This document shows, one piece after another, positions 1 through 55,130 of a stretch of 55,130 nt of DNA; within the stretch, counting starts at the first letter, position 1, and each line of letters opens with the position of its first letter. The DNA comes from Pseudodesulfovibrio pelocollis. Lineage in GTDB: Bacteria; Desulfobacterota; Desulfovibrionia; Desulfovibrionales; Desulfovibrionaceae. Under the pieces are notes generated by a model. The model ran no database searches and was not told the DNA's origin. It saw only the letters and a program-made list of their open reading frames with translations. The translations under genes were made by a program, and so were the position numbers. The DNA lies in the NCBI RefSeq assembly GCF_030282845.1, contig NZ_JASTWE010000024.1, positions 1 to 55,130 of the forward strand, read 5' to 3'.

Positions 1-18
1 TTCTGTGTTGTCGCTCAT
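1..18 (-). CDS. Start of a phage early-operon gene (partial)
   Basis: Only the first six codons (MSDNTE) are inside the window; the gene runs off the left edge. The ATG overlaps the TGA of the next gene as ATGA, and a GAGGTGG Shine-Dalgarno-like stretch lies just upstream, so it looks like the next cistron of the leftward early operon. Its function cannot be judged. Confidence 0.5.
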
Positions 19-203
19 CGCCCACCTCGCCCGTCCAGCGCACGCCGCTCCGCACCCGTCAAACCGCCGCCCTTGCCCCGCCTCGGCCCTTCCACAGCGC
101 GATCCGTGCGCACCCCCAGCCTGCGCAGCACCGGCGCGATCTCGGCCCGCCAGAGAACCTCCTCCATGAACGCCTTTGCCGCCTCATGCACCGTCCTCGC
201 CAT
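15..203 (-). CDS. Small hypothetical phage protein, 62 aa
   Basis: No family is recognised. The N-terminal half (about residues 1-35) looks helical and the C-terminal half is rich in Arg and Gly, so it is basic. The ATG at 203 follows a GGGAGGT ribosome-binding site. It lies 2 bases after the stop of the upstream Cys-rich gene and overlaps the next start by 4 bases, which supports a real cistron in the early operon. Confidence 0.5.
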   Translation of the reverse strand: MARTVHEAAKAFMEEVLWRAEIAPVLRRLGVRTDRAVEGPRRGKGGGLTGAERRALDGRGGR

Positions 204-205
204 GC

Positions 206-415
206 CTACCTCCCTTCCTTGAGCGTCACCGGATCAATCCGCCGCCTGCACTCCTTGGCCCCGCGCGGCCGGGTCAGGGGCAGCCAGCAGTAGCGGCCAA
301 GCCCCAGCTGGGTCTCGGCCCGCGCGCAACCGGCCTCCCAGGCCGGGCAGTCGTAGTCCGCGCAGCGCGCCCGGTCCGGCCCCAGGTCGCGGCTCCTGGC
401 CTGTTTCCCGCTCAC
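206..415 (-). CDS. Small Cys-rich phage protein, 69 aa
   Basis: It carries five cysteines (residues 18, 23, 30, 43 and 56) in a short basic protein, which suggests a small metal-binding fold, but no known zinc-finger spacing is clear. The start is GTG at 415, overlapping the upstream TGA as GTGA, the coupling seen across this prophage. No function is assigned. It could take part in early DNA metabolism or host takeover, as many small Cys-rich phage proteins do; this is inference only. Confidence 0.5.
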   Translation of the reverse strand: MSGKQARSRDLGPDRARCADYDCPAWEAGCARAETQLGLGRYCWLPLTRPRGAKECRRRIDPVTLKEGR

Positions 416-1188
416 GCCGCGTCACCCTCTATCCTGTCCGCGTCCTGGCCCGCGCCCTGGCCCGCGTCCGGCTCCATCTCCATGCGCGCCACCAGCAGGC
501 CGGGCCGCAGGGCGGTCAGCGGGCAGGGGCGGCAGAGCCGGGGCCGGATGTCCATGACCCGGAAAAACCCCCGCCCGTGGAAGCACAGATCGCCGCTGCG
601 CGTGGGCGAGAGCCTGAGAGCACCCTCGGCCGGGGCGAGCAGCAGCTCCAGGGCCATCTGGCCGGTCTCGCGGTTGTAGTGCAGCCGCACATGGGTCGCG
701 CCCTCGGGCAGCAGCTCGCGCATGGCCGAGCGGCTGAAATAAATCTTGCCGGACCGATGCACCGTCAGGCTCGGCACGGTGGGAACCGGGGCCAGCCGCT
801 GATACGCCTCGAACCCGGCCAGCAGATCAAGGCCCGCCGCCTCGGCCTCGCCCGGCCCGGGCTGCCCGTTATCGCCCTGCCCACCCTCGTGCAGATACTG
901 CCGCTCCATCTGCTCGGTCTCCATGTCAGGGTCCACCGCCCCGGCCTGGGCAAACTCGCCGTCCCCAGTGGGCGCAAATTCCTCCGGCCCCAGCAGGGCC
1001 GGGTCACCCATCCACACGCAGTTGAAGCGGTCCGCGTCCGCCTCGATGCGCGCCAGCCACAGTTGATGCTCCTCACTCCAGAAAATCCGTCCCGAATTCT
1101 TGCCCGCGTAGCACCGGCCGCACAGCCCCATGGCAGGCAGGGTCATGTCCTTGCGATTGCAGCATTCACAGGTACCAGTCTTGGCCAT
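412..1188 (-). CDS. Zinc-finger-containing phage protein, 258 aa
   Basis: The N-terminus has a compact Cys cluster (C7, C9, C10, then C23 and C26 as CxxC) that looks like a zinc ribbon. An acidic, low-complexity linker follows at about 75-120, rich in Glu, Gly and Gln. A C-terminal globular part with alternating beta-like segments (about 125-240) follows. No family is recognised. The ATG at 1188 is preferred over the in-frame GTG two codons upstream, because AGGAGG lies 5 bases before the ATG. It is part of the leftward early operon. DNA or RNA binding is plausible from the Cys cluster but unproven. Confidence 0.6.
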   Translation of the reverse strand: MAKTGTCECCNRKDMTLPAMGLCGRCYAGKNSGRIFWSEEHQLWLARIEADADRFNCVWMGDPALLGPEEFAPTGDGEFAQAGAVDPDMETEQMERQYLHEGGQGDNGQPGPGEAEAAGLDLLAGFEAYQRLAPVPTVPSLTVHRSGKIYFSRSAMRELLPEGATHVRLHYNRETGQMALELLLAPAEGALRLSPTRSGDLCFHGRGFFRVMDIRPRLCRPCPLTALRPGLLVARMEMEPDAGQGAGQDADRIEGDAA

Positions 1189-1197
1189 GGCCACCTC

Positions 1198-1365
1198 CTA
1201 TCCCCGGAACCGTGGGTGAAATTCCAGCCGCCGCCTGCGCGCCGCATCGCGCACCTGCCGCCAGCTGCGCAAGTTGGTCCACGCCGCTGCCAGCACCATG
1301 AGCACCATGCCCAGGACCAGCACCGAGATCACCGCGCAGGCAATCAAAAGAATCTGCATCGTCAT
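1198..1365 (-). CDS. Small single-pass membrane protein, 55 aa
   Basis: It has one hydrophobic segment (about residues 3-28) followed by a strongly basic tail with an RRRR run. This is the topology of a small inner-membrane protein with a cytoplasmic basic tail. The start is set by AGGAGG six bases before the ATG at 1365; longer in-frame starts lack a site. It lies between the SF3-like gene and the Cys-cluster gene in the early operon. An early membrane protein could act in superinfection exclusion or host takeover, but no family is recognised. Confidence 0.55.
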   Translation of the reverse strand: MTMQILLIACAVISVLVLGMVLMVLAAAWTNLRSWRQVRDAARRRRLEFHPRFRG

Positions 1366-1476
1366 CACCAACCTCCTGCGGGTTTGTGCGGGGGCCGCTC
1401 CCTCCCCCGCGTGTGGAACCGAGACAAGACCCCCGGCAGAGCGGTGCCGGACCACCCGGCAGGCCGAAATTTCTTG

Positions 1477-2040
1477 TTATGCCGCCCACGCTCTGATCTG
1501 ATGAGCAAAACGCCTCTCATCGATTAAACCCTTGGACTTTGAAAAGGATTGAACGTGCACAGGGCGAATGATGTCGATACGAGCAGCCATGCCCGGGTTT
1601 GAAGAGACCCATTCAGGGAGTTGATTGCTCTCAAGGAAAATTCCCCCGGAAAACGAAGCCCTGACCAAAGAGCCAAGTTGTCTGGACACCATGGTGTCTC
1701 CACCGTGAAAAACTTTGAGCCTGTCCGCGATGCTTCTGGAAATGGTGGGATCAAGCATCACCACCATGATGGGTTTGTCGGCCACTCTGCCAAGAACCCC
1801 TGCCGGGTCCAATGCAACGGCCTGCTGGCTGATACGCACACGACAAGGGCCAAATGGCGAACAAGCCTCAATCAACGCCGACGAAATAGTGGAGACGCCA
1901 CACCTGCCACTGCCGATCGCGCAGAGTATTTTTCTCGGTCTGCGTCGCCCAATCACAGCGCTGGCAAACCTACGCAAGGCTTCTCTGTCCTTTTCCTCAG
2001 GCAGAACCGCCTCTATGTATTTGCTCCAAGAAATTTCCAT
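1477..2040 (-). CDS. Stand-alone SF3-helicase-like protein with degenerate Walker A, 187 aa
   Basis: The pattern matches the C-terminal ATPase domain of phage/plasmid primase-helicases (superfamily 3). A Walker A-like GSGRCGVST (residues 43-51) is followed by a hydrophobic strand ending in Asp97 (B-like), GGD (113-115), motif C-like GIFLESNQLP (133-142) and an arginine-finger-like Arg154. The Walker A lysine is missing: Val49 (codon GTC) stands where the prophage's own helicase (29502-31331) has Lys. The D5_N and primase parts are absent. The ATG at 2040 follows GGAGG at 5 bases. The gene is visibly richer in A/T than its neighbours, suggesting separate acquisition. It may bind but not hydrolyse ATP. 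A decayed helicase fragment is the alternative. Confidence 0.6.
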   Translation of the reverse strand: MEISWSKYIEAVLPEEKDREALRRFASAVIGRRRPRKILCAIGSGRCGVSTISSALIEACSPFGPCRVRISQQAVALDPAGVLGRVADKPIMVVMLDPTISRSIADRLKVFHGGDTMVSRQLGSLVRASFSGGIFLESNQLPEWVSSNPGMAARIDIIRPVHVQSFSKSKGLIDERRFAHQIRAWAA

Positions 2041-2063
2041 AGACACCTCCCGTTATTTGATCT

Positions 2064-2294
2064 CTACGCCCTGTCCCCGCGCGGCACGCTCCGGTCGCGC
2101 CCGCCCAGCGGGATCTCCCTGCGCCGCCGCATGTCGTCCAGCGCGCGCCGGGCAAAAAACTGCGCCATGCAGATGCGCCCGGCCACCAATCGAGCCACAG
2201 GGGCCACCCCTTGGCCGCCGTCCCTGCACTCCTCGATGAGCGCCGCCAGCTCGGCCTCGATGCGCTCCAGCCTGTCCTGCACGCTGATGTCCAT
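2064..2294 (-). CDS. Small hypothetical phage protein, 76 aa
   Basis: Residues 1-25 form a probable coiled coil (VQDRLERIEAELAALIEE-like heptads), followed by an Arg-rich helix. No family is recognised. AGGAGG lies 6 bases before the ATG at 2294. The gene lies 9 bases after the CII-like gene and upstream of the SF3-like gene, so it is in the same leftward transcript. The coiled coil suggests an oligomeric or adaptor protein; no more can be said. Confidence 0.55.
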   Translation of the reverse strand: MDISVQDRLERIEAELAALIEECRDGGQGVAPVARLVAGRICMAQFFARRALDDMRRRREIPLGGRDRSVPRGDRA

Positions 2295-2303
2295 GGTCGC
2301 CTC

Positions 2304-2792
2304 CTAGTCCCTGATCAGCCCGGCTATGGGCCGCAGCCTGGCTATGGCCTCGTTGGCCTGATTGATCAGCCCCACAAGCCGCCGGATGATGGCCCGCGCC
2401 TCGTTCTGGCTGATGCCCTCCCCGAGGTCAGACTCGGGATGCACGGCCCGCTCCCCGGCCACGGCCACCTCGCCCAGCTCGGCAAACAGGCCGCCCAGCG
2501 TCATGATCAGCCCCGCGCAGTCCATCTCCTCCAGGTCCAGCTCCACCGCGCCCAGCTCCACCTGGGCCGCAAACCAGTCCAGCAGCAGGGTCGAGCGCGT
2601 GGCCACGCAAAACAGCGCCACCTTGGGCAGGGTCGGCCAGTAGTCGTCGCGCGGGTCGCGGATGCGGTTGACATTGCTCGGCCCCCACCCGCAGGCAGCG
2701 GCCACGTCCTCCCAGCTGGACCCGGAGCCGGTCACCATCAGCTGGAGCACGTCCGGCAAGGCCAGCCGGGTCAGGTCGATACGCATGGTCAT
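2304..2792 (-). CDS. CII-like phage regulatory protein (CP76-type), 162 aa
   Basis: Residues 1-75 match the style of the phage CII/CP76 regulatory family: a helix-turn-helix with SSWEDVAAACGWGPSNV, followed by a hydrophobic segment. The C-terminal half is a long helical region (about 80-160) that could oligomerise. The ATG at 2792 is chosen because a GAGGTG site is correctly spaced, while the upstream GTG has none. Its place directly behind the HTH/zipper gene fits a lysis-lysogeny regulator. Target sites are not known; the family call rests on pattern recognition only. Confidence 0.6.
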   Translation of the reverse strand: MTMRIDLTRLALPDVLQLMVTGSGSSWEDVAAACGWGPSNVNRIRDPRDDYWPTLPKVALFCVATRSTLLLDWFAAQVELGAVELDLEEMDCAGLIMTLGGLFAELGEVAVAGERAVHPESDLGEGISQNEARAIIRRLVGLINQANEAIARLRPIAGLIRD

Positions 2793-2888
2793 GATGGGGT
2801 TCACCTCGCTATCTCACGTTGTCAGGGCAAAAAAATGCGAATATCGATTCATCATGCGTGAATTATGGGCGCGAATTTCAGGCGCGGA

Positions 2889-3161
2889 CTAGGCGCACTC
2901 GCGCAGCCGGGCCAGCTCGGCCTCAAGCCGGGCGTTCTCGGCCAGCAGCTCGGCCTTGCTCAGCTTGAGGGCGGGCAGCAGCTCATCGGGGATGCCCACG
3001 CGGCGGCAGGCGGCCAGAAAATCAGAGGGGGCGGATTTGACGTGATAGAGGTAGTGATACACCGTCCGCGCGGTGCGGCCGAATTCCTCGGCCAGCACAT
3101 GGGCGTTCACATCGGGATGGTCCAGAAACCATTTGCGGAGTTCAATCTTGCGGTTAATCAT
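2889..3161 (-). CDS. HTH-leucine zipper regulator, Cro-like position, 90 aa
   Basis: Residues 17-40 form a helix-turn-helix (NAHVLAEEFGRTARTVYHYL), and residues 65-88 form a leucine-zipper-like coiled coil with Leu/Ala at heptad spacing, so it is likely a dimeric DNA-binding protein. It is the first gene of the leftward early operon and is divergent from the repressor across a 137-base region with repeated half-sites, the usual place of Cro. The ATG at 3161 has an AAGG site rather far upstream (about 12 bases). The sequence does not match classical Cro, so the role is inferred from position. Confidence 0.65.
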   Translation of the reverse strand: MINRKIELRKWFLDHPDVNAHVLAEEFGRTARTVYHYLYHVKSAPSDFLAACRRVGIPDELLPALKLSKAELLAENARLEAELARLRECA

Positions 3162-3298
3162 TTTTTGAAATACCTTCGTAAAAGTTTCAGAATCGGCAGG
3201 GACACCAGCAGGGCAACCCTCTGTGCCGTGAAACTAACTTCACGCTTGGTTCACGTCTACTGAAACAATCGCGAAGTGTCAACCGCCCTGGAAGCGAA
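3162..3298. promoter_or_regulatory. Divergent lysogeny/early control region
   Basis: This 137-base spacer separates the leftward HTH/zipper gene from the rightward CI-like repressor. It holds repeated half-sites: GTTTCA at 3184-3189, an inverted repeat GTGAA-N6-TTCAC at 3228-3243, then GTTCAC at 3249-3254 facing TGAAAC at 3261-3266. These are the likely operators for repressor and Cro-like protein. I do not see convincing -35/-10 pairs by eye. Confidence 0.6.
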
Positions 3299-3868
3299 AT
3301 GATGAAGAAAAAGCCTGGCTCGGACATCGCCGACGTGACATTGAGGTCAATTCATGCACGATTAGAGGATGTTATCCATGAGCTTGGCGTGTCGAAAAAA
3401 GATTTCGCCAAGGCGGGCGGGGTCACGCCCCAGGCGCTCAGCGGCTACTTGGCCGGGCGCAGAACGCCAGACGCTGAAGTTATCGCGAAGTGGGTGCGCG
3501 CCTACAACCTCAATGCCAACTACCTGCTGGTCTACCGGGGCACGGTCTTCCGCTCCGAGGCGGACAACCGCCACCCCATGGAGATCGAGCAGCCAGGACA
3601 GGCCGAGAATCCGCCCAGGAGTCATGCCGGATTCGCCGGGGTGGTCCACGGCGTGGAGCAGGCCATGCAGGGCGCGGACGAGCTGGCCGTGCTCAAGGCG
3701 GTCATCGCCAGACTCGAAGGCGAGCACCAGCTCCTCGCCAAAAAGCGCGGCGTCTACGGCACCCTCATCACCGCCCGCGAGCCGAACCTGCACGAGGACC
3801 ACGCCGACTACGCCAAGGGCAGCGCCTGCGGCATCGACCAGCCCGATGAGCACGCCAGACCAAAATAG
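3299..3868 (+). CDS. CI-like XRE-family phage repressor, 189 aa
   Basis: Residues about 15-70 form a phage CI-type helix-turn-helix, with recognition-helix segment TPQALSGYLAGRRTP and the typical follow-on NLNANYLLVYRG. A linker and a helical C-terminal region (about 115-150) follow. There is no S24/LexA-type autoprotease domain (no catalytic Ser/Lys region), unlike lambda CI, so induction may need an antirepressor or another signal. The start is the first of two tandem ATG codons. It reads right, divergent from the Cro-like gene, and probably drives the SWIM and membrane zinc-ribbon genes downstream in the lysogen. Confidence 0.75.
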   Translation: MMKKKPGSDIADVTLRSIHARLEDVIHELGVSKKDFAKAGGVTPQALSGYLAGRRTPDAEVIAKWVRAYNLNANYLLVYRGTVFRSEADNRHPMEIEQPGQAENPPRSHAGFAGVVHGVEQAMQGADELAVLKAVIARLEGEHQLLAKKRGVYGTLITAREPNLHEDHADYAKGSACGIDQPDEHARPK

Positions 3869-3988
3869 AAGGGCAGGAGGACGGCGCGGAACCCCATTTT
3901 TTTTGGCTGCAATGATCGAAAACACGCAGCATCTTGAAAAACAGGTACGTCAAGCCAGCACATTCGGACCAAGTGAGGCAAATCCGAT

Positions 3989-4729
3989 ATGTTCAATTTT
4001 TTGCGCAGAATGTTTCTGGACTCAACGGTCGAGGTGGCGAGCTTCCGGGAGCCGGGCACGGCCTATCGCTGCAACCTCGACCGAAACCAATGCACCTGCC
4101 CGGATTGGCACAAGCGGCGGGGAGGCTACGCAGAGGCCGATGCACAGCGGCTGTGCAAGCACCTGATCTCGGTCTACGGCCAGCTGCGCAACCAGCCCCA
4201 GGGCCGCAACGAAACAGGGCAACAGCAGTTGGCCATCTGCCTGCGCCACAAGGTCGGCTACCCCATCGACAAGCTGTACTGTGAAACGTCTTCAGGCCTG
4301 ATGGACCTGCGCCTTTCCGAGAACAACCCGGACTGGATCAACGTCTACCACGGCGAGGAAGCCTACGGTTTCAACCATGTGGAGGGGCGCTGGTCCTACG
4401 GCAACGAGCCTCCACACGCCGAGGAGCTGGTGCGCTTCATCCTCGGCGTCGGCGAGGATCTTCCGGACGACGCCATAGCCACCGCGAAACGAACCCGGCT
4501 CGACCAATGGAACTGGACCATCGCCGGGGAATGCCAGGGCATTGACATGTCTTGTGCCATCAACACCAGGGCCAAATGGCAAACCGTCACCCTGGGCGAC
4601 GATCAATTCCAGCACCACATCCAGACCGACGAGCTACGCGCCATGCACCCCAGGCTCCTGCACATGACGCCAGCCATCAGGGCATGGGTCCGCGCCGAGT
4701 TCGAGAGAGCACGCAACAAGCAAGACTGA
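3989..4729 (+). CDS. SWIM zinc-finger protein, lysogeny-operon cargo, 246 aa
   Basis: The N-terminus holds a SWIM-type zinc motif: C35-x-C37, then C56-x-H58 (CxC...CxH). SWIM domains bind DNA or protein. The rest (about 65-246) is a mixed alpha/beta region with several Trp residues and no recognised catalytic motif. A GAGG site lies about 10 bases before the ATG at 3989. It lies 120 bases after the repressor, in the same direction, and is followed 14 bases later by a membrane zinc-ribbon gene, so it is likely expressed in the lysogen. Such genes are often superinfection-exclusion or defence factors; that role is inferred. Confidence 0.6.
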   Translation: MFNFLRRMFLDSTVEVASFREPGTAYRCNLDRNQCTCPDWHKRRGGYAEADAQRLCKHLISVYGQLRNQPQGRNETGQQQLAICLRHKVGYPIDKLYCETSSGLMDLRLSENNPDWINVYHGEEAYGFNHVEGRWSYGNEPPHAEELVRFILGVGEDLPDDAIATAKRTRLDQWNWTIAGECQGIDMSCAINTRAKWQTVTLGDDQFQHHIQTDELRAMHPRLLHMTPAIRAWVRAEFERARNKQD

Positions 4730-4743
4730 CCAGGAGGTTCCCC

Positions 4744-5145
4744 ATGGGTTACGCCATACTCTTTTCGCTCCTCATGGCCATCATCGTGGCCATGATCGCC
4801 AGCTCAAAAAACCGCAGCGGTTTCCTCTGGTTCCTCTACGGCCTGCTGCTCTGGCCCATCGCCCTGGTCCACGCCCTGCTGCTCAAGCCCCAGGCCGCCC
4901 AGGGCGAGGACTTTGTCGAGAACCCCGACGGCCCTGCCCGATGCCCCAGCCCAACCTGCGGCAAGATCGTCCACGCCCAGCGCGACGACTGCCCATACTG
5001 CGGCGCGCGCATGGACGGCCAGCCCGGCCCCCTGCCCACTCATGGCCCTGACCAGCGCGAATGCCCCCACTGCGCCGAGCTGATCAAGGCCAAGGCCATC
5101 AAATGCAAGCACTGCGGCAGCGCGGTGGAGCCAAAGGCAGCCTAG
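4744..5145 (+). CDS. Membrane protein with two C-terminal zinc ribbons, 133 aa
   Basis: Two hydrophobic segments (about residues 3-19 and 27-47) are followed by a soluble tail with two four-Cys clusters: C67/C72/C83/C86 and C107/C110/C121/C124. This fits an inner-membrane protein with two zinc ribbons in the cytoplasm. The ATG at 4744 is set by AGGAGG seven bases upstream. It directly follows the SWIM gene, suggesting a two-gene unit read from the repressor side, and it ends 3 bases before the convergent tail-fibre chaperone. No specific family function is known to me; superinfection exclusion is a guess. Confidence 0.65.
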   Translation: MGYAILFSLLMAIIVAMIASSKNRSGFLWFLYGLLLWPIALVHALLLKPQAAQGEDFVENPDGPARCPSPTCGKIVHAQRDDCPYCGARMDGQPGPLPTHGPDQRECPHCAELIKAKAIKCKHCGSAVEPKAA

Positions 5146-5147
5146 GG

Positions 5148-5579
5148 CTACTCCCCCGGCCTGACCGGCCACTCCACCGCCCCCGGGAACCCAGCCTGCC
5201 CGGGCACGTCCCGCAGTGCCTGCCGGTAGTCCGCCCACAGCCCGATCTCCAGGGCATCCAGCGGCACGTCCGCCAGCTGCGTCCAGTCGCACTCGGCCAG
5301 CAGGCGGTCCCGCTCGGCGCGGACGGATTCGGCCAAGGCCGCGTCCCGCGCCTCCTCGTCCACCACGGCTGTGACGATCTGCTCGCGATACACCAACCCG
5401 TCCTTGACCCACTCTGTGGTGTAGGTGGTGAAAGGCTGCCGCTGTATGGGGATGGCCTCGTTGTAGCCTAAAGCGTCCAGTTGCTCCACGGTCATGTCTT
5501 TGGACCAGCGAACCACGTCACCGTCAGTGATTTTGTTGGGCAACCTGCGCTTGATTGTTCCGTCAGGGTATCTATACAT
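5148..5579 (-). CDS. Phage tail fibre assembly chaperone, 143 aa
   Basis: The C-terminal half has the tail-assembly-chaperone signature ERDRLLAECDWTQLADVPL followed by YRQALRDVPGQAGFP and a WP ending, typical of the Phage_tail_APC type that accompanies tail fibres. The N-terminal half is more variable. It directly follows the SPRY tail-fibre gene with no gap and is the last gene of the late operon, converging on the zinc-ribbon gene. It should help fold or trimerise the fibre and is not expected in the virion. Confidence 0.85.
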   Translation of the reverse strand: MYRYPDGTIKRRLPNKITDGDVVRWSKDMTVEQLDALGYNEAIPIQRQPFTTYTTEWVKDGLVYREQIVTAVVDEEARDAALAESVRAERDRLLAECDWTQLADVPLDALEIGLWADYRQALRDVPGQAGFPGAVEWPVRPGE

Positions 5580-6665
5580 TTAAAACTCCTTTTCGATATT
5601 TTGCGCCGTCAGCGGCAAATACCCGGTTGGCGGCGTGTAAGCAAACCCGGTAGAGCCAAAATTTGCTCTGACGCTTGTCGCTGTATCCTCTACCCAATCG
5701 CCCATTGCGGGATACAAAGCAGCAGACGTCCACGACACATTGACCGGAGACCCATGAGCGCTCCCATTACGATACAACTGTATTGTTTCAGTGTCCGCGT
5801 TATACGCCACCCCCAACGTATTGCCCTCGCGAAATTCGGTCAAACCACTTTGTGACGGGTTAGCCTGAATGTTGGTTGTGTATACAGAACACACAAACCG
5901 GTTTCCGCTAATCATGACCCCGCTGGTTGTATAGCGTGTATGGTGGTAGAATTCCCAATACCATTTTCCACTATCAGGCAGAGTCCACCATGTACCCAAA
6001 AACCCATACGGGCTGACCCCGAGTGTTATTCGCCGGTTGCCCTCTGTCAGTGTGTAGCCAGAGGCAGTTGATGTTGTTCCGAGCAAAAAAAAGTTACGCT
6101 TAAACACCATGTAATTCTCGGTGGGAGTGTCTAGTGTCTGTACCCCTGATAATGCCCAGTGATTATCACCACCGGAAGAGTCTTTACCCATGTCCGCCGC
6201 GTCTTCAAACAGAAGAGCCGACCCGTTCGTTCCCCATGGGCCGCTGTATCGTTTCGGAACCCATTTGTCTTCTGTTGCTACACCAAATCTGTCTGCGTTG
6301 ACTATCTGCCCAGATATGCAGTGCAGCTGTGAGAAATACGCCGATGCTGACCCTGCAATTTCTGCAAGCACGTTGCCCAGCAAAGAGTGAAATGTCGTAC
6401 CAATGGTACCACTATACATGACAGGAGAACCCCCATCTATTATGTAGGCGACAGAGGTTGACTCTTTCTGTATGACTATGTGATAGTGACAGTCTTGTGC
6501 GGCAAGCACAGAACCGAAAACACCGCACGGTTTGACCCAAACAGATATTGTGGCGTTAGTCGTTATGTCAGGCGAATTAGCAAGCGCTTCGGTTATCAGA
6601 GCGGAGTAGTCAACGACGAAAGGGTCCGCTTTTTGTGGTAGAATCAAATCGTTAATCAGTCCCAT
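5580..6665 (-). CDS. Tail fibre protein with SPRY-like domain, 361 aa
   Basis: Residues about 195-350 resemble a SPRY/lectin-like beta-sandwich (GKWYWEFYHH, then NTLGVAYNADTETIQLYRNG, ending in the ANFGSTGFAYTPPTGYLPL pattern common at the end of phage fibre SPRY domains). The N-terminal part probably binds the previous fibre or baseplate protein. The gene is clearly richer in A/T than the surrounding tail genes, as expected for a receptor-binding gene exchanged between phages. It lies just before the fibre chaperone and 3 bases after the upstream structural gene. It likely decides host surface binding. Confidence 0.75.
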   Translation of the reverse strand: MGLINDLILPQKADPFVVDYSALITEALANSPDITTNATISVWVKPCGVFGSVLAAQDCHYHIVIQKESTSVAYIIDGGSPVMYSGTIGTTFHSLLGNVLAEIAGSASAYFSQLHCISGQIVNADRFGVATEDKWVPKRYSGPWGTNGSALLFEDAADMGKDSSGGDNHWALSGVQTLDTPTENYMVFKRNFFLLGTTSTASGYTLTEGNRRITLGVSPYGFLGTWWTLPDSGKWYWEFYHHTRYTTSGVMISGNRFVCSVYTTNIQANPSQSGLTEFREGNTLGVAYNADTETIQLYRNGSAHGSPVNVSWTSAALYPAMGDWVEDTATSVRANFGSTGFAYTPPTGYLPLTAQNIEKEF

Positions 6666-6668
6666 TCC

Positions 6669-7436
6669 CTACGCCTCCGAGTTGATGAAGACCAAGCCCT
6701 TCTTCGCGCCGCTGTTCGTAGCGAAGACGTAGCAGACCTCTTTAGTGGCATCGTACTCGCCCACCGCGACATATCCGGCATCATAAGCGACGGTCCCCCC
6801 ACCCGTGAGTTCAAGCATCACCCTGCCCTCGCCCGTGATCGTGCCCAGCGTCACGCCGCCAGTGGTATCAACGGTGCGGAACTGCCCGGCAGAGACGGAG
6901 ATGTCACCAGAGGTGTAGGCCAGAGGGGTTTCGGTGAAGCCAGCGGTCAGCGTGGCAGTGGTGTCGGACTTAAGCGTGTTCGGGTTCGGCGGTTCAGGCG
7001 CGAAACTCGGCCCGGTCCTCACCATTTCGCGCCAGAGCGTGCCGACACGGATGAACCACATCCTGTCATCGATGTCGTCCAGGGTCACGTCCGCACCGTC
7101 CAGCATGATCATCTGCCCGTCGCCGCCAGCGCCATGGGTCAGCGTCACCGCCCGCGATGCATCCTGGCAGGCGAGCACGAGGATGCGCCCAGCCGGGTGA
7201 TTGGTCTGGACGATATTGTCGAGCGTGTCGCTTTCCGCGCCGCCTTCGGTATCCACCGTGTGGACCGCAGCCGTTGGCGTTATCGACCCGCTGGCGATGG
7301 TCAGGGCGCTGACAGCCGCCCCGCCCGGAAGTTCGGCCAACACGTTGAGGATGGGGCCGAAAAACTCGGCCCGCAGCTTGCCCTCGGAGCCCGTGACACC
7401 CTGTCCGATGAGGTTAATGGACGGAATCGTGGTCAT
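6669..7436 (-). CDS. Tail fibre or minor tail structural protein, 255 aa
   Basis: The sequence is beta-rich with many Gly, Thr and Val repeats and no catalytic motif. Residues 1-35 are conserved-looking (NLIGQGVTGSEGKLRAEFFGP), and the rest resembles carbohydrate- or fibre-like beta structure. AGGAGG precedes the ATG at 7436. It lies between the J-like tail-tip gene and the SPRY fibre gene, the place for a fibre base or adaptor. No exact family is recognised. Confidence 0.65.
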   Translation of the reverse strand: MTTIPSINLIGQGVTGSEGKLRAEFFGPILNVLAELPGGAAVSALTIASGSITPTAAVHTVDTEGGAESDTLDNIVQTNHPAGRILVLACQDASRAVTLTHGAGGDGQMIMLDGADVTLDDIDDRMWFIRVGTLWREMVRTGPSFAPEPPNPNTLKSDTTATLTAGFTETPLAYTSGDISVSAGQFRTVDTTGGVTLGTITGEGRVMLELTGGGTVAYDAGYVAVGEYDATKEVCYVFATNSGAKKGLVFINSEA

Positions 7437-7444
7437 ATCGCCTC

Positions 7445-10400
7445 CTAATATCCCTGGATAGTGGCATCGATGATGCCGGTTGTTGTCGTGCCTGATCCAT
7501 CCAGCACCTCTATCAGAGGGCCGGAGATGTCCTTGTCCACGACCCGCACCATGGCGGCGGACCCGCCGTCGTCCTGGAGCGTCATGGACACGATTTTTAC
7601 CCGGTGCCAGGTGAGCGCTGTGGGCAGACGGGTTCCCCCTGCCTCAATCTGCACATCCTCGAAAATTTCCTCCTGATCCTCCACGTCAACGCAGCAGGTG
7701 ATCTCGGAAATCACGGCCTGTTTTGCGCCGCCGCTGGCCGTGATGCGAAAATAATGCGTCACCATCTCGATGTCAGTGAGCTTCCCCGGCCAATCGCGCC
7801 ACTCGTTTGGCCCGCTCCAGAAAATGGCATCGTCTTCGCCGGTCCAGACAATGTTGTCGTCTTCGCCGGTGAACAGCAGGCGTTGCGAATCCGTGGCATA
7901 CTGGATGCGCAGACCGTTCCCCCTCATTTCGGTGCGCAGGGTCAGGGTCGCCCCCTCTGCTCCCGGCTCCGGAGTAAACGAAAAAACATACTCCAGCGGC
8001 GAGAATGTCGGAGCCCAGAACAAGGCATGGTCCACGCCCGTCCAGATGATGTTGTCGTCTTCGCCGGTCCACAGCGGCGTCCCGTCGGCAACCAGCTCCC
8101 CGCCATCCACGTGCCCGCCGGAAATGCTGCCGTCGAACACAGGGTGCAACGGGTATTCCTCGACCACATTGGCGACCAGGGCGTCCCCGAGGTTGATATA
8201 AACCCGGGCCGACCTGGCCGACTCGCGACCGCCACGGTCCACGGCCCGCACCGCAAACGTCATTGCCCCGGCAAACCCGGAAATGTCGAACTCCGCAGCC
8301 GAGATGAGCCCGGCACCGTGCGCCCGAGACATCCTGTCCCACACCGCGTCCTGACCAACCCCATATTTGACGCGGAACCCGGCAAAATCCTGGGGCGGGT
8401 CGTAGGGCCAGACCAGTTTGCGCCCCGACACCATCATCTGCGGCACGTCAGGCGGCAGCGACAACTGCCCCACCACCCTGTGCGACTCGACCAGCGCCCA
8501 CGGCGAGGCCTTGCCGGTCGGCGAGACGCAGCGCAGGCGCACATCGTAGCGTGTCCCGTCCACCACCTCGCCGATGGTCAGTACCGAGGCGTCAGACGAC
8601 ACCTGTGGCAACACCTGCCAATCGCCTCCCTGGTTGCGGTATTGGGCCTGTACCGCAGCAATCGGCACACCGCCGCCGACAATGCTGAACGCCACCACCA
8701 TGCGGCTCTGCAACGTGCCGTCGCTCATGCGCAGCAGCACCGACTCGTCCGAGCGCACCGAACGGATGACGGGCGCTGCCGGGTGGCGCGTGGCCGACGC
8801 AGGCTTTGTGATCTTGGTGTCAAAGGGCGGGATAGGCCCGGAGAGCGCCTCCTGGATCTCGTCATAGGCGTAGTGGCGCAGGGTCAGCTTGGCGGTCAGG
8901 TCCGGCCCGGGATCCACCTTGGTCACCACGCAGTCCTCGGCCTCGCGCCCGGCCGGGCCAAACCAGACCAGCTCGCCCCCCTCGGGGCAGACCGTGGCCG
9001 GGATCGGCTCCACCAGATATATGGTCGTATGGCTCCCGGCAGAGCCGGTGATGGCGTAGGTCTCGATCACCCCGTCCATGAGCCGGATGCCCATGGCATA
9101 GTCCGTGCCCTCCTCCATGTCCCAGGTGGAGTCGATGTCAACAGCCAGGCACCGGCCCTGCTCGTCGCGCGTCACCGGGTCGTAGACCAGCACCTCCTCT
9201 TCCAGCACGTCGTCCCAGGCGTAGCGCACATTGCGCACCCGCGCCGAGCCCGATCCCACCAGGATCACGTCCGACACCAGCTTGACCCGCCCGCCGCGCC
9301 CGGTGCGCATGTTCTCCCAGTCCATGTACCGCTCGAAGGTCTCCGGCCGCAGGATGGCGTCCGCAAAGTGGAACCGCCCCTTGAGCCAGACCTGATCCGG
9401 ATGGTTGAGCCCCCACACGTCCAGGTCCTCGAACAGCGTGGCCGTGGATTCATCATACCCGTCGGCGTACACGTACAGCTCGTCAGGCTGATACCCGGCC
9501 TGCTCGTTGATGAACCGGCAGCGCAGGGCGTGGGGCAGCTCGGTGAAGTCCTTGCTGCCCTTGAACCCCCACGAATTGCGCGGGGTCAGCGACTGCCCCA
9601 CCCCGGGCTTTTCGCCGTCGATGACCACGGAATACAGATTGTCGCGCATGACGTTGCCGCCGCGACCGATGGAGGCGATGTCCGCCAGCAGCTGCCTGAC
9701 CATCATCTGCTGATCGATCACGGCGTTGAACTCCACGCCAAGCGTCTCGCAGTGGGCCGCGAACTCGGCGAACATCTCCGAGTCGATGCGGCTGTCCGGC
9801 GCAGGCCGCCTCCGGGCCGGGCCGCGCAGCACATGGACCATGGCCCAGGCAGGCGAGCGCGACAAAACCATGGCATACTGCGCCTCGTCCTCGTCCCACA
9901 CCGGCAGATACGCCTCGGCCATGAGGTTGAACGTGTCCACCACGCCAGTCAGGCTGCCGCTGGCCTTGATGACCAGGTCGATGACGCACAGCGGCGGCAG
10001 CAGGTCGTAGCGGATGCCCTCGCGCGCCGTGACCGTGCGCAGGGTGTTCAGCGAGATGGAGTCAAAAAGCATCGACCCCTCGTGGTCGTCCGTCACCCGC
10101 TCCCAGCGCAGGTCATATTGGCCGCGCGCCACCACGGCCCGGTAGGTGCGGTGGATCTCGGTCAGATGGGTGCCCGTGATGGTGATCACCCCGTCCACGG
10201 CCTCGGGAAAATCCGTCCACTCGCCAGACCCCACCAGCGAATAGCTGGCCTTGAACCGCACCGTGGCATCGATTTTTTTGCCGTCAGAGGCGCGAATCTC
10301 GTAGAGCCCGCCCATGCCGATGTCGAACTGGACCTCGTCCACGTCCTGGGTGGTGCGCCGGGTGACCGCCCCATTGGCCTTGCGCAGCGATATGGACAGC

Positions 10401-11248
10401 CCCTCCTGGTGAAAGTCCTGCCCATCCGCGTAGAGCTTCGGCGGCGTGTCGTCGGGCCACCCCTCGCAGTATTCCATCTCCACGCCCTCGAAGCTGTCAA
10501 TCGGCGTCTCGCCGATCTTGAACTCCGAGAGCTTGAGCGGCCCGTACATGGCGAACCGCTGGCGAAAAAACACCTCGTCCCCGCGCTTCTCGGTGTACGG
10601 CTCGGCCACCAGCGTGGGCCATACCCGGTGCCTGCCAAACACCTGGGGGATCGGCCCCCATTTGTTGAGCCGGTTCTGCGAGCCGGTGATGGAGTAGACC
10701 GGCGTGACCGTGTCCAGGCCGGACATCGCGCTGGAAAACTTGGGCGTCTGCGGCGGCGAGAGCGCCTTGGCCGCCAGGGAGCCGAGCATGCCGATGCCGC
10801 CCATGGCAATGCCCTTGATCAGCGAGTACGTCCCGGACCACGCGCTGAACCCGGCCATGCCGCTGCCCGCCTGATAGGCCGGGGTCAGGGCTCCGGCTAT
10901 GGCCGGTGCGGCCCAGGCCGCTGCCGCCATGGCAGCCACGCCCACCAGCATGGCAATGGGCGATTTGCCGCCGCCGCCACCGCCGCCCCGCACCGGCACG
11001 CTGATGCCCAGCCGGTCGCCGGGGATGGGCGTGAACGTGCCGTATTCGTCCGGGGCCAGCTCGATGATGTCGTTGCCCCGCTCGATCACGGCCACGGCCC
11101 TGGCCGATGGTGCAGCCAGGTGGCCGCACTCCACCGCGCGCAGGATGTCGGCCACGGTCCCGCCAAACGGGACCACCGCGTGCTCCACCATGACAGAGAG
11201 CGGCGAGGGCCGGACCGAGACCTGAATGCTATGCGGGTCGAGAATCAT
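7445..11248 (-). CDS. Central tail tip / host specificity protein (lambda J-like), 1267 aa
   Basis: Size, position and composition match the J family of siphovirus tail hubs. The N-terminus has a beta-grasp-like start, then a poly-Gly run near residue 90 and a hydrophobic Ala/Gly-rich segment (about 100-170). A long hub region and fibronectin-like repeats (about 790-990) follow. Near the C-terminus a motif based on WTGEDDNI occurs at about residues 1055 and 1120. The start overlaps the NlpC/P60 gene by 20 bases, with GGAG about 10 bases upstream. The protein likely forms the tail tip and contributes to adsorption and DNA passage. Confidence 0.9.
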   Translation of the reverse strand: MILDPHSIQVSVRPSPLSVMVEHAVVPFGGTVADILRAVECGHLAAPSARAVAVIERGNDIIELAPDEYGTFTPIPGDRLGISVPVRGGGGGGGKSPIAMLVGVAAMAAAAWAAPAIAGALTPAYQAGSGMAGFSAWSGTYSLIKGIAMGGIGMLGSLAAKALSPPQTPKFSSAMSGLDTVTPVYSITGSQNRLNKWGPIPQVFGRHRVWPTLVAEPYTEKRGDEVFFRQRFAMYGPLKLSEFKIGETPIDSFEGVEMEYCEGWPDDTPPKLYADGQDFHQEGLSISLRKANGAVTRRTTQDVDEVQFDIGMGGLYEIRASDGKKIDATVRFKASYSLVGSGEWTDFPEAVDGVITITGTHLTEIHRTYRAVVARGQYDLRWERVTDDHEGSMLFDSISLNTLRTVTAREGIRYDLLPPLCVIDLVIKASGSLTGVVDTFNLMAEAYLPVWDEDEAQYAMVLSRSPAWAMVHVLRGPARRRPAPDSRIDSEMFAEFAAHCETLGVEFNAVIDQQMMVRQLLADIASIGRGGNVMRDNLYSVVIDGEKPGVGQSLTPRNSWGFKGSKDFTELPHALRCRFINEQAGYQPDELYVYADGYDESTATLFEDLDVWGLNHPDQVWLKGRFHFADAILRPETFERYMDWENMRTGRGGRVKLVSDVILVGSGSARVRNVRYAWDDVLEEEVLVYDPVTRDEQGRCLAVDIDSTWDMEEGTDYAMGIRLMDGVIETYAITGSAGSHTTIYLVEPIPATVCPEGGELVWFGPAGREAEDCVVTKVDPGPDLTAKLTLRHYAYDEIQEALSGPIPPFDTKITKPASATRHPAAPVIRSVRSDESVLLRMSDGTLQSRMVVAFSIVGGGVPIAAVQAQYRNQGGDWQVLPQVSSDASVLTIGEVVDGTRYDVRLRCVSPTGKASPWALVESHRVVGQLSLPPDVPQMMVSGRKLVWPYDPPQDFAGFRVKYGVGQDAVWDRMSRAHGAGLISAAEFDISGFAGAMTFAVRAVDRGGRESARSARVYINLGDALVANVVEEYPLHPVFDGSISGGHVDGGELVADGTPLWTGEDDNIIWTGVDHALFWAPTFSPLEYVFSFTPEPGAEGATLTLRTEMRGNGLRIQYATDSQRLLFTGEDDNIVWTGEDDAIFWSGPNEWRDWPGKLTDIEMVTHYFRITASGGAKQAVISEITCCVDVEDQEEIFEDVQIEAGGTRLPTALTWHRVKIVSMTLQDDGGSAAMVRVVDKDISGPLIEVLDGSGTTTTGIIDATIQGY

Positions 11249-11666
11249 GCCGAAACACTCCGATCAATCGGTTTTTCCACGCCAGGGTATTGAGCCGCTC
11301 CGCCACCGAGTCGCACCCGTCCTCCACATGCAGAAACCAGCCGCCACCCACGCACAGGCCGTAGTGGTACGGCCCGCAGTGGCGCAGCCAGAGCACGTCA
11401 AACACCTGTGGCTGCACCGCGCCGGGCCGGTGCATGGTCCAGCCGATGGCCGCATGGTCAAACTGCGTGATGAACTCGCGCAGACTGCGGCGGTCCTGGC
11501 CGCGCCGGTAGGCCACACCCGGCAGCTCGGGGATCACAATCCCGGCCTGCTTCATGAGCGCCAGCCGGACCAGCCCCCAGCAGTCCAGGCCGCCGTCGCG
11601 CGCCAGGTCGCGCCCGTCCTCCACAAAGGGGATGCCCACATAGTCGTTGATCCAGGCGGGCAGCAT
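11229..11666 (-). CDS. Tail tip NlpC/P60-family peptidase, 145 aa
   Basis: The protein has the NlpC/P60 pattern: a catalytic Cys in LDCWGLVRLAL (about residue 29), a His in PYHYGLCVGGGWFLHVEDG (about 100) and a short domain of the usual size (about 140). In lambda-like tails this is the K-type protein that cuts peptidoglycan during DNA entry or assembles with the tip. Its ATG overlaps the TGA of the upstream DUF1833 gene by one base (TGATG), and its end overlaps the J-like gene by 20 bases. Confidence 0.88.
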   Translation of the reverse strand: MLPAWINDYVGIPFVEDGRDLARDGGLDCWGLVRLALMKQAGIVIPELPGVAYRRGQDRRSLREFITQFDHAAIGWTMHRPGAVQPQVFDVLWLRHCGPYHYGLCVGGGWFLHVEDGCDSVAERLNTLAWKNRLIGVFRHDSRPA

Positions 11667-12142
11667 CAGAACGCCCCCGGAAACAGCGACGGCGTCACCT
11701 GATGGGCCGGATACGGCTCGTTGAGCATATCCTCCCAGCTCAGTTCCCCCACCACCTCCAGCTGGTCATACTCCGCATTGACCAGCTTCATCTCGAACGG
11801 CCCGAATTCGATATGGTCGGGCGACGAGGCCAGCACCGCGAACATGGTCACGTCCGGCCCCTCGGAAATGCTGCGCAGCGTGGTCACGATCTCCCGGTCC
11901 ACGTTGTCGATGACCAGATTGACCTTGGACACCGTGTCCGGGCTGTCGGCCGGGAACTCCCCGCCGAACGGATAGCCGATGAACTCGTGCCCCTGGTGGG
12001 TGAGCGGCTTCTTGCTGCCCACGAACCGATACGGCTCCGGCAGCGTCGGGTGGTCCAGCACCAGGCAGACGAGCGGTACCTCGCCTGTCTCCTGCGAGAG
12101 CATGGCCCGGACAGCGGCAGGCGATTGATTGCGCTGGCTCAC
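11666..12142 (-). CDS. DUF1833-family phage tail protein, 158 aa
   Basis: The sequence fits the DUF1833 family of phage tail proteins, which sit between the tape measure and the NlpC/P60 gene (motifs such as GHEFIGYPFGGEFPADSP and VNLVIDNVDREIV). The start is taken as GTG at 12142, overlapping the upstream TGA as GTGA; the longer in-frame extension would overlap the previous gene heavily. It likely belongs to the distal tail, like lambda L/M. No enzyme motif is seen. Confidence 0.75.
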   Translation of the reverse strand: MSQRNQSPAAVRAMLSQETGEVPLVCLVLDHPTLPEPYRFVGSKKPLTHQGHEFIGYPFGGEFPADSPDTVSKVNLVIDNVDREIVTTLRSISEGPDVTMFAVLASSPDHIEFGPFEMKLVNAEYDQLEVVGELSWEDMLNEPYPAHQVTPSLFPGAF

Positions 12143-12495
12143 GGCTGCACCTCCACGCTCAAGGTGCAGCGAAAATACATGGACCCCTCTGGCCGAAACT
12201 GCGGCGGCGAGGTGATGACCATCTCGCAGGCATGCCCCTCGGTGGGATGCACCCAATCAAATGCCAGCGAGCCGAAAACAAGCGTCTCGCGGTAGAACTC
12301 GCGCAGCAGCGTCTTCTGGGCCCGGGTCAGCAGCAGGGGGATTTGCAGCGGCTCCTCGCCTGCCACGTCCCTGGGCCGCCGCTTCTTGGGCCCGGCCTCC
12401 ATGGCGGTGCGCAGCAGCACGTCCGGCTCGGTCTCGCCGTAGCCGGTTATCTGCACATGCTGGGGCAGGCCCATCGGCCAGACTATGGATGCCAT
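12139..12495 (-). CDS. Minor tail protein, 118 aa
   Basis: A small beta-rich protein beginning with a WPMGLPQHVQITGYGE-type segment. It lies 22 bases after the tape-measure gene and overlaps the DUF1833 gene by 4 bases, the slot of lambda M-like distal tail proteins. The central stretch has basic residues (KKRRPRD). No catalytic motif is visible. The call comes from position and size; the family is not recognised with certainty. Confidence 0.65.
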   Translation of the reverse strand: MASIVWPMGLPQHVQITGYGETEPDVLLRTAMEAGPKKRRPRDVAGEEPLQIPLLLTRAQKTLLREFYRETLVFGSLAFDWVHPTEGHACEMVITSPPQFRPEGSMYFRCTLSVEVQP

Positions 12496-12517
12496 CTAGG
12501 GTCCCTCCTCATGGTTC

Positions 12518-14656
12518 TCACGGACGGCGGCGGCGCGCCTCGGACAGGGCCGCGTCGTGGCGGCTGGAGCGGATATTCTCATCCGTCACATCGCCGATGA
12601 AAATCTTGAGCTGCTTGACGCCGCCCATGGGCCCCGGCTCGCGCCGGGTGGTCACGCGCTCGTTTGAACCGTTGATCACGGTCACCGGGATCTCCACCAG
12701 CACCTGCCCCCCCAGCCTCCCGGCCAGCGCATTCTGCTGGGCCGCGTTGAGGATGATCTCCCCGTCGCGGGCAATGATGGGCCGCTCGCCCGGGCCGACG
12801 CCGCCGCCCGAATGGTAGCGCGGCGCGCCCGCAAACAGGTCCGCAGGCACCAGCCGGGCCGGGGCAGGCCCGCCCACCACGCCGCCCTCGTGGAAAATGG
12901 ACGAGAAAACGGAGCCGATGGAGCCGAACAGGTCGAACCCGCCGCCACTGGAGCCGGAGTTGAAAATCAGGTTTTCAAAGGGCTGCATCAGATACATGTC
13001 CATGAGCCGCTGCATGAACCGGTCAAGATAGCGGTTGCCCGTGGTGAATACCCCGGCCAGATCGCGGCCCATCTCGCGAAAAATCGTCTGCGCATCGTCG
13101 CCGAAGTCGCCAAAGGCGTGTTGCCACTCGCCGACCTCCTCCTTGACCGTCTTGCTCATCTCCTCAAACTGTTTCTGCTTCCAGAAATCCGCGTCCGTCT
13201 GGCTCATGCCGTCGGCCACCATCTGCCGGGCATGCGCCTCGATGCGCTGGCGCTCCACATACTCCTTGCCCAGCCGCGCCTCGTCCAGCTGCTCGCGGTA
13301 CTTGGCCATCCGCTGGATGCGGGCCTTTTCGTCGGCCTCGGCCTTCCTGGCAGCAGTTTCAGCGTCCCGCTCCTCCTGCTTTCTCTTGGCCTCCGCTTCC
13401 TTTTTGGCTCTCTCCGCCGCAGCTTTCTCGGCCGCGATCCGGGCCCTTTCCGCCTCCGCATCCTCCAGCACCTTGTAGTCGCGCGCCCGACCAGTCGCTG
13501 CCTTCTTGCCCTTGTCGTGGATCACGAAGGTATCGACCATGTCCGACCCTTCTTGCAGGGCCTTGACGCGCCGCAGCTGGTTTTCCAACTGCACAAGGGC
13601 GGCCTGGGCCGCATCCAGATTGGCCGACTTGCCGATCCATGCGTCGAGCACCGGCAGGGCCACGGCCTCGTCGCGCATGACCTGGATGGATCGCTGCTGC
13701 GCCGCAATGGCCTGCTCCAGCTGATTGGCCTGCTCGTCCAGGGTGAAATTGTCGCTCAAGTCCTTGACAGCGTAGGTCAGGGAGCGGATCAGGTCGGTCA
13801 GCCCGCCCACCGCATCGCTGGCCGCGGATGTGTTGGACATGGACTCCATCAGGTCGCGCCAGGAATAGGACAGGGTGTCCAGCGCCCCGGCCAGCCCCTG
13901 CGCCTCGGCCTCGGCAGCGCCCTCGAACTGGCCGCGCAGCACCTCCATGATCTTGGCCTGGGCCCCGGCCACATCGTTGAGCTCGACCATGGCCCGGACC
14001 ACTTCCTGCTCGGTCTCGGTCAGCGAGACGCCAACCCGGCGCATGGCCGTCAGTCCCGCAATGGGGTCTTCCAGGGCCTTGCCCAGCATGGTCACGGAGC
14101 CGGTCAGGGACTGGCCCGTAACCGCGCTCATGTCCTGGGCCAGGGCGATGGATTCGCGGAAGGTGTCGCCGGTCACGGACTTGAACGTCTGCATGACGTT
14201 GATGGCGTCCATGATCTGGTTGCGGTCACCGAGCGTGGCCAGGTCGCGCTCGCGGGCCAGGTTGTCCAGCTCGCCTGCGGTCAGCCCGGCCGCGTTGCCC
14301 GTGGCCTTGATCAGGGCCTCGGTGCGCCCCAGCCGCTTTTCCCAATCGGCCATGGACATGGTGCCCGCGCCGATGGCCGTGGCAATGCCTCCGATGGCCG
14401 CGCCAGCCGCAATGCCCACCGGCCCGAGGGCCGAGAGTGCATTCCCCAGCATCCCGGCCCGGCCCGATGCACCCGCCATGGCCTTGGACACGTCATCGGA
14501 CGCGGTCTTGCCCGCCTTGCCGAACCGGTCCCAGACCGTGGTGGCCTTCTGCCCCTCGCCCTGGACCCGTTTCAGGTCGCGCTGGAGCCGGTCAAATTCC
14601 TTCTGGCTCTCGTTGACCGCTCGGATTCTGGTTTCAACGACGCTTCCGCCGGACAT
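12518..14656 (-). CDS. Tail tape measure protein, 712 aa
   Basis: This is the longest tail gene apart from J. It has N-terminal coiled coils (about 10-60), a Gly/Ala-rich hydrophobic region (about 80-120, AAIGGIATAIGAG), a long Ala/Glu/Arg/Lys-rich coiled coil (about 370-480) and the lambda-type C-terminus (LMDMYLMQPFENLIF, then FHEGGVVGGP and DGEIILNAAQQNAL). It sets tail length and is thought to pass into the cell envelope. The ATG at 14656 is set by AGGAG; an upstream TTG is less likely. It follows the two small chaperone-position genes. Confidence 0.9.
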   Translation of the reverse strand: MSGGSVVETRIRAVNESQKEFDRLQRDLKRVQGEGQKATTVWDRFGKAGKTASDDVSKAMAGASGRAGMLGNALSALGPVGIAAGAAIGGIATAIGAGTMSMADWEKRLGRTEALIKATGNAAGLTAGELDNLARERDLATLGDRNQIMDAINVMQTFKSVTGDTFRESIALAQDMSAVTGQSLTGSVTMLGKALEDPIAGLTAMRRVGVSLTETEQEVVRAMVELNDVAGAQAKIMEVLRGQFEGAAEAEAQGLAGALDTLSYSWRDLMESMSNTSAASDAVGGLTDLIRSLTYAVKDLSDNFTLDEQANQLEQAIAAQQRSIQVMRDEAVALPVLDAWIGKSANLDAAQAALVQLENQLRRVKALQEGSDMVDTFVIHDKGKKAATGRARDYKVLEDAEAERARIAAEKAAAERAKKEAEAKRKQEERDAETAARKAEADEKARIQRMAKYREQLDEARLGKEYVERQRIEAHARQMVADGMSQTDADFWKQKQFEEMSKTVKEEVGEWQHAFGDFGDDAQTIFREMGRDLAGVFTTGNRYLDRFMQRLMDMYLMQPFENLIFNSGSSGGGFDLFGSIGSVFSSIFHEGGVVGGPAPARLVPADLFAGAPRYHSGGGVGPGERPIIARDGEIILNAAQQNALAGRLGGQVLVEIPVTVINGSNERVTTRREPGPMGGVKQLKIFIGDVTDENIRSSRHDAALSEARRRRP

Positions 14657-14665
14657 GATCAACTC

Positions 14666-14851
14666 CTAGTCAGGACAAGTTGCACAGACCGTTGCCAGCC
14701 CGTTGCCGAATATGGCCCGGCACTCTTCCACGGCCGCGCCGTTGCAGTGGCCGCCCAGGGGCTGGTCGCGCCGCGCCGCGCGGCTGCCGCGCCAGTCCAC
14801 GCCAAGAAAGCCGAGCACCGCCTCCTGAAAGACCTGCTCGCGCATCCTCAC
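14666..14851 (-). CDS. Small protein in the tail chaperone T position, 61 aa
   Basis: A short protein with four Cys in its second half (GGHCNG, ECRA and CATC). It sits between the GT-position gene and the tape measure, where many siphoviruses make a frameshifted GT chaperone. Here the arrangement is a simple GTGA overlap: GTG at 14851 on the upstream TGA. An ATG two codons later is an alternative start. No slippery heptamer is visible at the junction. It likely assists tape-measure assembly. Confidence 0.6.
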   Translation of the reverse strand: MRMREQVFQEAVLGFLGVDWRGSRAARRDQPLGGHCNGAAVEECRAIFGNGLATVCATCPD

Positions 14852-15357
14852 TTCGAGGCAGGCTCCGATGTCGGCGTATCCGCAGGTCCAGAGGATGTCG
14901 CGCCGCTTGAGCGGGCAGCCTCCGGCGAGGGCGGCGGCGTGTCGCTCGACGGTGTCGATGGCGCCGCGCCAGCTGCGCGGGCCTGCCGCGCCAGCCTGCT
15001 CGGCAGGATCAGCGCCGCCAGGGTGTTCACGCTGCGGCCCGCTGCCAGCAGATTCTCCGGGCTTGCGCCCGGCTGGTCGAAAAAATCGTCAAGCACCCGC
15101 GTGGCGATGTCCGGGTCCGCCTCCCAGTCGATGGCCCGGGCCATCAGCTCCAGGTCCCGGTCTGCCGGGTGCACCCCCTGGGGCGTGAGCAGCCCGGCCA
15201 GGAACCGGCCCGTCTGGTCGCGCAGAAAGGCCAGCAGATCCTTGGTGGTCTCCACTGCCTCCGCATCGCGGCAGAAGAACGCCACATGGCGCAGCACGCC
15301 AAACGTCGGGGCCAGCAGCTCGTACACGGTGTCGCCGATGGTGTAGGTCTTGGTCAT
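14848..15357 (-). CDS. Tail assembly chaperone (G-like), 169 aa
   Basis: Residues 1-110 are a compact helical domain (YTIGDTVYELLAPTFGVLRHVAFF), followed by a Pro/Ser-rich disordered tail (about 135-169). Its place between the tail tube and the tape measure is the G-chaperone slot. The ATG at 15357 has an AAGGGGGG site upstream; the longer in-frame start lacks one and would overlap the tube gene. It likely coats the tape measure during tail assembly and leaves before maturation. Confidence 0.75.
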   Translation of the reverse strand: MTKTYTIGDTVYELLAPTFGVLRHVAFFCRDAEAVETTKDLLAFLRDQTGRFLAGLLTPQGVHPADRDLELMARAIDWEADPDIATRVLDDFFDQPGASPENLLAAGRSVNTLAALILPSRLARQARAAGAAPSTPSSDTPPPSPEAARSSGATSSGPADTPTSEPASK

Positions 15358-15367
15358 GATCCCCCCC

Positions 15368-16513
15368 TTAGAAGTAGACGAGGCGCAGCTCGTCGTCGCC
15401 GCTGACACCCTTGAGCTCGAAGCTGAGCGCCGTGGTCATGGTGCCCTCGCGGTCGCCGTAGGCCGGGGTCACGTACTGGATGCTGGGGGCCTCGATGAAG
15501 ATCCGGTTGCCCGGCTCACTGCCCAGCAGGAAGGCCAGCCGCGCCAAAGTGCCGTCCTTCCACGCCGTCCAGGGGTCAAACGTGGTCAGGGCGTCCGCCT
15601 TGGGGTCCACGCTGCCCGTGGGCGTGCGGTCGGTGATGATGTAGGTGTGCAGCCCGTCGGGCGCGTTCAGGTCCTCGTCCTTGGTCAGGGTGTTGCCCAG
15701 GGCCAGGGTCAGCTCGTTGACGCCGCTCAGCGCGTAGCTGCCGATGGCCAGCCCCAGGTTGACGCACAGCGGCGGCTTGTGGGTGGAGAGCGTGGGCGTG
15801 GGGTTGGCCGCCTCCACCGGCAGGGTGAACCGCCCCTGCTGGGTGAAATTGAGCTTGCCCGGCTGGCCCACGGGCAGCGACAGCGACAGGTCCGAGCGGC
15901 AGCCGGTCACGGTGAACTTGTGGCCGTCGCGGTAGTAGACCGTGGTGATGGTCTTGGTCAGGTCCGGATTGGAGAGCGGGGTGTACTGGTGGCCGGTCAC
16001 TGGCCCGGCCGTGGCCGTGGCCGTGGCCTCGGAGGTGGACCCGGTCAGGGTCTCCTCGTCCTGGTAGGTGCCGCTTACGGCTTCGAGCAGCAGCCCCCCG
16101 CCCACCACGGCAATGAGCGAGCCCACGGCCCCGGAGGTGAACCCGGTCACGGTCTCGCCCGCCGCAAACGTGCCGGTCCCGGCCTCGGCCGCCACGAACA
16201 CCACCGCGCTGCGCGTCAGGGCGCAGGACTGGAGCAGGGCCGAATAGTCCGGCTCGGCCACAACGCTGCCGGTGATGCCGCCGCCGCGCAGCTCGTGCTG
16301 GCGGGTCAACCCGTTGACCAGCCGCCCGATGGCGTGCGGCTGCTTGGAGAGCGTGTCAGAGAGCCGGTCGTCGGCCACCTTCTCGCCCTCGGGCGTGATC
16401 TCGGTGCCAGACAGGGCGAGCACGGCGTTCACCGCCGCGTCCACGGTCTCGGCCACGCCCACCTCGGCCTCGATCTTGTCCAGGAGCACCTGGCGCTTGG
16501 TCAGCTTGGTCAT
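15368..16513 (-). CDS. Major tail tube protein, 381 aa
   Basis: A beta-rich protein of the size and position of siphovirus tail tube subunits, two genes before the tape measure. The segment at about residues 120-170 (TFAAGETVTGFTSGAVGSL..., LTGSTSEATATATAG) looks like an inserted Ig-like or decorative loop. The C-terminal part ends in a beta hairpin (TTALSFELKGVSGDDELRLVYF). The call rests mainly on position and composition; no lambda V domain is claimed. It should be one of the most abundant virion proteins. Confidence 0.75.
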   Translation of the reverse strand: MTKLTKRQVLLDKIEAEVGVAETVDAAVNAVLALSGTEITPEGEKVADDRLSDTLSKQPHAIGRLVNGLTRQHELRGGGITGSVVAEPDYSALLQSCALTRSAVVFVAAEAGTGTFAAGETVTGFTSGAVGSLIAVVGGGLLLEAVSGTYQDEETLTGSTSEATATATAGPVTGHQYTPLSNPDLTKTITTVYYRDGHKFTVTGCRSDLSLSLPVGQPGKLNFTQQGRFTLPVEAANPTPTLSTHKPPLCVNLGLAIGSYALSGVNELTLALGNTLTKDEDLNAPDGLHTYIITDRTPTGSVDPKADALTTFDPWTAWKDGTLARLAFLLGSEPGNRIFIEAPSIQYVTPAYGDREGTMTTALSFELKGVSGDDELRLVYF

Positions 16514-16523
16514 GGTATCCTCC

Positions 16524-16997
16524 TTAAATTACGCTTTGCTCCCGCACTCTGTAGAGGCGGAAGCTCATGAAAAATTGAGACCAATCCACGTCGTCCGGCA
16601 TGTGGGGGTCCTGGTCAAAGGGCCAGCCCCCGGCCAGCAGGGCGCGGCTCACCGCCGCCTCCACCAGCCCGCCCAGCTCGTCGAGCATTGCCACGGCCTC
16701 GATGCACTCCACGCCGTATTCGTCCGCCACCGCCTCGGCCCCCTGCATGGACAGGTAGATGCCCAAGGGGCACACGTGGTCGATCTGGTGCATGTCCTTG
16801 TCGCTGCGGCTGTGGGTGGACACCCCCCAGCCCACACAGGGCAGGTCGTCCTCGCCGGGCAGGAACCCGGGCGGCATCTCGCGCCGCACGGTCAGCGGTT
16901 GCCCCGGAAAATGGTCGGCCATCCAGGCGATGATGTCCGGGTCCGTGGCCACGGCCCTGCACGCCGCGTGGCGCGCATCAGTGAAGTCCTTGCTCAT
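16524..16997 (-). CDS. Tail completion / tail terminator-like protein, 157 aa
   Basis: A small protein directly upstream of the tail tube gene and overlapping the minor tail Z-like gene by ATGA. This is the usual place for the lambda U-type protein that stops tube growth and joins tail to head. It has a helical N-terminus (about 1-30) and a beta C-terminus (SQFFMSFRLYRVREQSVI). The family is not recognised with certainty. Confidence 0.65.
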   Translation of the reverse strand: MSKDFTDARHAACRAVATDPDIIAWMADHFPGQPLTVRREMPPGFLPGEDDLPCVGWGVSTHSRSDKDMHQIDHVCPLGIYLSMQGAEAVADEYGVECIEAVAMLDELGGLVEAAVSRALLAGGWPFDQDPHMPDDVDWSQFFMSFRLYRVREQSVI

Positions 16998-17590
16998 GAG
17001 AGTTTCCCTATTTTCTGCATATTGGAGCGGATCAGCCAGTTGACCTCGTGCAGCAGGTTCTTTTGCAGCCGCTCGTCGATGCGGCGGCGCAGCCTGCGCT
17101 GCATGGCCCCGCGCTTGAGGTAGCCGATGAACCCCACGCCCGAGAGCTGCTTGATGGGCAGCCGCCCGGCCCCGCGCTCGCGCTTGAACACGCCAATGTG
17201 GCCGGACTTCATCTTCGCCACGAACGAGCCTTTGACCGCCTTGCGGGTGCCGCGCTTCTTGATCTGCACGGACACGCCCACCGATGGCTTGCGCTGTTCA
17301 GGTCGGGACGGACGCGGGGCGTAGTGCATCAGCGAAACGCCGTGCTTGCCGCGCGCCACAAGGGTGGCCTCCTGGTTGCTCCAGGTGGCCCGCTCGATGG
17401 ACAATCCCTCGCGCACGGTCTTGGCTTTGAGGTTCAACTCCTGGCGGATCAGGGTCACTGCGTCGGTGCGCGCGCCCTGGGCCGTGGTGTTCAGGGCGCG
17501 GGTGATGACCTTGGCCTGGCCTTTCTCGATGCCCTGAATAGCATCCAGCAGCGGCTTGACCCCGCGTATCTCGAACGACGCTTTTTGCAT
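16994..17590 (-). CDS. Phage minor tail protein Z-like, 198 aa
   Basis: The protein matches the style of the lambda gpZ/minor-tail-Z family: an N-terminal helical part with KVITRALNTTAQGARTDAV, then a beta domain with VQIKKRGTRK and GSFVAKMKSGHIGVFKR, and a basic helical C-terminus. The ATG at 17590 has a GGAG site; the longer ORF start would run over the upstream gene. It takes part in joining tail to head in lambda-like phages. Its place between the connector-type and tail-terminator genes agrees. Confidence 0.8.
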   Translation of the reverse strand: MQKASFEIRGVKPLLDAIQGIEKGQAKVITRALNTTAQGARTDAVTLIRQELNLKAKTVREGLSIERATWSNQEATLVARGKHGVSLMHYAPRPSRPEQRKPSVGVSVQIKKRGTRKAVKGSFVAKMKSGHIGVFKRERGAGRLPIKQLSGVGFIGYLKRGAMQRRLRRRIDERLQKNLLHEVNWLIRSNMQKIGKLS

Positions 17591-17592
17591 GG

Positions 17593-17925
17593 CTATTTCT
17601 CCGCGTTGAATTCCCGGCCGCTTCCGGCCAGTACCGCCCACTGGAGGCCGGGCTTGTGCCCGTCTGCCTTGCCCAATGTCTCCAGGCACTGCCACCGCTC
17701 ACCGCCCACCTCGAACACGCCTGCGGGCGGGGTGGCGAACTCGGCCACCAGCACCTTGATCACGGCGCGCCGCTGCCTGCCGTGGCCCACGTCCTCATGC
17801 CCGGCAAACTCCAGGATGATCCGGCACGCCACGGCCTCATCCGCGCCCGGAGCGCGGTACAGGGCATCCACCCCGCGCACGGCCATGCGCTCGGCGTAGG
17901 CAGCGGCCAGCGTTTGCGCGGTCAC
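17593..17925 (-). CDS. Head-tail connector-like protein, 110 aa
   Basis: A small beta-rich protein (VACRIILEFAGHEDVG, then RRAVIKVLVAEFATPPAGVF and GERWQCLETLG), similar in size and place to lambda FII-type head-tail joining proteins. The start is GTG at 17925, overlapping the TGA of the 3TM-holin-like gene as GTGA, with GGAGGGG upstream. It lies just before the Z-like gene. The family call is by position and general look. Confidence 0.65.
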   Translation of the reverse strand: MTAQTLAAAYAERMAVRGVDALYRAPGADEAVACRIILEFAGHEDVGHGRQRRAVIKVLVAEFATPPAGVFEVGGERWQCLETLGKADGHKPGLQWAVLAGSGREFNAEK

Positions 17926-18395
17926 TTGCCCCTCCGAAACATGCCGGTCAGCCCTTCGAGGCCGCCGGTCTTCTCGGTGGACCGGCCCACGAAATAATAG
18001 CCGTAGACCCACTGGCTCATGTCGGTCAGGGCGATGAACCGGGCGGAGCTGATGTACTGATCAGGCAGCCAGACGCCCACGGTGATAGCCAGGGTGAGGC
18101 CCACGAGGCAGAGCGGGCGCACGTTCTTGGCAAGCCAGGAGTCCGACTGCATGTCGGCCTCGTGGCGGCGGGTCAGCTGCTCCTGGATGGCGATGGAGTA
18201 GCTGTGCATCGCCTCCTGCCACTGGACCAGCAGCTCGGGATTGGCCTTGAGGGCGGCCAGGGCCGCCTCATCGCTGCTCTCGCCGGTCAGCTGCTTGGCC
18301 ACGCCCACGGCCGTCTCGGCCACCTCCTTGCCCTTGTCCCCGAAGATCAACCCGGCCAGGGACGGGGCCAGGGCTGCTATGGCGGTGAGGATCAT
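17922..18395 (-). CDS. 3TM-type phage holin-like protein, 157 aa
   Basis: The N-terminus (LTAIAALAPSLAGLIFGDKGKEVAETAVGVAKQLTG) and the following helical segment match the '3TM phage holin' family. The C-terminal half has two hydrophobic stretches: one about residues 93-110 and one about 128-140. The ATG at 18395 overlaps the upstream TGA as ATGA. It belongs to a three-gene lysis block with a DUF5675 protein and a second holin. It could make inner-membrane lesions at lysis or be a spanin/antiholin-like partner. Confidence 0.75.
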   Translation of the reverse strand: MILTAIAALAPSLAGLIFGDKGKEVAETAVGVAKQLTGESSDEAALAALKANPELLVQWQEAMHSYSIAIQEQLTRRHEADMQSDSWLAKNVRPLCLVGLTLAITVGVWLPDQYISSARFIALTDMSQWVYGYYFVGRSTEKTGGLEGLTGMFRRGK

Positions 18396-18835
18396 GGTCT
18401 CGCCTCCCCGGCCTGCCCCGGATCGGTGACCACGAGCATGAACTCGTCCACACCGACCAGGGCGGCCATGAAATGTTTGTGCGCCGTGCGGGAGTTCCAC
18501 ACGGCCGGGACAGTGGTGTCGCGCGCCAGCCCCAGCAGCACGCACCCCTGGGTATTGCGCACCCAGTTGCCCCAGTGAAAGAGAATGTGGGTGCGGCCAG
18601 CCACCCCGGTCACCTCGAATGTCTCGCCATAGGTGGGCGAGACCACCCGGCGGCACAGATACTCGCCCGCCGGGATGCTGGACACGTTGCGGGCGTTGCC
18701 AAGCCACGGGTTTTCCAGGGTGTACAGAAACCCCTCGCCGTCCAGCATCACCGGGGTCTCGCCGTCGAACAGGCGCAGCACCCCCTGGGTGCCCACGCCG
18801 TCGCTGATGTCGCGGGTCAGGTATGCGCGCATCAT
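18392..18835 (-). CDS. DUF5675-family phage protein, 147 aa
   Basis: The sequence fits DUF5675: GEGFLYTLENPWLGNARNVSSIPAG near residue 35, the conserved ILFHWGNWVRNTQGCVLLG near 85, and a typical length of about 145. The family is common next to holins in phages and is suspected to act on the cell wall, but I know of no proven activity. The start at 18835 overlaps the upstream stop as ATGA. Because no other endolysin is visible in the window, this is the best candidate for the missing lysin role. Confidence 0.8.
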   Translation of the reverse strand: MMRAYLTRDISDGVGTQGVLRLFDGETPVMLDGEGFLYTLENPWLGNARNVSSIPAGEYLCRRVVSPTYGETFEVTGVAGRTHILFHWGNWVRNTQGCVLLGLARDTTVPAVWNSRTAHKHFMAALVGVDEFMLVVTDPGQAGEARP

Positions 18836-19293
18836 TTCAGCATCTCCTTGCATTCGCCGGTCTCGGCCATGTCGCGGAATCGCTGGATGCGCGAGAGCAG
18901 CCAGTGCGGCATGCGCACCCCCTCGGCCGCGAGGTGGACAGACACGGACAGAAATTCACACACCGCCAGATAGCAGACCATGAAATCGCGCACCGGGTTG
19001 GACACCCAGGGGATCAGCCCCTCGCTGGCCAGGTCGAGCATGTGGGCCATCATCACGGCCACGGTGTAGAGCAGGAACTTGACAGCCCCGCGCCGCATCC
19101 GCTCCAGGCTGATGCAGCGGTGGTACACGGCCCGGCCAAACCCCAGCAGATAGTCGCCCAGGAACAGGACCACCAACGCCTTGAACGGCAGGTCGAACCC
19201 GCCGACCAGCCAGCCAAGAGCGCCGAGCACTACAGCCAGGGCCGCCTTGAATGACACCTCGTCGAGCAGCTCGCACATCCAGTTCCAGGTCAT
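18832..19293 (-). CDS. Phage holin, LydA/holin_4-like, 153 aa
   Basis: Three to four hydrophobic segments (about residues 14-32, 36-55, 70-88 and 100-122) separated by short basic loops fit the phage_holin_4 type, with VVLFLGDYLLGFGRAVYH as the recognisable core. The ATG at 19293 has an AAGGA site; the upstream in-frame start has none. It is the first gene of the lysis block. It should form the inner-membrane holes that end the lytic cycle. Confidence 0.8.
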   Translation of the reverse strand: MTWNWMCELLDEVSFKAALAVVLGALGWLVGGFDLPFKALVVLFLGDYLLGFGRAVYHRCISLERMRRGAVKFLLYTVAVMMAHMLDLASEGLIPWVSNPVRDFMVCYLAVCEFLSVSVHLAAEGVRMPHWLLSRIQRFRDMAETGECKEMLK

Positions 19294-19374
19294 GATCTGT
19301 CCTTTTTTTACCCGGCGCGGCCCGGCGAACCGGGACCGCGCCGGGACGGTCAAGGGGAGGTGAGCGTCAATTCG

Positions 19375-19938
19375 TCAAATACCGCCGACCAGATCGCGGA
19401 TCGGGCCGGGCGTCAGGCAGCGGACATTGTCCAGCAGCCCGGCGGTGCGGGCCATCCGCCACCGGTTGAAAAATGCGTCCATGTAGCCGGGCTTGGAGAG
19501 CGCCACCCCGGCCAGCACAATCCGCTCGCAGCCGAGATAATGCCCCAGCAACACCATGAGCATGCCGCTGCCGCCCACCGGGCCGTTGCTGGTCAACACC
19601 ATGTCCACCCCCGCCTCGGCCCGGCTGGACGCCACGCACCCGGGCGCGTCAAACCCGGCCCGTTCCCGGCTTGTCAGCCAGGGCGCGTCAAACCCGGCCG
19701 GTGCCACCACCCCCAGGAACCGGGCGTGCAGACTGACAGCGAACTCCAGGTCGCAGGGCCAGCCCACGATGGCCGCGTTGCAGGCGCAAACCCGGACGTC
19801 CGGGTGCGCCCGGCGATACGCCGCCGCCTCACACGTGCCGCCCGGGGCCGCGCCCACGGCCAGGAGAATGCCTCCTGGCGCGGGCATGGCCCCGGCGGTT
19901 GCGAGGTGCTTGCCGTATGTCCTGGTAGCGATGCGCAC
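19375..19938 (-). CDS. Uncharacterised phage protein, Rossmann-like look, 187 aa
   Basis: The segment GPVGGSGMLMVLLGHYLGCERIVLAGV (about residues 118-145) recalls the DUF115/MptE-like Rossmann pattern of phage proteins that bind a nucleotide or sugar; the match is weak. The coding sequence contains a 19-base direct repeat (19642-19660 and 19681-19699) that makes the peptide GFDAP twice. The GTG start at 19938 has no clear ribosome-binding site. It lies between the DUF2190 capsid gene and the lysis block. Function unknown. Confidence 0.55.
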   Translation of the reverse strand: MRIATRTYGKHLATAGAMPAPGGILLAVGAAPGGTCEAAAYRRAHPDVRVCACNAAIVGWPCDLEFAVSLHARFLGVVAPAGFDAPWLTSRERAGFDAPGCVASSRAEAGVDMVLTSNGPVGGSGMLMVLLGHYLGCERIVLAGVALSKPGYMDAFFNRWRMARTAGLLDNVRCLTPGPIRDLVGGI

Positions 19939-19943
19939 GGCTG

Positions 19944-20309
19944 CTAGGCGTTGAGAGTGTTGAGCGCGATGTCCACGGTGGCGTCGGTGTCGGCAGCGGG
20001 CGCAGCGGCGTAGCCGATCAGCAGGTTGCCCTCGGCCGTGGTGGTCAGGCAGCCGTCTCCGGACGCGCCGCCCACCGGGCTGCCATCGTCGTCCAGGTAC
20101 AGTGCCGCGCCCATGGTCACGGCCACCGCCCCCTTGGGCAGGGCATGGACGCCCTGCATGACCAGGTCGCCGGTGGCCCCGGCCGCGATGTCGGTCACCG
20201 CGATGCCGAGCCGCACGCCCACCTTGACCATGGACCCGGAGGCGATGGTCGTTTCGCCCGCGTTGGTGTATCTGAGGGTCTTGCCCTCCTGCACGTAGGT
20301 CTGTGCCAT
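19944..20309 (-). CDS. DUF2190 capsid-associated protein, 121 aa
   Basis: The sequence matches the DUF2190 family: YVQEGKTLRYTNAGETTIASGSMVKVGVRLGIAV near the start and GAALYLDDDG in the middle. Members are placed just after the major capsid gene and are thought to be capsid decoration or stabilising proteins. The ATG at 20309 follows an AAGGAG site. It lies 66 bases after the protease-capsid fusion. Cysteine-free and beta-rich, it fits a trimeric decoration protein. Confidence 0.85.
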   Translation of the reverse strand: MAQTYVQEGKTLRYTNAGETTIASGSMVKVGVRLGIAVTDIAAGATGDLVMQGVHALPKGAVAVTMGAALYLDDDGSPVGGASGDGCLTTTAEGNLLIGYAAAPAADTDATVDIALNTLNA

Positions 20310-20375
20310 GACAGTCTCCTTGCTGATCCCGGCCCGGTCGCCCGGGCCGGGGTTGTCGTCGTTATCCGCTTGGGC

Positions 20376-22562
20376 TTACTTGCCCGGGTTGCGGTACGCG
20401 CCGCGATGATCGATCCAGCCCGCGCCGAAGATGTGGCGGACCTTGTAGCTCACCGCATCGCGCACGAACTCGTCGTTCTCGGTCAGGGTCGGCTCCTCGT
20501 TGCCGTCCAGGAATGCCACCTCGATGGTGTCCACCTGGCTCGGATCGCCGAACAGGTACCACGCCTCGGGGCTGGCAGCGTCCAGGCGCGGGTCCGCGAT
20601 GGGCTGGAGTTTCCCGGCCCAGGGGTTGTGCACCCCGGCCGACATGGTGGTCTCGGGCAGGGCCGTGGAGCGCAGCAGCACCTCGGCGGCGGTCTCCTGG
20701 GCCACCGGCACCAGCAGGAAGGCGGGGTGGATGTCCAGCGTGGACCCCTTCATGCCCTTCTGCTTGCGCATGGCCACGCGCCCGGCGGTCAGCCGGTCGC
20801 CGGTGATGGTGCCCTTGGTCGTGGCTTCCAGGTTGGCGTGGTCGGACGAGAAGACGTTCTTGCCGTCCGCCATCTTGGGGTTGCCGGTGATCAGGCCGTA
20901 GACCATATCCGCCACCTTGCGCCGCGCGGCAGAGCCCAGCAGCTGCGGGATGCGGCCAAAGGCGCGCAGGTCGTCGTTGACGATCATCTCCAGCGTCAGG
21001 GACAGGATCTTGCCGTACTTGCCGACAGAGTAGCTCTCCTGCTTGTCGCTCAGATGCCCGGTCTTGTACTCGCCGTTCTCGCCCACCAGATCGAGGTCAG
21101 GAGCCTCGGACAGGCTGATGCCGTGGATGGTCTTGAAGTCGCTGGCAGGCACCACGTTGACCAGCGGCCGCCAGGTGGCCGGAGCCTCCTGATACGCCCT
21201 GAGCAGCGTCCGGTGGGCGGCGTCCATGAAGATGGACGAAAAGTCGCTGGTGGACACGCCGCTGGCCGAGAGCCGGATGACCTCCTGGGCCAGCTGGTGG
21301 CGGGTCAGCCCCTTGGTGACCACGCCCGAGCGCTCCAGGGTCAGCCGGGCCATCTCGTGCAGCGACAGGGCGCGGAACTCTTCAAACCCGGCGGCGGGCT
21401 TATCCTCGCGCAAGCCCATGCGAGCGCACACGCCGCTCACGGCGGCCAGGCGGAACTTGTCCCGCTCGTCCGCGCCCATCTCGATGCGGCCCGCGCCCAG
21501 GGGCGGGTTGGCCTCGCGCGCGGCCTCGTAGAGCGCCAGCATGGCCTTGTCCTCGCTGGTCTGGCCCTGAATGGCCCGGGTGATCTGCTCGTGGGTCAGG
21601 CCCAGCGTGGCCCCGGCCGAGGTGAGCACCAGCACCTGAGCGCCAGAAAGCTCCCTGGCGGCCTGAACCGGCTGGGCCGGTGCCGCCGGGGCAACCGGGG
21701 CAGGACGGGTGGCGGCCAGCTCGGCCTGGGGTTTCACATCCTCTGCCGTCAGCCCGGCCTGGGTCAGCTCGTCGTTGTTGACATTGAGCTTTTCCAGATA
21801 AGCCCAGGCCTCCTGGTCGGTCGCATTGGCAGCGAGTCCGCGACTTTCCAGGAACTTCCTCAAACGTTCGTTCATGGAGTCCTCCTGTTGGTTGATCGCG
21901 GTCGCCGACATGGCGATGGCCGCGGTATCGTCATCCGCGCCGAATGCGCAGAAGCTCGTTTCAAACACCGTGGACTGGAGCCAGACATCAATCGGTCCTT
22001 CCACGGTCATGCCGTTGACCTCGTGGGTCTCGCCCTCCTTGACCTGGAGCACCTTCCGGGCCTGCACCCCGATGGATGCCTGCCAGGGGAACCCCTCGTC
22101 GGCCAGGGCCAGGGTCTCGCGCCCGTACTGCGAGGCTTTGGAGAACGCGCCAAACACGTAAAACCCGTTGGCGTCCCGGCTCGACGTGTCGATGGTCCCG
22201 ACAATCTGGTCCGTGCGGTGACTGAGCAGGGCCGGGGTCTTGCTCTTGGCCATGGTGATGCCGGACAGGTCGATGACAAACTTGCCCCACCAGCCCAGGT
22301 CGATAACCTTGCCCGTGTGGGCCAGCACCTGGAACCGGCGCGGCGCATCGGGGGTCTCTCCGGCAGCCAGCTGGACCAGTTCCACGCCGCCGGTCAGGGT
22401 GAGCTTGCGCTCATCCACCAGGGCGGCCAGCCGCGACTTGTTCCACGAGGCCGTGCACATGGCCATGGCCTCGGTCTCGCTCCCGCCCACTTCAGCGGCG
22501 CACCGTTTCAGAAAATCCTGCTTGCCCTCGCTTTGTTCGGGCTTCATTTTCTTGAGGTTCAT
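20376..22562 (-). CDS. Prohead protease-major capsid protein fusion, 728 aa
   Basis: One ORF joins a prohead protease and a major capsid protein. Residues about 50-225 look like the caudoviral protease fold: likely catalytic His115 (LLSHRTDQIVG) and Ser163 (FPWQASIGV). Residues about 230-330 are an Ala/Gln/Pro-rich, scaffold-like delta region. Residues about 360-728 resemble an HK97-fold capsid (TLRTLLRAYQE-like helix, ending VRHIFGAGWIDHRGAYRNPGK). Self-cleavage should release the capsid protein. No separate protease or scaffold gene is present. The start overlaps the portal stop as ATGA. Confidence 0.9.
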   Translation of the reverse strand: MNLKKMKPEQSEGKQDFLKRCAAEVGGSETEAMAMCTASWNKSRLAALVDERKLTLTGGVELVQLAAGETPDAPRRFQVLAHTGKVIDLGWWGKFVIDLSGITMAKSKTPALLSHRTDQIVGTIDTSSRDANGFYVFGAFSKASQYGRETLALADEGFPWQASIGVQARKVLQVKEGETHEVNGMTVEGPIDVWLQSTVFETSFCAFGADDDTAAIAMSATAINQQEDSMNERLRKFLESRGLAANATDQEAWAYLEKLNVNNDELTQAGLTAEDVKPQAELAATRPAPVAPAAPAQPVQAARELSGAQVLVLTSAGATLGLTHEQITRAIQGQTSEDKAMLALYEAAREANPPLGAGRIEMGADERDKFRLAAVSGVCARMGLREDKPAAGFEEFRALSLHEMARLTLERSGVVTKGLTRHQLAQEVIRLSASGVSTSDFSSIFMDAAHRTLLRAYQEAPATWRPLVNVVPASDFKTIHGISLSEAPDLDLVGENGEYKTGHLSDKQESYSVGKYGKILSLTLEMIVNDDLRAFGRIPQLLGSAARRKVADMVYGLITGNPKMADGKNVFSSDHANLEATTKGTITGDRLTAGRVAMRKQKGMKGSTLDIHPAFLLVPVAQETAAEVLLRSTALPETTMSAGVHNPWAGKLQPIADPRLDAASPEAWYLFGDPSQVDTIEVAFLDGNEEPTLTENDEFVRDAVSYKVRHIFGAGWIDHRGAYRNPGK

Positions 22563-24130
22563 TCGTCCTCCTTGTCTTTTTCGTCTGGCGCGTCGTTCGC
22601 CGTGTCTGGGGCCGAGTCAGGCGCTGGCTCGGCCACGGGGCCAAAGCCCGCTTCGGCCAGCACATCCAGCTCCTCGCGCCGCTTGGCCGTGATCTCCTCG
22701 AAATCCAGGCCCCGGGCCGCACACAGGGCGGTCAGCGTGGTGATGCCCATCTCGTATTCCAGCTTGGCCGCCTGCGCGTCGTTGCGCGGGTCCACCCAGG
22801 GCCAGCCCGGGTTGAGCCATTCGGTCTCCACCTCGCACCCGGTCAGGTCCACCAGCCCGGCCAGCTGGGCAAATTCGATGAAACGCTCGATAATCGGGTC
22901 GTTGTGTTCGCGGTTGAGGATCGCCTGCTGGCGGCGGAATGCCCGCTGCTCCACCAGCTTGCCGTGGCGGCCGCCGCTGTAGGTCGTCTTGGTCAGGTCG
23001 CCGGTGAATGTCTCGTAGGCCACGCCAGCCCCGGCCGCAGCCCCGCGCAGCTGGCTGGTCACCCACGGCTCGTAGTTGGAGCCGGGCCGGTCGTAGCCCA
23101 CGGCGCTGACCTTGGACCCGACCGGCGCGGTCACGATCTGGCCGGGGTTGATAAAATCGCCGGGGCGCAGCGATCCCGCGCCCGTGCCATCCGTGGCCGC
23201 CTCGCCGGTCAGCGACACCCCGCCCATGGGGTTGCCGTCCTCGGGATACGGCGTCTCCACCACGAACCCGAAAGCCGAGAGCAGCCGCATGGCGATCTGC
23301 TCCGAGTCCTGGTATTCCTCGAAGTTGCGCATCCACATGATGATCGAGGCCAGCCAGCTGATGCCGCGCGATTGGCTGATGCGCTTTTGCGCGTACACGT
23401 GCTCCACGGAGCGGGCATCGATGCGCCGCGAGGAGCCGAGCGTGCGCAGGCCTGCGCCGCCCGGGTGCTCGGGGAACAGGTGATAGGCCACCGCATGGCC
23501 GGACGCGTCGTACTCGATGCCGCGCCGCGCCGTGTGGCCGTCTGCCATGTCGCCGTGCACCGAGCTGTCCAGGTGGTCAGCTTCCAGCAGCTCGAAATTG
23601 ATGGGGGGCAGGCCGCGCTCGGCCAGGGAGGGGTCAACAAAGAAATGAATCAGGTACTCGCCGTCGGTCCACAGGTGCCGCAGGCCCAGCTCCTGGGCCT
23701 CCACGGCCCACACCGCCTTGGCCCAGCGCTTGTAGAGCTTTTCCAGCTTTCGCGCCATGGGCCGGTCCACGACGATGTCCACCATGGTGCCGCCCCGAAC
23801 GACCACAAACTGGGGCCGGATGCCGGTGAAGACCACGTTGTCGCAGATCTTCTCCAGCGCGCCGGACACATAGGGGGAGTTTTTCGCCAGATCACGCGCC
23901 CGGGCCACCACGTCGCGCCATTCCAGGGCGATGGTGGCGTCTGCCGAGCGGCGGTCCCCGCGCCATGCGCGGTTCGCGCCCGTCTTGCTGGCCGCCTTGT
24001 ACGAGAGGTAGCGCCGCCGGTCCGCCACATAGGCCATGGCCGCGCGCGGGCTGCGCATGGCCATCAGCCCGGCCCGCAGGCTGGTCCAGCCGTCAAAGAC
24101 CACGCGGCCAAGCGAGCGCCCGAGGTCCAT
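22559..24130 (-). CDS. Phage portal protein, lambda family, 523 aa
   Basis: The protein has the lambda gpB-type portal pattern: ARDLAKNSPYVSGALEKICDNVVFTGIRP near residue 75, WLASIIMWMRNFEEYQDSE, and the Asn/Pro/Gly-rich C-terminal part ending with a Glu/Asp tail. It forms the dodecameric ring through which DNA enters and leaves the head. The ATG at 24130 is preferred because GGGGAGG is correctly spaced; a GTG one codon upstream would make a GTGA overlap. It follows the small joining-protein gene. Confidence 0.9.
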   Translation of the reverse strand: MDLGRSLGRVVFDGWTSLRAGLMAMRSPRAAMAYVADRRRYLSYKAASKTGANRAWRGDRRSADATIALEWRDVVARARDLAKNSPYVSGALEKICDNVVFTGIRPQFVVVRGGTMVDIVVDRPMARKLEKLYKRWAKAVWAVEAQELGLRHLWTDGEYLIHFFVDPSLAERGLPPINFELLEADHLDSSVHGDMADGHTARRGIEYDASGHAVAYHLFPEHPGGAGLRTLGSSRRIDARSVEHVYAQKRISQSRGISWLASIIMWMRNFEEYQDSEQIAMRLLSAFGFVVETPYPEDGNPMGGVSLTGEAATDGTGAGSLRPGDFINPGQIVTAPVGSKVSAVGYDRPGSNYEPWVTSQLRGAAAGAGVAYETFTGDLTKTTYSGGRHGKLVEQRAFRRQQAILNREHNDPIIERFIEFAQLAGLVDLTGCEVETEWLNPGWPWVDPRNDAQAAKLEYEMGITTLTALCAARGLDFEEITAKRREELDVLAEAGFGPVAEPAPDSAPDTANDAPDEKDKEDE

Positions 24131-24351
24131 CACGACCTCCCCGGAAACACCGCAGCCGACCGGGAGAACCCGCCGCGTTTGGCAGCGGCGATGCGGCTCT
24201 CCAGCCGCTCGATCTCGCGCTGTATCTGGTCCAGGTTCGCCAGGGTGAAGCTGTCGCCGTCCACAGACACCGACTGGCCCCGGGTCAGGATCGCCGTCTC
24301 AGCCGCCCGGTACGCCGTGAGTCTGGTTTCAAGCTCCGCAACTGTTGCCAT
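24130..24351 (-). CDS. Head-tail joining protein, gpW-like, 73 aa
   Basis: A short helical protein (ATVAELETRLTAYRAAETAILTRG, then LANLDQIQREIERLESRIAAAK) matching the gpW family, which completes the head and joins it to the tail. The start is the ATG at 24351 with GGAG upstream; the longer in-frame start lacks a site. Its stop overlaps the portal start by one base. It is the last gene before a gap with strong inverted repeats. Confidence 0.85.
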   Translation of the reverse strand: MATVAELETRLTAYRAAETAILTRGQSVSVDGDSFTLANLDQIQREIERLESRIAAAKRGGFSRSAAVFPGRS

Positions 24352-24459
24352 CAAAAAACTCCAGGGTGAGATTTCCGACAAATCTACACCCTGGAAATTT
24401 TGGATGGGAACCCTGTTGTTTACTGATCAGTAAATTTTACTGGTTGTTAGAATTATTAG

Positions 24460-24517
24460 CCCTGACTAATCAGGGGTCTAAACGACAAACTTTTTTTCCT
24501 TTTGATTTTTAGACCCC
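24460..24517. terminator. Overlapping inverted repeats between joining-protein and cargo genes
   Basis: A short hairpin CCCTGA-CTAA-TCAGGG (24460-24475) shares bases with a longer one: GGGGTCTAAA at 24473-24482 pairs with TTTAGACCCC at 24508-24517 across a loop containing a T7 run. Both cannot form at once. This A/T-rich gap (24352-24508) is the only long break in the structural operon, so it may end or modulate transcription of the cargo gene. A standard terminator T-run after the stem is not obvious on either strand. Confidence 0.45.
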
Positions 24518-24976
24518 CCCCTCTAATCGCACCAAATACCATATCACGCCCGACTTGATGAAGTCGTAGCGGTTGCGCATCATGCCGCCCCACCGCTTCG
24601 TCGATATGTCCCAGTCCCGTTCGCCCGCGTCCCGCGCCCAGTGGCGGTAGTGGTCGTAGAGCACGGCGGCCTTCACCCGCTCCTGGGCGCTCTGCCCGGC
24701 CCGCAGGTAGGTGTCTGCCCACAGGGAGAAGGCAGGGGTCTCCCCCTCCGCGCTGGCAGTGGGCAGCGGCAGAAAAGCCACCATGGAGCAGTATTTTTCA
24801 AAGAGCCGGTCCACGTCCGTCTCGTCCCCGCCCTGGAGCTTGGCCACCTCCACCGCGCCGCCATGCTCGCCGCACCAGCGGTTCTGATACCAGCGCTCAG
24901 GGTGCAGCCGCCCGGCCATGGCCGGAACAGACAGAGCCAAAGCCACCACAAGGACAAATGTGCGCACGGCTGTCAT
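24509..24976 (-). CDS. Secreted phage cargo protein, 155 aa
   Basis: A clear Sec signal peptide (MTAVRTFVLVVALALSVPAMA, cleavage near Ala21) precedes a roughly 134-residue mature protein with two Cys (RWCGEHGG and EKYCSM) that could form a disulfide. No family is recognised. It lies in the middle of the head operon but is flanked by gaps on both sides, unlike its 4-base-overlapping neighbours. This suggests a moron-type insertion expressed separately. A role in the periplasm, such as exclusion or fitness, is inference. No strong ribosome-binding site precedes the ATG. Confidence 0.65.
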   Translation of the reverse strand: MTAVRTFVLVVALALSVPAMAGRLHPERWYQNRWCGEHGGAVEVAKLQGGDETDVDRLFEKYCSMVAFLPLPTASAEGETPAFSLWADTYLRAGQSAQERVKAAVLYDHYRHWARDAGERDWDISTKRWGGMMRNRYDFIKSGVIWYLVRLEGGV

Positions 24977-25020
24977 ATATCAGATGATCGACAGGAAGGA
25001 AACAGCGGCAGGGAATCCAT

Positions 25021-25248
25021 TCACCCCTCCCGCTGCACGCTCTTCACGCTCACCCCCAGCGCTCCCATCACGCACTCCGCGTTGTTGCACCGGTGGTATC
25101 GGACCTTGAGCGCGCCCTCGCCCCTGGGCGAGCTGACCACCGGGCAGCGTGCGCCGCACAGGGGGCAGACCGCCCCATCCTTGAGCGAATAGGTCACCCC
25201 CTCGCGCGCCGTGGCCACTGCCACCTTGATCGCTTCCGCCTTGGTCAC
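25021..25248 (-). CDS. Ogr/Delta-like zinc-finger protein, 75 aa
   Basis: The C-terminal half has C28-x2-C31 and C54-x4-C59 with SS...RYHRCNNAEC, the look of the Ogr/Delta family of phage late-gene activators (P2 Ogr, P4 Delta). The N-terminus is a short helix. The start is GTG at 25248, overlapping the terminase TGA as GTGA. In P2 these activators bind near late promoters and contact RNA polymerase; here the gene is inside the late operon after terminase. It could instead be a structural zinc protein. Confidence 0.6.
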   Translation of the reverse strand: MTKAEAIKVAVATAREGVTYSLKDGAVCPLCGARCPVVSSPRGEGALKVRYHRCNNAECVMGALGVSVKSVQREG

Positions 25249-27134
25249 ACTTCCCTCCCGGTGTAGGGGTTTATCCGCTTGCCCGGCCCGCCCGTGGCCG
25301 GGGCCTGGGCCGTGGGCTGCGCGGCCTGGGCGCGCGCCACCAGCGTCTTGAGGCTCGGCCCCCACTGCCAGTGCGTCATGGCCAGATGGCCGATCATGCA
25401 GTCCAGCCAGTGGTTTGCCCGTATCCGCTTCCAGATGTACTTGCCCTTTTCCAGCACCTTTTTCTCGGACGCCAGCTGGTAGAAATACTCGTCCGGCGTC
25501 TTGGCGTGAAACCGGATCGGCTCCTGCCCGCCGCTCTCCTTGGCCTCGTCAGAGAGCCGCCAGAAAAGCAGGTCCTTGAATGCGTCCGTGTCGATGAAAT
25601 AGAGGCGCAGGCCGCGCTTGAGCGCCCGCCCGTTGGGCAGCTTCTGCAACATCTTGAACTTGACGTGTATGCCGGGATCAGCCCGGCTCATGCCCTTGGT
25701 GCCGAACACCACGCCGGGCCGCTGCTTGAGCAGCCACTTGTACGCCTGCATGGTCCGGGTCTCGTTCTCCCACTCGTTCCTGCCGCCGCCCGTGTCGAGC
25801 GCCGCCCGCCACACCCCAAGGTGCTGACCGGTCGTGCCCTCGCGCCGAAACCGCGCCCCGTAGACCAGCTCGCTCAGCTCGGCGAAACTCGACACCCGGC
25901 CCTGGTCGATGATCCAGTCCTCGGCCCGGTCCGCCTCGCTCTCCGGGTCCACCCAGTGGGCGCACACCGAGTAGTAGAAATGGTCTTTCTGCATGTCGAT
26001 GGACACGGTCACGGTCTGCGCCCGGTCCGGCACCACCTGCGGCGGCAGCTCCGGCACCACCAGTTGCCGCAGCCGCTCCTCGCTCGACTCGGTGGCCACC
26101 ACGTCCGCCGTCTTGGCGGCGTAGCCGTTCCACCAGCTTTTCAGCTTGTCCGGCTTGCCCTGGGCCGCCAGCCAGTCGGCCATGACCGACGAGAGCGACA
26201 CCCATCGCGAATACCAGCTCGGCAGGTGCGCGGCCACGGTCACCGGCCTGTCCACCTCCCGGTCGGCCACCCAGCGGCCATGGCGCACGGCCCGGTCCCT
26301 GATCTGGTCCGTCCACAGCCACTGGCACCGGCCGCACTCGTAATAGGCCGCCTTGGTCTGCCGGATCACCGCCGGGTCGCGCACTTCCATGATCCTGTCC
26401 GAGGCCACCCGGATGGAGTCGAACTCCATCCGCTGGTACGTCCCGCAGGCGGGGCAGCGCGCCTCATAGTGGTACACCACGTCCGCCGTCTCCAGCTGCG
26501 CCTGTATCCAGCTCTCGTCAGTGAACCCGATGGGCTTGCCGATCCACAGAATCTTGTAGAGGTGCTCATAGGAGCGGAAACGCTCCCGAAAGTCCGCCGC
26601 CGCCCCCTCGGGGAACATGTCCGGCTCGTCGCCCAGGCCGTCCAGGGCCGAGAGCGAGGCGCGATTGGAGACCGAGCCCATCCACCGCCCGGTGAACGCC
26701 GTGCCGTTGGTCAGGTTGATCTCGGTTTTGACCACCGAGTGCCGGGCCCCGGCCACCAGCCGCCGCAGCTTCGGGCTGTCCATGAAAAAAGGGATCAGCT
26801 TCTTGTCGAACCAGTTTTCGGTCAACCCCTCGTCCGGCAGGGCCACATGGCGCGGCCCTGGCCGCTCGATGCCGCGCCGGGCCAGGAACCCCTGGCCGAA
26901 AAGCGTCTTGCCTATCTGCGGCCCGGCGCACAGAAACATCTCGCGCACCCACGGTTGAAACAGGATGTCCCACAGCGGCGGGAAATACGGCGTCAGGCTC
27001 GGGTCATAAGCCGCGCCCTTGCCCGGCCCCTCGGGCACGATGACCCGCTCGGCCATCCATTCCCCGGTCGGCTGGTCCGTGGCCACCGAGGTCATCACCT
27101 CGCACTCGCCCGGCGTGAACTCAAGCCGGTACAT
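25245..27134 (-). CDS. Terminase large subunit, GpA family, 629 aa
   Basis: The protein matches the lambda gpA-type terminase: FLCAGPQIGKTLFG as the ATPase A-like region, KTEINLTNGTAFTGRWMGSVSNRASLSALDGLGDEPD as the coupling/B region, a CxxC pair (CGTYQR, CGRCQW) and a nuclease-like C-terminal part. It cuts and packages DNA. The ATG at 27134 overlaps the small-subunit gene by 14 bases; the longer in-frame start is mostly Arg-rich and unlikely. With the upstream Nu1-like gene it forms the packaging motor. Confidence 0.92.
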   Translation of the reverse strand: MYRLEFTPGECEVMTSVATDQPTGEWMAERVIVPEGPGKGAAYDPSLTPYFPPLWDILFQPWVREMFLCAGPQIGKTLFGQGFLARRGIERPGPRHVALPDEGLTENWFDKKLIPFFMDSPKLRRLVAGARHSVVKTEINLTNGTAFTGRWMGSVSNRASLSALDGLGDEPDMFPEGAAADFRERFRSYEHLYKILWIGKPIGFTDESWIQAQLETADVVYHYEARCPACGTYQRMEFDSIRVASDRIMEVRDPAVIRQTKAAYYECGRCQWLWTDQIRDRAVRHGRWVADREVDRPVTVAAHLPSWYSRWVSLSSVMADWLAAQGKPDKLKSWWNGYAAKTADVVATESSEERLRQLVVPELPPQVVPDRAQTVTVSIDMQKDHFYYSVCAHWVDPESEADRAEDWIIDQGRVSSFAELSELVYGARFRREGTTGQHLGVWRAALDTGGGRNEWENETRTMQAYKWLLKQRPGVVFGTKGMSRADPGIHVKFKMLQKLPNGRALKRGLRLYFIDTDAFKDLLFWRLSDEAKESGGQEPIRFHAKTPDEYFYQLASEKKVLEKGKYIWKRIRANHWLDCMIGHLAMTHWQWGPSLKTLVARAQAAQPTAQAPATGGPGKRINPYTGREV

Positions 27135-27792
27135 CGTCCGCCTCCTCGCTCTCCTGCGCCTCTTCTGCCAGCGGTGCCGCGCCCAGGTCCACCACCTGCA
27201 CCCGATCCCGCGCAAACGATTCGAGCCACTGCCGCTTTTTCGCCAGATACACCTCGCTCAGCTCCGGCACCAGCCGCTCAAGCCAGGCCGCCAGCTCGCG
27301 CACCTTGTCCGGGTCGCCGCCCACCACCTCGATGAGCTGCGCGGCCCGCTCCAGCCGCTTGCCCAGCATCACGTCCACCACAGCCTCGGCCTGCTTGACC
27401 GCAAACCCGTCCAGCTGGAGGCTGAAAAACGCCATCCGCGCGGCCAGATCCTGGTGGTACTGGTCCACGTCGATGACACCGCCCTCCTCGCGGATGCGCT
27501 TGATCCGCTCCCGCAGGTACTGCTCCTGCCGGAGCTTGAACTCGATCTCCGCCTTGCGCTCGGCCCGCTCGCGCTCCTCACTCGTGACACTCTTGCCGCT
27601 CTCGGCCCGCTTGAGGTTTGCCAGCGCATAGGTCATCACCGCCTTTTCCTCGAACACTCCCGCCTTGGTCCGGCTGAACAGCCCCTGGCTGTGGTGCCTG
27701 TTCACCGTGGACCGGGTCGCAATGAACCCCTCGTCCTCCAGCCACGCCCGCACCGCCGTCACCGAGTCGAACGTCTTCTGCCCTTTAGCCAC
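27121..27792 (-). CDS. Terminase small subunit, Nu1-like, 223 aa
   Basis: The N-terminus (FDSVTAVRAWLEDEGFIATRSTVNRHHSQGLF) is a winged-helix-like DNA-binding domain of the Nu1 style. A long charged helix follows (about 65-115), then a region that should bind the large subunit and an acidic tail. The start is GTG at 27792, overlapping the primase stop by 8 bases, with GGGGGC upstream. It should recognise the packaging site. Gene order and overlap with the large subunit support the call. Confidence 0.85.
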   Translation of the reverse strand: MAKGQKTFDSVTAVRAWLEDEGFIATRSTVNRHHSQGLFSRTKAGVFEEKAVMTYALANLKRAESGKSVTSEERERAERKAEIEFKLRQEQYLRERIKRIREEGGVIDVDQYHQDLAARMAFFSLQLDGFAVKQAEAVVDVMLGKRLERAAQLIEVVGGDPDKVRELAAWLERLVPELSEVYLAKKRQWLESFARDRVQVVDLGAAPLAEEAQESEEADDVPA

Positions 27793-29224
27793 GCCACGCC
27801 CCCATCGTTTTCATCGGTTTCATGAAATTCCGGCCCGTCACCACGTCGGACCCCACCGCCGCCAGCCACTCCCGCACCACCGGGCGCTGGCAGAGCATGG
27901 CCACCTCGCCCGCCACCGCGTCCGGGCCGCGACACCCCAGCACCGTGCCGCTCTCGCCCACCCGGATCTCCATCCGGTTGACGGACAGGAGCAGCCGCAG
28001 CCGCTCCACCGGCTCGGGCAGCACGATCCCCTGGGGCGCGGGCTTGGGCGCGCTCTCGATGCGCCCCCTCGGGGCCGGTGCCGTCACCCGCAGGACCGGC
28101 GAAAGCTGCGACTCGATCCATGTCTTGAGCCCCGCAAGGCCGATCCGCTGCACCAGCTCGCCCGCGTCCTTGCCCACCGGCACCGGCGTGCGCCGACACT
28201 GCGGAAACCGCGCGCCCCACCAGTGGCGAAACTTGTTGCCATACGGCTCGCCCCGTCCCTGCGGCTCGAAATCCAGCGCGTCCAGGATGTCCACGGCGTT
28301 GCCCAGCCATTGCGCCGCCTGCCGGTCGGGGTAGGCGGTCAGCGTGCCCATGGAGCACATGCCCACACCGGGCACGCCCGCCGCGATCACGGCCAGCCCG
28401 TCCAGGGCCGCCTCCTGCACCACATACGCCCGCTCGCCCGGCGTGATCATGCACGCCCGCTGGTTGCTCCCGGCCACCAGCACATACTTTTTGCCGCCCG
28501 GCTCCACATCCTGGTTGGGCCGCCGTATCCGCACGGCCACCAGCTCATTGTCCCGATAGTTGGGGATCACCAGCCCGCGCGGTATCCAGATGGATTTCGG
28601 CCGCCCGTTGGCGTTATCGACCCTGGGCAGCCCCCATCCCTCGCGGTTGCGATACGCGCACGGCGGTCGCCCGCCCCGTTGCGACTCCCCGGCGAACCAG
28701 CCCAGGTTGAACGCCTGGGCCACCCACAGCGGCACCCCGCGCGCCTCCAGCCACTCGATCAGGTGCGGATTGCGCACCAGTGCCGCCGCGCTCGCGTCCG
28801 CCAGCTTTTGCGCGTGCTCGCGCCACTGCGCTGGCGGCAGCTCCACGTCCTCCAGCTCGCTCAGTTCGCGCCCCATGCTCGGCCCGCGTGGCCGCGCCGG
28901 TCTCGGACTCTCGACCGCCCGCGCCTGCGCCCCCCCCTCAACACCGATAAACTCGAAAATTTTTGTCCAATCCCACCCCTCGACCTCCACCAGCCACTGC
29001 ACATAGTCACCAGCCAGCCCGCACTGGCGGCACCAGTACCCGCCCACGGCCCCGGCGCGCACCGCCAGCTCGCCCGACGGCGACTGATCCGGGAACACCC
29101 GGAACCGGTCCTTACCCCCGCAGACCGGGCACGGCCCCTGGTACTCGCTGCGGCTGCCCACTGGCAGGGCAAATCCCTGGCCGCTGCACCGGGCACGGAC
29201 CAGATCAATGAGCGCCACAGGCAT
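27785..29224 (-). CDS. Phage primase, CHC2 zinc finger and TOPRIM, 479 aa
   Basis: The N-terminal zinc finger has C32/C35 and C65/C68 (CPVCGGKDRFRV, then YWCRQCG), the CHC2 type. A TOPRIM-like domain follows at about 230-340: VVQEAALDGLAVIAAG with the catalytic Glu, DALDFEPQG as the acidic pair and VGKDAGELVQR. It should make RNA primers for phage replication. The ATG at 29224 has GGAGGG upstream. It lies after a 277-base A/T-rich gap behind the SF3 helicase gene and overlaps the terminase small subunit. Confidence 0.85.
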   Translation of the reverse strand: MPVALIDLVRARCSGQGFALPVGSRSEYQGPCPVCGGKDRFRVFPDQSPSGELAVRAGAVGGYWCRQCGLAGDYVQWLVEVEGWDWTKIFEFIGVEGGAQARAVESPRPARPRGPSMGRELSELEDVELPPAQWREHAQKLADASAAALVRNPHLIEWLEARGVPLWVAQAFNLGWFAGESQRGGRPPCAYRNREGWGLPRVDNANGRPKSIWIPRGLVIPNYRDNELVAVRIRRPNQDVEPGGKKYVLVAGSNQRACMITPGERAYVVQEAALDGLAVIAAGVPGVGMCSMGTLTAYPDRQAAQWLGNAVDILDALDFEPQGRGEPYGNKFRHWWGARFPQCRRTPVPVGKDAGELVQRIGLAGLKTWIESQLSPVLRVTAPAPRGRIESAPKPAPQGIVLPEPVERLRLLLSVNRMEIRVGESGTVLGCRGPDAVAGEVAMLCQRPVVREWLAAVGSDVVTGRNFMKPMKTMGAWRG

Positions 29225-29501
29225 CAGGCCACCCTCCGGACTGCTATCGTCCCGATGGTCCCTACCACCACCCATCGATCATCCAGCCAGCAACCACACG
29301 CCAAACAACAGTTTTCTGCGGGGATGGAATGATAGGGAGTCAAATCCTTTTTCATCTTATTGCTCTCTTTTGATTTAAGATGTTTTTGTATAGGGGATTA
29401 TAGTCCCTAAGGTTCCATACACTTATCCATCGCCCTTGATTTCAAGGGGTTGAGTCGCGGACCATAGGCCGGACGATAAGCGGACGATACGGACCTTGGC
29501 G
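29225..29501. other. A/T-rich gap between helicase and primase genes; possible phage origin
   Basis: No credible ORF is present. The segment holds a perfect palindrome CCCTTGA-TT-TCAAGGG (29433-29448), an inverted repeat around 29393-29410 (GGGA...TCCC) and an 11-base tandem repeat CGGACGATAAG / CGGACGATACG (29470-29491), in sequence richer in A/T than its neighbours. Its place between two replication genes makes it a candidate phage origin or regulatory site. Confidence 0.4.
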
Positions 29502-31331
29502 CTAATCTTCCGGGTTGAACCCACCCTGGTGTTGAAATTTGAGGTCGAGGCCTATGTAAACCGTGTTCCCGGATTTGATCCGCTCGAACCCCTTATCATT
29601 CATCCAGTTGCCAAACTTCTTTTGAGCGGGCGGGAACTTCCCAACGCGCAAGTGATACCATTCCTCAAACACCTTATAGACCTTGGACGCACCCACCCGA
29701 AGCCCGTCGCCCACCTCGCAGCATTCGAACAGGAAATCGCCCAGGGTGTCCTCGCCCTCGCGGTACTTGTCCGTGGCCTCGGTCACGATGGCGGGCGGGC
29801 ACAGCCCATACTGCCGCCACGCCAGATGCCCCTCCACCAGCCATGCCAGGATGCCGGGCAGACACTCGGCCAGCTTGGCGTCCATGTTCGGGTCGATGGG
29901 CCGCTCCCAGGGCTGGGTCGGCTCCCCATGCACGAACGAGATCCGGTGCGGGATGGCCAGGACGCGCTTCCAGAACGCATAGTCCGAGGCCGGGGCACTG
30001 GGCAGGTTGTTGGTCAGCAGGAACATCAAATGCGTCGGGTCAAACGTGGTCTGGTATTTGTCGTTGGGGTGCCGCCCGGTCAGCGGATCACCGCCGGTCA
30101 GCCACTTGACCCGCTCGATGGAGAACTTGCGCCCCTCTGCCGTCTCCGAAGCCCAGGCCAGCCGCAGCCCCTTGAGCGACATGATGCTGGGCGTGGGCGA
30201 GTCAGCCGACCGGCTCACCCCCTGGTCGAGCAGCAGCTCGGCGGGCAGCCCACCGGCCAGCGGGCCGAGCACCTTTTTCAGGGTGTTGAGCAGGGTCGAT
30301 TTGCCGTTGCGGCCGCGCCCGGTCAGGATCGGCAGGATGTGGTTGGGCGTGGCCCCGAGCAGGGCGTACCCGCACAGCCGCTGGATGAAGTTGATCAACT
30401 CGGTCTCCACCTCGCCCGTCTCCGGGTTGGTATAGATGGCAGACAAACACTCGATCCAGGGAGTGCAGTCGGCGTCCCGCCCCCTCCACTCCACAGGCGC
30501 TGCGCGCACCATCCAGTCGTCCGGACGGCCCGGGCGGTGCTGGCCCGTGGTCAGGTCGATCACCCCGTTGGCCACGGGCAGCAACTCGGGCTGGTTGTCC
30601 AACCAGCTCGACTCGCAGTTGAGCGGGAAGCCGCGCACGCTACGCGCCTTGGTGATCACCGAGGCCTCGCGGTTCGGCGTCCGCAGGGTGCGGATGCGGT
30701 CGTTGACCGCCTTGGTCCGGCCGGACAGGGTCCGCTTGAGGCTCTCAATGTCCTGTTGCAGCAGGTTCTTGTCCCCGTCCGAGGCGCACTTTTCCAGCTG
30801 CGCCTCCAGGGCGGCGATCCGCTCGCGGAATACCCCCACCGTGTTGACCTGGTGCGCGTGCCAGTAGGCCCGGCACACGTCCTCGACCCGGGCGTGGGCG
30901 TGCACCGCCGCCTCGTCCATGGACCAGTGATGGCCCTTGAACCGGAGCGTTTCCGGCGTTTTCCGGTCCCCGCCCGTGGTGATGTTGATGGCCAGCCGTC
31001 CCGTGTTCATGGCCGCGTAGAGTTCCGCGTCCCCGGTCACGTTCCGGTTCATGCACTGCTGTATCCAGACCGTGTCCAGGTCGACCCAGGGCGGCGGCGC
31101 GTCCTCCGGTGCCTGGATGTCCGGCTCGCCCGCGTCCGAGGCGACCGGCCCCGGCGACAGCTGCCGCTCCAGCTCGGCCCGCAACCGCGTCAACGTGCCC
31201 AGGCTCTCCTCGGTGTACTCACCGCCCTCCGGGCCGTGGACATCCCACCGCCCGTCCTCGTCCTGCCGCAGCGCATACCCCTCGGGCAGATCAAGCTCCG
31301 GCACAAACCCCTCGCGCGTCCGTTCAGCCAC
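29502..31331 (-). CDS. Phage SF3 helicase / primase-helicase C-terminal type, 609 aa
   Basis: The protein carries the D5_N-like region (about 215-320, with LPVANGVIDLTTGQ) and an SF3 ATPase: Walker A GRGRNGKST near residue 340, the B region AWASETAEGRKF, GGDPLTGRHP, motif C LMFLLTNNLP and the arginine finger FWKRV. The N-terminal 200 residues lack a recognised primase; priming probably comes from the separate primase. The start is GTG at 31331, three bases after the small repeat-rich ORF. It should unwind DNA at the phage origin. Confidence 0.88.
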   Translation of the reverse strand: MAERTREGFVPELDLPEGYALRQDEDGRWDVHGPEGGEYTEESLGTLTRLRAELERQLSPGPVASDAGEPDIQAPEDAPPPWVDLDTVWIQQCMNRNVTGDAELYAAMNTGRLAINITTGGDRKTPETLRFKGHHWSMDEAAVHAHARVEDVCRAYWHAHQVNTVGVFRERIAALEAQLEKCASDGDKNLLQQDIESLKRTLSGRTKAVNDRIRTLRTPNREASVITKARSVRGFPLNCESSWLDNQPELLPVANGVIDLTTGQHRPGRPDDWMVRAAPVEWRGRDADCTPWIECLSAIYTNPETGEVETELINFIQRLCGYALLGATPNHILPILTGRGRNGKSTLLNTLKKVLGPLAGGLPAELLLDQGVSRSADSPTPSIMSLKGLRLAWASETAEGRKFSIERVKWLTGGDPLTGRHPNDKYQTTFDPTHLMFLLTNNLPSAPASDYAFWKRVLAIPHRISFVHGEPTQPWERPIDPNMDAKLAECLPGILAWLVEGHLAWRQYGLCPPAIVTEATDKYREGEDTLGDFLFECCEVGDGLRVGASKVYKVFEEWYHLRVGKFPPAQKKFGNWMNDKGFERIKSGNTVYIGLDLKFQHQGGFNPED

Positions 31332-31334
31332 GAT

Positions 31335-31550
31335 TCACCCCCGCGCCAGCGAACTGGCCGTGCTCATCACCACCCGTATCGCCGAGCGGGCCGTTGTCAT
31401 CACCACCCGTATCGCCGAGCGGGCCGTGCTCATCACCACCCGCATCACCGAGCGGGCCGTGCTCATCACCACCCGAATCGCCGCCCGCACCCGCCGCGCC
31501 GCCGCCATCATCACCAGCACAACCAGCCGCCAAGCCACCAGATTTCCCAT
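31335..31550 (-). CDS. Small repeat-built basic protein, 71 aa (tentative)
   Basis: A hydrophobic start (MGNLVAWRLVVLVMM) is followed by four 11-residue repeats of the type RVVMSTARSAI, made by the 33-base tandem repeat. The repeats would form a basic amphipathic helix. Support: an ATG with a GGTGGG site, a stop three bases before the helicase start, and mostly G/C third positions. Against: two other frames are also open through the repeat, because its period is a multiple of three. Function unknown. Confidence 0.35.
   Translation of the reverse strand: MGNLVAWRLVVLVMMAAARRVRAAIRVVMSTARSVMRVVMSTARSAIRVVMTTARSAIRVVMSTASSLARG
31351..31482. repeat. 33-base tandem repeat, four copies
   Basis: Four head-to-tail units of 33 bases start at 31351, 31384, 31417 and 31450, each with the core GTGCTCATCACCACCCG or a near variant (unit 2 reads TTGTC). 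They lie just upstream of the helicase start. They are not CRISPR-like, because there are no unique spacers. They could be binding sites, an origin-type array, or simply the coding repeat of the small ORF over them. Confidence 0.85.
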
Positions 31551-31818
31551 TTTCCCACCCAACAAAATCACCACGCACACCCAAACCACACGCAGCTAGC
31601 CGCCCCCTTTTCAGGGGTGCCCGGAAGGACCCGCGATAGGGGCGACCGGCATTGGATGATTGGCCTGTTCTCTGCGGGTGGGGGGAGAGGGGGCGGCGGG
31701 AAGGCGACCCCGCGTCGAACAGAAGACAAGCGGAAGCGACCGTCCCGGTCGCGACGACGGAAGATGCCAGCCAGCTACGCGGGGCGCACTTACGAGGCGC
31801 GAAGGTATAAATAGGGTA
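31551..31818. other. Prophage-host junction region without clear genes
   Basis: The 539 bases from the helicase start to the tRNA (31332-31870) hold the tandem repeat with its small ORF, this stretch and the tRNA terminator. Here I see no supported gene, only a G-rich tract near 31676-31700. The prophage end must lie between here and the tRNA 3' end, but the matching left junction is outside the window, so the core site cannot be fixed. Confidence 0.4.
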
Positions 31819-31860
31819 GAAAAAAAGAAAAGGACCGACGCACAGAATATGCGTAAGTCC
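31819..31860 (-). terminator. Rho-independent terminator of tRNA-Arg
   Basis: On the minus strand, a stem GGAC/ACGCA pairs with TGCGT/GTCC (interrupted by two unpaired bases on each side) around a 7-base loop, and is followed by a T-rich run. It lies 10 bases past the tRNA 3' end. Confidence 0.65.
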
Positions 31861-31870
31861 CTGTCTTTCT

Positions 31871-31947
31871 TGGTGGGCTATGCAGGATTCGAACCTGCGA
31901 CCTCTTGCTCCGGAGGCAAGCACTCTATCCATCTGAGCTAATAGCCC
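31871..31947 (-). tRNA. tRNA-Arg (anticodon CCG)
   Basis: The minus strand folds into a full cloverleaf: acceptor GGGCTAT/ATAGCCC, D stem GCTC/GAGT, anticodon stem CTTGC/GCAAG with loop CTCCGGA (anticodon CCG, reading CGG), and T stem GCAGG/CCTGC with loop TTCGAAT. The 3' ACCA is encoded. The 3' end faces the prophage, which fits its use as the integration site with the gene left intact. Confidence 0.96.
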
Positions 31948-31959
31948 ACGGGAACGAAG

Positions 31960-31988
31960 TAGCTATACCCCGCGCCGCCCTTTGTCAA
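31960..31988 (-). promoter_or_regulatory. Promoter of tRNA-Arg
   Basis: On the minus strand, TTGACA (31983-31988) is followed after 17 bases by TAGCTA (31960-31965); TATAGC at 15 bases is an alternative -10. The tRNA begins 12 bases downstream of the -10. Confidence 0.6.
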
Positions 31989-32055
31989 GAACACTTCGCG
32001 CCACCGCGCCGTGCGAGACGCTTGAACGGGCCAGGGCAGCCAATGGCCTTACCCC

Positions 32056-32085
32056 TTGCACAAATGTCTAAAAAAAGTCTATAGG
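32056..32085 (+). promoter_or_regulatory. Putative ubiX promoter
   Basis: TTGCAC (32056-32061), an 18-base A-rich spacer and TATAGG (32080-32085) resemble a sigma-70 promoter about 125 bases before ubiX. No other gene starts between them. Confidence 0.45.
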
Positions 32086-32126
32086 GGATGAAATCATGAC
32101 GGGATTGCGTCCGCCCGCCCTTTGGA

Positions 32127-32156
32127 GCACCCATTTGGCGCACCCATTTGGCGCAC
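32127..32156. repeat. 13-base tandem repeat upstream of ubiX
   Basis: GCACCCATTTGGC occurs twice head to tail (32127-32139, 32140-32152) and is followed by the start of a third copy (GCAC). It lies in the likely ubiX leader. Confidence 0.8.
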
Positions 32157-32211
32157 AATGGACCGGGCAACGCCCCAGCGGAAACAAGGCTGAGAAACAG
32201 CCGACAATACG

Positions 32212-32778
32212 ATGAACAAAAAACGAATTATCCTCGCGGTGACCGGTGCCAGCGGCACCCCCTACGCCGCCACCCTGGCCGCGGAACTCGGCCGCCAGGA
32301 CGACATCGAGCTGCACCTCGTCATCTCGGCCGCCGCCCGCCGGGTCATGGCCCTTGAGACGGACGACGCGCCCGACGCCCTCGAAGCCCTGGCCCACGCC
32401 GTGCACGACCCAGGCGACATCGGCGCTCCCCCGGCCAGCGGCTCGTGGCGGCACCAGGGCATGATCATCTGCCCCTGCTCCATGGCCACCCTGGCCGCCG
32501 TGGCCACCGGCGTGGGCGACTCCCTCATCCACCGGGCGGCGGACGTCACCCTCAAGGAGCGCGGCAGGCTCGTCCTCGTCACCCGCGAGACCCCCTTGAG
32601 CGCCATCCACCTGACCAACATGCTCGCCGCCGACCGGGCCGGGGCCGTGATCATGCCAGCCAGCCCGGGCTTCTACCACCAACCGGAAACCATCGGGGAC
32701 CTGACCGCCCACCTGGCGGGCCGGGTGCTCGATCAATTGGACATCCCCCACACGCTCCATGCCCGATGGGGCGAATAG
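32212..32778 (+). CDS. ubiX: Flavin prenyltransferase UbiX
   Basis: UbiX joins a dimethylallyl group to FMN to make prenylated FMN, the cofactor of UbiD-type decarboxylases. The sequence shows the flavodoxin-like start RIILAVTGASGTPYAATLAAEL, the CPCSMATLAAVATG segment, the LVTRETPLSAIHLTNM motif with its conserved Arg/Glu, and the ending PETIGDLTAHLAGRVLDQLDI. The length of 188 aa is normal. No ubiD lies next to it here. It is the first host gene past the tRNA and is followed 54 bases later by an MBL-fold hydrolase gene in the same direction. Confidence 0.93.
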   Translation: MNKKRIILAVTGASGTPYAATLAAELGRQDDIELHLVISAAARRVMALETDDAPDALEALAHAVHDPGDIGAPPASGSWRHQGMIICPCSMATLAAVATGVGDSLIHRAADVTLKERGRLVLVTRETPLSAIHLTNMLAADRAGAVIMPASPGFYHQPETIGDLTAHLAGRVLDQLDIPHTLHARWGE

Positions 32779-32832
32779 GCGGGGACAACGAGGCGGACTC
32801 CGAGACATCGGAAAGCCATCAGGAGGGAGAAC

Positions 32833-33510
32833 ATGGAGATCACCTGGTTCGGCCATGCGAATTTCAGGATCAGGACAGGCGACACAGTGGTCCTGATCGA
32901 CCCGTTCTTCGTGGGCAATCCGGCCTCGCCCACCACCTACAAGGACATTGAGCGGTGCGACCTCATCCTGGTCACCCACGACCACAACGACCATGTGGGG
33001 CAGACCCTGGAACTAGCCGCGCGCCACGACGCCGAGGTGGTGGCCATCTTCGACGTCATCCAGAGCCTCATCACCCAGGGCCTGCCCGAGCATCTCGGGG
33101 TGGGCATGAACATTGGCGGCACGGTCTCGCGGCTGGGGCTGTCCATCAAGATGGTCCAGGCCATGCACTCGTCCGTACACGGGGCAGCCGCAGGCTTCAT
33201 CATCACCCTGCCCGACTCCACCTGCATCTACAACTCGGGCGACACCGGCCTGTTCGGCGACATGGAATTGTTCGGCAAGCTCCACGACATAGACATCGCC
33301 ATGCTGCCCGTGGGCGGCCGCTTCACCATGGACGCGACCCAGGCGGCCTATGCCTGCTCCCTGCTCGGCTGCCGCCGGGTCATCCCCCAGCACTGGGGCA
33401 CCTGGCCCATCCTGGCCCAGAACACCACGGCCCTGGCCGAACAGCTCATGCTCCTCTCGCCCGACACCCATCTGGTGGAGCTTGAGATAGGCACGCCCAC
33501 CGAGGTCTGA
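32833..33510 (+). CDS. UPF0173-type metal-dependent hydrolase, MBL fold, 225 aa
   Basis: The protein has the metallo-beta-lactamase-fold motif THDHNDH (HxHxDH, residues 49-55), a His at the centre (MHSSVHG), GDTGLFGD with the metal-bridging Asp, and a late His in VIPQHWGTWP. This pattern and the length match the UPF0173/YtkL-like family, whose substrate is not well defined. AGGAGGG precedes the ATG. It probably shares a transcript with ubiX and ends before a strong palindromic element. Confidence 0.88.
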   Translation: MEITWFGHANFRIRTGDTVVLIDPFFVGNPASPTTYKDIERCDLILVTHDHNDHVGQTLELAARHDAEVVAIFDVIQSLITQGLPEHLGVGMNIGGTVSRLGLSIKMVQAMHSSVHGAAAGFIITLPDSTCIYNSGDTGLFGDMELFGKLHDIDIAMLPVGGRFTMDATQAAYACSLLGCRRVIPQHWGTWPILAQNTTALAEQLMLLSPDTHLVELEIGTPTEV

Positions 33511-33559
33511 GGCAGCATCAGCCCAATCGAAAAGGCTATTAATACAGCCCAACAGATGG

Positions 33560-33681
33560 AGGCTGTTCAAAAATGGTGAGCTGCTAGGCGCGAAAAAAGG
33601 TCATGGCCGAAGCGTACTCCAAGTACGCGAGGATTTGACCTTTTTGAAGCAACGACGCAGATCGCCGTTTTTCAACAGCCT
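33560..33681. repeat. Large imperfect palindromic intergenic element
   Basis: The ends AGGCTGTT (33560-33567) and AACAGCCT (33674-33681) are perfect inverted repeats. Inside are further pairs (CAAAAATGG with CCGTTTTTC, AAAAAAGGTCA with TTTGACCTTTTT) and an inner hairpin GCGTACT-CCA-AGTACGC (33612-33628). It sits between two convergent genes and ends inside the uvrC stop codon, so it may serve as a two-way terminator. It looks like a dispersed genomic palindrome family; I recall similar units in other Desulfovibrio and Geobacter genomes but cannot search. Confidence 0.7.
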
Positions 33682-35497
33682 ACCGGCGCGATGCAGCCAT
33701 CTTTTGCAGAGCCGCGTGAATGAGTTCCGCCTTTTTCCCGCCGATGCCCGGCAGCGAGCGGATTTCCTGCGGGTCCGCGGCCAGCATGGCGTCCAGCGAC
33801 TCGAACCGGTCCCAGAGAATCCGCGCCGTCTTCGGGCCGATGCCCGGCAGCGAGGTCAGTTCACTGCGCAGCACGGTTTTCTTGCGCGCCGAGCGCTGCT
33901 TGCCGAGCACGAAGCGGTGGGCCGTGTCGCGCACCTTTTGCAGGAAGAGCAGTTCGACACTGCCGGGCGCCAGCGGCATGGGGTTCTTGCGGCCGGGCCG
34001 GAAGACCACGTCCTCCAGCTCGCCCGCCCTGCGCGACGGTCCCTTGGCGATGGCCGCCAGCTCCCAGCACACGTCCTCCACACATTCGCTCAGGGCGCGC
34101 TCCACGGCCGCCAGCTGCCCCCGGCCGCCGTCGATGAGCACCAGATCGGGCCACGGCGGGCCGGACTCCACCCGTCTGCGCGCCCAGGCGGCCAGGGCCG
34201 CGTAGTCGTCGCCCGTGCCGTCCAGATCGGGGAAGGCGTAGAGCCGCGAGGCGTCCCTGTCCCGCTGGCCCGACTCGAAGACCACCTGCCCCACGCGCAT
34301 GTCGCGCCCGCCCAGGTGGGAGGCGTCCACGCACTCGATGCGCTCCGGCTCGGCAGGCAGGTTGAGCGCCCGGGCCAGCCGGGCCGAGATGGTGTCCCGG
34401 CGCGCCCGGGCCTGCCGGGCCACATCGCGGGCCAGCCCCACCAGCTTCTTTTCCTGGGTCGTCCGGGGCGCGGCCAGCCGCACCGGCCCGCCCCGCCGCT
34501 CGGCCAGCACCTCGGCCACCAGCGCGTCCTCGATCTCGTGGGGGACTATGATCAGCGGCGGAATGAACCGGGACGCGCCGTAAAACTGCATCAGGAAGCT
34601 GCGGACCACCTCCGGCCCCTCGTCCAGGGCCAGCCCTGGCCAGAAGAAATGCTTCTCGTCCAGGAGCCGCCCCTGGCGCACGAAGAGCAGGCCGAGCCCA
34701 AGGCCGCCCTCCACCTCGGCCAGCCCGAGCACGTCGCGGTCGCGGTTGTCCTGGCACACGGCCACCTGCCCTTCCACGGTCTGGCGCACCGCCCTGATCT
34801 GGTCGCGCAGCACAGCCGCGCCCTCGTATTCCATGGCCGCTGCGGCCTCGGCCATGCGCCGCTCAAGGGAGACGATCAGCTCGCCCGACTTTCCCGAGAG
34901 CAGCATCTCCACCCGGCGGACCATATCCATGTACATGGCCCGGTCCACGTCGAGGACGCACGGCCCCAGGCACTGATGCAGATGATGATACAGGCACGGC
35001 CTGACCCTGTTGCGAAAAACGTGATCCGAGCATTTGCGCAGGGGGAAGACCTTGCCCAGCAGCTTCCAGGTGGTTTTGGCCGCCGCGCCCGAGGTGAACG
35101 GGCCGAAATAGACCGAGCCATCGCGCACCACCTTGCGGGTGATGGCCAGCCGGGGAAACTCGGCCTGCCTGTCGAGCCGGAAGAGGACATACTGCTTGTC
35201 GTCCTTGAGAACCACGTTGTAGCGGGGCCGGTGCTTCTTGATCAGCCCCTCTTCCAGCAGCAGGGCTTCCTTTTCGGTGCCGGTCAGCAGCACGTCCACC
35301 GCGCGCACCCGGGCCACCAGCGCCCGGGTCTTGGGTGTCAGCCCCGTGCTCTTCTGAAAGTACGAGGCCAGCCGCCGCTTGAGCCGCTTGGCCTTGCCCA
35401 CGTAGATGATCCGGCCGCGCGCGCTCTTCATCAGATACACGCCCGGGGAGTCCGGATAGTCGGCGGCAAAAAATTTGAACCCTTCAGAATCGGCCAT
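33680..35497 (-). CDS. uvrC: UvrABC nuclease subunit C
   Basis: UvrC makes the two cuts around a DNA lesion in nucleotide excision repair. Residues about 12-90 are the GIY-YIG nuclease (GVYLMKSARGRIIYVGKAKRLKRRL), about 195-235 the UVR motif (ERRMAEAAAAMEYEGAAVLRDQI), about 380-500 the RNase H-like second nuclease (DASHLGGRDMRVGQVVF, DLVLIDGGRGQL), and the C-terminus two helix-hairpin-helix motifs (LPGIGPKTARIL, LPGIGGKKAELI). The length of 605 aa is normal. GGGAG precedes the ATG. It converges on the MBL gene and is divergent from the porin gene. Confidence 0.96.
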   Translation of the reverse strand: MADSEGFKFFAADYPDSPGVYLMKSARGRIIYVGKAKRLKRRLASYFQKSTGLTPKTRALVARVRAVDVLLTGTEKEALLLEEGLIKKHRPRYNVVLKDDKQYVLFRLDRQAEFPRLAITRKVVRDGSVYFGPFTSGAAAKTTWKLLGKVFPLRKCSDHVFRNRVRPCLYHHLHQCLGPCVLDVDRAMYMDMVRRVEMLLSGKSGELIVSLERRMAEAAAAMEYEGAAVLRDQIRAVRQTVEGQVAVCQDNRDRDVLGLAEVEGGLGLGLLFVRQGRLLDEKHFFWPGLALDEGPEVVRSFLMQFYGASRFIPPLIIVPHEIEDALVAEVLAERRGGPVRLAAPRTTQEKKLVGLARDVARQARARRDTISARLARALNLPAEPERIECVDASHLGGRDMRVGQVVFESGQRDRDASRLYAFPDLDGTGDDYAALAAWARRRVESGPPWPDLVLIDGGRGQLAAVERALSECVEDVCWELAAIAKGPSRRAGELEDVVFRPGRKNPMPLAPGSVELLFLQKVRDTAHRFVLGKQRSARKKTVLRSELTSLPGIGPKTARILWDRFESLDAMLAADPQEIRSLPGIGGKKAELIHAALQKMAASRR

Positions 35498-35690
35498 GTG
35501 GTTTTTTTTCGACTCCCATTGAACTTTCGGGCAGCATAACCCAGAGGATTTGATCGGTCACCAGAAATGACGAGTAACAAAAAATCATTTTAAAACATCG
35601 TGATAGGAAATAAAAACCTCGCCCATGCAAGCCCGGAAAACCGGCGGTAAAAAAATTTTGACCAAAGTGATGATTTTTCCTCAAAACCCC

Positions 35691-35720
35691 TTGCCAAAAC
35701 CCGCGGGGGTGCGCTAGAAG
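35691..35720 (+). promoter_or_regulatory. Putative porin promoter
   Basis: TTGCCA (35691-35696), an 18-base spacer and TAGAAG (35715-35720) lie about 50 bases before the porin start, in an otherwise A/T-rich region. The -10 is weak, so the call is tentative. The gap between uvrC and the porin (35498-35772) holds no ORF. Confidence 0.35.
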
Positions 35721-35772
35721 GATTGCCAGTTACGGTGTTCACTTGGGTTAACCGCAAAAAAGGAAGAAAACA

Positions 35773-37191
35773 ATGAAACGTCTTATCATCCTCGCCGTGC
35801 TGTGCGCCTTCGTGCTCAGCGCTGCCGTGGCCTCCGCCGCCGACATCAAGGCGTCCGGCGCCTGGGTCGTTGAGGCCAACTGGAATTCCAACTGGGATTT
35901 CAGCGACAAAATCGCCACCCGTGATCGCGAGTCCGCCTTCGCCATCTCCCAGCGCGCCACCACCACCTTCGAGTTCATCGCCAACGAGAACCTGAAGGGT
36001 GTCCTCCAGACCCGTTACGGCACGCAGCGTTGGGGTGCGAGAAGCTTCACCATCGGTGCCGGCGACTCTCGCGCTAGGAACATCGACCACAACCGTATCG
36101 CCGTGCGTCAGGCCTACATCGACTTCAACTGGCCCGACACCACCGTGCATGTCCGCGCCGGTTACCAGGGCGTGTCCCTGCCCGCGGCCTTTGGCGGCGG
36201 TTCCCTGATCCTGGACGAAGAGATCGGCGCTGCCGTGGTCTCCGGCTCCATCACCGACAACGTCGGCTACCTGGTCGGTTACGCCCGCGCTGTTGACGGC
36301 GACGTCACCGGTGCCACCACCGTCACCAACGGTCAGATCGACGCTTACGTCGCTGCCGTGCCGATGAACTTCGAGGGCTTCTCCCTCGCTCCCTTCGGCA
36401 TGTACGCCCCGATCGGCAAGGCAACCACCGCTGCTAGCGTCGTGGCTGTCGCCCCCGGTCTGGCTGCCACCAACGCTACGACCAACCCCACCGGCGCTGA
36501 CTTCGACAACGCTTACTGGCTCGGTGCCGCCTTCACCATGGACCTGTTCGATCCCTTCGTCCTGAAGGCCGACGTGAACTATGGTAAGGTTGACTCCAAG
36601 TACAAGCAGAACCGCCGCTCCGGTTGGCTGTTCGACGCCGCCCTGGAATACAAGGGCTTTGACTTCATGACCCCCGAAGTGTTCTTCGTCTACACCACTG
36701 GTGAGGACGGAAACGGCTCCAAGGGCAATGGCTCCTCCGAGCGCATGCCTGTCCTGGCCGCCCAGAACTGGGCCATCGGCTCCTTCTTCTTCGGTGGTGA
36801 CCGCCTGCTGGCCGGTTCCATCCAGGAGACCAACAACTACATGGGTTTCTGGGCCCTGGGCCTGTCCCTCAAGGACATCCAGTCCTTTGCTGAAGGCCTG
36901 ACCCACGACTTCCACTTCATCTATGCCAAGGGCACCAACGACAAGAACACCTTCTCTTCTGTCGCCGGTGAACTCAACCGCAACGTGAACTACGGCCGCA
37001 CCCTGACCACCAAGGACACCCTGTGGGAAGTGGACTTCAACACCGGCTACAAGCTGTACGACGAGCTGACCCTGTCCCTGGACCTGGGCTACGTCAACCT
37101 GTCCACCAAGAAAGAGCGCTGGAACAACACCGATGGTCAGAAGGGCGGCGACGCCTGGAAGATCAGCACCGGTGTGCTGTACCAGTTCTAG
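35773..37191 (+). CDS. Outer membrane homotrimeric porin, 472 aa
   Basis: A signal peptide (MKRLIILAVLCAFVLSAAVASA) precedes a beta-barrel-type sequence with alternating strands and an aromatic C-terminus (KISTGVLYQF, final Phe) as in outer-membrane proteins. It matches the abundant porin type of Desulfovibrio. Codons are strongly biased, with many preferred GGT/GGC, CGC and GTC, unlike neighbours, which points to high expression. A strong terminator follows. It should let small solutes cross the outer membrane. The substrate range cannot be told. Confidence 0.88.
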   Translation: MKRLIILAVLCAFVLSAAVASAADIKASGAWVVEANWNSNWDFSDKIATRDRESAFAISQRATTTFEFIANENLKGVLQTRYGTQRWGARSFTIGAGDSRARNIDHNRIAVRQAYIDFNWPDTTVHVRAGYQGVSLPAAFGGGSLILDEEIGAAVVSGSITDNVGYLVGYARAVDGDVTGATTVTNGQIDAYVAAVPMNFEGFSLAPFGMYAPIGKATTAASVVAVAPGLAATNATTNPTGADFDNAYWLGAAFTMDLFDPFVLKADVNYGKVDSKYKQNRRSGWLFDAALEYKGFDFMTPEVFFVYTTGEDGNGSKGNGSSERMPVLAAQNWAIGSFFFGGDRLLAGSIQETNNYMGFWALGLSLKDIQSFAEGLTHDFHFIYAKGTNDKNTFSSVAGELNRNVNYGRTLTTKDTLWEVDFNTGYKLYDELTLSLDLGYVNLSTKKERWNNTDGQKGGDAWKISTGVLYQF

Positions 37192-37232
37192 TCTGATCCT
37201 GTAGACAGAAAGAATCGACCCAAGTGACACCT

Positions 37233-37266
37233 GGGGCCGGGGAGTGCAAACCCCGGCCCCTTTCAT
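37233..37266 (+). terminator. Porin terminator
   Basis: A perfect 10-base stem GGGGCCGGGG / CCCCGGCCCC (37233-37242, 37251-37260) with an 8-base loop is followed by TTTCATTT, a rho-independent terminator 42 bases after the porin stop. Confidence 0.85.
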
Positions 37267-37312
37267 TTGCCCGGCATCCGTGACCAGCAGTTCGCCCCCC
37301 GGCTTCTTGCGC

Positions 37313-37341
37313 TCGACTTTTCACCCCCGGTCGGCTATACA
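37313..37341 (+). promoter_or_regulatory. Putative hisD-purC promoter
   Basis: TCGACT (37313-37318), a 17-base spacer and TATACA (37336-37341) lie about 80 bases before hisD, after the porin terminator. Confidence 0.5.
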
Positions 37342-37421
37342 ATTCTCCCTTGACCGCCGATGCCGCACCCGGTGCGGGGCTGGCCCGGTCTGTCTCGAAA
37401 ACGCCTTCAACAGGGATCGCC

Positions 37422-38726
37422 ATGCCGTGCAGAACCATTGAATACACCGGCCCGCAGGACTGGGCCGACATCGCCGTCTGGCTCGACCAGCGCAAGGATC
37501 CTGACACCCAAGTGGACGGGCTTGTCCGCGACATCCTCACCGAGGTAAAGGAGCGGGGCGACGACGCCCTGGTCACATACACCCGCAAGTTCGACTGCCC
37601 GGACTTCAACGCCTCCCACCTGCGCGTCCCGGCCGATGCCATTGCCACGGCCCTGGACCAGCTGCCCCGCGACGACGTGGCCATCCTCGAAGAGGCCATC
37701 ATGCGGGTGCGCGACTTCCATGCCAACCAGAAGGAGAATTCCTGGTGGACCGCCAGCCCGGACGGCACGATCCTCGGCCAGATGGTTCGCCCGGTGGACC
37801 GCGTGGGCCTCTATGTGCCCGGCGGCCAGGGCGGCGAAACCCCGCTCATCTCCAGCCTGATCATGAACGCCATTCCGGCTCAGGTGGCCGGGGTGCAGTC
37901 CATCGCCGTGACCTCGCCCCCACGGGCCGATGCCACCCTCAATCTCTACATCCTGGGCACCGCCGCCCTGCTCGGCCTGGATGAAATCCATCTGGCCGGA
38001 TCGGCCTGGGCCATCGGCGCGCTGGCCTACGGCACCCGGACCATCGCCCCGTGCGACATGCTGGCCGGGCCGGGCAACATCTTCGTGGCCACGGCCAAAT
38101 CCCAGCTCATCGGTCAGGTGGGCATCGACATGGTGGCCGGGCCCAGCGAGATCGTCATCCTGGCCGACGCTTCGGCCAATCCCGCATGGCTGGCGGCGGA
38201 CATGCTCTCCCAGGCCGAGCACGACCCGCTGGCCGCCTCCATCCTGGTCACGCCGGACACTGCCCTGGCCCAGGCGGTGCGCCACGAGTTGGCCACCCAA
38301 TGCGCCGCCCTGCCGCGCGGCGAGATCGCGGCCAAGTCCCTTGAAGCCTGGGGCGCGGTGATCACCGTGCCCGACCTTGATACGGGCATCGACCTGATCA
38401 ACCGGCTGGCCGCCGAGCATCTGGAACTGGCTTTGGCCGACCCCTGGGCCGTGCTCGGAGCCATCCGCCACGCCGGGGCCATCTTCATGGGCCATACCTC
38501 GCCCGAGCCGGTGGGCGACTACTTTGCCGGACCCAACCATGTCCTGCCCACCCTGCGCACCGTGCGCTTTTCCTCGGCCCTGTCCGTGCAGAACTTCTGC
38601 AAGAAATCAAGCATCATCGCCACCACACCGGGCTATGTGGCCGAACACGGGCACAAGATCGCCCGGCTGGCCCGGCTGGAAGGCCTCGAAGCCCACGCCC
38701 GCAGCGTGGAATGCCGCACCAAGTAG
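37422..38726 (+). CDS. hisD: Histidinol dehydrogenase
   Basis: HisD carries out the last two steps of histidine synthesis, oxidising L-histidinol to L-histidine with NAD in the cytoplasm. The sequence shows the family signature around IDMVAGPSEIVILADASANP, the zinc and catalytic residues in SQAEHDPLA, AEHLEL in the C-terminal part and GPNHVLPTLRTVRFSSALS. The ATG at 37422 gives 434 aa, the normal length; a longer in-frame start at 37350 would add a Pro/Ala-rich extension. purC follows 26 bases later. Confidence 0.95.
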   Translation: MPCRTIEYTGPQDWADIAVWLDQRKDPDTQVDGLVRDILTEVKERGDDALVTYTRKFDCPDFNASHLRVPADAIATALDQLPRDDVAILEEAIMRVRDFHANQKENSWWTASPDGTILGQMVRPVDRVGLYVPGGQGGETPLISSLIMNAIPAQVAGVQSIAVTSPPRADATLNLYILGTAALLGLDEIHLAGSAWAIGALAYGTRTIAPCDMLAGPGNIFVATAKSQLIGQVGIDMVAGPSEIVILADASANPAWLAADMLSQAEHDPLAASILVTPDTALAQAVRHELATQCAALPRGEIAAKSLEAWGAVITVPDLDTGIDLINRLAAEHLELALADPWAVLGAIRHAGAIFMGHTSPEPVGDYFAGPNHVLPTLRTVRFSSALSVQNFCKKSSIIATTPGYVAEHGHKIARLARLEGLEAHARSVECRTK

Positions 38727-38752
38727 TCATTACATTTAAGAGAGGGAAGAAC

Positions 38753-39649
38753 ATGGCCGCCGTAATGGAAACCGACTTGAAGGAATACCCGCGCATCTCC
38801 CGGGGCAAGGTCCGCGACATCTACGAGATCGACGCCGATACCCTGCTCATCGTGACCACGGACCGCATCTCGGCCTTTGACGTGGTCATGCCCGATCCCA
38901 TCGAGGACAAGGGCAAGGTGCTCAACCAGATCACCCTGTTCTGGATGGACATGATGGGCGACCTGATGCCCAACCACATCATCGCCACGGACGTGAACGA
39001 CTTCCCCGAACCCCTGCGCGCCCACGCCGACGCCCTGCGCGGCCGCAGCCTGCTGGCCAGAAGGGCCAAGCCCCTGCCCGTCGAATGCATCGTGCGCGGC
39101 TTCATCACCGGCTCGGGCTGGAAGGACTACCAGAAGACCGGACAGGTCTGCGGCCACGCCCTGCCCGCCGGGCTCAGGGAATCCGAGATGCTTGAAACCC
39201 CGCTCTTCACCCCCTCCACCAAGGCGGAGCTGGGCGACCACGACGAGAACATCACCCTTGAGCAGGCGGCCGCCCTCATCGGCGAGGAGATGATGCGCAA
39301 GGTCGAGGGGCTGGCCATCGCCATCTACGCCCGCGCGCGCGACTACGCCCGCCAGCGCGGCATCATCATCGCGGACACCAAGTTCGAGTTCGGCATGGTC
39401 GGTGATCAGCTCATCCTCATCGACGAGGTGCTGACCCCGGATTCGTCGCGCTTCTGGCCCGTGGAGGGCTACGAGCCGGGCCGCTCCCAGCCCAGCTTCG
39501 ACAAACAGTATTTTCGCGACTGGCTGGAGGAGACCGGCTTCAACAAGCAGCCGCCCGCCCCGCGTGTGCCCGCCGACATCGCCGCGCGCACCCGGGCCAA
39601 GTACATGGAAGCCTATGCCCTGCTCACGGGCAGAACCCTCGAAATCTAG
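38753..39649 (+). CDS. purC: SAICAR synthetase
   Basis: PurC joins CAIR and aspartate with ATP in purine synthesis. Typical motifs are seen: RGKVRDIYEIDADTLLIVTTDRISAFDVVMPDPI at the N-terminus, RRAKPLPVECIVRGFITGSGW, and DTKFEFGMVGDQLILIDEVLTPDSSRFW near the C-terminus. The length of 298 aa is the longer bacterial type. The ATG at 38753 follows GAGGGA. It is followed 9 bases later by the small TGA-interrupted ORF, which probably shares its transcript. Confidence 0.95.
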   Translation: MAAVMETDLKEYPRISRGKVRDIYEIDADTLLIVTTDRISAFDVVMPDPIEDKGKVLNQITLFWMDMMGDLMPNHIIATDVNDFPEPLRAHADALRGRSLLARRAKPLPVECIVRGFITGSGWKDYQKTGQVCGHALPAGLRESEMLETPLFTPSTKAELGDHDENITLEQAAALIGEEMMRKVEGLAIAIYARARDYARQRGIIIADTKFEFGMVGDQLILIDEVLTPDSSRFWPVEGYEPGRSQPSFDKQYFRDWLEETGFNKQPPAPRVPADIAARTRAKYMEAYALLTGRTLEI

Positions 39650-39658
39650 GAGGCGGCC

Positions 39659-39823
39659 ATGGCAGACTGGCTCCATCTCATTGGACTGATAATCCTCGGA
39701 CTGGCCATCGGCCACTTCCTGCGTTCCAGATTCCGCGGCGGCTGAGGCCCCCGCTCAAGCTGCGGCTGGAAGCCGCCGACCAAGGACGCCGACACCGACA
39801 AGGACAAGCCCGACACCAAGTAG
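39659..39823 (+). CDS. Candidate small membrane selenoprotein (in-frame TGA at codon 29), 54 aa
   Basis: AGGAGG lies 5 bases before the ATG. Residues 1-28 are one hydrophobic span (DWLHLIGLIILGLAIGHFL) and a basic end (RSRFRGG). Codon 29 is TGA (39743-39745). The same frame then runs 25 codons to TAG, with a CG motif (S-S-C35-G) and a Lys/Asp-rich tail; 24 of these 25 codons end in G or C. A hairpin with 6-base arms and loop GGA lies 22 bases downstream. The layout recalls FeoB-associated Cys-rich membrane proteins with a Cys at the TGA position. Alternatives: a 28-residue protein ending at TGA, or a recent Cys-to-stop mutation. Function unknown. Confidence 0.5.
39762..39776 (+). promoter_or_regulatory. 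Candidate bacterial SECIS hairpin
   Basis: GCGGCT (39762-39767) pairs with AGCCGC (39771-39776) around the loop GGA. The loop starts 22 bases after the TGA, inside the usual distance for bacterial SECIS elements, and its first two bases are GG, as is common for that element. A bulged U is not evident, so the call is tentative. Confidence 0.4.
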
Positions 39824-39838
39824 CGAGCCGGGCCATGC

Positions 39839-39867
39839 TTGACAGCGGCCGGGAATGCAACTATACA
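39839..39867 (+). promoter_or_regulatory. rpsF operon promoter
   Basis: A consensus -35 TTGACA (39839-39844), an exact 17-base spacer and TATACA (39862-39867) form one of the best sigma-70 promoters in the window. It starts 15 bases after the stop of the small ORF and serves rpsF-rpsR-rplI-dnaB. Confidence 0.8.
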
Positions 39868-39884
39868 TCCCCTCTTGCCTTGCT

Positions 39885-39910
39885 CTCCCCGCCGTTGGGG
39901 AGGGCCAACG
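39885..39910 (+). promoter_or_regulatory. Putative S6:S18 ribosomal protein leader
   Basis: Two overlapping stems can form: CTCCCC/GGGGAG (39885-39890, 39897-39902) and CGTTGG/CCAACG (39893-39898, 39905-39910). The sequence CCG, the hallmark of leaders bound by the S6:S18 pair, is present at 39892-39894. Position just before rpsF and rpsR fits autoregulation. The match to the leader family is by eye only. Confidence 0.4.
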
Positions 39911-39928
39911 ACCAAAAGGAGTAACACA

Positions 39929-40219
39929 ATGGCTACCAACTACGAGACGCTCGTGCTTCTCTCTCCCGAGTTGGCTGAGGAGAACAGGAAGGAAATCCTG
40001 ACACTTCTCACCACCGTGGTGGAGCGCGAAGGCGGCAGCATGGTTGAAACCGATGACTGGGGTCTGCGCACCCTTGCCTATCCGGTCCAGAAACAGACCC
40101 GCGGATACTATGTGCGACTGGTCTACGACGCCCCGGGCAACCTGGTGGCGGAACTGGAACGCAACATCCGCATCACCGACGGCATCTTCAAGTTCATGAC
40201 CGTCAAACTGGCCGCCTAG
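39929..40219 (+). CDS. rpsF: 30S ribosomal protein S6
   Basis: S6 binds the platform of the small subunit as a pair with S18. The sequence begins MATNYETLVLLSPEL and has the ferredoxin-like pattern with WGLRTLAYPVQKQTRGYYVRLVYDAPGNLVAELERNIRI. The length of 96 aa is normal. The ATG at 39929 has AAAGGAG upstream. It is the first gene of the S6-S18-L9-DnaB operon, with rpsR 12 bases downstream. Confidence 0.97.
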   Translation: MATNYETLVLLSPELAEENRKEILTLLTTVVEREGGSMVETDDWGLRTLAYPVQKQTRGYYVRLVYDAPGNLVAELERNIRITDGIFKFMTVKLAA

Positions 40220-40231
40220 GAGGGTTTAACC

Positions 40232-40495
40232 ATGGCATTTCGCAAGAAATTCACTCCGAGGAAGAAATTCTGCCGCTTCTGCGCGGACAAGGAACTGCCT
40301 CTGGACTACAAGCGCCCCGATATTCTTCGTGATTTCGTGACCGAGCGCGGCAAGATCATTGCCCGCCGCATCACCGGCACCTGTGCCAAGCACCAGCGTC
40401 GGCTGACCAACGAGATCAAGCGCGCCCGTCAGATGGCTCTTCTGTTCTACACCACTGTTCACAGCTCCGATGTGAAGAAACGGAGCTCCCTGTAG
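40232..40495 (+). CDS. rpsR: 30S ribosomal protein S18
   Basis: S18 pairs with S6 in the small subunit. The protein has [66 protein letters not shown], the standard pattern, including the N-terminal CxxC and later Cys that can bind zinc in some bacteria (here CRFC and TCAKH). The length of 87 aa is normal. AGGAGG precedes the ATG. rplI follows 11 bases later. Confidence 0.97.
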
Positions 40496-40506
40496 GAGGA
40501 AGACTG

Positions 40507-41046
40507 ATGAAACTCATTTTACGCGCTGATGTCGATACTCTTGGTCGGCTCGGAGAAATTGTCACTGTCAAGGCTGGCTACGGCCGCAACTACCTGATTC
40601 CCCAGGGATTTGCCAAGCCCGCCACCCCCGCGAACCTCAAGGCCTTCGAGCTTGAGCGCCGCAAGCTTCAGGAAAACGCCGACTCCCTGCGCGCCCAGGC
40701 CCAGGGTCTGGCCGACCGCATCGCCGCCACCCCCATCTCCATTGAGGTGCGCGTGGGCGAGGGAGACAAGCTCTACGGCTCCGTCACCTCCGCCAACATC
40801 GGCGACGCCATGGAGGCCGCAGGCATCGACATCGACCGCCGCAAGATCATCCTGCCCGAGCCCATCCGCTCGCTGGGCGAGTACGAGGTCGAAATCAAGC
40901 TGCACCCTGCCGTGCGCGGCGAGCTGAAGCTCTCCGTGGTCCGTCACGGCGCTTCCATCGTCGACGAACTGGAACAGACCGCCCCGAAAGCGGCGGCCCA
41001 GGAATCCAATGCCGACGCCGAAGACGCCGAAGCAGCAGAGGCCTAA
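40507..41046 (+). CDS. rplI: 50S ribosomal protein L9
   Basis: L9 binds 23S rRNA and reaches across ribosomes. The N-terminal domain MKLILRADVDTLGRLGEIVTVKAGYGRNYLIPQGFAKPAT, a long helix and the C-terminal rRNA-binding domain are clear. The extra C-terminal tail (about 160-179, AAAQESNADAEDAEAAEA) is acidic and longer than usual, as in several delta-proteobacteria. It overlaps the dnaB start by 38 bases. Confidence 0.96.
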   Translation: MKLILRADVDTLGRLGEIVTVKAGYGRNYLIPQGFAKPATPANLKAFELERRKLQENADSLRAQAQGLADRIAATPISIEVRVGEGDKLYGSVTSANIGDAMEAAGIDIDRRKIILPEPIRSLGEYEVEIKLHPAVRGELKLSVVRHGASIVDELEQTAPKAAAQESNADAEDAEAAEA

Positions 41047-42454
41047 ATCAGGCCAGTATGACACCCATTCGGAAGAGGCCCTCGAAAGGGCCTCTTCCGA
41101 TCTCCTACGCAAACTCCCCCCGCAGAATCTGGAAGCCGAGCAGGCCGTCATCGGCGGCGTGTTCAAGTCCAACACCATGTTCCACGAACTGGTGGACATC
41201 GTCGATGCCGACGACTTCTACTCCCCGGCGCACCGGACCATATTCCAGTGCTTCATCGAGCTGTACAACCGGCAACGGCCCATTGATCTGGTCACGGTCA
41301 AGGACCAGCTCGAATCCTCGGGCCACCTCGACACCGTGGGCGGCCCGGTCTATCTCTTCGAACTGGCGGACTCGGTGTTCAGCGCGGCCAACGCCCTGCA
41401 CCACGCCAAGATCGTCCGCGACAAGGCGATCCTGCGCCGCCTCATCGACGCCTCAAGCTCCATCATCACCAGCTGCTATGAGGCGGGCGACGTGGACGAA
41501 CTGCTCGGCGAATCCGAAAAGCAGATCTTCAACATCGCCCAGTCCAAGACCAACGCCAACCAGATCGACAGCAAACGGCTGCTCGACCGCGTGTTCGAGG
41601 ACCTGACCCGAAAATACGAGAACAAGTCGGCCATCACCGGCATCGCCACCCATTACCATGGCTTCGACGCCATGACCGCCGGGCTCCAGAAGTCGGACCT
41701 GATCATCATGGCCGGGCGGCCCTCCATGGGCAAGACCGCCTTTGCCCTCAACGTGGCCCTGCGCGCGGCCGCGCGCTCCGAAACGCCCACAGTCATCTTT
41801 TCGCTCGAAATGAGCATGGAGCAGCTCATGACCCGCCTGCTGGCCGTGCAGGCCAAGGTGGGGCTGCAAAACCTGCGCACCGGCTACCTTGACGACCAGG
41901 ATTGGCAAAAGCTCTACGCCGCGGCCGACATCATCTCCCAGGCGCCCATCTTCATCGACGACACGCCCGCTTTGTCCACCCTGGAGCTTCAGGCCCGCTG
42001 CCGCCGCCTCAAGGCCGAGCACAACCTCGGGCTGGTCATCGTGGACTACCTCCAGCTCATGCGCGCCAGCAACCGCACCGACTCGCGCGAGCAGGAAATA
42101 TCGGAAATCTCCCGGAGCATGAAGGCCCTGGCCAAGGAACTCAACGTCCCGGTCATCGCCCTCTCGCAGCTCAACCGCAAGGTGGAGGAGCGCACGGACA
42201 AGCGGCCCATGATGGCCGACCTGCGCGAGTCCGGCGCCATCGAGCAGGACGCGGACATCATCGTCTTCCTCTACCGCGACGCCGCCTACAACAAGAGCGA
42301 GGACAACCCGCTCAAGAACCACGCGGAAATTATTATCGCCAAGCAGCGCAACGGTCCGGTGGGCAAGTGCGAACTCTTCTTCCAGAAGGAATTCACCCTG
42401 TTCGAGAACATGGACGTCACCCCGTACCCCTCGGAACTCCCGGACGGACTTTAA
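41009..42454 (+). CDS. dnaB: Replicative DNA helicase DnaB
   Basis: DnaB unwinds DNA at the replication fork. The N-terminal domain (about 35-135, LPPQNLEAEQAVIGGVF) is followed by the RecA-like helicase: Walker A GRPSMGKTAFAL near residue 237, VIFSLEMSMEQL, LVIVDYLQLM as Walker B, and a late arginine-finger region. The 481 aa length is typical. The ATG at 41009 lies inside rplI, with AGGA upstream; no later start has a site. A perfect 11-base stem lies in codons 21-30. Confidence 0.95.
   Translation: MPTPKTPKQQRPKSGQYDTHSEEALERASSDLLRKLPPQNLEAEQAVIGGVFKSNTMFHELVDIVDADDFYSPAHRTIFQCFIELYNRQRPIDLVTVKDQLESSGHLDTVGGPVYLFELADSVFSAANALHHAKIVRDKAILRRLIDASSSIITSCYEAGDVDELLGESEKQIFNIAQSKTNANQIDSKRLLDRVFEDLTRKYENKSAITGIATHYHGFDAMTAGLQKSDLIIMAGRPSMGKTAFALNVALRAAARSETPTVIFSLEMSMEQLMTRLLAVQAKVGLQNLRTGYLDDQDWQKLYAAADIISQAPIFIDDTPALSTLELQARCRRLKAEHNLGLVIVDYLQLMRASNRTDSREQEISEISRSMKALAKELNVPVIALSQLNRKVEERTDKRPMMADLRESGAIEQDADIIVFLYRDAAYNKSEDNPLKNHAEIIIAKQRNGPVGKCELFFQKEFTLFENMDVTPYPSELPDGL
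41071..41098 (+). promoter_or_regulatory. Perfect hairpin in the 5' coding part of dnaB
   Basis: GGAAGAGGCCC (41071-41081) pairs with GGGCCTCTTCC (41088-41098) around TCGAAA. It lies 24 bases after the rplI stop and inside the dnaB frame. No T-run follows, so it is not a standard terminator. It could slow decay or transcription between the abundant ribosomal-protein mRNA and dnaB. Confidence 0.6.
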
Positions 42455-42476
42455 CCCCCAACCCCCCTGAGCGCAC

Positions 42477-43766
42477 ATGTATTTCGATCCAGTAGAAGCC
42501 CTTGACCGCCCTGCTCTGGAGCGCCTCCAGGCCGACCGCCTGCGCAAGACCCTGGCCATGGCCAGCCGGTCCCCTTTCTATGCCGAGCGCCTGGCCGGGC
42601 TGAACATCGACGACATCCGGACCCCGGCCGACATCGCGTCGCTGCCCTTCACCACCAAGGACGATCTGCGCAGCCAGTATCCCTACGGCATGCTCACCCG
42701 GCCCCTGGATGAATTCGTCCGGCTGCACGCCTCGTCCGGCACCACGGGCACACCCACCGCCGTTTTCTACACTCAAGGCGACCTCGACACCTGGGCCGAT
42801 CTCATGGCGCGCTCCATGTACGCCTGCGGCTGCCGCCAGAGCGACGTGCTCCAGAACATGTCCGGCTACGGCCTGTTCACCGGCGGGCTGGGCATTCATT
42901 ATGGTTCCGAGCGGCTTGGCATGCTGACCATCCCGGCGGGCGCGGGCAACACCAAGCGGCAGATCAAGCTCATCCGCGACTTCAAGGTCACGGTCATGCA
43001 CATCATCCCCTCCTTTGCCCTCTACTTTGCCCAGAAGGTGCGCGAGGAAGGGTACGACACCGCAGACATGCCCTGGCGCATCGCGCTCATCGGGGCCGAG
43101 CCCCACACCGAGGAGGCGCGCCGCAAGATCGAGGAGATGATGCACATCAAGGCCTACAACTCCTATGGCCTGTCCGAGATGAACGGCCCGGGCGTGGCCT
43201 TCGAGTGCGTGCATCAGGCGGGAATGCATCTGTGGGAGGACGCCTACATCGCCGAGATCATCAACCCCGAGACCGGCGAGCATGTGGCCGAGGGCGAGGT
43301 GGGCGAACTGGTCATGACCACCCTGACCCGCGAGGGCATGCCCATCATCCGCTACCGCACCCGCGACCTGACCCGGTTCATCCCGGGCCAATGCGCCTGC
43401 GGCCGCACCCATCGCCGCATCGACCGCATCACCGGCCGGGCCGATGACATGATCATCCTCAAGGGCGTGAACATCTACCCCATGCAGATCGAACACTGCC
43501 TGATGGCCATGCCCGAGGTGGGCCAGAACTACCTCATCGAGCTGGTCACCGAGGGCGTGTCCGACCAGATGAAGGTCAAGGTGGAGATCAAGGACGAGTA
43601 TTTCGTGGAGGACATGCGCTCGTTGCAGGGACTTCAGAAGCGGATCGCCAAGAACCTGTGCAACGAGATCCTGCTCACCCCGCGCGTGGAGCTGGTCCAG
43701 CACGACACCATACCCAAGGCCGAGGGCAAGGCCGTGCGTGTGGTGGACAACCGCAGCAAGGAGTAG
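42477..43766 (+). CDS. paaK: Phenylacetate-CoA ligase family AMP-forming enzyme
   Basis: The protein fits the PaaK branch of adenylate-forming ligases, which join phenylacetate or a related aryl acid to CoA with ATP. Motifs: HASSGTTGTPTAVFYTQ as the P-loop, YNSYGLSEMNGPGVAFEC, RYRTRDLTRF and the late KGVNIYPMQIE region. The 429 aa length is normal. Its substrate in this organism is not certain; indole-acetate or phenylacetate are usual. It starts 22 bases after dnaB and is followed 2 bases later by a DUF456 gene. Confidence 0.88.
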   Translation: MYFDPVEALDRPALERLQADRLRKTLAMASRSPFYAERLAGLNIDDIRTPADIASLPFTTKDDLRSQYPYGMLTRPLDEFVRLHASSGTTGTPTAVFYTQGDLDTWADLMARSMYACGCRQSDVLQNMSGYGLFTGGLGIHYGSERLGMLTIPAGAGNTKRQIKLIRDFKVTVMHIIPSFALYFAQKVREEGYDTADMPWRIALIGAEPHTEEARRKIEEMMHIKAYNSYGLSEMNGPGVAFECVHQAGMHLWEDAYIAEIINPETGEHVAEGEVGELVMTTLTREGMPIIRYRTRDLTRFIPGQCACGRTHRRIDRITGRADDMIILKGVNIYPMQIEHCLMAMPEVGQNYLIELVTEGVSDQMKVKVEIKDEYFVEDMRSLQGLQKRIAKNLCNEILLTPRVELVQHDTIPKAEGKAVRVVDNRSKE

Positions 43767-43768
43767 CC

Positions 43769-44266
43769 GTGGCGTATCTCTGGGCCACGCTGACCATTCT
43801 CACCCTGCTCCTCTCCCAGACGCTGCAACTCTTCAGCATGCCCGCAAACTGGGTGGCGCTGGGGCTGGTGGCGCTGTGGAAGTGGGTCTATCCCGCGTCC
43901 ATGGACTGGAGCTTTGTCATCGCCCTGGCCGTGGCCGCCGCCCTGGCCGAGGTGCTCGAATTCGGCCTCCAGGCCTGGGGCGCGGGCCGTTACGGCGCCA
44001 CCGGGCGCGGCAACCTCGGCGGCATTGTCGGGGCCGTGGCCGGGGCCATCCTTGGCGCGCCCTTTTTCCTTGGCCTCGGTGCCCTGGCCGGAGCCCTGGG
44101 CGGAGCCTATCTCGGCTGCCTGGTCATGGAAATGCCCGGCCGCAGCCGCCAGGAGGCCATGCACGCGGCCAAGGGCGCCTTTGTGGGCAAGGCCCTCGGC
44201 TTCACGGTCAAGATCGCTGTGGGCGCGGTCATCGTGGTCCTGTCCATCCCCCGCATCTGGCCCTGA
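43769..44266 (+). CDS. DUF456 membrane protein, 165 aa
   Basis: Several hydrophobic segments rich in Gly and Ala (about residues 2-20, 24-36, 44-60, 76-110 and 145-160), with GGIVGAVAGAILGAPFFLGLGALAGALGGAYLG in the middle, match the DUF456 family of inner-membrane proteins. The start is GTG at 43769, with AAGGAG just before; it overlaps nothing but is only 2 bases after paaK. The function of the family is not known. The tight spacing suggests coexpression with paaK. Confidence 0.8.
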   Translation: MAYLWATLTILTLLLSQTLQLFSMPANWVALGLVALWKWVYPASMDWSFVIALAVAAALAEVLEFGLQAWGAGRYGATGRGNLGGIVGAVAGAILGAPFFLGLGALAGALGGAYLGCLVMEMPGRSRQEAMHAAKGAFVGKALGFTVKIAVGAVIVVLSIPRIWP

Positions 44267-44295
44267 GCGGGCCGCCCCTCCCTGCGTCCAAACGC

Positions 44296-45180
44296 CTAGC
44301 TCTTTGGCGGCAACGCGCCAGAAAGCCGCTTTCCGGCAGCCTCGTAGCCATAATTGATGAGTTCATCGGCCCGGTCGAATTCGATCAACCGGCAAAGATT
44401 CCTCGGGATTTCTATGAGATGGTCCGGCGGATAGGCCGCGATCTTCTGGCGGGCGATGGTTCCCTGCATGGCGTCGAAGGACTGGGAGAGCACGTCGTAG
44501 GCCCCGATGTTGATGCCGCCGCCGGACACGCCGTTCTTGAACCTGTCCACCAGATCGGAAACCATGTCGGGCAGTTGGAAGTGCCTGCCGTTGTCGTCCC
44601 GGTCGGGCAGGCGCGCCCCCTTGACCGGCCTGCCGCAAAGGTTGACCGCCACGGTCACGTCCGTGTCGTCGCTGAAGGTGGGCGCGATGGGCACGGGGTT
44701 GAGGATGCCGCCGTCGATGAGGTCCGCGCCCTCGTGGCGAAAGGGGGTGAAGATGAGGGGCAGGGAGATGGACGCCCGGATGGCGTCGAATATCGGCCCC
44801 TTGACGAACCACACCTCCTTGGCCTGGGAAATGTTGGAGGCCACGGCGGTATAGGAGATGGGCAACTGCTCGATGCGCACGCTCCCCACCACGGACTTGA
44901 GCGTCTCGATAAGCTTGGCCCCCTTGAAGAGCCCGGCCGTACCCATGGAGAAATCAAGCAGGGAGAGCATGGACGCCTTGGTGATCTTCCGCGCCCACGC
45001 CTCGTACTCGTCGAGCCTGCCGATGGCGTGGATGCCGCCCACCAGCGCGCCCATGGAGCTGCCCGCAATGGAGCGGATCTCGCAGCCGTTGGCCTCCAGC
45101 CAGCGGATGACGCCAATGTGGGCCAATCCCCTGGCCCCGCCGCTGCCAAGGACCAGGGATACGGTGGTCTTCTTCGTCAT
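44296..45180 (-). CDS. Patatin-like phospholipase, 294 aa
   Basis: The N-terminal oxyanion motif GSGGARG (about 12-18), the nucleophile GSSMG (about 41-45) and the Asp of DGG (about 164) are the patatin/RssA-like catalytic set, so it should hydrolyse acyl esters of lipids. The ATG at 45180 has AAGGAG. It is convergent with the DUF456 gene and divergent from thrC. The length is close to the RssA/YchK-type bacterial members. Confidence 0.9.
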   Translation of the reverse strand: MTKKTTVSLVLGSGGARGLAHIGVIRWLEANGCEIRSIAGSSMGALVGGIHAIGRLDEYEAWARKITKASMLSLLDFSMGTAGLFKGAKLIETLKSVVGSVRIEQLPISYTAVASNISQAKEVWFVKGPIFDAIRASISLPLIFTPFRHEGADLIDGGILNPVPIAPTFSDDTDVTVAVNLCGRPVKGARLPDRDDNGRHFQLPDMVSDLVDRFKNGVSGGGINIGAYDVLSQSFDAMQGTIARQKIAAYPPDHLIEIPRNLCRLIEFDRADELINYGYEAAGKRLSGALPPKS

Positions 45181-45344
45181 GTGGTGGTTCTCCTTGTGCT
45201 GGTGCCGGACCAGTATTCTCCCTGGGGCGCGGCCCGTCAAGCCGTGGCGGCCGGTCATTTTTGACTTGCACGACGCGACCTTTTGGGCGACCTTGTGGGC
45301 CGTTCGCATGAATTCCGTGAACCTCATTCCAACCGGGTGACGCA

Positions 45345-46793
45345 ATGAACGCCGATCTTTTCCCCACCTATCGCGGCCGCATGGAATACTTCTGCCTCGG
45401 ATGCGGCAAGCGGTATCCCGCCGACGAGTTGTACTACACCTGCCCCGATTGCGGGGGCGTGTTCCTCCTCGACAACCTCGACTTCGCCGAGTTGAAGAAG
45501 ACCTCGGGCGAGGAGTGGCGCAGGGTATTCGACGCCCGGGCCGCGTCCAAGCGCACGGCGCTACGCGGCGTGTTCCGCTTCTACGAGTTGATGGCCCCAG
45601 TGCTGGAGGAGGAGGACGTGGTCTACCTGGGCGAGGGCAACACCCCGCTGGTGGAGTCGTCCCCGGCCCTGAACGCGGCCACCGGGCTGCGCACAGCCTA
45701 CAAGAACGACGGCCAGAACCCGTCCGCATCCTTCAAGGACCGAGGCATGGCCTGCGGCTTCTCCTACCTGCGCGCCCTCATCCGCAAGCACGGCTGGGAC
45801 TCCATCCTCACGGTCTGCGCCTCCACGGGCGACACTTCGGCAGCGGCGGCCCTGTATGCCTCCTATGTGGGCGGGGCCATCACCTCGGTGGTCATCCTGC
45901 CCCAGGGCAAGGTCACTGCGGCCCAGTTGGCCCAGCCGCTGGGATCCGGCGCGGTGGTGCTGGAAGTGCCCGGCGTGTTCGACGACTGCATGAAGGTGGT
46001 CGAGCATCTGGCCGACAACTACCGCGTGGCCCTGCTCAACTCCAAGAACGCCTGGCGCATCCTGGGCCAGGAGTCCTACGCCTTTGAGGTCGCCCAGTGG
46101 TTCGACTGGAATCTGCGCGGCAAGTGCGTCTTCGTGCCCATCGGCAATGCGGGCAACATCACGGCCATCATGGCCGGATTCCTCAAGCTCCTGGACCTTG
46201 GCATCATCGACGCCCTGCCCCGCATCTTCGGCGTCCAGTCGCACCACGCGGACCCGGTCTACCGCTACTACGCCGTGGACGACCCCAAGGAGCGGCGCTA
46301 CGCGCCCGTGACCGTGACCCCGTCCGTGGCCCAGGCGGCCATGATCGGCAACCCGGTCTCGTTCCCGCGCGTCAGGCACTTTGCCGAGAAATTCGAGGCT
46401 GTGGCCGGTCCCGGCTCCTTCCAGGTGGTCCAGGTGACCGAGCAGCAGATCATGGATTCCATGATCCAGGCCAACCGCAACGGGCACATCGCCTGCACTC
46501 AGGGCGGCGAATCCTTTGCCGGGGCCAAGCGCGCCCTGGAACTGGGGCTGGTCTCGCCCGACGAGCTGTGCGTGCTCGACTCCACGGCCCATCAGCTCAA
46601 GTTCGTGGATTTCCAGACCATGTATTTCGAGAACACCTTCCCGCCCGAGTTCGGGGTGACGCCGGACACGAGCCTGGCCAACCGGCCCGTGCTGGTCGCC
46701 TCGCCCGAGGACAAGGCCCGGCTCTCGCCAGACGAGTTCACCCGGACCACGGCCGACGCCATCGTCGCCCGCCTGGGGCTGGAGAAGAAATAG
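45345..46793 (+). CDS. thrC: Threonine synthase
   Basis: ThrC turns phosphohomoserine into threonine with PLP. The N-terminus has a zinc-ribbon-like part (CLGCGKRYP, CPDCGGVF) seen in many delta-proteobacterial members; residues about 95-130 hold GNTPLVESS and the PLP lysine in NPSASFKDRGMA; GNAGNITAIMAGF follows near 270. The 482 aa length fits this subtype. tlyA follows 8 bases later. Confidence 0.92.
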   Translation: MNADLFPTYRGRMEYFCLGCGKRYPADELYYTCPDCGGVFLLDNLDFAELKKTSGEEWRRVFDARAASKRTALRGVFRFYELMAPVLEEEDVVYLGEGNTPLVESSPALNAATGLRTAYKNDGQNPSASFKDRGMACGFSYLRALIRKHGWDSILTVCASTGDTSAAAALYASYVGGAITSVVILPQGKVTAAQLAQPLGSGAVVLEVPGVFDDCMKVVEHLADNYRVALLNSKNAWRILGQESYAFEVAQWFDWNLRGKCVFVPIGNAGNITAIMAGFLKLLDLGIIDALPRIFGVQSHHADPVYRYYAVDDPKERRYAPVTVTPSVAQAAMIGNPVSFPRVRHFAEKFEAVAGPGSFQVVQVTEQQIMDSMIQANRNGHIACTQGGESFAGAKRALELGLVSPDELCVLDSTAHQLKFVDFQTMYFENTFPPEFGVTPDTSLANRPVLVASPEDKARLSPDEFTRTTADAIVARLGLEKK

Positions 46794-46801
46794 GCCCGAC
46801 C

Positions 46802-47551
46802 ATGGCGAAAAAGCAGCGCGCCGACCACCTGCTGGCCGCATCCGGGCTCGTGGAGAGCCGCGAGAAGGCCAAGCGGCTGATCATGGCGGGTGTGGTCCAC
46901 TCCCTCAACCGGGGCCAGAAGGTGCCGGTGACCAAGCCCGGCCAGCAGTTCGACGAGGACACCGAGTTCGTGGTGCCCGGCGACGACCGCTTCGTGTCAC
47001 GCGGGGCGCACAAGCTGCTCACGGCCATCGAAACCTTCGGCATCGACTTCGCGGGCAAGGTGGCCCTGGACGCCGGGGCCTCCACCGGCGGCTTTACCGA
47101 CTGCATGCTCCAGCACGGCGCGGTGCGCGTCTATGCGGCTGACGTGGGCTACGGCCAGCTCCACGAGAAGCTGCGCCAGGATACCCGGGTGATCAACCTT
47201 GAGCGAACCAACCTGCGCCATGCCGGGCCGGACCTCATTCCCGAACCGGTGGACGTGGTGGTGGCCGATGTCTCCTTCATCTCCCTGACCAAGGTGCTGC
47301 CCGCGTGCATGCAGTTCCTGCGGCCGGGCGGCGAGGTGGTGGCGCTGATCAAGCCGCAGTTCGAGGTGGGTCCGGGCCAGACCGACAAGGGCGTGGTGCG
47401 CGATGAATCCCTCAGGCAACAGACCGTGGACATGGTCACCGGATTCTGCCGCGAGCAACTGGGCCTCGAGTTGATCGGCGTCGCTCCCTCACGCATCCTC
47501 GGCCCCAAGGGCAACCAGGAATACCTCGCCTACATGAAAAGGCTTGCCTGA
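46802..47551 (+). CDS. TlyA-family RNA methyltransferase / hemolysin-like, 249 aa
   Basis: An S4 RNA-binding domain (about 1-60) precedes an FtsJ-like methyltransferase: VALDAGASTGGFTDCML (SAM motif I, about 77-93), VDVVVADVSFISLTKVLP and LIKPQFEVG. TlyA proteins 2'-O-methylate rRNA and are also annotated as hemolysins. The ATG at 46802 is only 8 bases after thrC, so they likely share a transcript. The length is normal. Confidence 0.92.
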   Translation: MAKKQRADHLLAASGLVESREKAKRLIMAGVVHSLNRGQKVPVTKPGQQFDEDTEFVVPGDDRFVSRGAHKLLTAIETFGIDFAGKVALDAGASTGGFTDCMLQHGAVRVYAADVGYGQLHEKLRQDTRVINLERTNLRHAGPDLIPEPVDVVVADVSFISLTKVLPACMQFLRPGGEVVALIKPQFEVGPGQTDKGVVRDESLRQQTVDMVTGFCREQLGLELIGVAPSRILGPKGNQEYLAYMKRLA

Positions 47552-47609
47552 CGCCCATCCCGGGCGTAAGCCTCATCTGTTCAACAACTTCAATTGATTG
47601 GGGAAGACC

Positions 47610-48515
47610 ATGCTCCAGGGACTCATCTACGCCGTCATCTCGGCTGTGGCCTTCGGCTCGCTGGCGGTGATGGTCAAGCTCGGCTTCAATGCGGGCCTGT
47701 CCGGCGGCGAGATGATGCAATACCGCTTCACCTTCGCCGCCCTCATCCTGGGCCTTGTCCTGCTCGTGCGCGACAGGTCGCTGCTGGCCGTCACCCGTGC
47801 CGGGCTGGCCCGGTGCGCCCTGATCGGCATGGTCATCTACTGGCTCCAGACATCCTGCTTCGTCCTGGCCCTGGAGACCATCCCGGCCTCCACCGCAGCC
47901 CTGATCCTCTACTTCTACCCGGTGACCGTGACCCTGCTCTCGGCCCTGATCTTCCGGCTGAAGCTCGACCGGGTGGTGCTCGGCTCCCTGGTCCTGGTGG
48001 TGGCCGGATGCTGCCTCGTCTTCTACGACGCCTTTCTCAAGGAGGCGGACCCCACCGGGCTGCTCTACGCGGTGGGGGCCATGTGCTTCTTCACCTGCTA
48101 TCTCATGGTGGTGCAGCGGGTGCTGCGCGACGTCAGGCCGCTCACGGCGACCTTCTATGTCATGCTCTTTGCCGGGGTATCCTTCAACCTGACGGGCGAC
48201 ATGACGCCGTGGCTCGAACCCACCTGGGAGCGCATGGCCTTTGGCCTGTCCCTGGGCCTGCTGCCGGGCGTGGTGGCTGTGGCCTTTCTCTATAAGGCGG
48301 TGGAAAAGGTGGGCAGCGCCTACGCCTCGATCTTCTCGTCCATCGAGCCGGTGGTCACTCTGGCCGGGGCCGCCCTCCTGCTTGGCGAGAACGTGGTCCT
48401 GCTCCAGATGGGCGGCACGGCCCTGATCATCGCGGGCGTGGTCATCCCCAACCTGCGCGCGCTGGCCCTGCGGCGACGGGTGAACGCCCCTGCAAGACCT
48501 TCCGCCCGGGTCTAA
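47610..48515 (+). CDS. EamA/RhaT-family transporter, 301 aa
   Basis: Ten hydrophobic segments arranged as two EamA repeats, with typical loops (ALETIPASTAALILYFYPVTVTLLSALIFR in the first half, GSAYASIFSSIEPVVTLAGAALLLGE in the second), fit a drug/metabolite exporter. The ATG at 47610 has a GGGGAAG site; an in-frame TTG upstream is less likely. The substrate cannot be told. It overlaps the convergent rhodanese-rubrerythrin gene by 4 bases. Confidence 0.88.
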   Translation: MLQGLIYAVISAVAFGSLAVMVKLGFNAGLSGGEMMQYRFTFAALILGLVLLVRDRSLLAVTRAGLARCALIGMVIYWLQTSCFVLALETIPASTAALILYFYPVTVTLLSALIFRLKLDRVVLGSLVLVVAGCCLVFYDAFLKEADPTGLLYAVGAMCFFTCYLMVVQRVLRDVRPLTATFYVMLFAGVSFNLTGDMTPWLEPTWERMAFGLSLGLLPGVVAVAFLYKAVEKVGSAYASIFSSIEPVVTLAGAALLLGENVVLLQMGGTALIIAGVVIPNLRALALRRRVNAPARPSARV

Positions 48516-49348
48516 TCCTCTTCGCCGCGCCGGTCCATGAACCGGGCCAACAGCTTGAGGTGCGCCCGCTCCTCACGGGCCAGGGTCTCGAAGACCTCCC
48601 TGGCCTCGGGCTTCTCCGCCCGCCTGGAACAGCGCAGGTAATAGTCCAGCGCCTGGGCCTCGACCATGGAGGCGAACTGGAGCACCCCCTGGTCCTCGTC
48701 AAAGGTGTCGCCCATGGCGTCGAGATAGTGCTGGATGCTGACTCCGCCCTCGGCCGCGCCGGCGGCATCGGTCAGGGCCACCTCCTCGAAGAGGCGGCGG
48801 CTCATGGTCTCGCCCATGATCTTCTGGTAGTGGCCGAAGAGGACATCCATGTGCTGATCCTCGAACCCGGCCAGTTCCATGAACAACTCGATGCGCTCCA
48901 GGGTCTCGGCCAGATCGGCGCGAAGCAGATAGAATTCCTGAAGCCGGTGCTCCATGGCATAGGCCTTGATCACCACCTCCTGCGGCGTCTCACGGCCCGA
49001 GAACTCGATGACCCCGAACTCAACGGGACCAAACGCCGTGTGCCCGCGCCAGGCCATGACCCCGCCGGTCATGGAATAGACCTCGCCAAACCCCTCGCCG
49101 TCAAGGAGCGAGGCAGCGGCCGCGCTCCGGCCACCGGCGAGACAATAGGTGATGACGGGCTTGTCCGGGTCCACCTCGCCCAGCCTGTCGAGAAGCTCCG
49201 AAAGCGGGATAAGCAGCGCCCCGGGCAGGTGAAATTCCTCGTATTCCCACCCCTGCCGGACATCGAGCAGGGTGTAGGCGTCCGGCTGGCGGCTCTCGGT
49301 ATAGGCCCTGGCCTCGTCAACGCTCATCAGCTTCATGGCTCTGGTCAT
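48512..49348 (-). CDS. Rhodanese-rubrerythrin fusion protein, 278 aa
   Basis: Residues about 1-110 are a rhodanese domain with the active-site loop YCLAGGRS (Cys69). Residues about 125-275 form a ferritin-like diiron four-helix bundle with MEHRLQEFYL, FEDQHMDV (ExxH), MVEAQALDYYLR and REERAHLKLL (ExxH). No rubredoxin domain follows. The fusion is known in anaerobes and suggests sulfur-transfer or oxidative-stress roles. The start at 49348 follows GGGGGAG. It converges on the EamA gene. Confidence 0.88.
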   Translation of the reverse strand: MTRAMKLMSVDEARAYTESRQPDAYTLLDVRQGWEYEEFHLPGALLIPLSELLDRLGEVDPDKPVITYCLAGGRSAAAASLLDGEGFGEVYSMTGGVMAWRGHTAFGPVEFGVIEFSGRETPQEVVIKAYAMEHRLQEFYLLRADLAETLERIELFMELAGFEDQHMDVLFGHYQKIMGETMSRRLFEEVALTDAAGAAEGGVSIQHYLDAMGDTFDEDQGVLQFASMVEAQALDYYLRCSRRAEKPEAREVFETLAREERAHLKLLARFMDRRGEED

Positions 49349-49452
49349 GGCTCCCCCGGCTGTAGGTGTCGAGCGGGTCAAAACCGCTTATCAACCGAAA
49401 AAGAATACGGCACAAGCTCATCCGCCGTCAATCATGCGGACCCTCGGCCAAA

Positions 49453-50178
49453 TCAGGAAAGGAAGGGAAGGGAAAGGCTGATCCAGACCAGGAAGCCGCC
49501 TGCAACCAGGGCGCAACGGGTGTCGCGGCCGGACCAGGAAAAATCAGGCTCCCAGGCCTGCGGGCCGTCGAGGCCACGACCGGCCACGGCCAGGGTCTGG
49601 TTCCACGTCTTCTGGCCCAAGGCGCGGATCACGGCCTGCGGAATCACGGTCATCCGCAGGAAGAACCCGCACCGGGGGCAGCGCCGGGCCAGGGCCTGCC
49701 TGATTTCGGCCACCGTGGCCAGACACATGGGCAGAAAATGAACCATCAATGCCAGGGACAGGGCCAGTTTCCAGGCGCGTTCGCCACCGGCCACGGGCCG
49801 CACCGCCCAGGCCACGGCCAGCCCCAGGGCGCGGGCCGAGGCGGACAGGGCCAGAGACAGGCCAAGCAGCAGCAGCGCGGCAAGCCGCACGGCGAGATCA
49901 CCCGCACCAGCGGCCACCTGCGCCCACTCCATGCCGGACACGGCGTCGAGCCCGGCCTTGACCGCCACCCAGAAGACCACGAAGACCAGCAGACCGCGTA
50001 CCATGCGCCCGCCAAGGGGCTGCCCCGAAGCAAGGGCAGCGACAATGCACAAAAGCGCCACGGCGCACACTCCGGCCTGAACCAGCCCCATCAGCCACAG
50101 GGCCGGGCCGAGAAACAGGGCCGTGCCCAGCTTGAGCCTCGGGTCGAGCCCGCGCACGAGAGCGGCGAGACGGCTCAC
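49453..50178 (-). CDS. ECF transporter T component (CbiQ-like), 241 aa
   Basis: Several hydrophobic segments (about residues 16-50, 58-76, 90-110, 130-152 and a last one near 222-238) with a cytoplasmic loop containing ARRCPRCGF match the T (transmembrane coupling) component of energy-coupling factor transporters. The GTG start overlaps the ATPase stop as GTGA. The pair would power an S component for a vitamin or metal ion, but no S gene is seen here. CbiQ/NikQ and general EcfT cannot be told apart by eye. Confidence 0.8.
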   Translation of the reverse strand: MSRLAALVRGLDPRLKLGTALFLGPALWLMGLVQAGVCAVALLCIVAALASGQPLGGRMVRGLLVFVVFWVAVKAGLDAVSGMEWAQVAAGAGDLAVRLAALLLLGLSLALSASARALGLAVAWAVRPVAGGERAWKLALSLALMVHFLPMCLATVAEIRQALARRCPRCGFFLRMTVIPQAVIRALGQKTWNQTLAVAGRGLDGPQAWEPDFSWSGRDTRCALVAGGFLVWISLSLPFLS

Positions 50179-50915
50179 AGAGACTCCTCATCCCAGGAAC
50201 GCACACCCTGCCCCGCGCTCCACGAACAGGGCGGGCGCACCCCGTGGCTGCGCACATGGTTGAGCACCGCGTCCGGCGGCCCGTCCAGGGCCAGTCGGCC
50301 CGTGTCGAGCACCACCAGTTGGTCCACAAGGTCGATGAAGCATTCAAGATCGTGGGATGACACCACCTGGGTCAGCCCGACCGCACGGCTCTCGCGCAGC
50401 AGGCCGCGCATCTCGCGCATCCCCGGGTAGTCGAGCCCGCTGAATGGCTCGTCAAGGAGCAGCACCCGCGGATCGTCCAGCAGGGCGGCGGCCAGGCACA
50501 CCTTGCGCTTCATGCCCCAGGACAGGGTCTGCACCGGCCGCTCCCAGGCGGGCAGCAGGGAGAAACGCCGGGCAAGTTCCCGGGCCCTGGCCACGGTCGC
50601 GTCCGTGCGCGCCCGGCCGAGCAGCAGATCCTCCTCCGCCGTGGCCCCAAGCATTTGCAGGTCCGCGTCCTGCATGACCAGACGGCAGACGGCCCGCACG
50701 GCCCTGCCCTCGCCCGGGTTCACGCAGCCGTCCACCGTGATCGAGCCCGAGGTGGGCGTATACAACCCGGCCATGAGCGCCATCAGCGTGGACTTGCCAC
50801 TGCCGTTGGCCCCCACCAGGCCCACCAGCGTACCCGGCCTGATGGACAGGGACACGCGGTCGAGCGCCCCCTGCCCCCCGGGATAGACGTAGTCGAGATC
50901 AGTCACGGTTATCAT
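50175..50915 (-). CDS. ECF transporter ATPase (CbiO-like), 246 aa
   Basis: An ABC ATPase with Walker A GANGSGKST (about 38-46), Q-loop near MQDADLQ, signature LSWGMKRKVCLAAALL (an ECF-like variant of LSGGQ), Walker B VLLLDEPF and the H-loop SSHDL. It couples ATP use to the T protein encoded just downstream. The ATG at 50915 has AGGAG; the longer start is less likely. Substrate unknown; nickel or cobalt is possible, given the DUF4198 gene nearby. Confidence 0.88.
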   Translation of the reverse strand: MITVTDLDYVYPGGQGALDRVSLSIRPGTLVGLVGANGSGKSTLMALMAGLYTPTSGSITVDGCVNPGEGRAVRAVCRLVMQDADLQMLGATAEEDLLLGRARTDATVARARELARRFSLLPAWERPVQTLSWGMKRKVCLAAALLDDPRVLLLDEPFSGLDYPGMREMRGLLRESRAVGLTQVVSSHDLECFIDLVDQLVVLDTGRLALDGPPDAVLNHVRSHGVRPPCSWSAGQGVRSWDEESL

Positions 50916-51058
50916 CGCGGCTCCTGAAATCTGGAATTGATCACGCCGAAAACGCGGCCTGTCCACGGCCGACATCACCCTTCACCACCCTGCAATCCCC
51001 TGTCAACCCGTGATTCCCATCATGGAACACTGCGACTGCCTCCTCCTGCCCGAATGCC

Positions 51059-51086
51059 AAAAAAAAGCCCCCGGCTGGCGGGGGCT
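51059..51086 (-). terminator. FadL-type channel gene terminator
   Basis: On the minus strand the stem AGCCCCCG/CGGGGGCT (51066-51073, 51079-51086) is followed by eight T's (51059-51066), a rho-independent terminator 24 bases past the stop. Confidence 0.88.
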
Positions 51087-51110
51087 CATGACGAACAGAA
51101 ATGGGAGAAG

Positions 51111-52283
51111 CTAGAAGGCGTAGCCCACGGAAAGACCCGTGATCCAGGTCTGGCCGTCCTTGAAATCGACCTTGTGCCCATCGATGTTCAGGCCCTTGCG
51201 CTCCTTGGCCTTCACATACATGAAGGCCCAGTCCAAGGTCCAATCTTCGTATTTGTAGCCAAGACCGGTGGAAAAGAGCTGGCGATCGTTGCACGGCAGC
51301 ATGAAGGAGGAATACTCCGAACGAGTGGGTGTCTGATCATACGCATAGCCGAACCGCACGGCGAGCCAGTCGGTGGCCCAGTACTCGGTGCCGAGCTGGA
51401 ACCGCCAGGTGTTCTTGTAGTTAAAGGTCTTGACCACATTGATGACACCGCTGTAGCGCATAGTGTCAAAGGCCTCCCAGCGGGTGTGGACGATGTCGAA
51501 CTCCCAGGACCAGTTCTCGGTGGGCTGATAGCCCACGCCCAGGACAAAACTGGCCGGAAGATTGGCCCAGATGTTCTGACCGGTGGATGTCGACGCCGGT
51601 CCCTGCTGCGCCTTGCCCTCGGTCTGCATGTCCATGGACGAGCGCCAGGTCAGGCCCACGGACCACTGATCGTCCACCTGATAGTGGACGCCGAGGTTGC
51701 CGCCTATCGCATACCCGGAGGTGTCGGCGCTGACGGTAACACCAGGATCGCTCTTCTGTTTGATGCTGCCCCTGAGGATCTCGACGCCTCCGGCAACAGA
51801 GAGTTTATCGCTAAACTTGAAAGCGATGGTGGGATTGAGCGAGACGGACGCGAGGTCCACATACTGGAGCGAGGCCTTGCCGTTCCAGTTGTCCTTATAG
51901 TGGGTACCCAGGCCGAAGCGGGTGAACATGCCGACCCCGAGCCAGACGTTCTCATTGGATTCCGACTGGTGGGTGTAATAGGCATGGGGCACGGTGTAGA
52001 TGTTGGCCTTGGTCTTGTTCTTGTGGCCGTCCACCGTCACGGTGGACTGGGGCGAGATGAACACCGCGCCGGCCAGGGCATGGGAGCCCTCAAGCTTGGT
52101 CATCAGCGCCGGGTTGGTGGCGATAACCGAGGCGTCACCGGCAATGGCGTACCCGGTGGTACCCATGGCCGTGCCCCGATTGCTCCACTCGTACAAGGCA
52201 AAACCACCGGCATGAACGCTGGTGGCCGTGGCCAGAAGACACAACACGAGATTGCAGCAGACTGCAACGACTGCACGTTTCAT
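51111..52283 (-). CDS. OmpP1/FadL-family outer membrane channel, 390 aa
   Basis: A signal peptide (MKRAVVAVCCNLVLCLLATATSVHA) is followed by GGFALYEWSNRGTAMG, the N-terminal hatch motif of the FadL family, then a beta-barrel sequence ending in aromatic GYAF. These proteins carry hydrophobic compounds such as fatty acids or aromatics across the outer membrane. The start at 52283 has a GGGGG-type site. A clear terminator follows and a promoter-like pair precedes it. The substrate is unknown. Confidence 0.88.
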   Translation of the reverse strand: MKRAVVAVCCNLVLCLLATATSVHAGGFALYEWSNRGTAMGTTGYAIAGDASVIATNPALMTKLEGSHALAGAVFISPQSTVTVDGHKNKTKANIYTVPHAYYTHQSESNENVWLGVGMFTRFGLGTHYKDNWNGKASLQYVDLASVSLNPTIAFKFSDKLSVAGGVEILRGSIKQKSDPGVTVSADTSGYAIGGNLGVHYQVDDQWSVGLTWRSSMDMQTEGKAQQGPASTSTGQNIWANLPASFVLGVGYQPTENWSWEFDIVHTRWEAFDTMRYSGVINVVKTFNYKNTWRFQLGTEYWATDWLAVRFGYAYDQTPTRSEYSSFMLPCNDRQLFSTGLGYKYEDWTLDWAFMYVKAKERKGLNIDGHKVDFKDGQTWITGLSVGYAF

Positions 52284-52598
52284 CCTTCCCCCTTGGTGGA
52301 GCCGCCGCATGCGACGGCCGTCTGCTCCCGGAAAATCGGCACCCTCCCAGATGCGGCGGGTCGCCCCGCCCCGACTTCCCAAGGACTGTTATTTTTTGCA
52401 CAAACCGCCGTTTTATAACCAAACAGTCATCCAAAGTACAACAAAATTTGGCCCATGCGACGAATTGATAGCAAACTCTGCCGACTCGGCCCAATATATC
52501 CGAATTAGACGGACGCCCACCACCCATGAGCGCTTTCGGGCATGATTCTGGCATCGGTTGCCACGGGGAAATAACTGCCGATGCGACCAGGAGGCTTC
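52284..52598. other. Intergenic region upstream of the FadL-type gene
   Basis: This 315-base gap holds no supported gene. The part near 52390-52500 is A/T-rich and contains a promoter-like pair for the leftward FadL gene. Nothing else is clear. Confidence 0.5.
52412..52441 (-). promoter_or_regulatory. Putative FadL-type gene promoter
   Basis: On the minus strand, TTGTAC (52436-52441), an 18-base spacer and TATAAA (52412-52417) form a fair sigma-70 promoter about 130 bases before the start codon. Confidence 0.5.
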
Positions 52599-53039
52599 AT
52601 GCTCCCGAAGCTGGACATCAAGGAGAAGAACTTCCACGGCCTGCTGGCCATGGGTGCCCTGGCCGGTATCGGCGAAGGGTCACTGCGCTACGGATTCACG
52701 CTGCACACCGGGTTTCCGGGCATGGCGCTGACCCTGGCGGCCGCCCTGCTCGGCGGTGTCTGCGGCTTTGTCCTGAAAGATTTCTTCCGCAGCCTGCGCG
52801 GCCTGCCCCCCTATCGCGGCATCAACAACGACGGCTGGATCATGGGCGCCTTCATGGGCGCGTTCCTCGGGACCCTGTTCCAGGTGGCCAACAGCCCAAG
52901 CGGGGCGAATCTGGTACTCGGATCCATGGCCGGAGCCTATCTCGGGGCCGCGCTGGGCGCTTTCCCGGACGAGTTCATCACCCCTATCCTCGACCTGATG
53001 CGCAAGAGCGAAACCACCCCCCGCCCTGAACGCGGATAA
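52599..53039 (+). CDS. Glycine-rich small membrane protein, 146 aa
   Basis: Four hydrophobic, Gly/Ala-rich segments (about residues 13-30, 38-58, 80-95 and 105-122) separated by short loops, with GMALTLAAALLGGVCGFVLKDFF in the middle, indicate an inner-membrane protein. No family is recognised. The ATG at 52599 has AGGAGG; an in-frame ATG 18 bases upstream lacks a site. A terminator-like stem follows its stop. It is convergent with the DUF4198 gene. Confidence 0.75.
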   Translation: MLPKLDIKEKNFHGLLAMGALAGIGEGSLRYGFTLHTGFPGMALTLAAALLGGVCGFVLKDFFRSLRGLPPYRGINNDGWIMGAFMGAFLGTLFQVANSPSGANLVLGSMAGAYLGAALGAFPDEFITPILDLMRKSETTPRPERG

Positions 53040-53064
53040 GCCCCGGCAATGACTCGCCGGGGCT
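53039..53064. terminator. Inverted repeat between convergent genes
   Basis: AGCCCCGGC (53039-53047) pairs with GCCGGGGCT (53056-53064). No T-run follows on the plus strand. It lies between two convergent genes and may end transcription from either side. Confidence 0.45.
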
Positions 53065-53107
53065 CGTGAAAGGGAGGTGATCCTCTCACCATGTCGAAAA
53101 ACAGCAA

Positions 53108-53854
53108 TTACTGCATCAACACCCAGATGACCGCGCCAAGCTCCAGCTCGCGGCCCTGGTAAGGCTCGGCGTCGGCGTTGAGCCCGGCAAAGCCCCACCA
53201 TCCCTTCCAGGGGCAGACAAAGGTGAACACGCCGTTGCCATCGGCGATCACTTCCTGGGTGACCATCCGCTCGCTGGGCGCGGTGCGCTTGCCGTCGGCG
53301 TTGTAGTACTCGACCTCCACGCGGGTGTAGGGCGCGGGCTCGCCATCAAGCATGACCACGCCCTGGAAGACGTTGCCCGCATAGTTGCCGAAAGGCCGGG
53401 TCAGCGGCACGATCTCGGTCTTCAGGCCAAGGGGCGCGTTCCATTCTTCGCCCTCGCCGTAGGCGTCGATGACCACCTTGGTGATATGGCGGATGTAGTT
53501 GTTCTCCGCGTCCTCCTTGTAGGGGACCGGATCAAAGACGAATGCGTACAGGCCGGGCGCGCGCGGGGTATAGGACGCGGTCCAGGCGGTGTGGTCCATG
53601 ACCTTGGCGGGCTTGAGGGTGCCGAGCAGGTCGGTCTTTTCCTCGCCATTGGCCACCACGAAGAAGGCGGCGGGTTTCTCAAGCTCCATGCCCACCATCT
53701 CGAAAGGATGGGAGAAGGACAGGGTCAGGTTGACCGTCTTCTTCTCCTGGCTCACCGCGTCGGTGTCGGGGATGAGCATGCCGAAATGGGCAAAGGCCGC
53801 GCTGGCCGTCAGCAGGGCAAGGATTGTGATCGATAGAATCAGCCGTGTCTTCAT
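53108..53854 (-). CDS. DUF4198 periplasmic protein, NikK-like, 248 aa
   Basis: A signal peptide (MKTRLILSITILALLTASAAFA) starts just before HFGMLIPDTD, the DUF4198 pattern of proteins near nickel/cobalt uptake systems (NikK). The mature part has two Ig-like beta regions: LTLSFSHPFEM near 45-55 with a likely metal-binding His, and a GVVMLDGEPAPYTRVEVEYYNADG segment near 170-195. It should act in the periplasm, passing metal to a transporter. A NikR-type site in front supports this. The transport genes are not adjacent; an ECF T/A pair lies 2 kb away. Confidence 0.8.
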   Translation of the reverse strand: MKTRLILSITILALLTASAAFAHFGMLIPDTDAVSQEKKTVNLTLSFSHPFEMVGMELEKPAAFFVVANGEEKTDLLGTLKPAKVMDHTAWTASYTPRAPGLYAFVFDPVPYKEDAENNYIRHITKVVIDAYGEGEEWNAPLGLKTEIVPLTRPFGNYAGNVFQGVVMLDGEPAPYTRVEVEYYNADGKRTAPSERMVTQEVIADGNGVFTFVCPWKGWWGFAGLNADAEPYQGRELELGAVIWVLMQ

Positions 53855-53870
53855 TGGTCGGACCCCCGTT

Positions 53871-53943
53871 GTGTTACAAAGCATGATATTGTGACTTAAT
53901 GACGCGCATCGGATACTAATATCAAAATAGTAACACAAGTCAA
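53871..53943 (-). promoter_or_regulatory. Promoter and candidate NikR operators of the DUF4198 gene
   Basis: On the minus strand, TTGACT (53938-53943), 16 bases and TATTAG (53916-53921) form a promoter. Two plus-strand pairs fit the GTGTTAC-N13-GTAACAC consensus I recall for Desulfovibrio NikR: GTGTTAC-N13-GTGACTT (53871-53897) and CGGATAC-N13-GTAACAC (53910-53936). The second covers the -10 and spacer, as expected for repression by nickel-bound NikR. Confidence 0.55.
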
Positions 53944-53973
53944 GGGCCACCTGAGCGTTTTCAGGCCGGAAAA

Positions 53974-54900
53974 TCAGGAGGAGTCCGAGGCGCGCCACCG
54001 CTTGGCCATGAACACGCCGGTGACGTTGTGCCACAGGGAAAAGAGCGCGCCCGGGAGCGCGCTGACCGGGGCGAAATGGGCCACGGCCAGGGCCACGCCC
54101 AGGCCGGAGTTCTGCATGCCCACCTCGATGGCCAGGGTGCGGGCGTCGCGCCGGGAGCAGCGGGCCAGCCGGGCCAGGGAGTATCCAGCGGCCAGCCCCA
54201 GGCCGTTGTGCAGGATGACGGCGAGGAAGACGAGGAGTGGCAGGGCCAGCAGTGTGGCCTGATTCAGCCCCATGATGCAGGCGATGAGCATGGCGATGAC
54301 CACGATGGACAGGGATGGGAAATAGCGCAGCCACGGCTCAAGGCGCTTGCGGAAGATGCGGCGCAGGATCAGGCCGTCCACCAGCGGAAAGACCACGATC
54401 CAGAACACGGAGGAGACCATGCCCAAAAAGTCCATCTCCACCCGCTGCTCAAGGATGAGGTAGACGATGGCCGGGGTCAGGATCGGGGCGAGGCAGGTGG
54501 AGGCCAGGGTCAGGGTCACCGAGAGGGGCACATTGGCCCGGGCCAGGTAGGCCACCACATTGGAGGCCGTGCCGCCCGGGCACGCCCCGACCAGGACCAT
54601 GCCCACCGTGGCCTCGGGCGACAGGCCCAGCGCCATCGAGATGAGCACGGCCAGCACGGGCATGACCGCATACTGCATGCCCACCCCGAACCCCACCAGC
54701 CGCCACTTGCCAAGTATCGCGCGAAAGTCGCCGAACTCCAGGGTCAGCCCCATGCCGAACATGATCACGCCCAGAAACAGCGGAATATGCGGCTTGATCC
54801 AGGTGAAGGATGGCGGATGGATCAGGGCCACGGCGCAGAGCGTGGCGGTGATGGGGATGAAGAAGCGCTCGATGAAGGCGGGAATGGCTTCCGATTTCAT
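53974..54900 (-). CDS. Bile acid:sodium symporter (BASS) family transporter, 308 aa
   Basis: Nine to ten hydrophobic segments and the motif LVGACPGGTASNVVAYLARANVPLSVTLT, plus IEVGMQNSGLGVALAVAHF near residue 260, match the BASS family (like ASBT or YocS). These proteins carry organic anions with sodium. The ATG at 54900 has only a weak site; upstream in-frame sequence runs through a GA repeat and is not a likely start. The substrate is unknown. Confidence 0.9.
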   Translation of the reverse strand: MKSEAIPAFIERFFIPITATLCAVALIHPPSFTWIKPHIPLFLGVIMFGMGLTLEFGDFRAILGKWRLVGFGVGMQYAVMPVLAVLISMALGLSPEATVGMVLVGACPGGTASNVVAYLARANVPLSVTLTLASTCLAPILTPAIVYLILEQRVEMDFLGMVSSVFWIVVFPLVDGLILRRIFRKRLEPWLRYFPSLSIVVIAMLIACIMGLNQATLLALPLLVFLAVILHNGLGLAAGYSLARLARCSRRDARTLAIEVGMQNSGLGVALAVAHFAPVSALPGALFSLWHNVTGVFMAKRWRASDSS

Positions 54901-54973
54901 GCCGGATGGGTGGATGAAATTTCGCAGTTTGTCAACGCGCGGCGTAAAACTGATTCCTGCCTGTTGCTTTGGG

Positions 54974-55013
54974 AGAAAGAGAGAAAGAGAGAAAGAGAGA
55001 GAGAGAGAGAGAG
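54974..55013. repeat. GA-rich microsatellite upstream of the BASS gene
   Basis: About 40 bases of GAGAAA-type units followed by an uninterrupted (GA)n run lie 74 bases before the BASS start. Such tracts can change length by slippage; here it would change the spacing of an upstream promoter or the frame of a longer N-terminus. Confidence 0.9.
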
Positions 55014-55057
55014 CCGTCGCTGTCGCTCCTCCAAGTTTGGAATTGCCCTCCCGGCGG

Positions 55058-55093
55058 GGTTCTTTTTTGGCTGGGCCGCCCCAAAAAAGAACC
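55058..55093. terminator. Perfect inverted repeat, terminator-like
   Basis: GGTTCTTTTTTGG (55058-55070) pairs with CCAAAAAAGAACC (55081-55093) around a 10-base loop, giving T-runs on both strands. It is likely a two-way terminator between the BASS gene region and a gene beyond the right edge. Confidence 0.7.
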
Positions 55094-55130
55094 AAAAAAG
55101 CTCGGCTTACGAGCTTGGCCGCCGCACTCT

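Follow-up and report, generated by a model that had tools for sequence, protein, structure and literature searches.

The window studied is the whole stretch of 55,130 nucleotides of contig NZ_JASTWE010000024.1 from Pseudodesulfovibrio pelocollis. Located in it is a small open frame on the forward strand, between two genes that we take to be purC and rpsF (names given by an earlier, sequence-only reading of this DNA). The frame starts with ATG at 39659, has an in-frame TGA at 39743-39745 as codon 29 and finishes with a TAG stop at 39821-39823. There are 25 sense codons between the TGA and the TAG, and 24 of them end in G or C. The features are the following:

38711..39649, forward strand: upstream gene purC, a conserved neighbour in the genus; its stop lies 9 bases before the ATG of the selenoprotein gene
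39648..39653, forward strand: Shine-Dalgarno sequence AGGAGG, overlapping the stop codon of purC
39659..39823, forward strand: predicted selenoprotein gene, 54 sense codons including Sec (codon 29), then TAG
39665..39721, forward strand: predicted transmembrane helix, residues 3-21 (Kyte-Doolittle 19-residue maximum 1.76)
39743..39745, forward strand: predicted UGA selenocysteine codon, residue 29 (from the sequence and the comparison of loci)
39761..39763, forward strand: partner cysteine codon, Cys35 of the putative Sec/Cys pair (from the alignment of relatives)
39762..39776, forward strand: candidate bacterial SECIS hairpin GCGGCU-GGA-AGCCGC, -8.7 kcal/mol, loop 22 nt after the UGA
39929..40219, forward strand: downstream gene rpsF (position from the list of open reading frames)

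The sequence-only reading had described a Shine-Dalgarno, an in-frame TGA at codon 29, an open frame downstream and a hydrophobic N-terminus, and all of them are present in the sequence. The hairpin that it placed after the TGA also exists, but the 22 bases given for its start are the distance to the loop, the 5' arm starting 16 bases after the TGA. As detailed below, 39659..39823 is almost certainly a selenoprotein gene with Sec at the UGA of codon 29. The coding and SECIS assignments rest on comparative evidence, and the insertion of Sec is predicted.

The UGA position in relatives and in databases

We searched the genus with the 54-residue frame in which Cys had been written for the TGA. 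Despite the Cys in the queries, the aligned codon was TGA in all 30 loci fetched and in four further ones (34 of 34 matched). A profile search gave a match in 34 of the 36 genomes of the genus, the two others being drafts that are 81-82% complete. Most of the 30 loci share the motif GG-U-GP-x(2-4)-CGW-(T/K)-P, with variants in L020, L025, L026, L027 and L030; in L027 the Cys after the Sec is absent and there is a Cys directly before it instead (GCUGPAAGGW). Among 12 close pairs, hand-picked and some of them sharing members, 36 of the 54 substitutions in the tail were found at third positions, and the codon changes were synonymous in 29 cases and non-synonymous in 18.

At the class level 94 of 348 genomes matched at E 0.01 or better, of which only part were read. 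Specifically, 60 regions were fetched, seven were dropped and the 53 kept all had the TGA. In a sample of the phylum 175 of 395 genomes matched (E up to 0.01, some of them weakly), and 39 of the 40 regions fetched and read had the TGA, the other one (L174) being a Cys-rich protein with an unrelated tail. Dropped before counting were L174 and three more proteins of this kind without TGA (L117, L119 and L120, which are the class-level matches without a stop that were read), two doubtful loci (L123, L124) and two spurious ones (L125, L126).

For an unbiased view, named genomes were scanned with the pattern N[RK]W[IV][LF]P[KR][LM]G, located wholly upstream of the Sec region. The scan confirmed 118 loci and 80 were kept; 79 of these had TGA, in every case exactly seven codons past the proline, and only one, L216 from Planctomycetales, had TGC. 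Besides Desulfobacterota in the wide sense, the taxa recovered included eleven Planctomycetota, three Spirochaetes and a bin labelled 'Chloroflexi' (L205). The protein of L205 is nearly identical to those of the Desulfuromonadaceae records L208 and L210, so that it probably represents a mis-binned contig. Within the Planctomycetota 42 of 392 genomes matched the family, and the 30 loci read out of these 42 had TGA in 21 cases and Cys in nine. The UGA form occurs in Desulfobacterota (wide sense) and in part of the Planctomycetota and Spirochaetes; other Planctomycetota have the Cys form. Besides, directly after the main gene some genomes carry a second tandem gene of this kind, which has an in-frame TGA too (L067, L078, L070 and L092). 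The second copy in L071, L080, L083 and L102 looks degenerate, or else the TGA or the Cys is missing from it.

Full-length database proteins have Cys at the Sec position, typically within LNRW(I/V)LPxxGxxT-C-MSGxC. In the first set of 35 database proteins that we read, 21 had Cys, five had Trp and nine ended just before the position. Trp was the residue in P0040, P0043, P0049, P0050 and P0055, presumably because the source translated the TGA under another genetic code. All 122 full-length proteins checked had Cys, 121 by pattern and one on sight; they comprise 103 new ones, taken from the 120 shown out of 1340, plus 19 of the 21 earlier Cys forms, P0044 and P0129 being excluded. When we looked at the 35 database proteins closest to the product of 39659..39823, 33 were only 28-30 residues long, and the five of these that were read all terminate right before the Sec position. 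This is what the sequence-only reading had predicted, namely that gene callers would cut the gene at the TGA or miss it. Homologues with TGA and with Cys at codon 29, for which it had proposed a search, were both found, and the downstream frame is retained in the relatives. Two properties by which a bacterial selenoprotein is recognised are therefore found in this family, namely a UGA whose place is conserved and which is flanked on either side by coding sequence, and homologues that have Cys there.

Selenocysteine machinery and the hairpin after the UGA

A third such property is the presence of selA, selB, selC and selD in the same genome. The genome of P. pelocollis has a tRNA-Sec scoring 82.3 bits with the model RF01852, SelB (374 bits), SelA (613 bits) and SelD (323 bits), so that the check for selA, selB and selC suggested earlier came out positive, with selD in addition. 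The gene of this SelD (G000:C73:6726-7655, L285) contains one in-frame TGA and probably codes for a selenoprotein itself.

The TGA form goes together with the machinery. In the Planctomycetota a tRNA-Sec of at least 59 bits, a limit chosen after the scores were seen, was present in 25 of the 30 genomes with the TGA form and in one of the 12 without the stop (Fisher p 1.0e-5); at the family cut-off the figures were 25 of 30 and three of 12 (p 6e-4). The sole planctomycete without the stop that reached 59 bits had just a weak 26-residue match to the family. Among 20 named genomes, a tRNA-Sec of at least 64 bits was found in 16 of the 19 with TGA, and one over the cut-off of 47 in 17 of the 19; the genome of the Cys form L216 scored 46.0 against this same cut-off. 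The genomes that have TGA and no tRNA-Sec over the limit (5 of 30 planctomycetes and 3 of 19 named genomes) are drafts.

According to a recent review (PMC13188914), a bacterial SECIS has an apical loop of 3-9 nt located 16-37 nt after the UGA, a G in the first two loop positions, a stem of at least 4 pairs and an MFE of -7.5 or lower. The hairpin at 39762..39776 conforms to these rules (loop GGA, 22 nt, 6 bp, -8.7 kcal/mol). However, from this locus alone it would be unconvincing. When 39740-39795 is folded freely, a different pairing is favoured and the fold does not outdo those of shuffled sequences (z 0.77), and a test of the energy against synonymous recodings gave no significance for 39659..39823 by itself (p 0.26). 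A search of 39500-40000 with Rfam gave two matches, both far below their cut-offs.

It is the comparative evidence that lifts the hairpin above chance. Of 209 distinct UGA sequences, 178 have a conforming hairpin after the TGA, whereas among synonymous recodings the share is 17-35%, depending on the group; this count requires a perfect stem, a G in the first two loop positions and a limit of -4 kcal/mol, which is our own and laxer than the published -7.5. The other 31 loci have no conforming perfect stem at -4 kcal/mol. Energies after the UGA were below the synonymous mean in 187 of the 209 loci, with group mean z values from -0.9 to -1.4 compared with -0.27 in an upstream control. Taken locus by locus the test is weak: the median rank p of the hairpin test was 0.05-0.15 by group, and p 0.05 in the energy test was reached at 50 of 209 loci against 21 of 208 in the upstream control.

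Codon usage also shows a synonymous constraint at the hairpin. In the 27 genus loci with CGW, the codons within the hairpin are nearly fixed (GGC in 26, the next variable codon G-ending in all 27, CCG in 26), while the Pro codon past the hairpin is free (CCG 7, CCT 8, CCC 10, CCA 1, and one Lys). Different groups have different types, GCGGC-UGGAC-GCCGC, GCUGC-AGUUG-GCAGC, GCUUCCG-CGUGA-CGGAAGC and GUGCGGU-GUC-ACCGCAC. In 12 planctomycete loci with the last of these or a near form, one stem pair is T-A in seven and C-G in five, and never mixed; this covarying pair joins a silent change in the Cys codon to a replacement of His by Arg. In one branch with the type GCUGC-AGUUG-GCAGC (for example L072, L074 and L086) the hairpin lies earlier by one codon, measured from the partner Cys codon, than in L001-L030. 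The Cys form of Planctomycetales bacterium 71-10 (L216 / L255) retains a SECIS hairpin of the type GUGCGGU-GUC-ACCGCAC or its near form, GUGCGGUGUCACCGCAC, although no clear tRNA-Sec was found in its genome; this looks like a recent Sec-to-Cys change.

The earlier proposal of a TGA that encodes Sec, followed by a SECIS and belonging to a membrane protein, is thus supported by the TGA in 34 of 34 genus loci and 79 of 80 loci of the upstream-pattern scan, by the association with tRNA-Sec and by the 178 hairpins in 209 loci. The UGA could still be an ordinary stop that ends a 28-residue membrane peptide, in which case the conservation downstream would belong to an RNA element or an untranslated remnant. 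The gene calls of the source do terminate at the UGA, and the hairpin of this locus is not significant by itself. But Cys homologues continue through the position with the same motif, the frame of the tail is kept with changes mainly at third positions and the TGA form accompanies tRNA-Sec, which makes this explanation highly improbable. A decoding of the UGA that does without Sec, either as a different amino acid (Trp) or through leaky readthrough, has in its favour the W of five of 35 database proteins, taken here as a reading of TGA in another code, and we give it next to no weight, given that the loci read and kept have TGA or Cys and never a Trp encoded by TGG, that a SECIS-type hairpin is present and that there is an association with tRNA-Sec.

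Topology, neighbours and possible role

If the gene is expressed as a selenoprotein, SelB with Sec-tRNA would bind the hairpin 3' of the UGA and selenocysteine would be inserted at codon 29, giving a 54-residue protein. In its predicted layout a short N-terminus leads into a single transmembrane helix; a basic juxtamembrane stretch comes next, followed by the Sec and, six residues later, by a partner Cys. In 183 of 203 rows of the aligned family the flank on the C-side of the helix exceeds the N-side one in basic character; the two are equal in 19 rows and the order is reversed in one, so the Sec-bearing tail should be cytoplasmic. The first Cys after the Sec is found 5, 6 or 7 residues on in 196 of 204 rows. 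In both sets of row counts some genomes appear twice, and second tandem copies as well as the L216 terminal TGA are counted too. In L157 the partner Cys is absent, and L163 has no near Cys. The Sec/Cys pair would then be placed within a charged, probably flexible, tail on the side of the cytoplasm.

The neighbours differ among groups. In all 30 genus loci hisD and purC are located upstream and rpsR, rplI and dnaB downstream, an order also seen in several other genera. Elsewhere in Desulfobacterota, away from the purC arrangement, the neighbours are mixed. The commonest upstream are histidine kinases, with 19 of 96 ORFs, and downstream D-Ala-D-Ala carboxypeptidases, with 16 of 95. As for sulfur metabolism, among those 96 upstream ORFs we detected one Sulf_transp (L135) and two NrfD (within the first 25 of 83 families). 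In the Planctomycetota the 68 flanking ORFs include ten with rhodanese, eight with a metallo-beta-lactamase fold and five flavin disulfide reductases; beside the Cys forms (18 of these ORFs) the numbers were six, six and five. We read these planctomycete neighbours as a fusion of persulfide dioxygenase-like and rhodanese parts plus a type III sulfide:quinone reductase, the NCBIfam matches being below cut-off. By sequence, the fusion flanks seven Cys forms, several of them close relatives (L216, L257, L260, L263, L264, L265 and L268), and it is likewise in the flanks of three Sec forms, L201, L233 and L256. Five of those seven Cys forms also have the reductase nearby, as does, in part, L256. 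For the Cys forms L267 and L270 the sequence search found neither fusion nor reductase.

Since some planctomycete copies are near genes for persulfide dioxygenase-rhodanese and sulfide:quinone reductase, we tentatively suggest that the Sec/Cys pair may act as a membrane-tethered relay of redox equivalents or sulfane sulfur. It would hand persulfide or electrons between a membrane enzyme, for example sulfide:quinone reductase, and soluble partners such as rhodanese or persulfide dioxygenase. The link to sulfur rests on some planctomycete loci, because in Desulfobacterota the gene is surrounded by housekeeping genes or a mixed set, in which there is little sign of sulfur metabolism. A broader version, somewhat more doubtful, is that this is a founding family of bacterial single-pass membrane selenoproteins, present across much of Desulfobacterota and reaching into Planctomycetota and Spirochaetes, that serves as a general sulfide-handling device. 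In it a membrane-tethered selenol/thiol pair might take sulfane sulfur from sulfide:quinone reductase or a similar enzyme and deliver it to rhodanese and persulfide dioxygenase, and lineages that lost the Sec machinery would have Cys in place of Sec.

Other roles of a selenoprotein have to be weighed against this relay. One, short of probable though worth serious thought, is that the Sec/Cys pair binds a metal or metalloid (such as mercury, arsenic or zinc) or reduces peroxide. According to PMC13188914, about 20% of families have predicted ligands, and about 70% of those are metals or metal-derived. Among the upstream ORFs in Desulfobacterota there are MerR-type regulators (4 of 96) and cation-efflux proteins (2 of 96), and the upstream ORF of L277 is a rubrerythrin gene. 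Yet no metal-transport neighbour is frequent among the families listed, and the recurrent planctomycete neighbours are instead rhodanese, a metallo-beta-lactamase fold of the persulfide dioxygenase type and sulfide:quinone reductase. It is rather unlikely that the protein serves to tether a partner enzyme to the membrane or to help assemble it, using its Sec for a mixed selenide-sulfide bond and not for turnover. Such a role would suit a tiny protein with one helix and a short charged tail, and the eukaryotic SelK and SelS are small single-pass selenoproteins of a like type; a first Cys placed 5-7 residues past the Sec in 196 of 204 rows suggests a redox pair instead.

Comparison with described systems

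We compared 18 proteins (the product of 39659..39823, eight UGA forms and nine Cys forms) with Pfam and NCBIfam and none was above any cut-off; for the small protein the domain scans gave neither a rhodanese nor a flavin domain. The kinship with small FeoB-associated membrane proteins put forward by the sequence-only reading finds no support. The product of 39659..39823 has no Pfam hit, and one of eight relatives reached 14.5 bits with FeoB_associated (PF12669), whose gathering cut-off is 27. The gene sits between hisD-purC and rpsR-rplI-dnaB, with no feoB in the flanks read; FeoB_N matches 5 of 95 downstream ORFs of distant relatives, and the match shown is a 216-residue GTPase that fits MMR_HSR1 better. 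FeoB_associated proteins are also small, with one N-terminal helix and a tail containing Gly and Cys, but the family described here has one conserved Sec/Cys pair and not a Cys-rich tail.

With the SelB-dependent bacterial selenoproteins (PMC13188914) the family shares the in-frame UGA, a SECIS within the published spacing, the Cys homologues and the Sec machinery. This 2026 review tabulates 119 prokaryotic selenoprotein families. We did not recognise ours among these 119 entries, none of which is described as a single-pass membrane protein of about 50 residues (some are 'hypothetical', with their architecture unstated), and the terms transmembrane, UxxxxC and CxxxxU are absent from the review. 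Nor was it recognised among the nine families of PMC12013277. One of these, the hypothetical protein DG (NF049953), which is also a hypothetical entry of the review, was tried as a candidate and rejected; its model has 172 positions and its sole match in the genome is below the cut-off and elsewhere than 39659..39823. Literature searches, with passages of PMC8318568, showed no earlier report of the family among the papers that they listed; most subscription papers, for example the 2007 selenoproteome of the Olavius symbiont, were outside its reach. Because no Pfam or NCBIfam cut-off was reached, the family was recognised in neither of those two sets and no earlier report was found, we call it a new selenoprotein family, with an architecture new for bacteria within the literature covered.

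The genes of sulfide oxidation (sulfide:quinone reductase, persulfide dioxygenase-rhodanese and membrane rhodanese of the YgaP type) flank some planctomycete members, and no rhodanese or flavin domain was found in the small protein. A testable link between selenium and the handling of sulfide or persulfide is offered by the family. In layout it may resemble the eukaryotic selenoproteins K and S, which are small single-pass membrane proteins with the Sec in a flexible, Gly-rich cytoplasmic tail. In these the Sec is near the extreme C-terminus, whereas here it comes directly after the helix, and the resemblance is likely convergent.

The family is large and uncatalogued, very probably encodes a selenium-containing membrane protein and has overlooked relatives in many bacteria, from sulfate reducers to planctomycetes. 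In databases it mostly appears as truncated proteins some 29 residues long that have no Pfam domain. It contains several SECIS types, includes in L216 a Sec-to-Cys change that still has the hairpin, and adds a single-pass membrane architecture to the bacterial selenoproteins.
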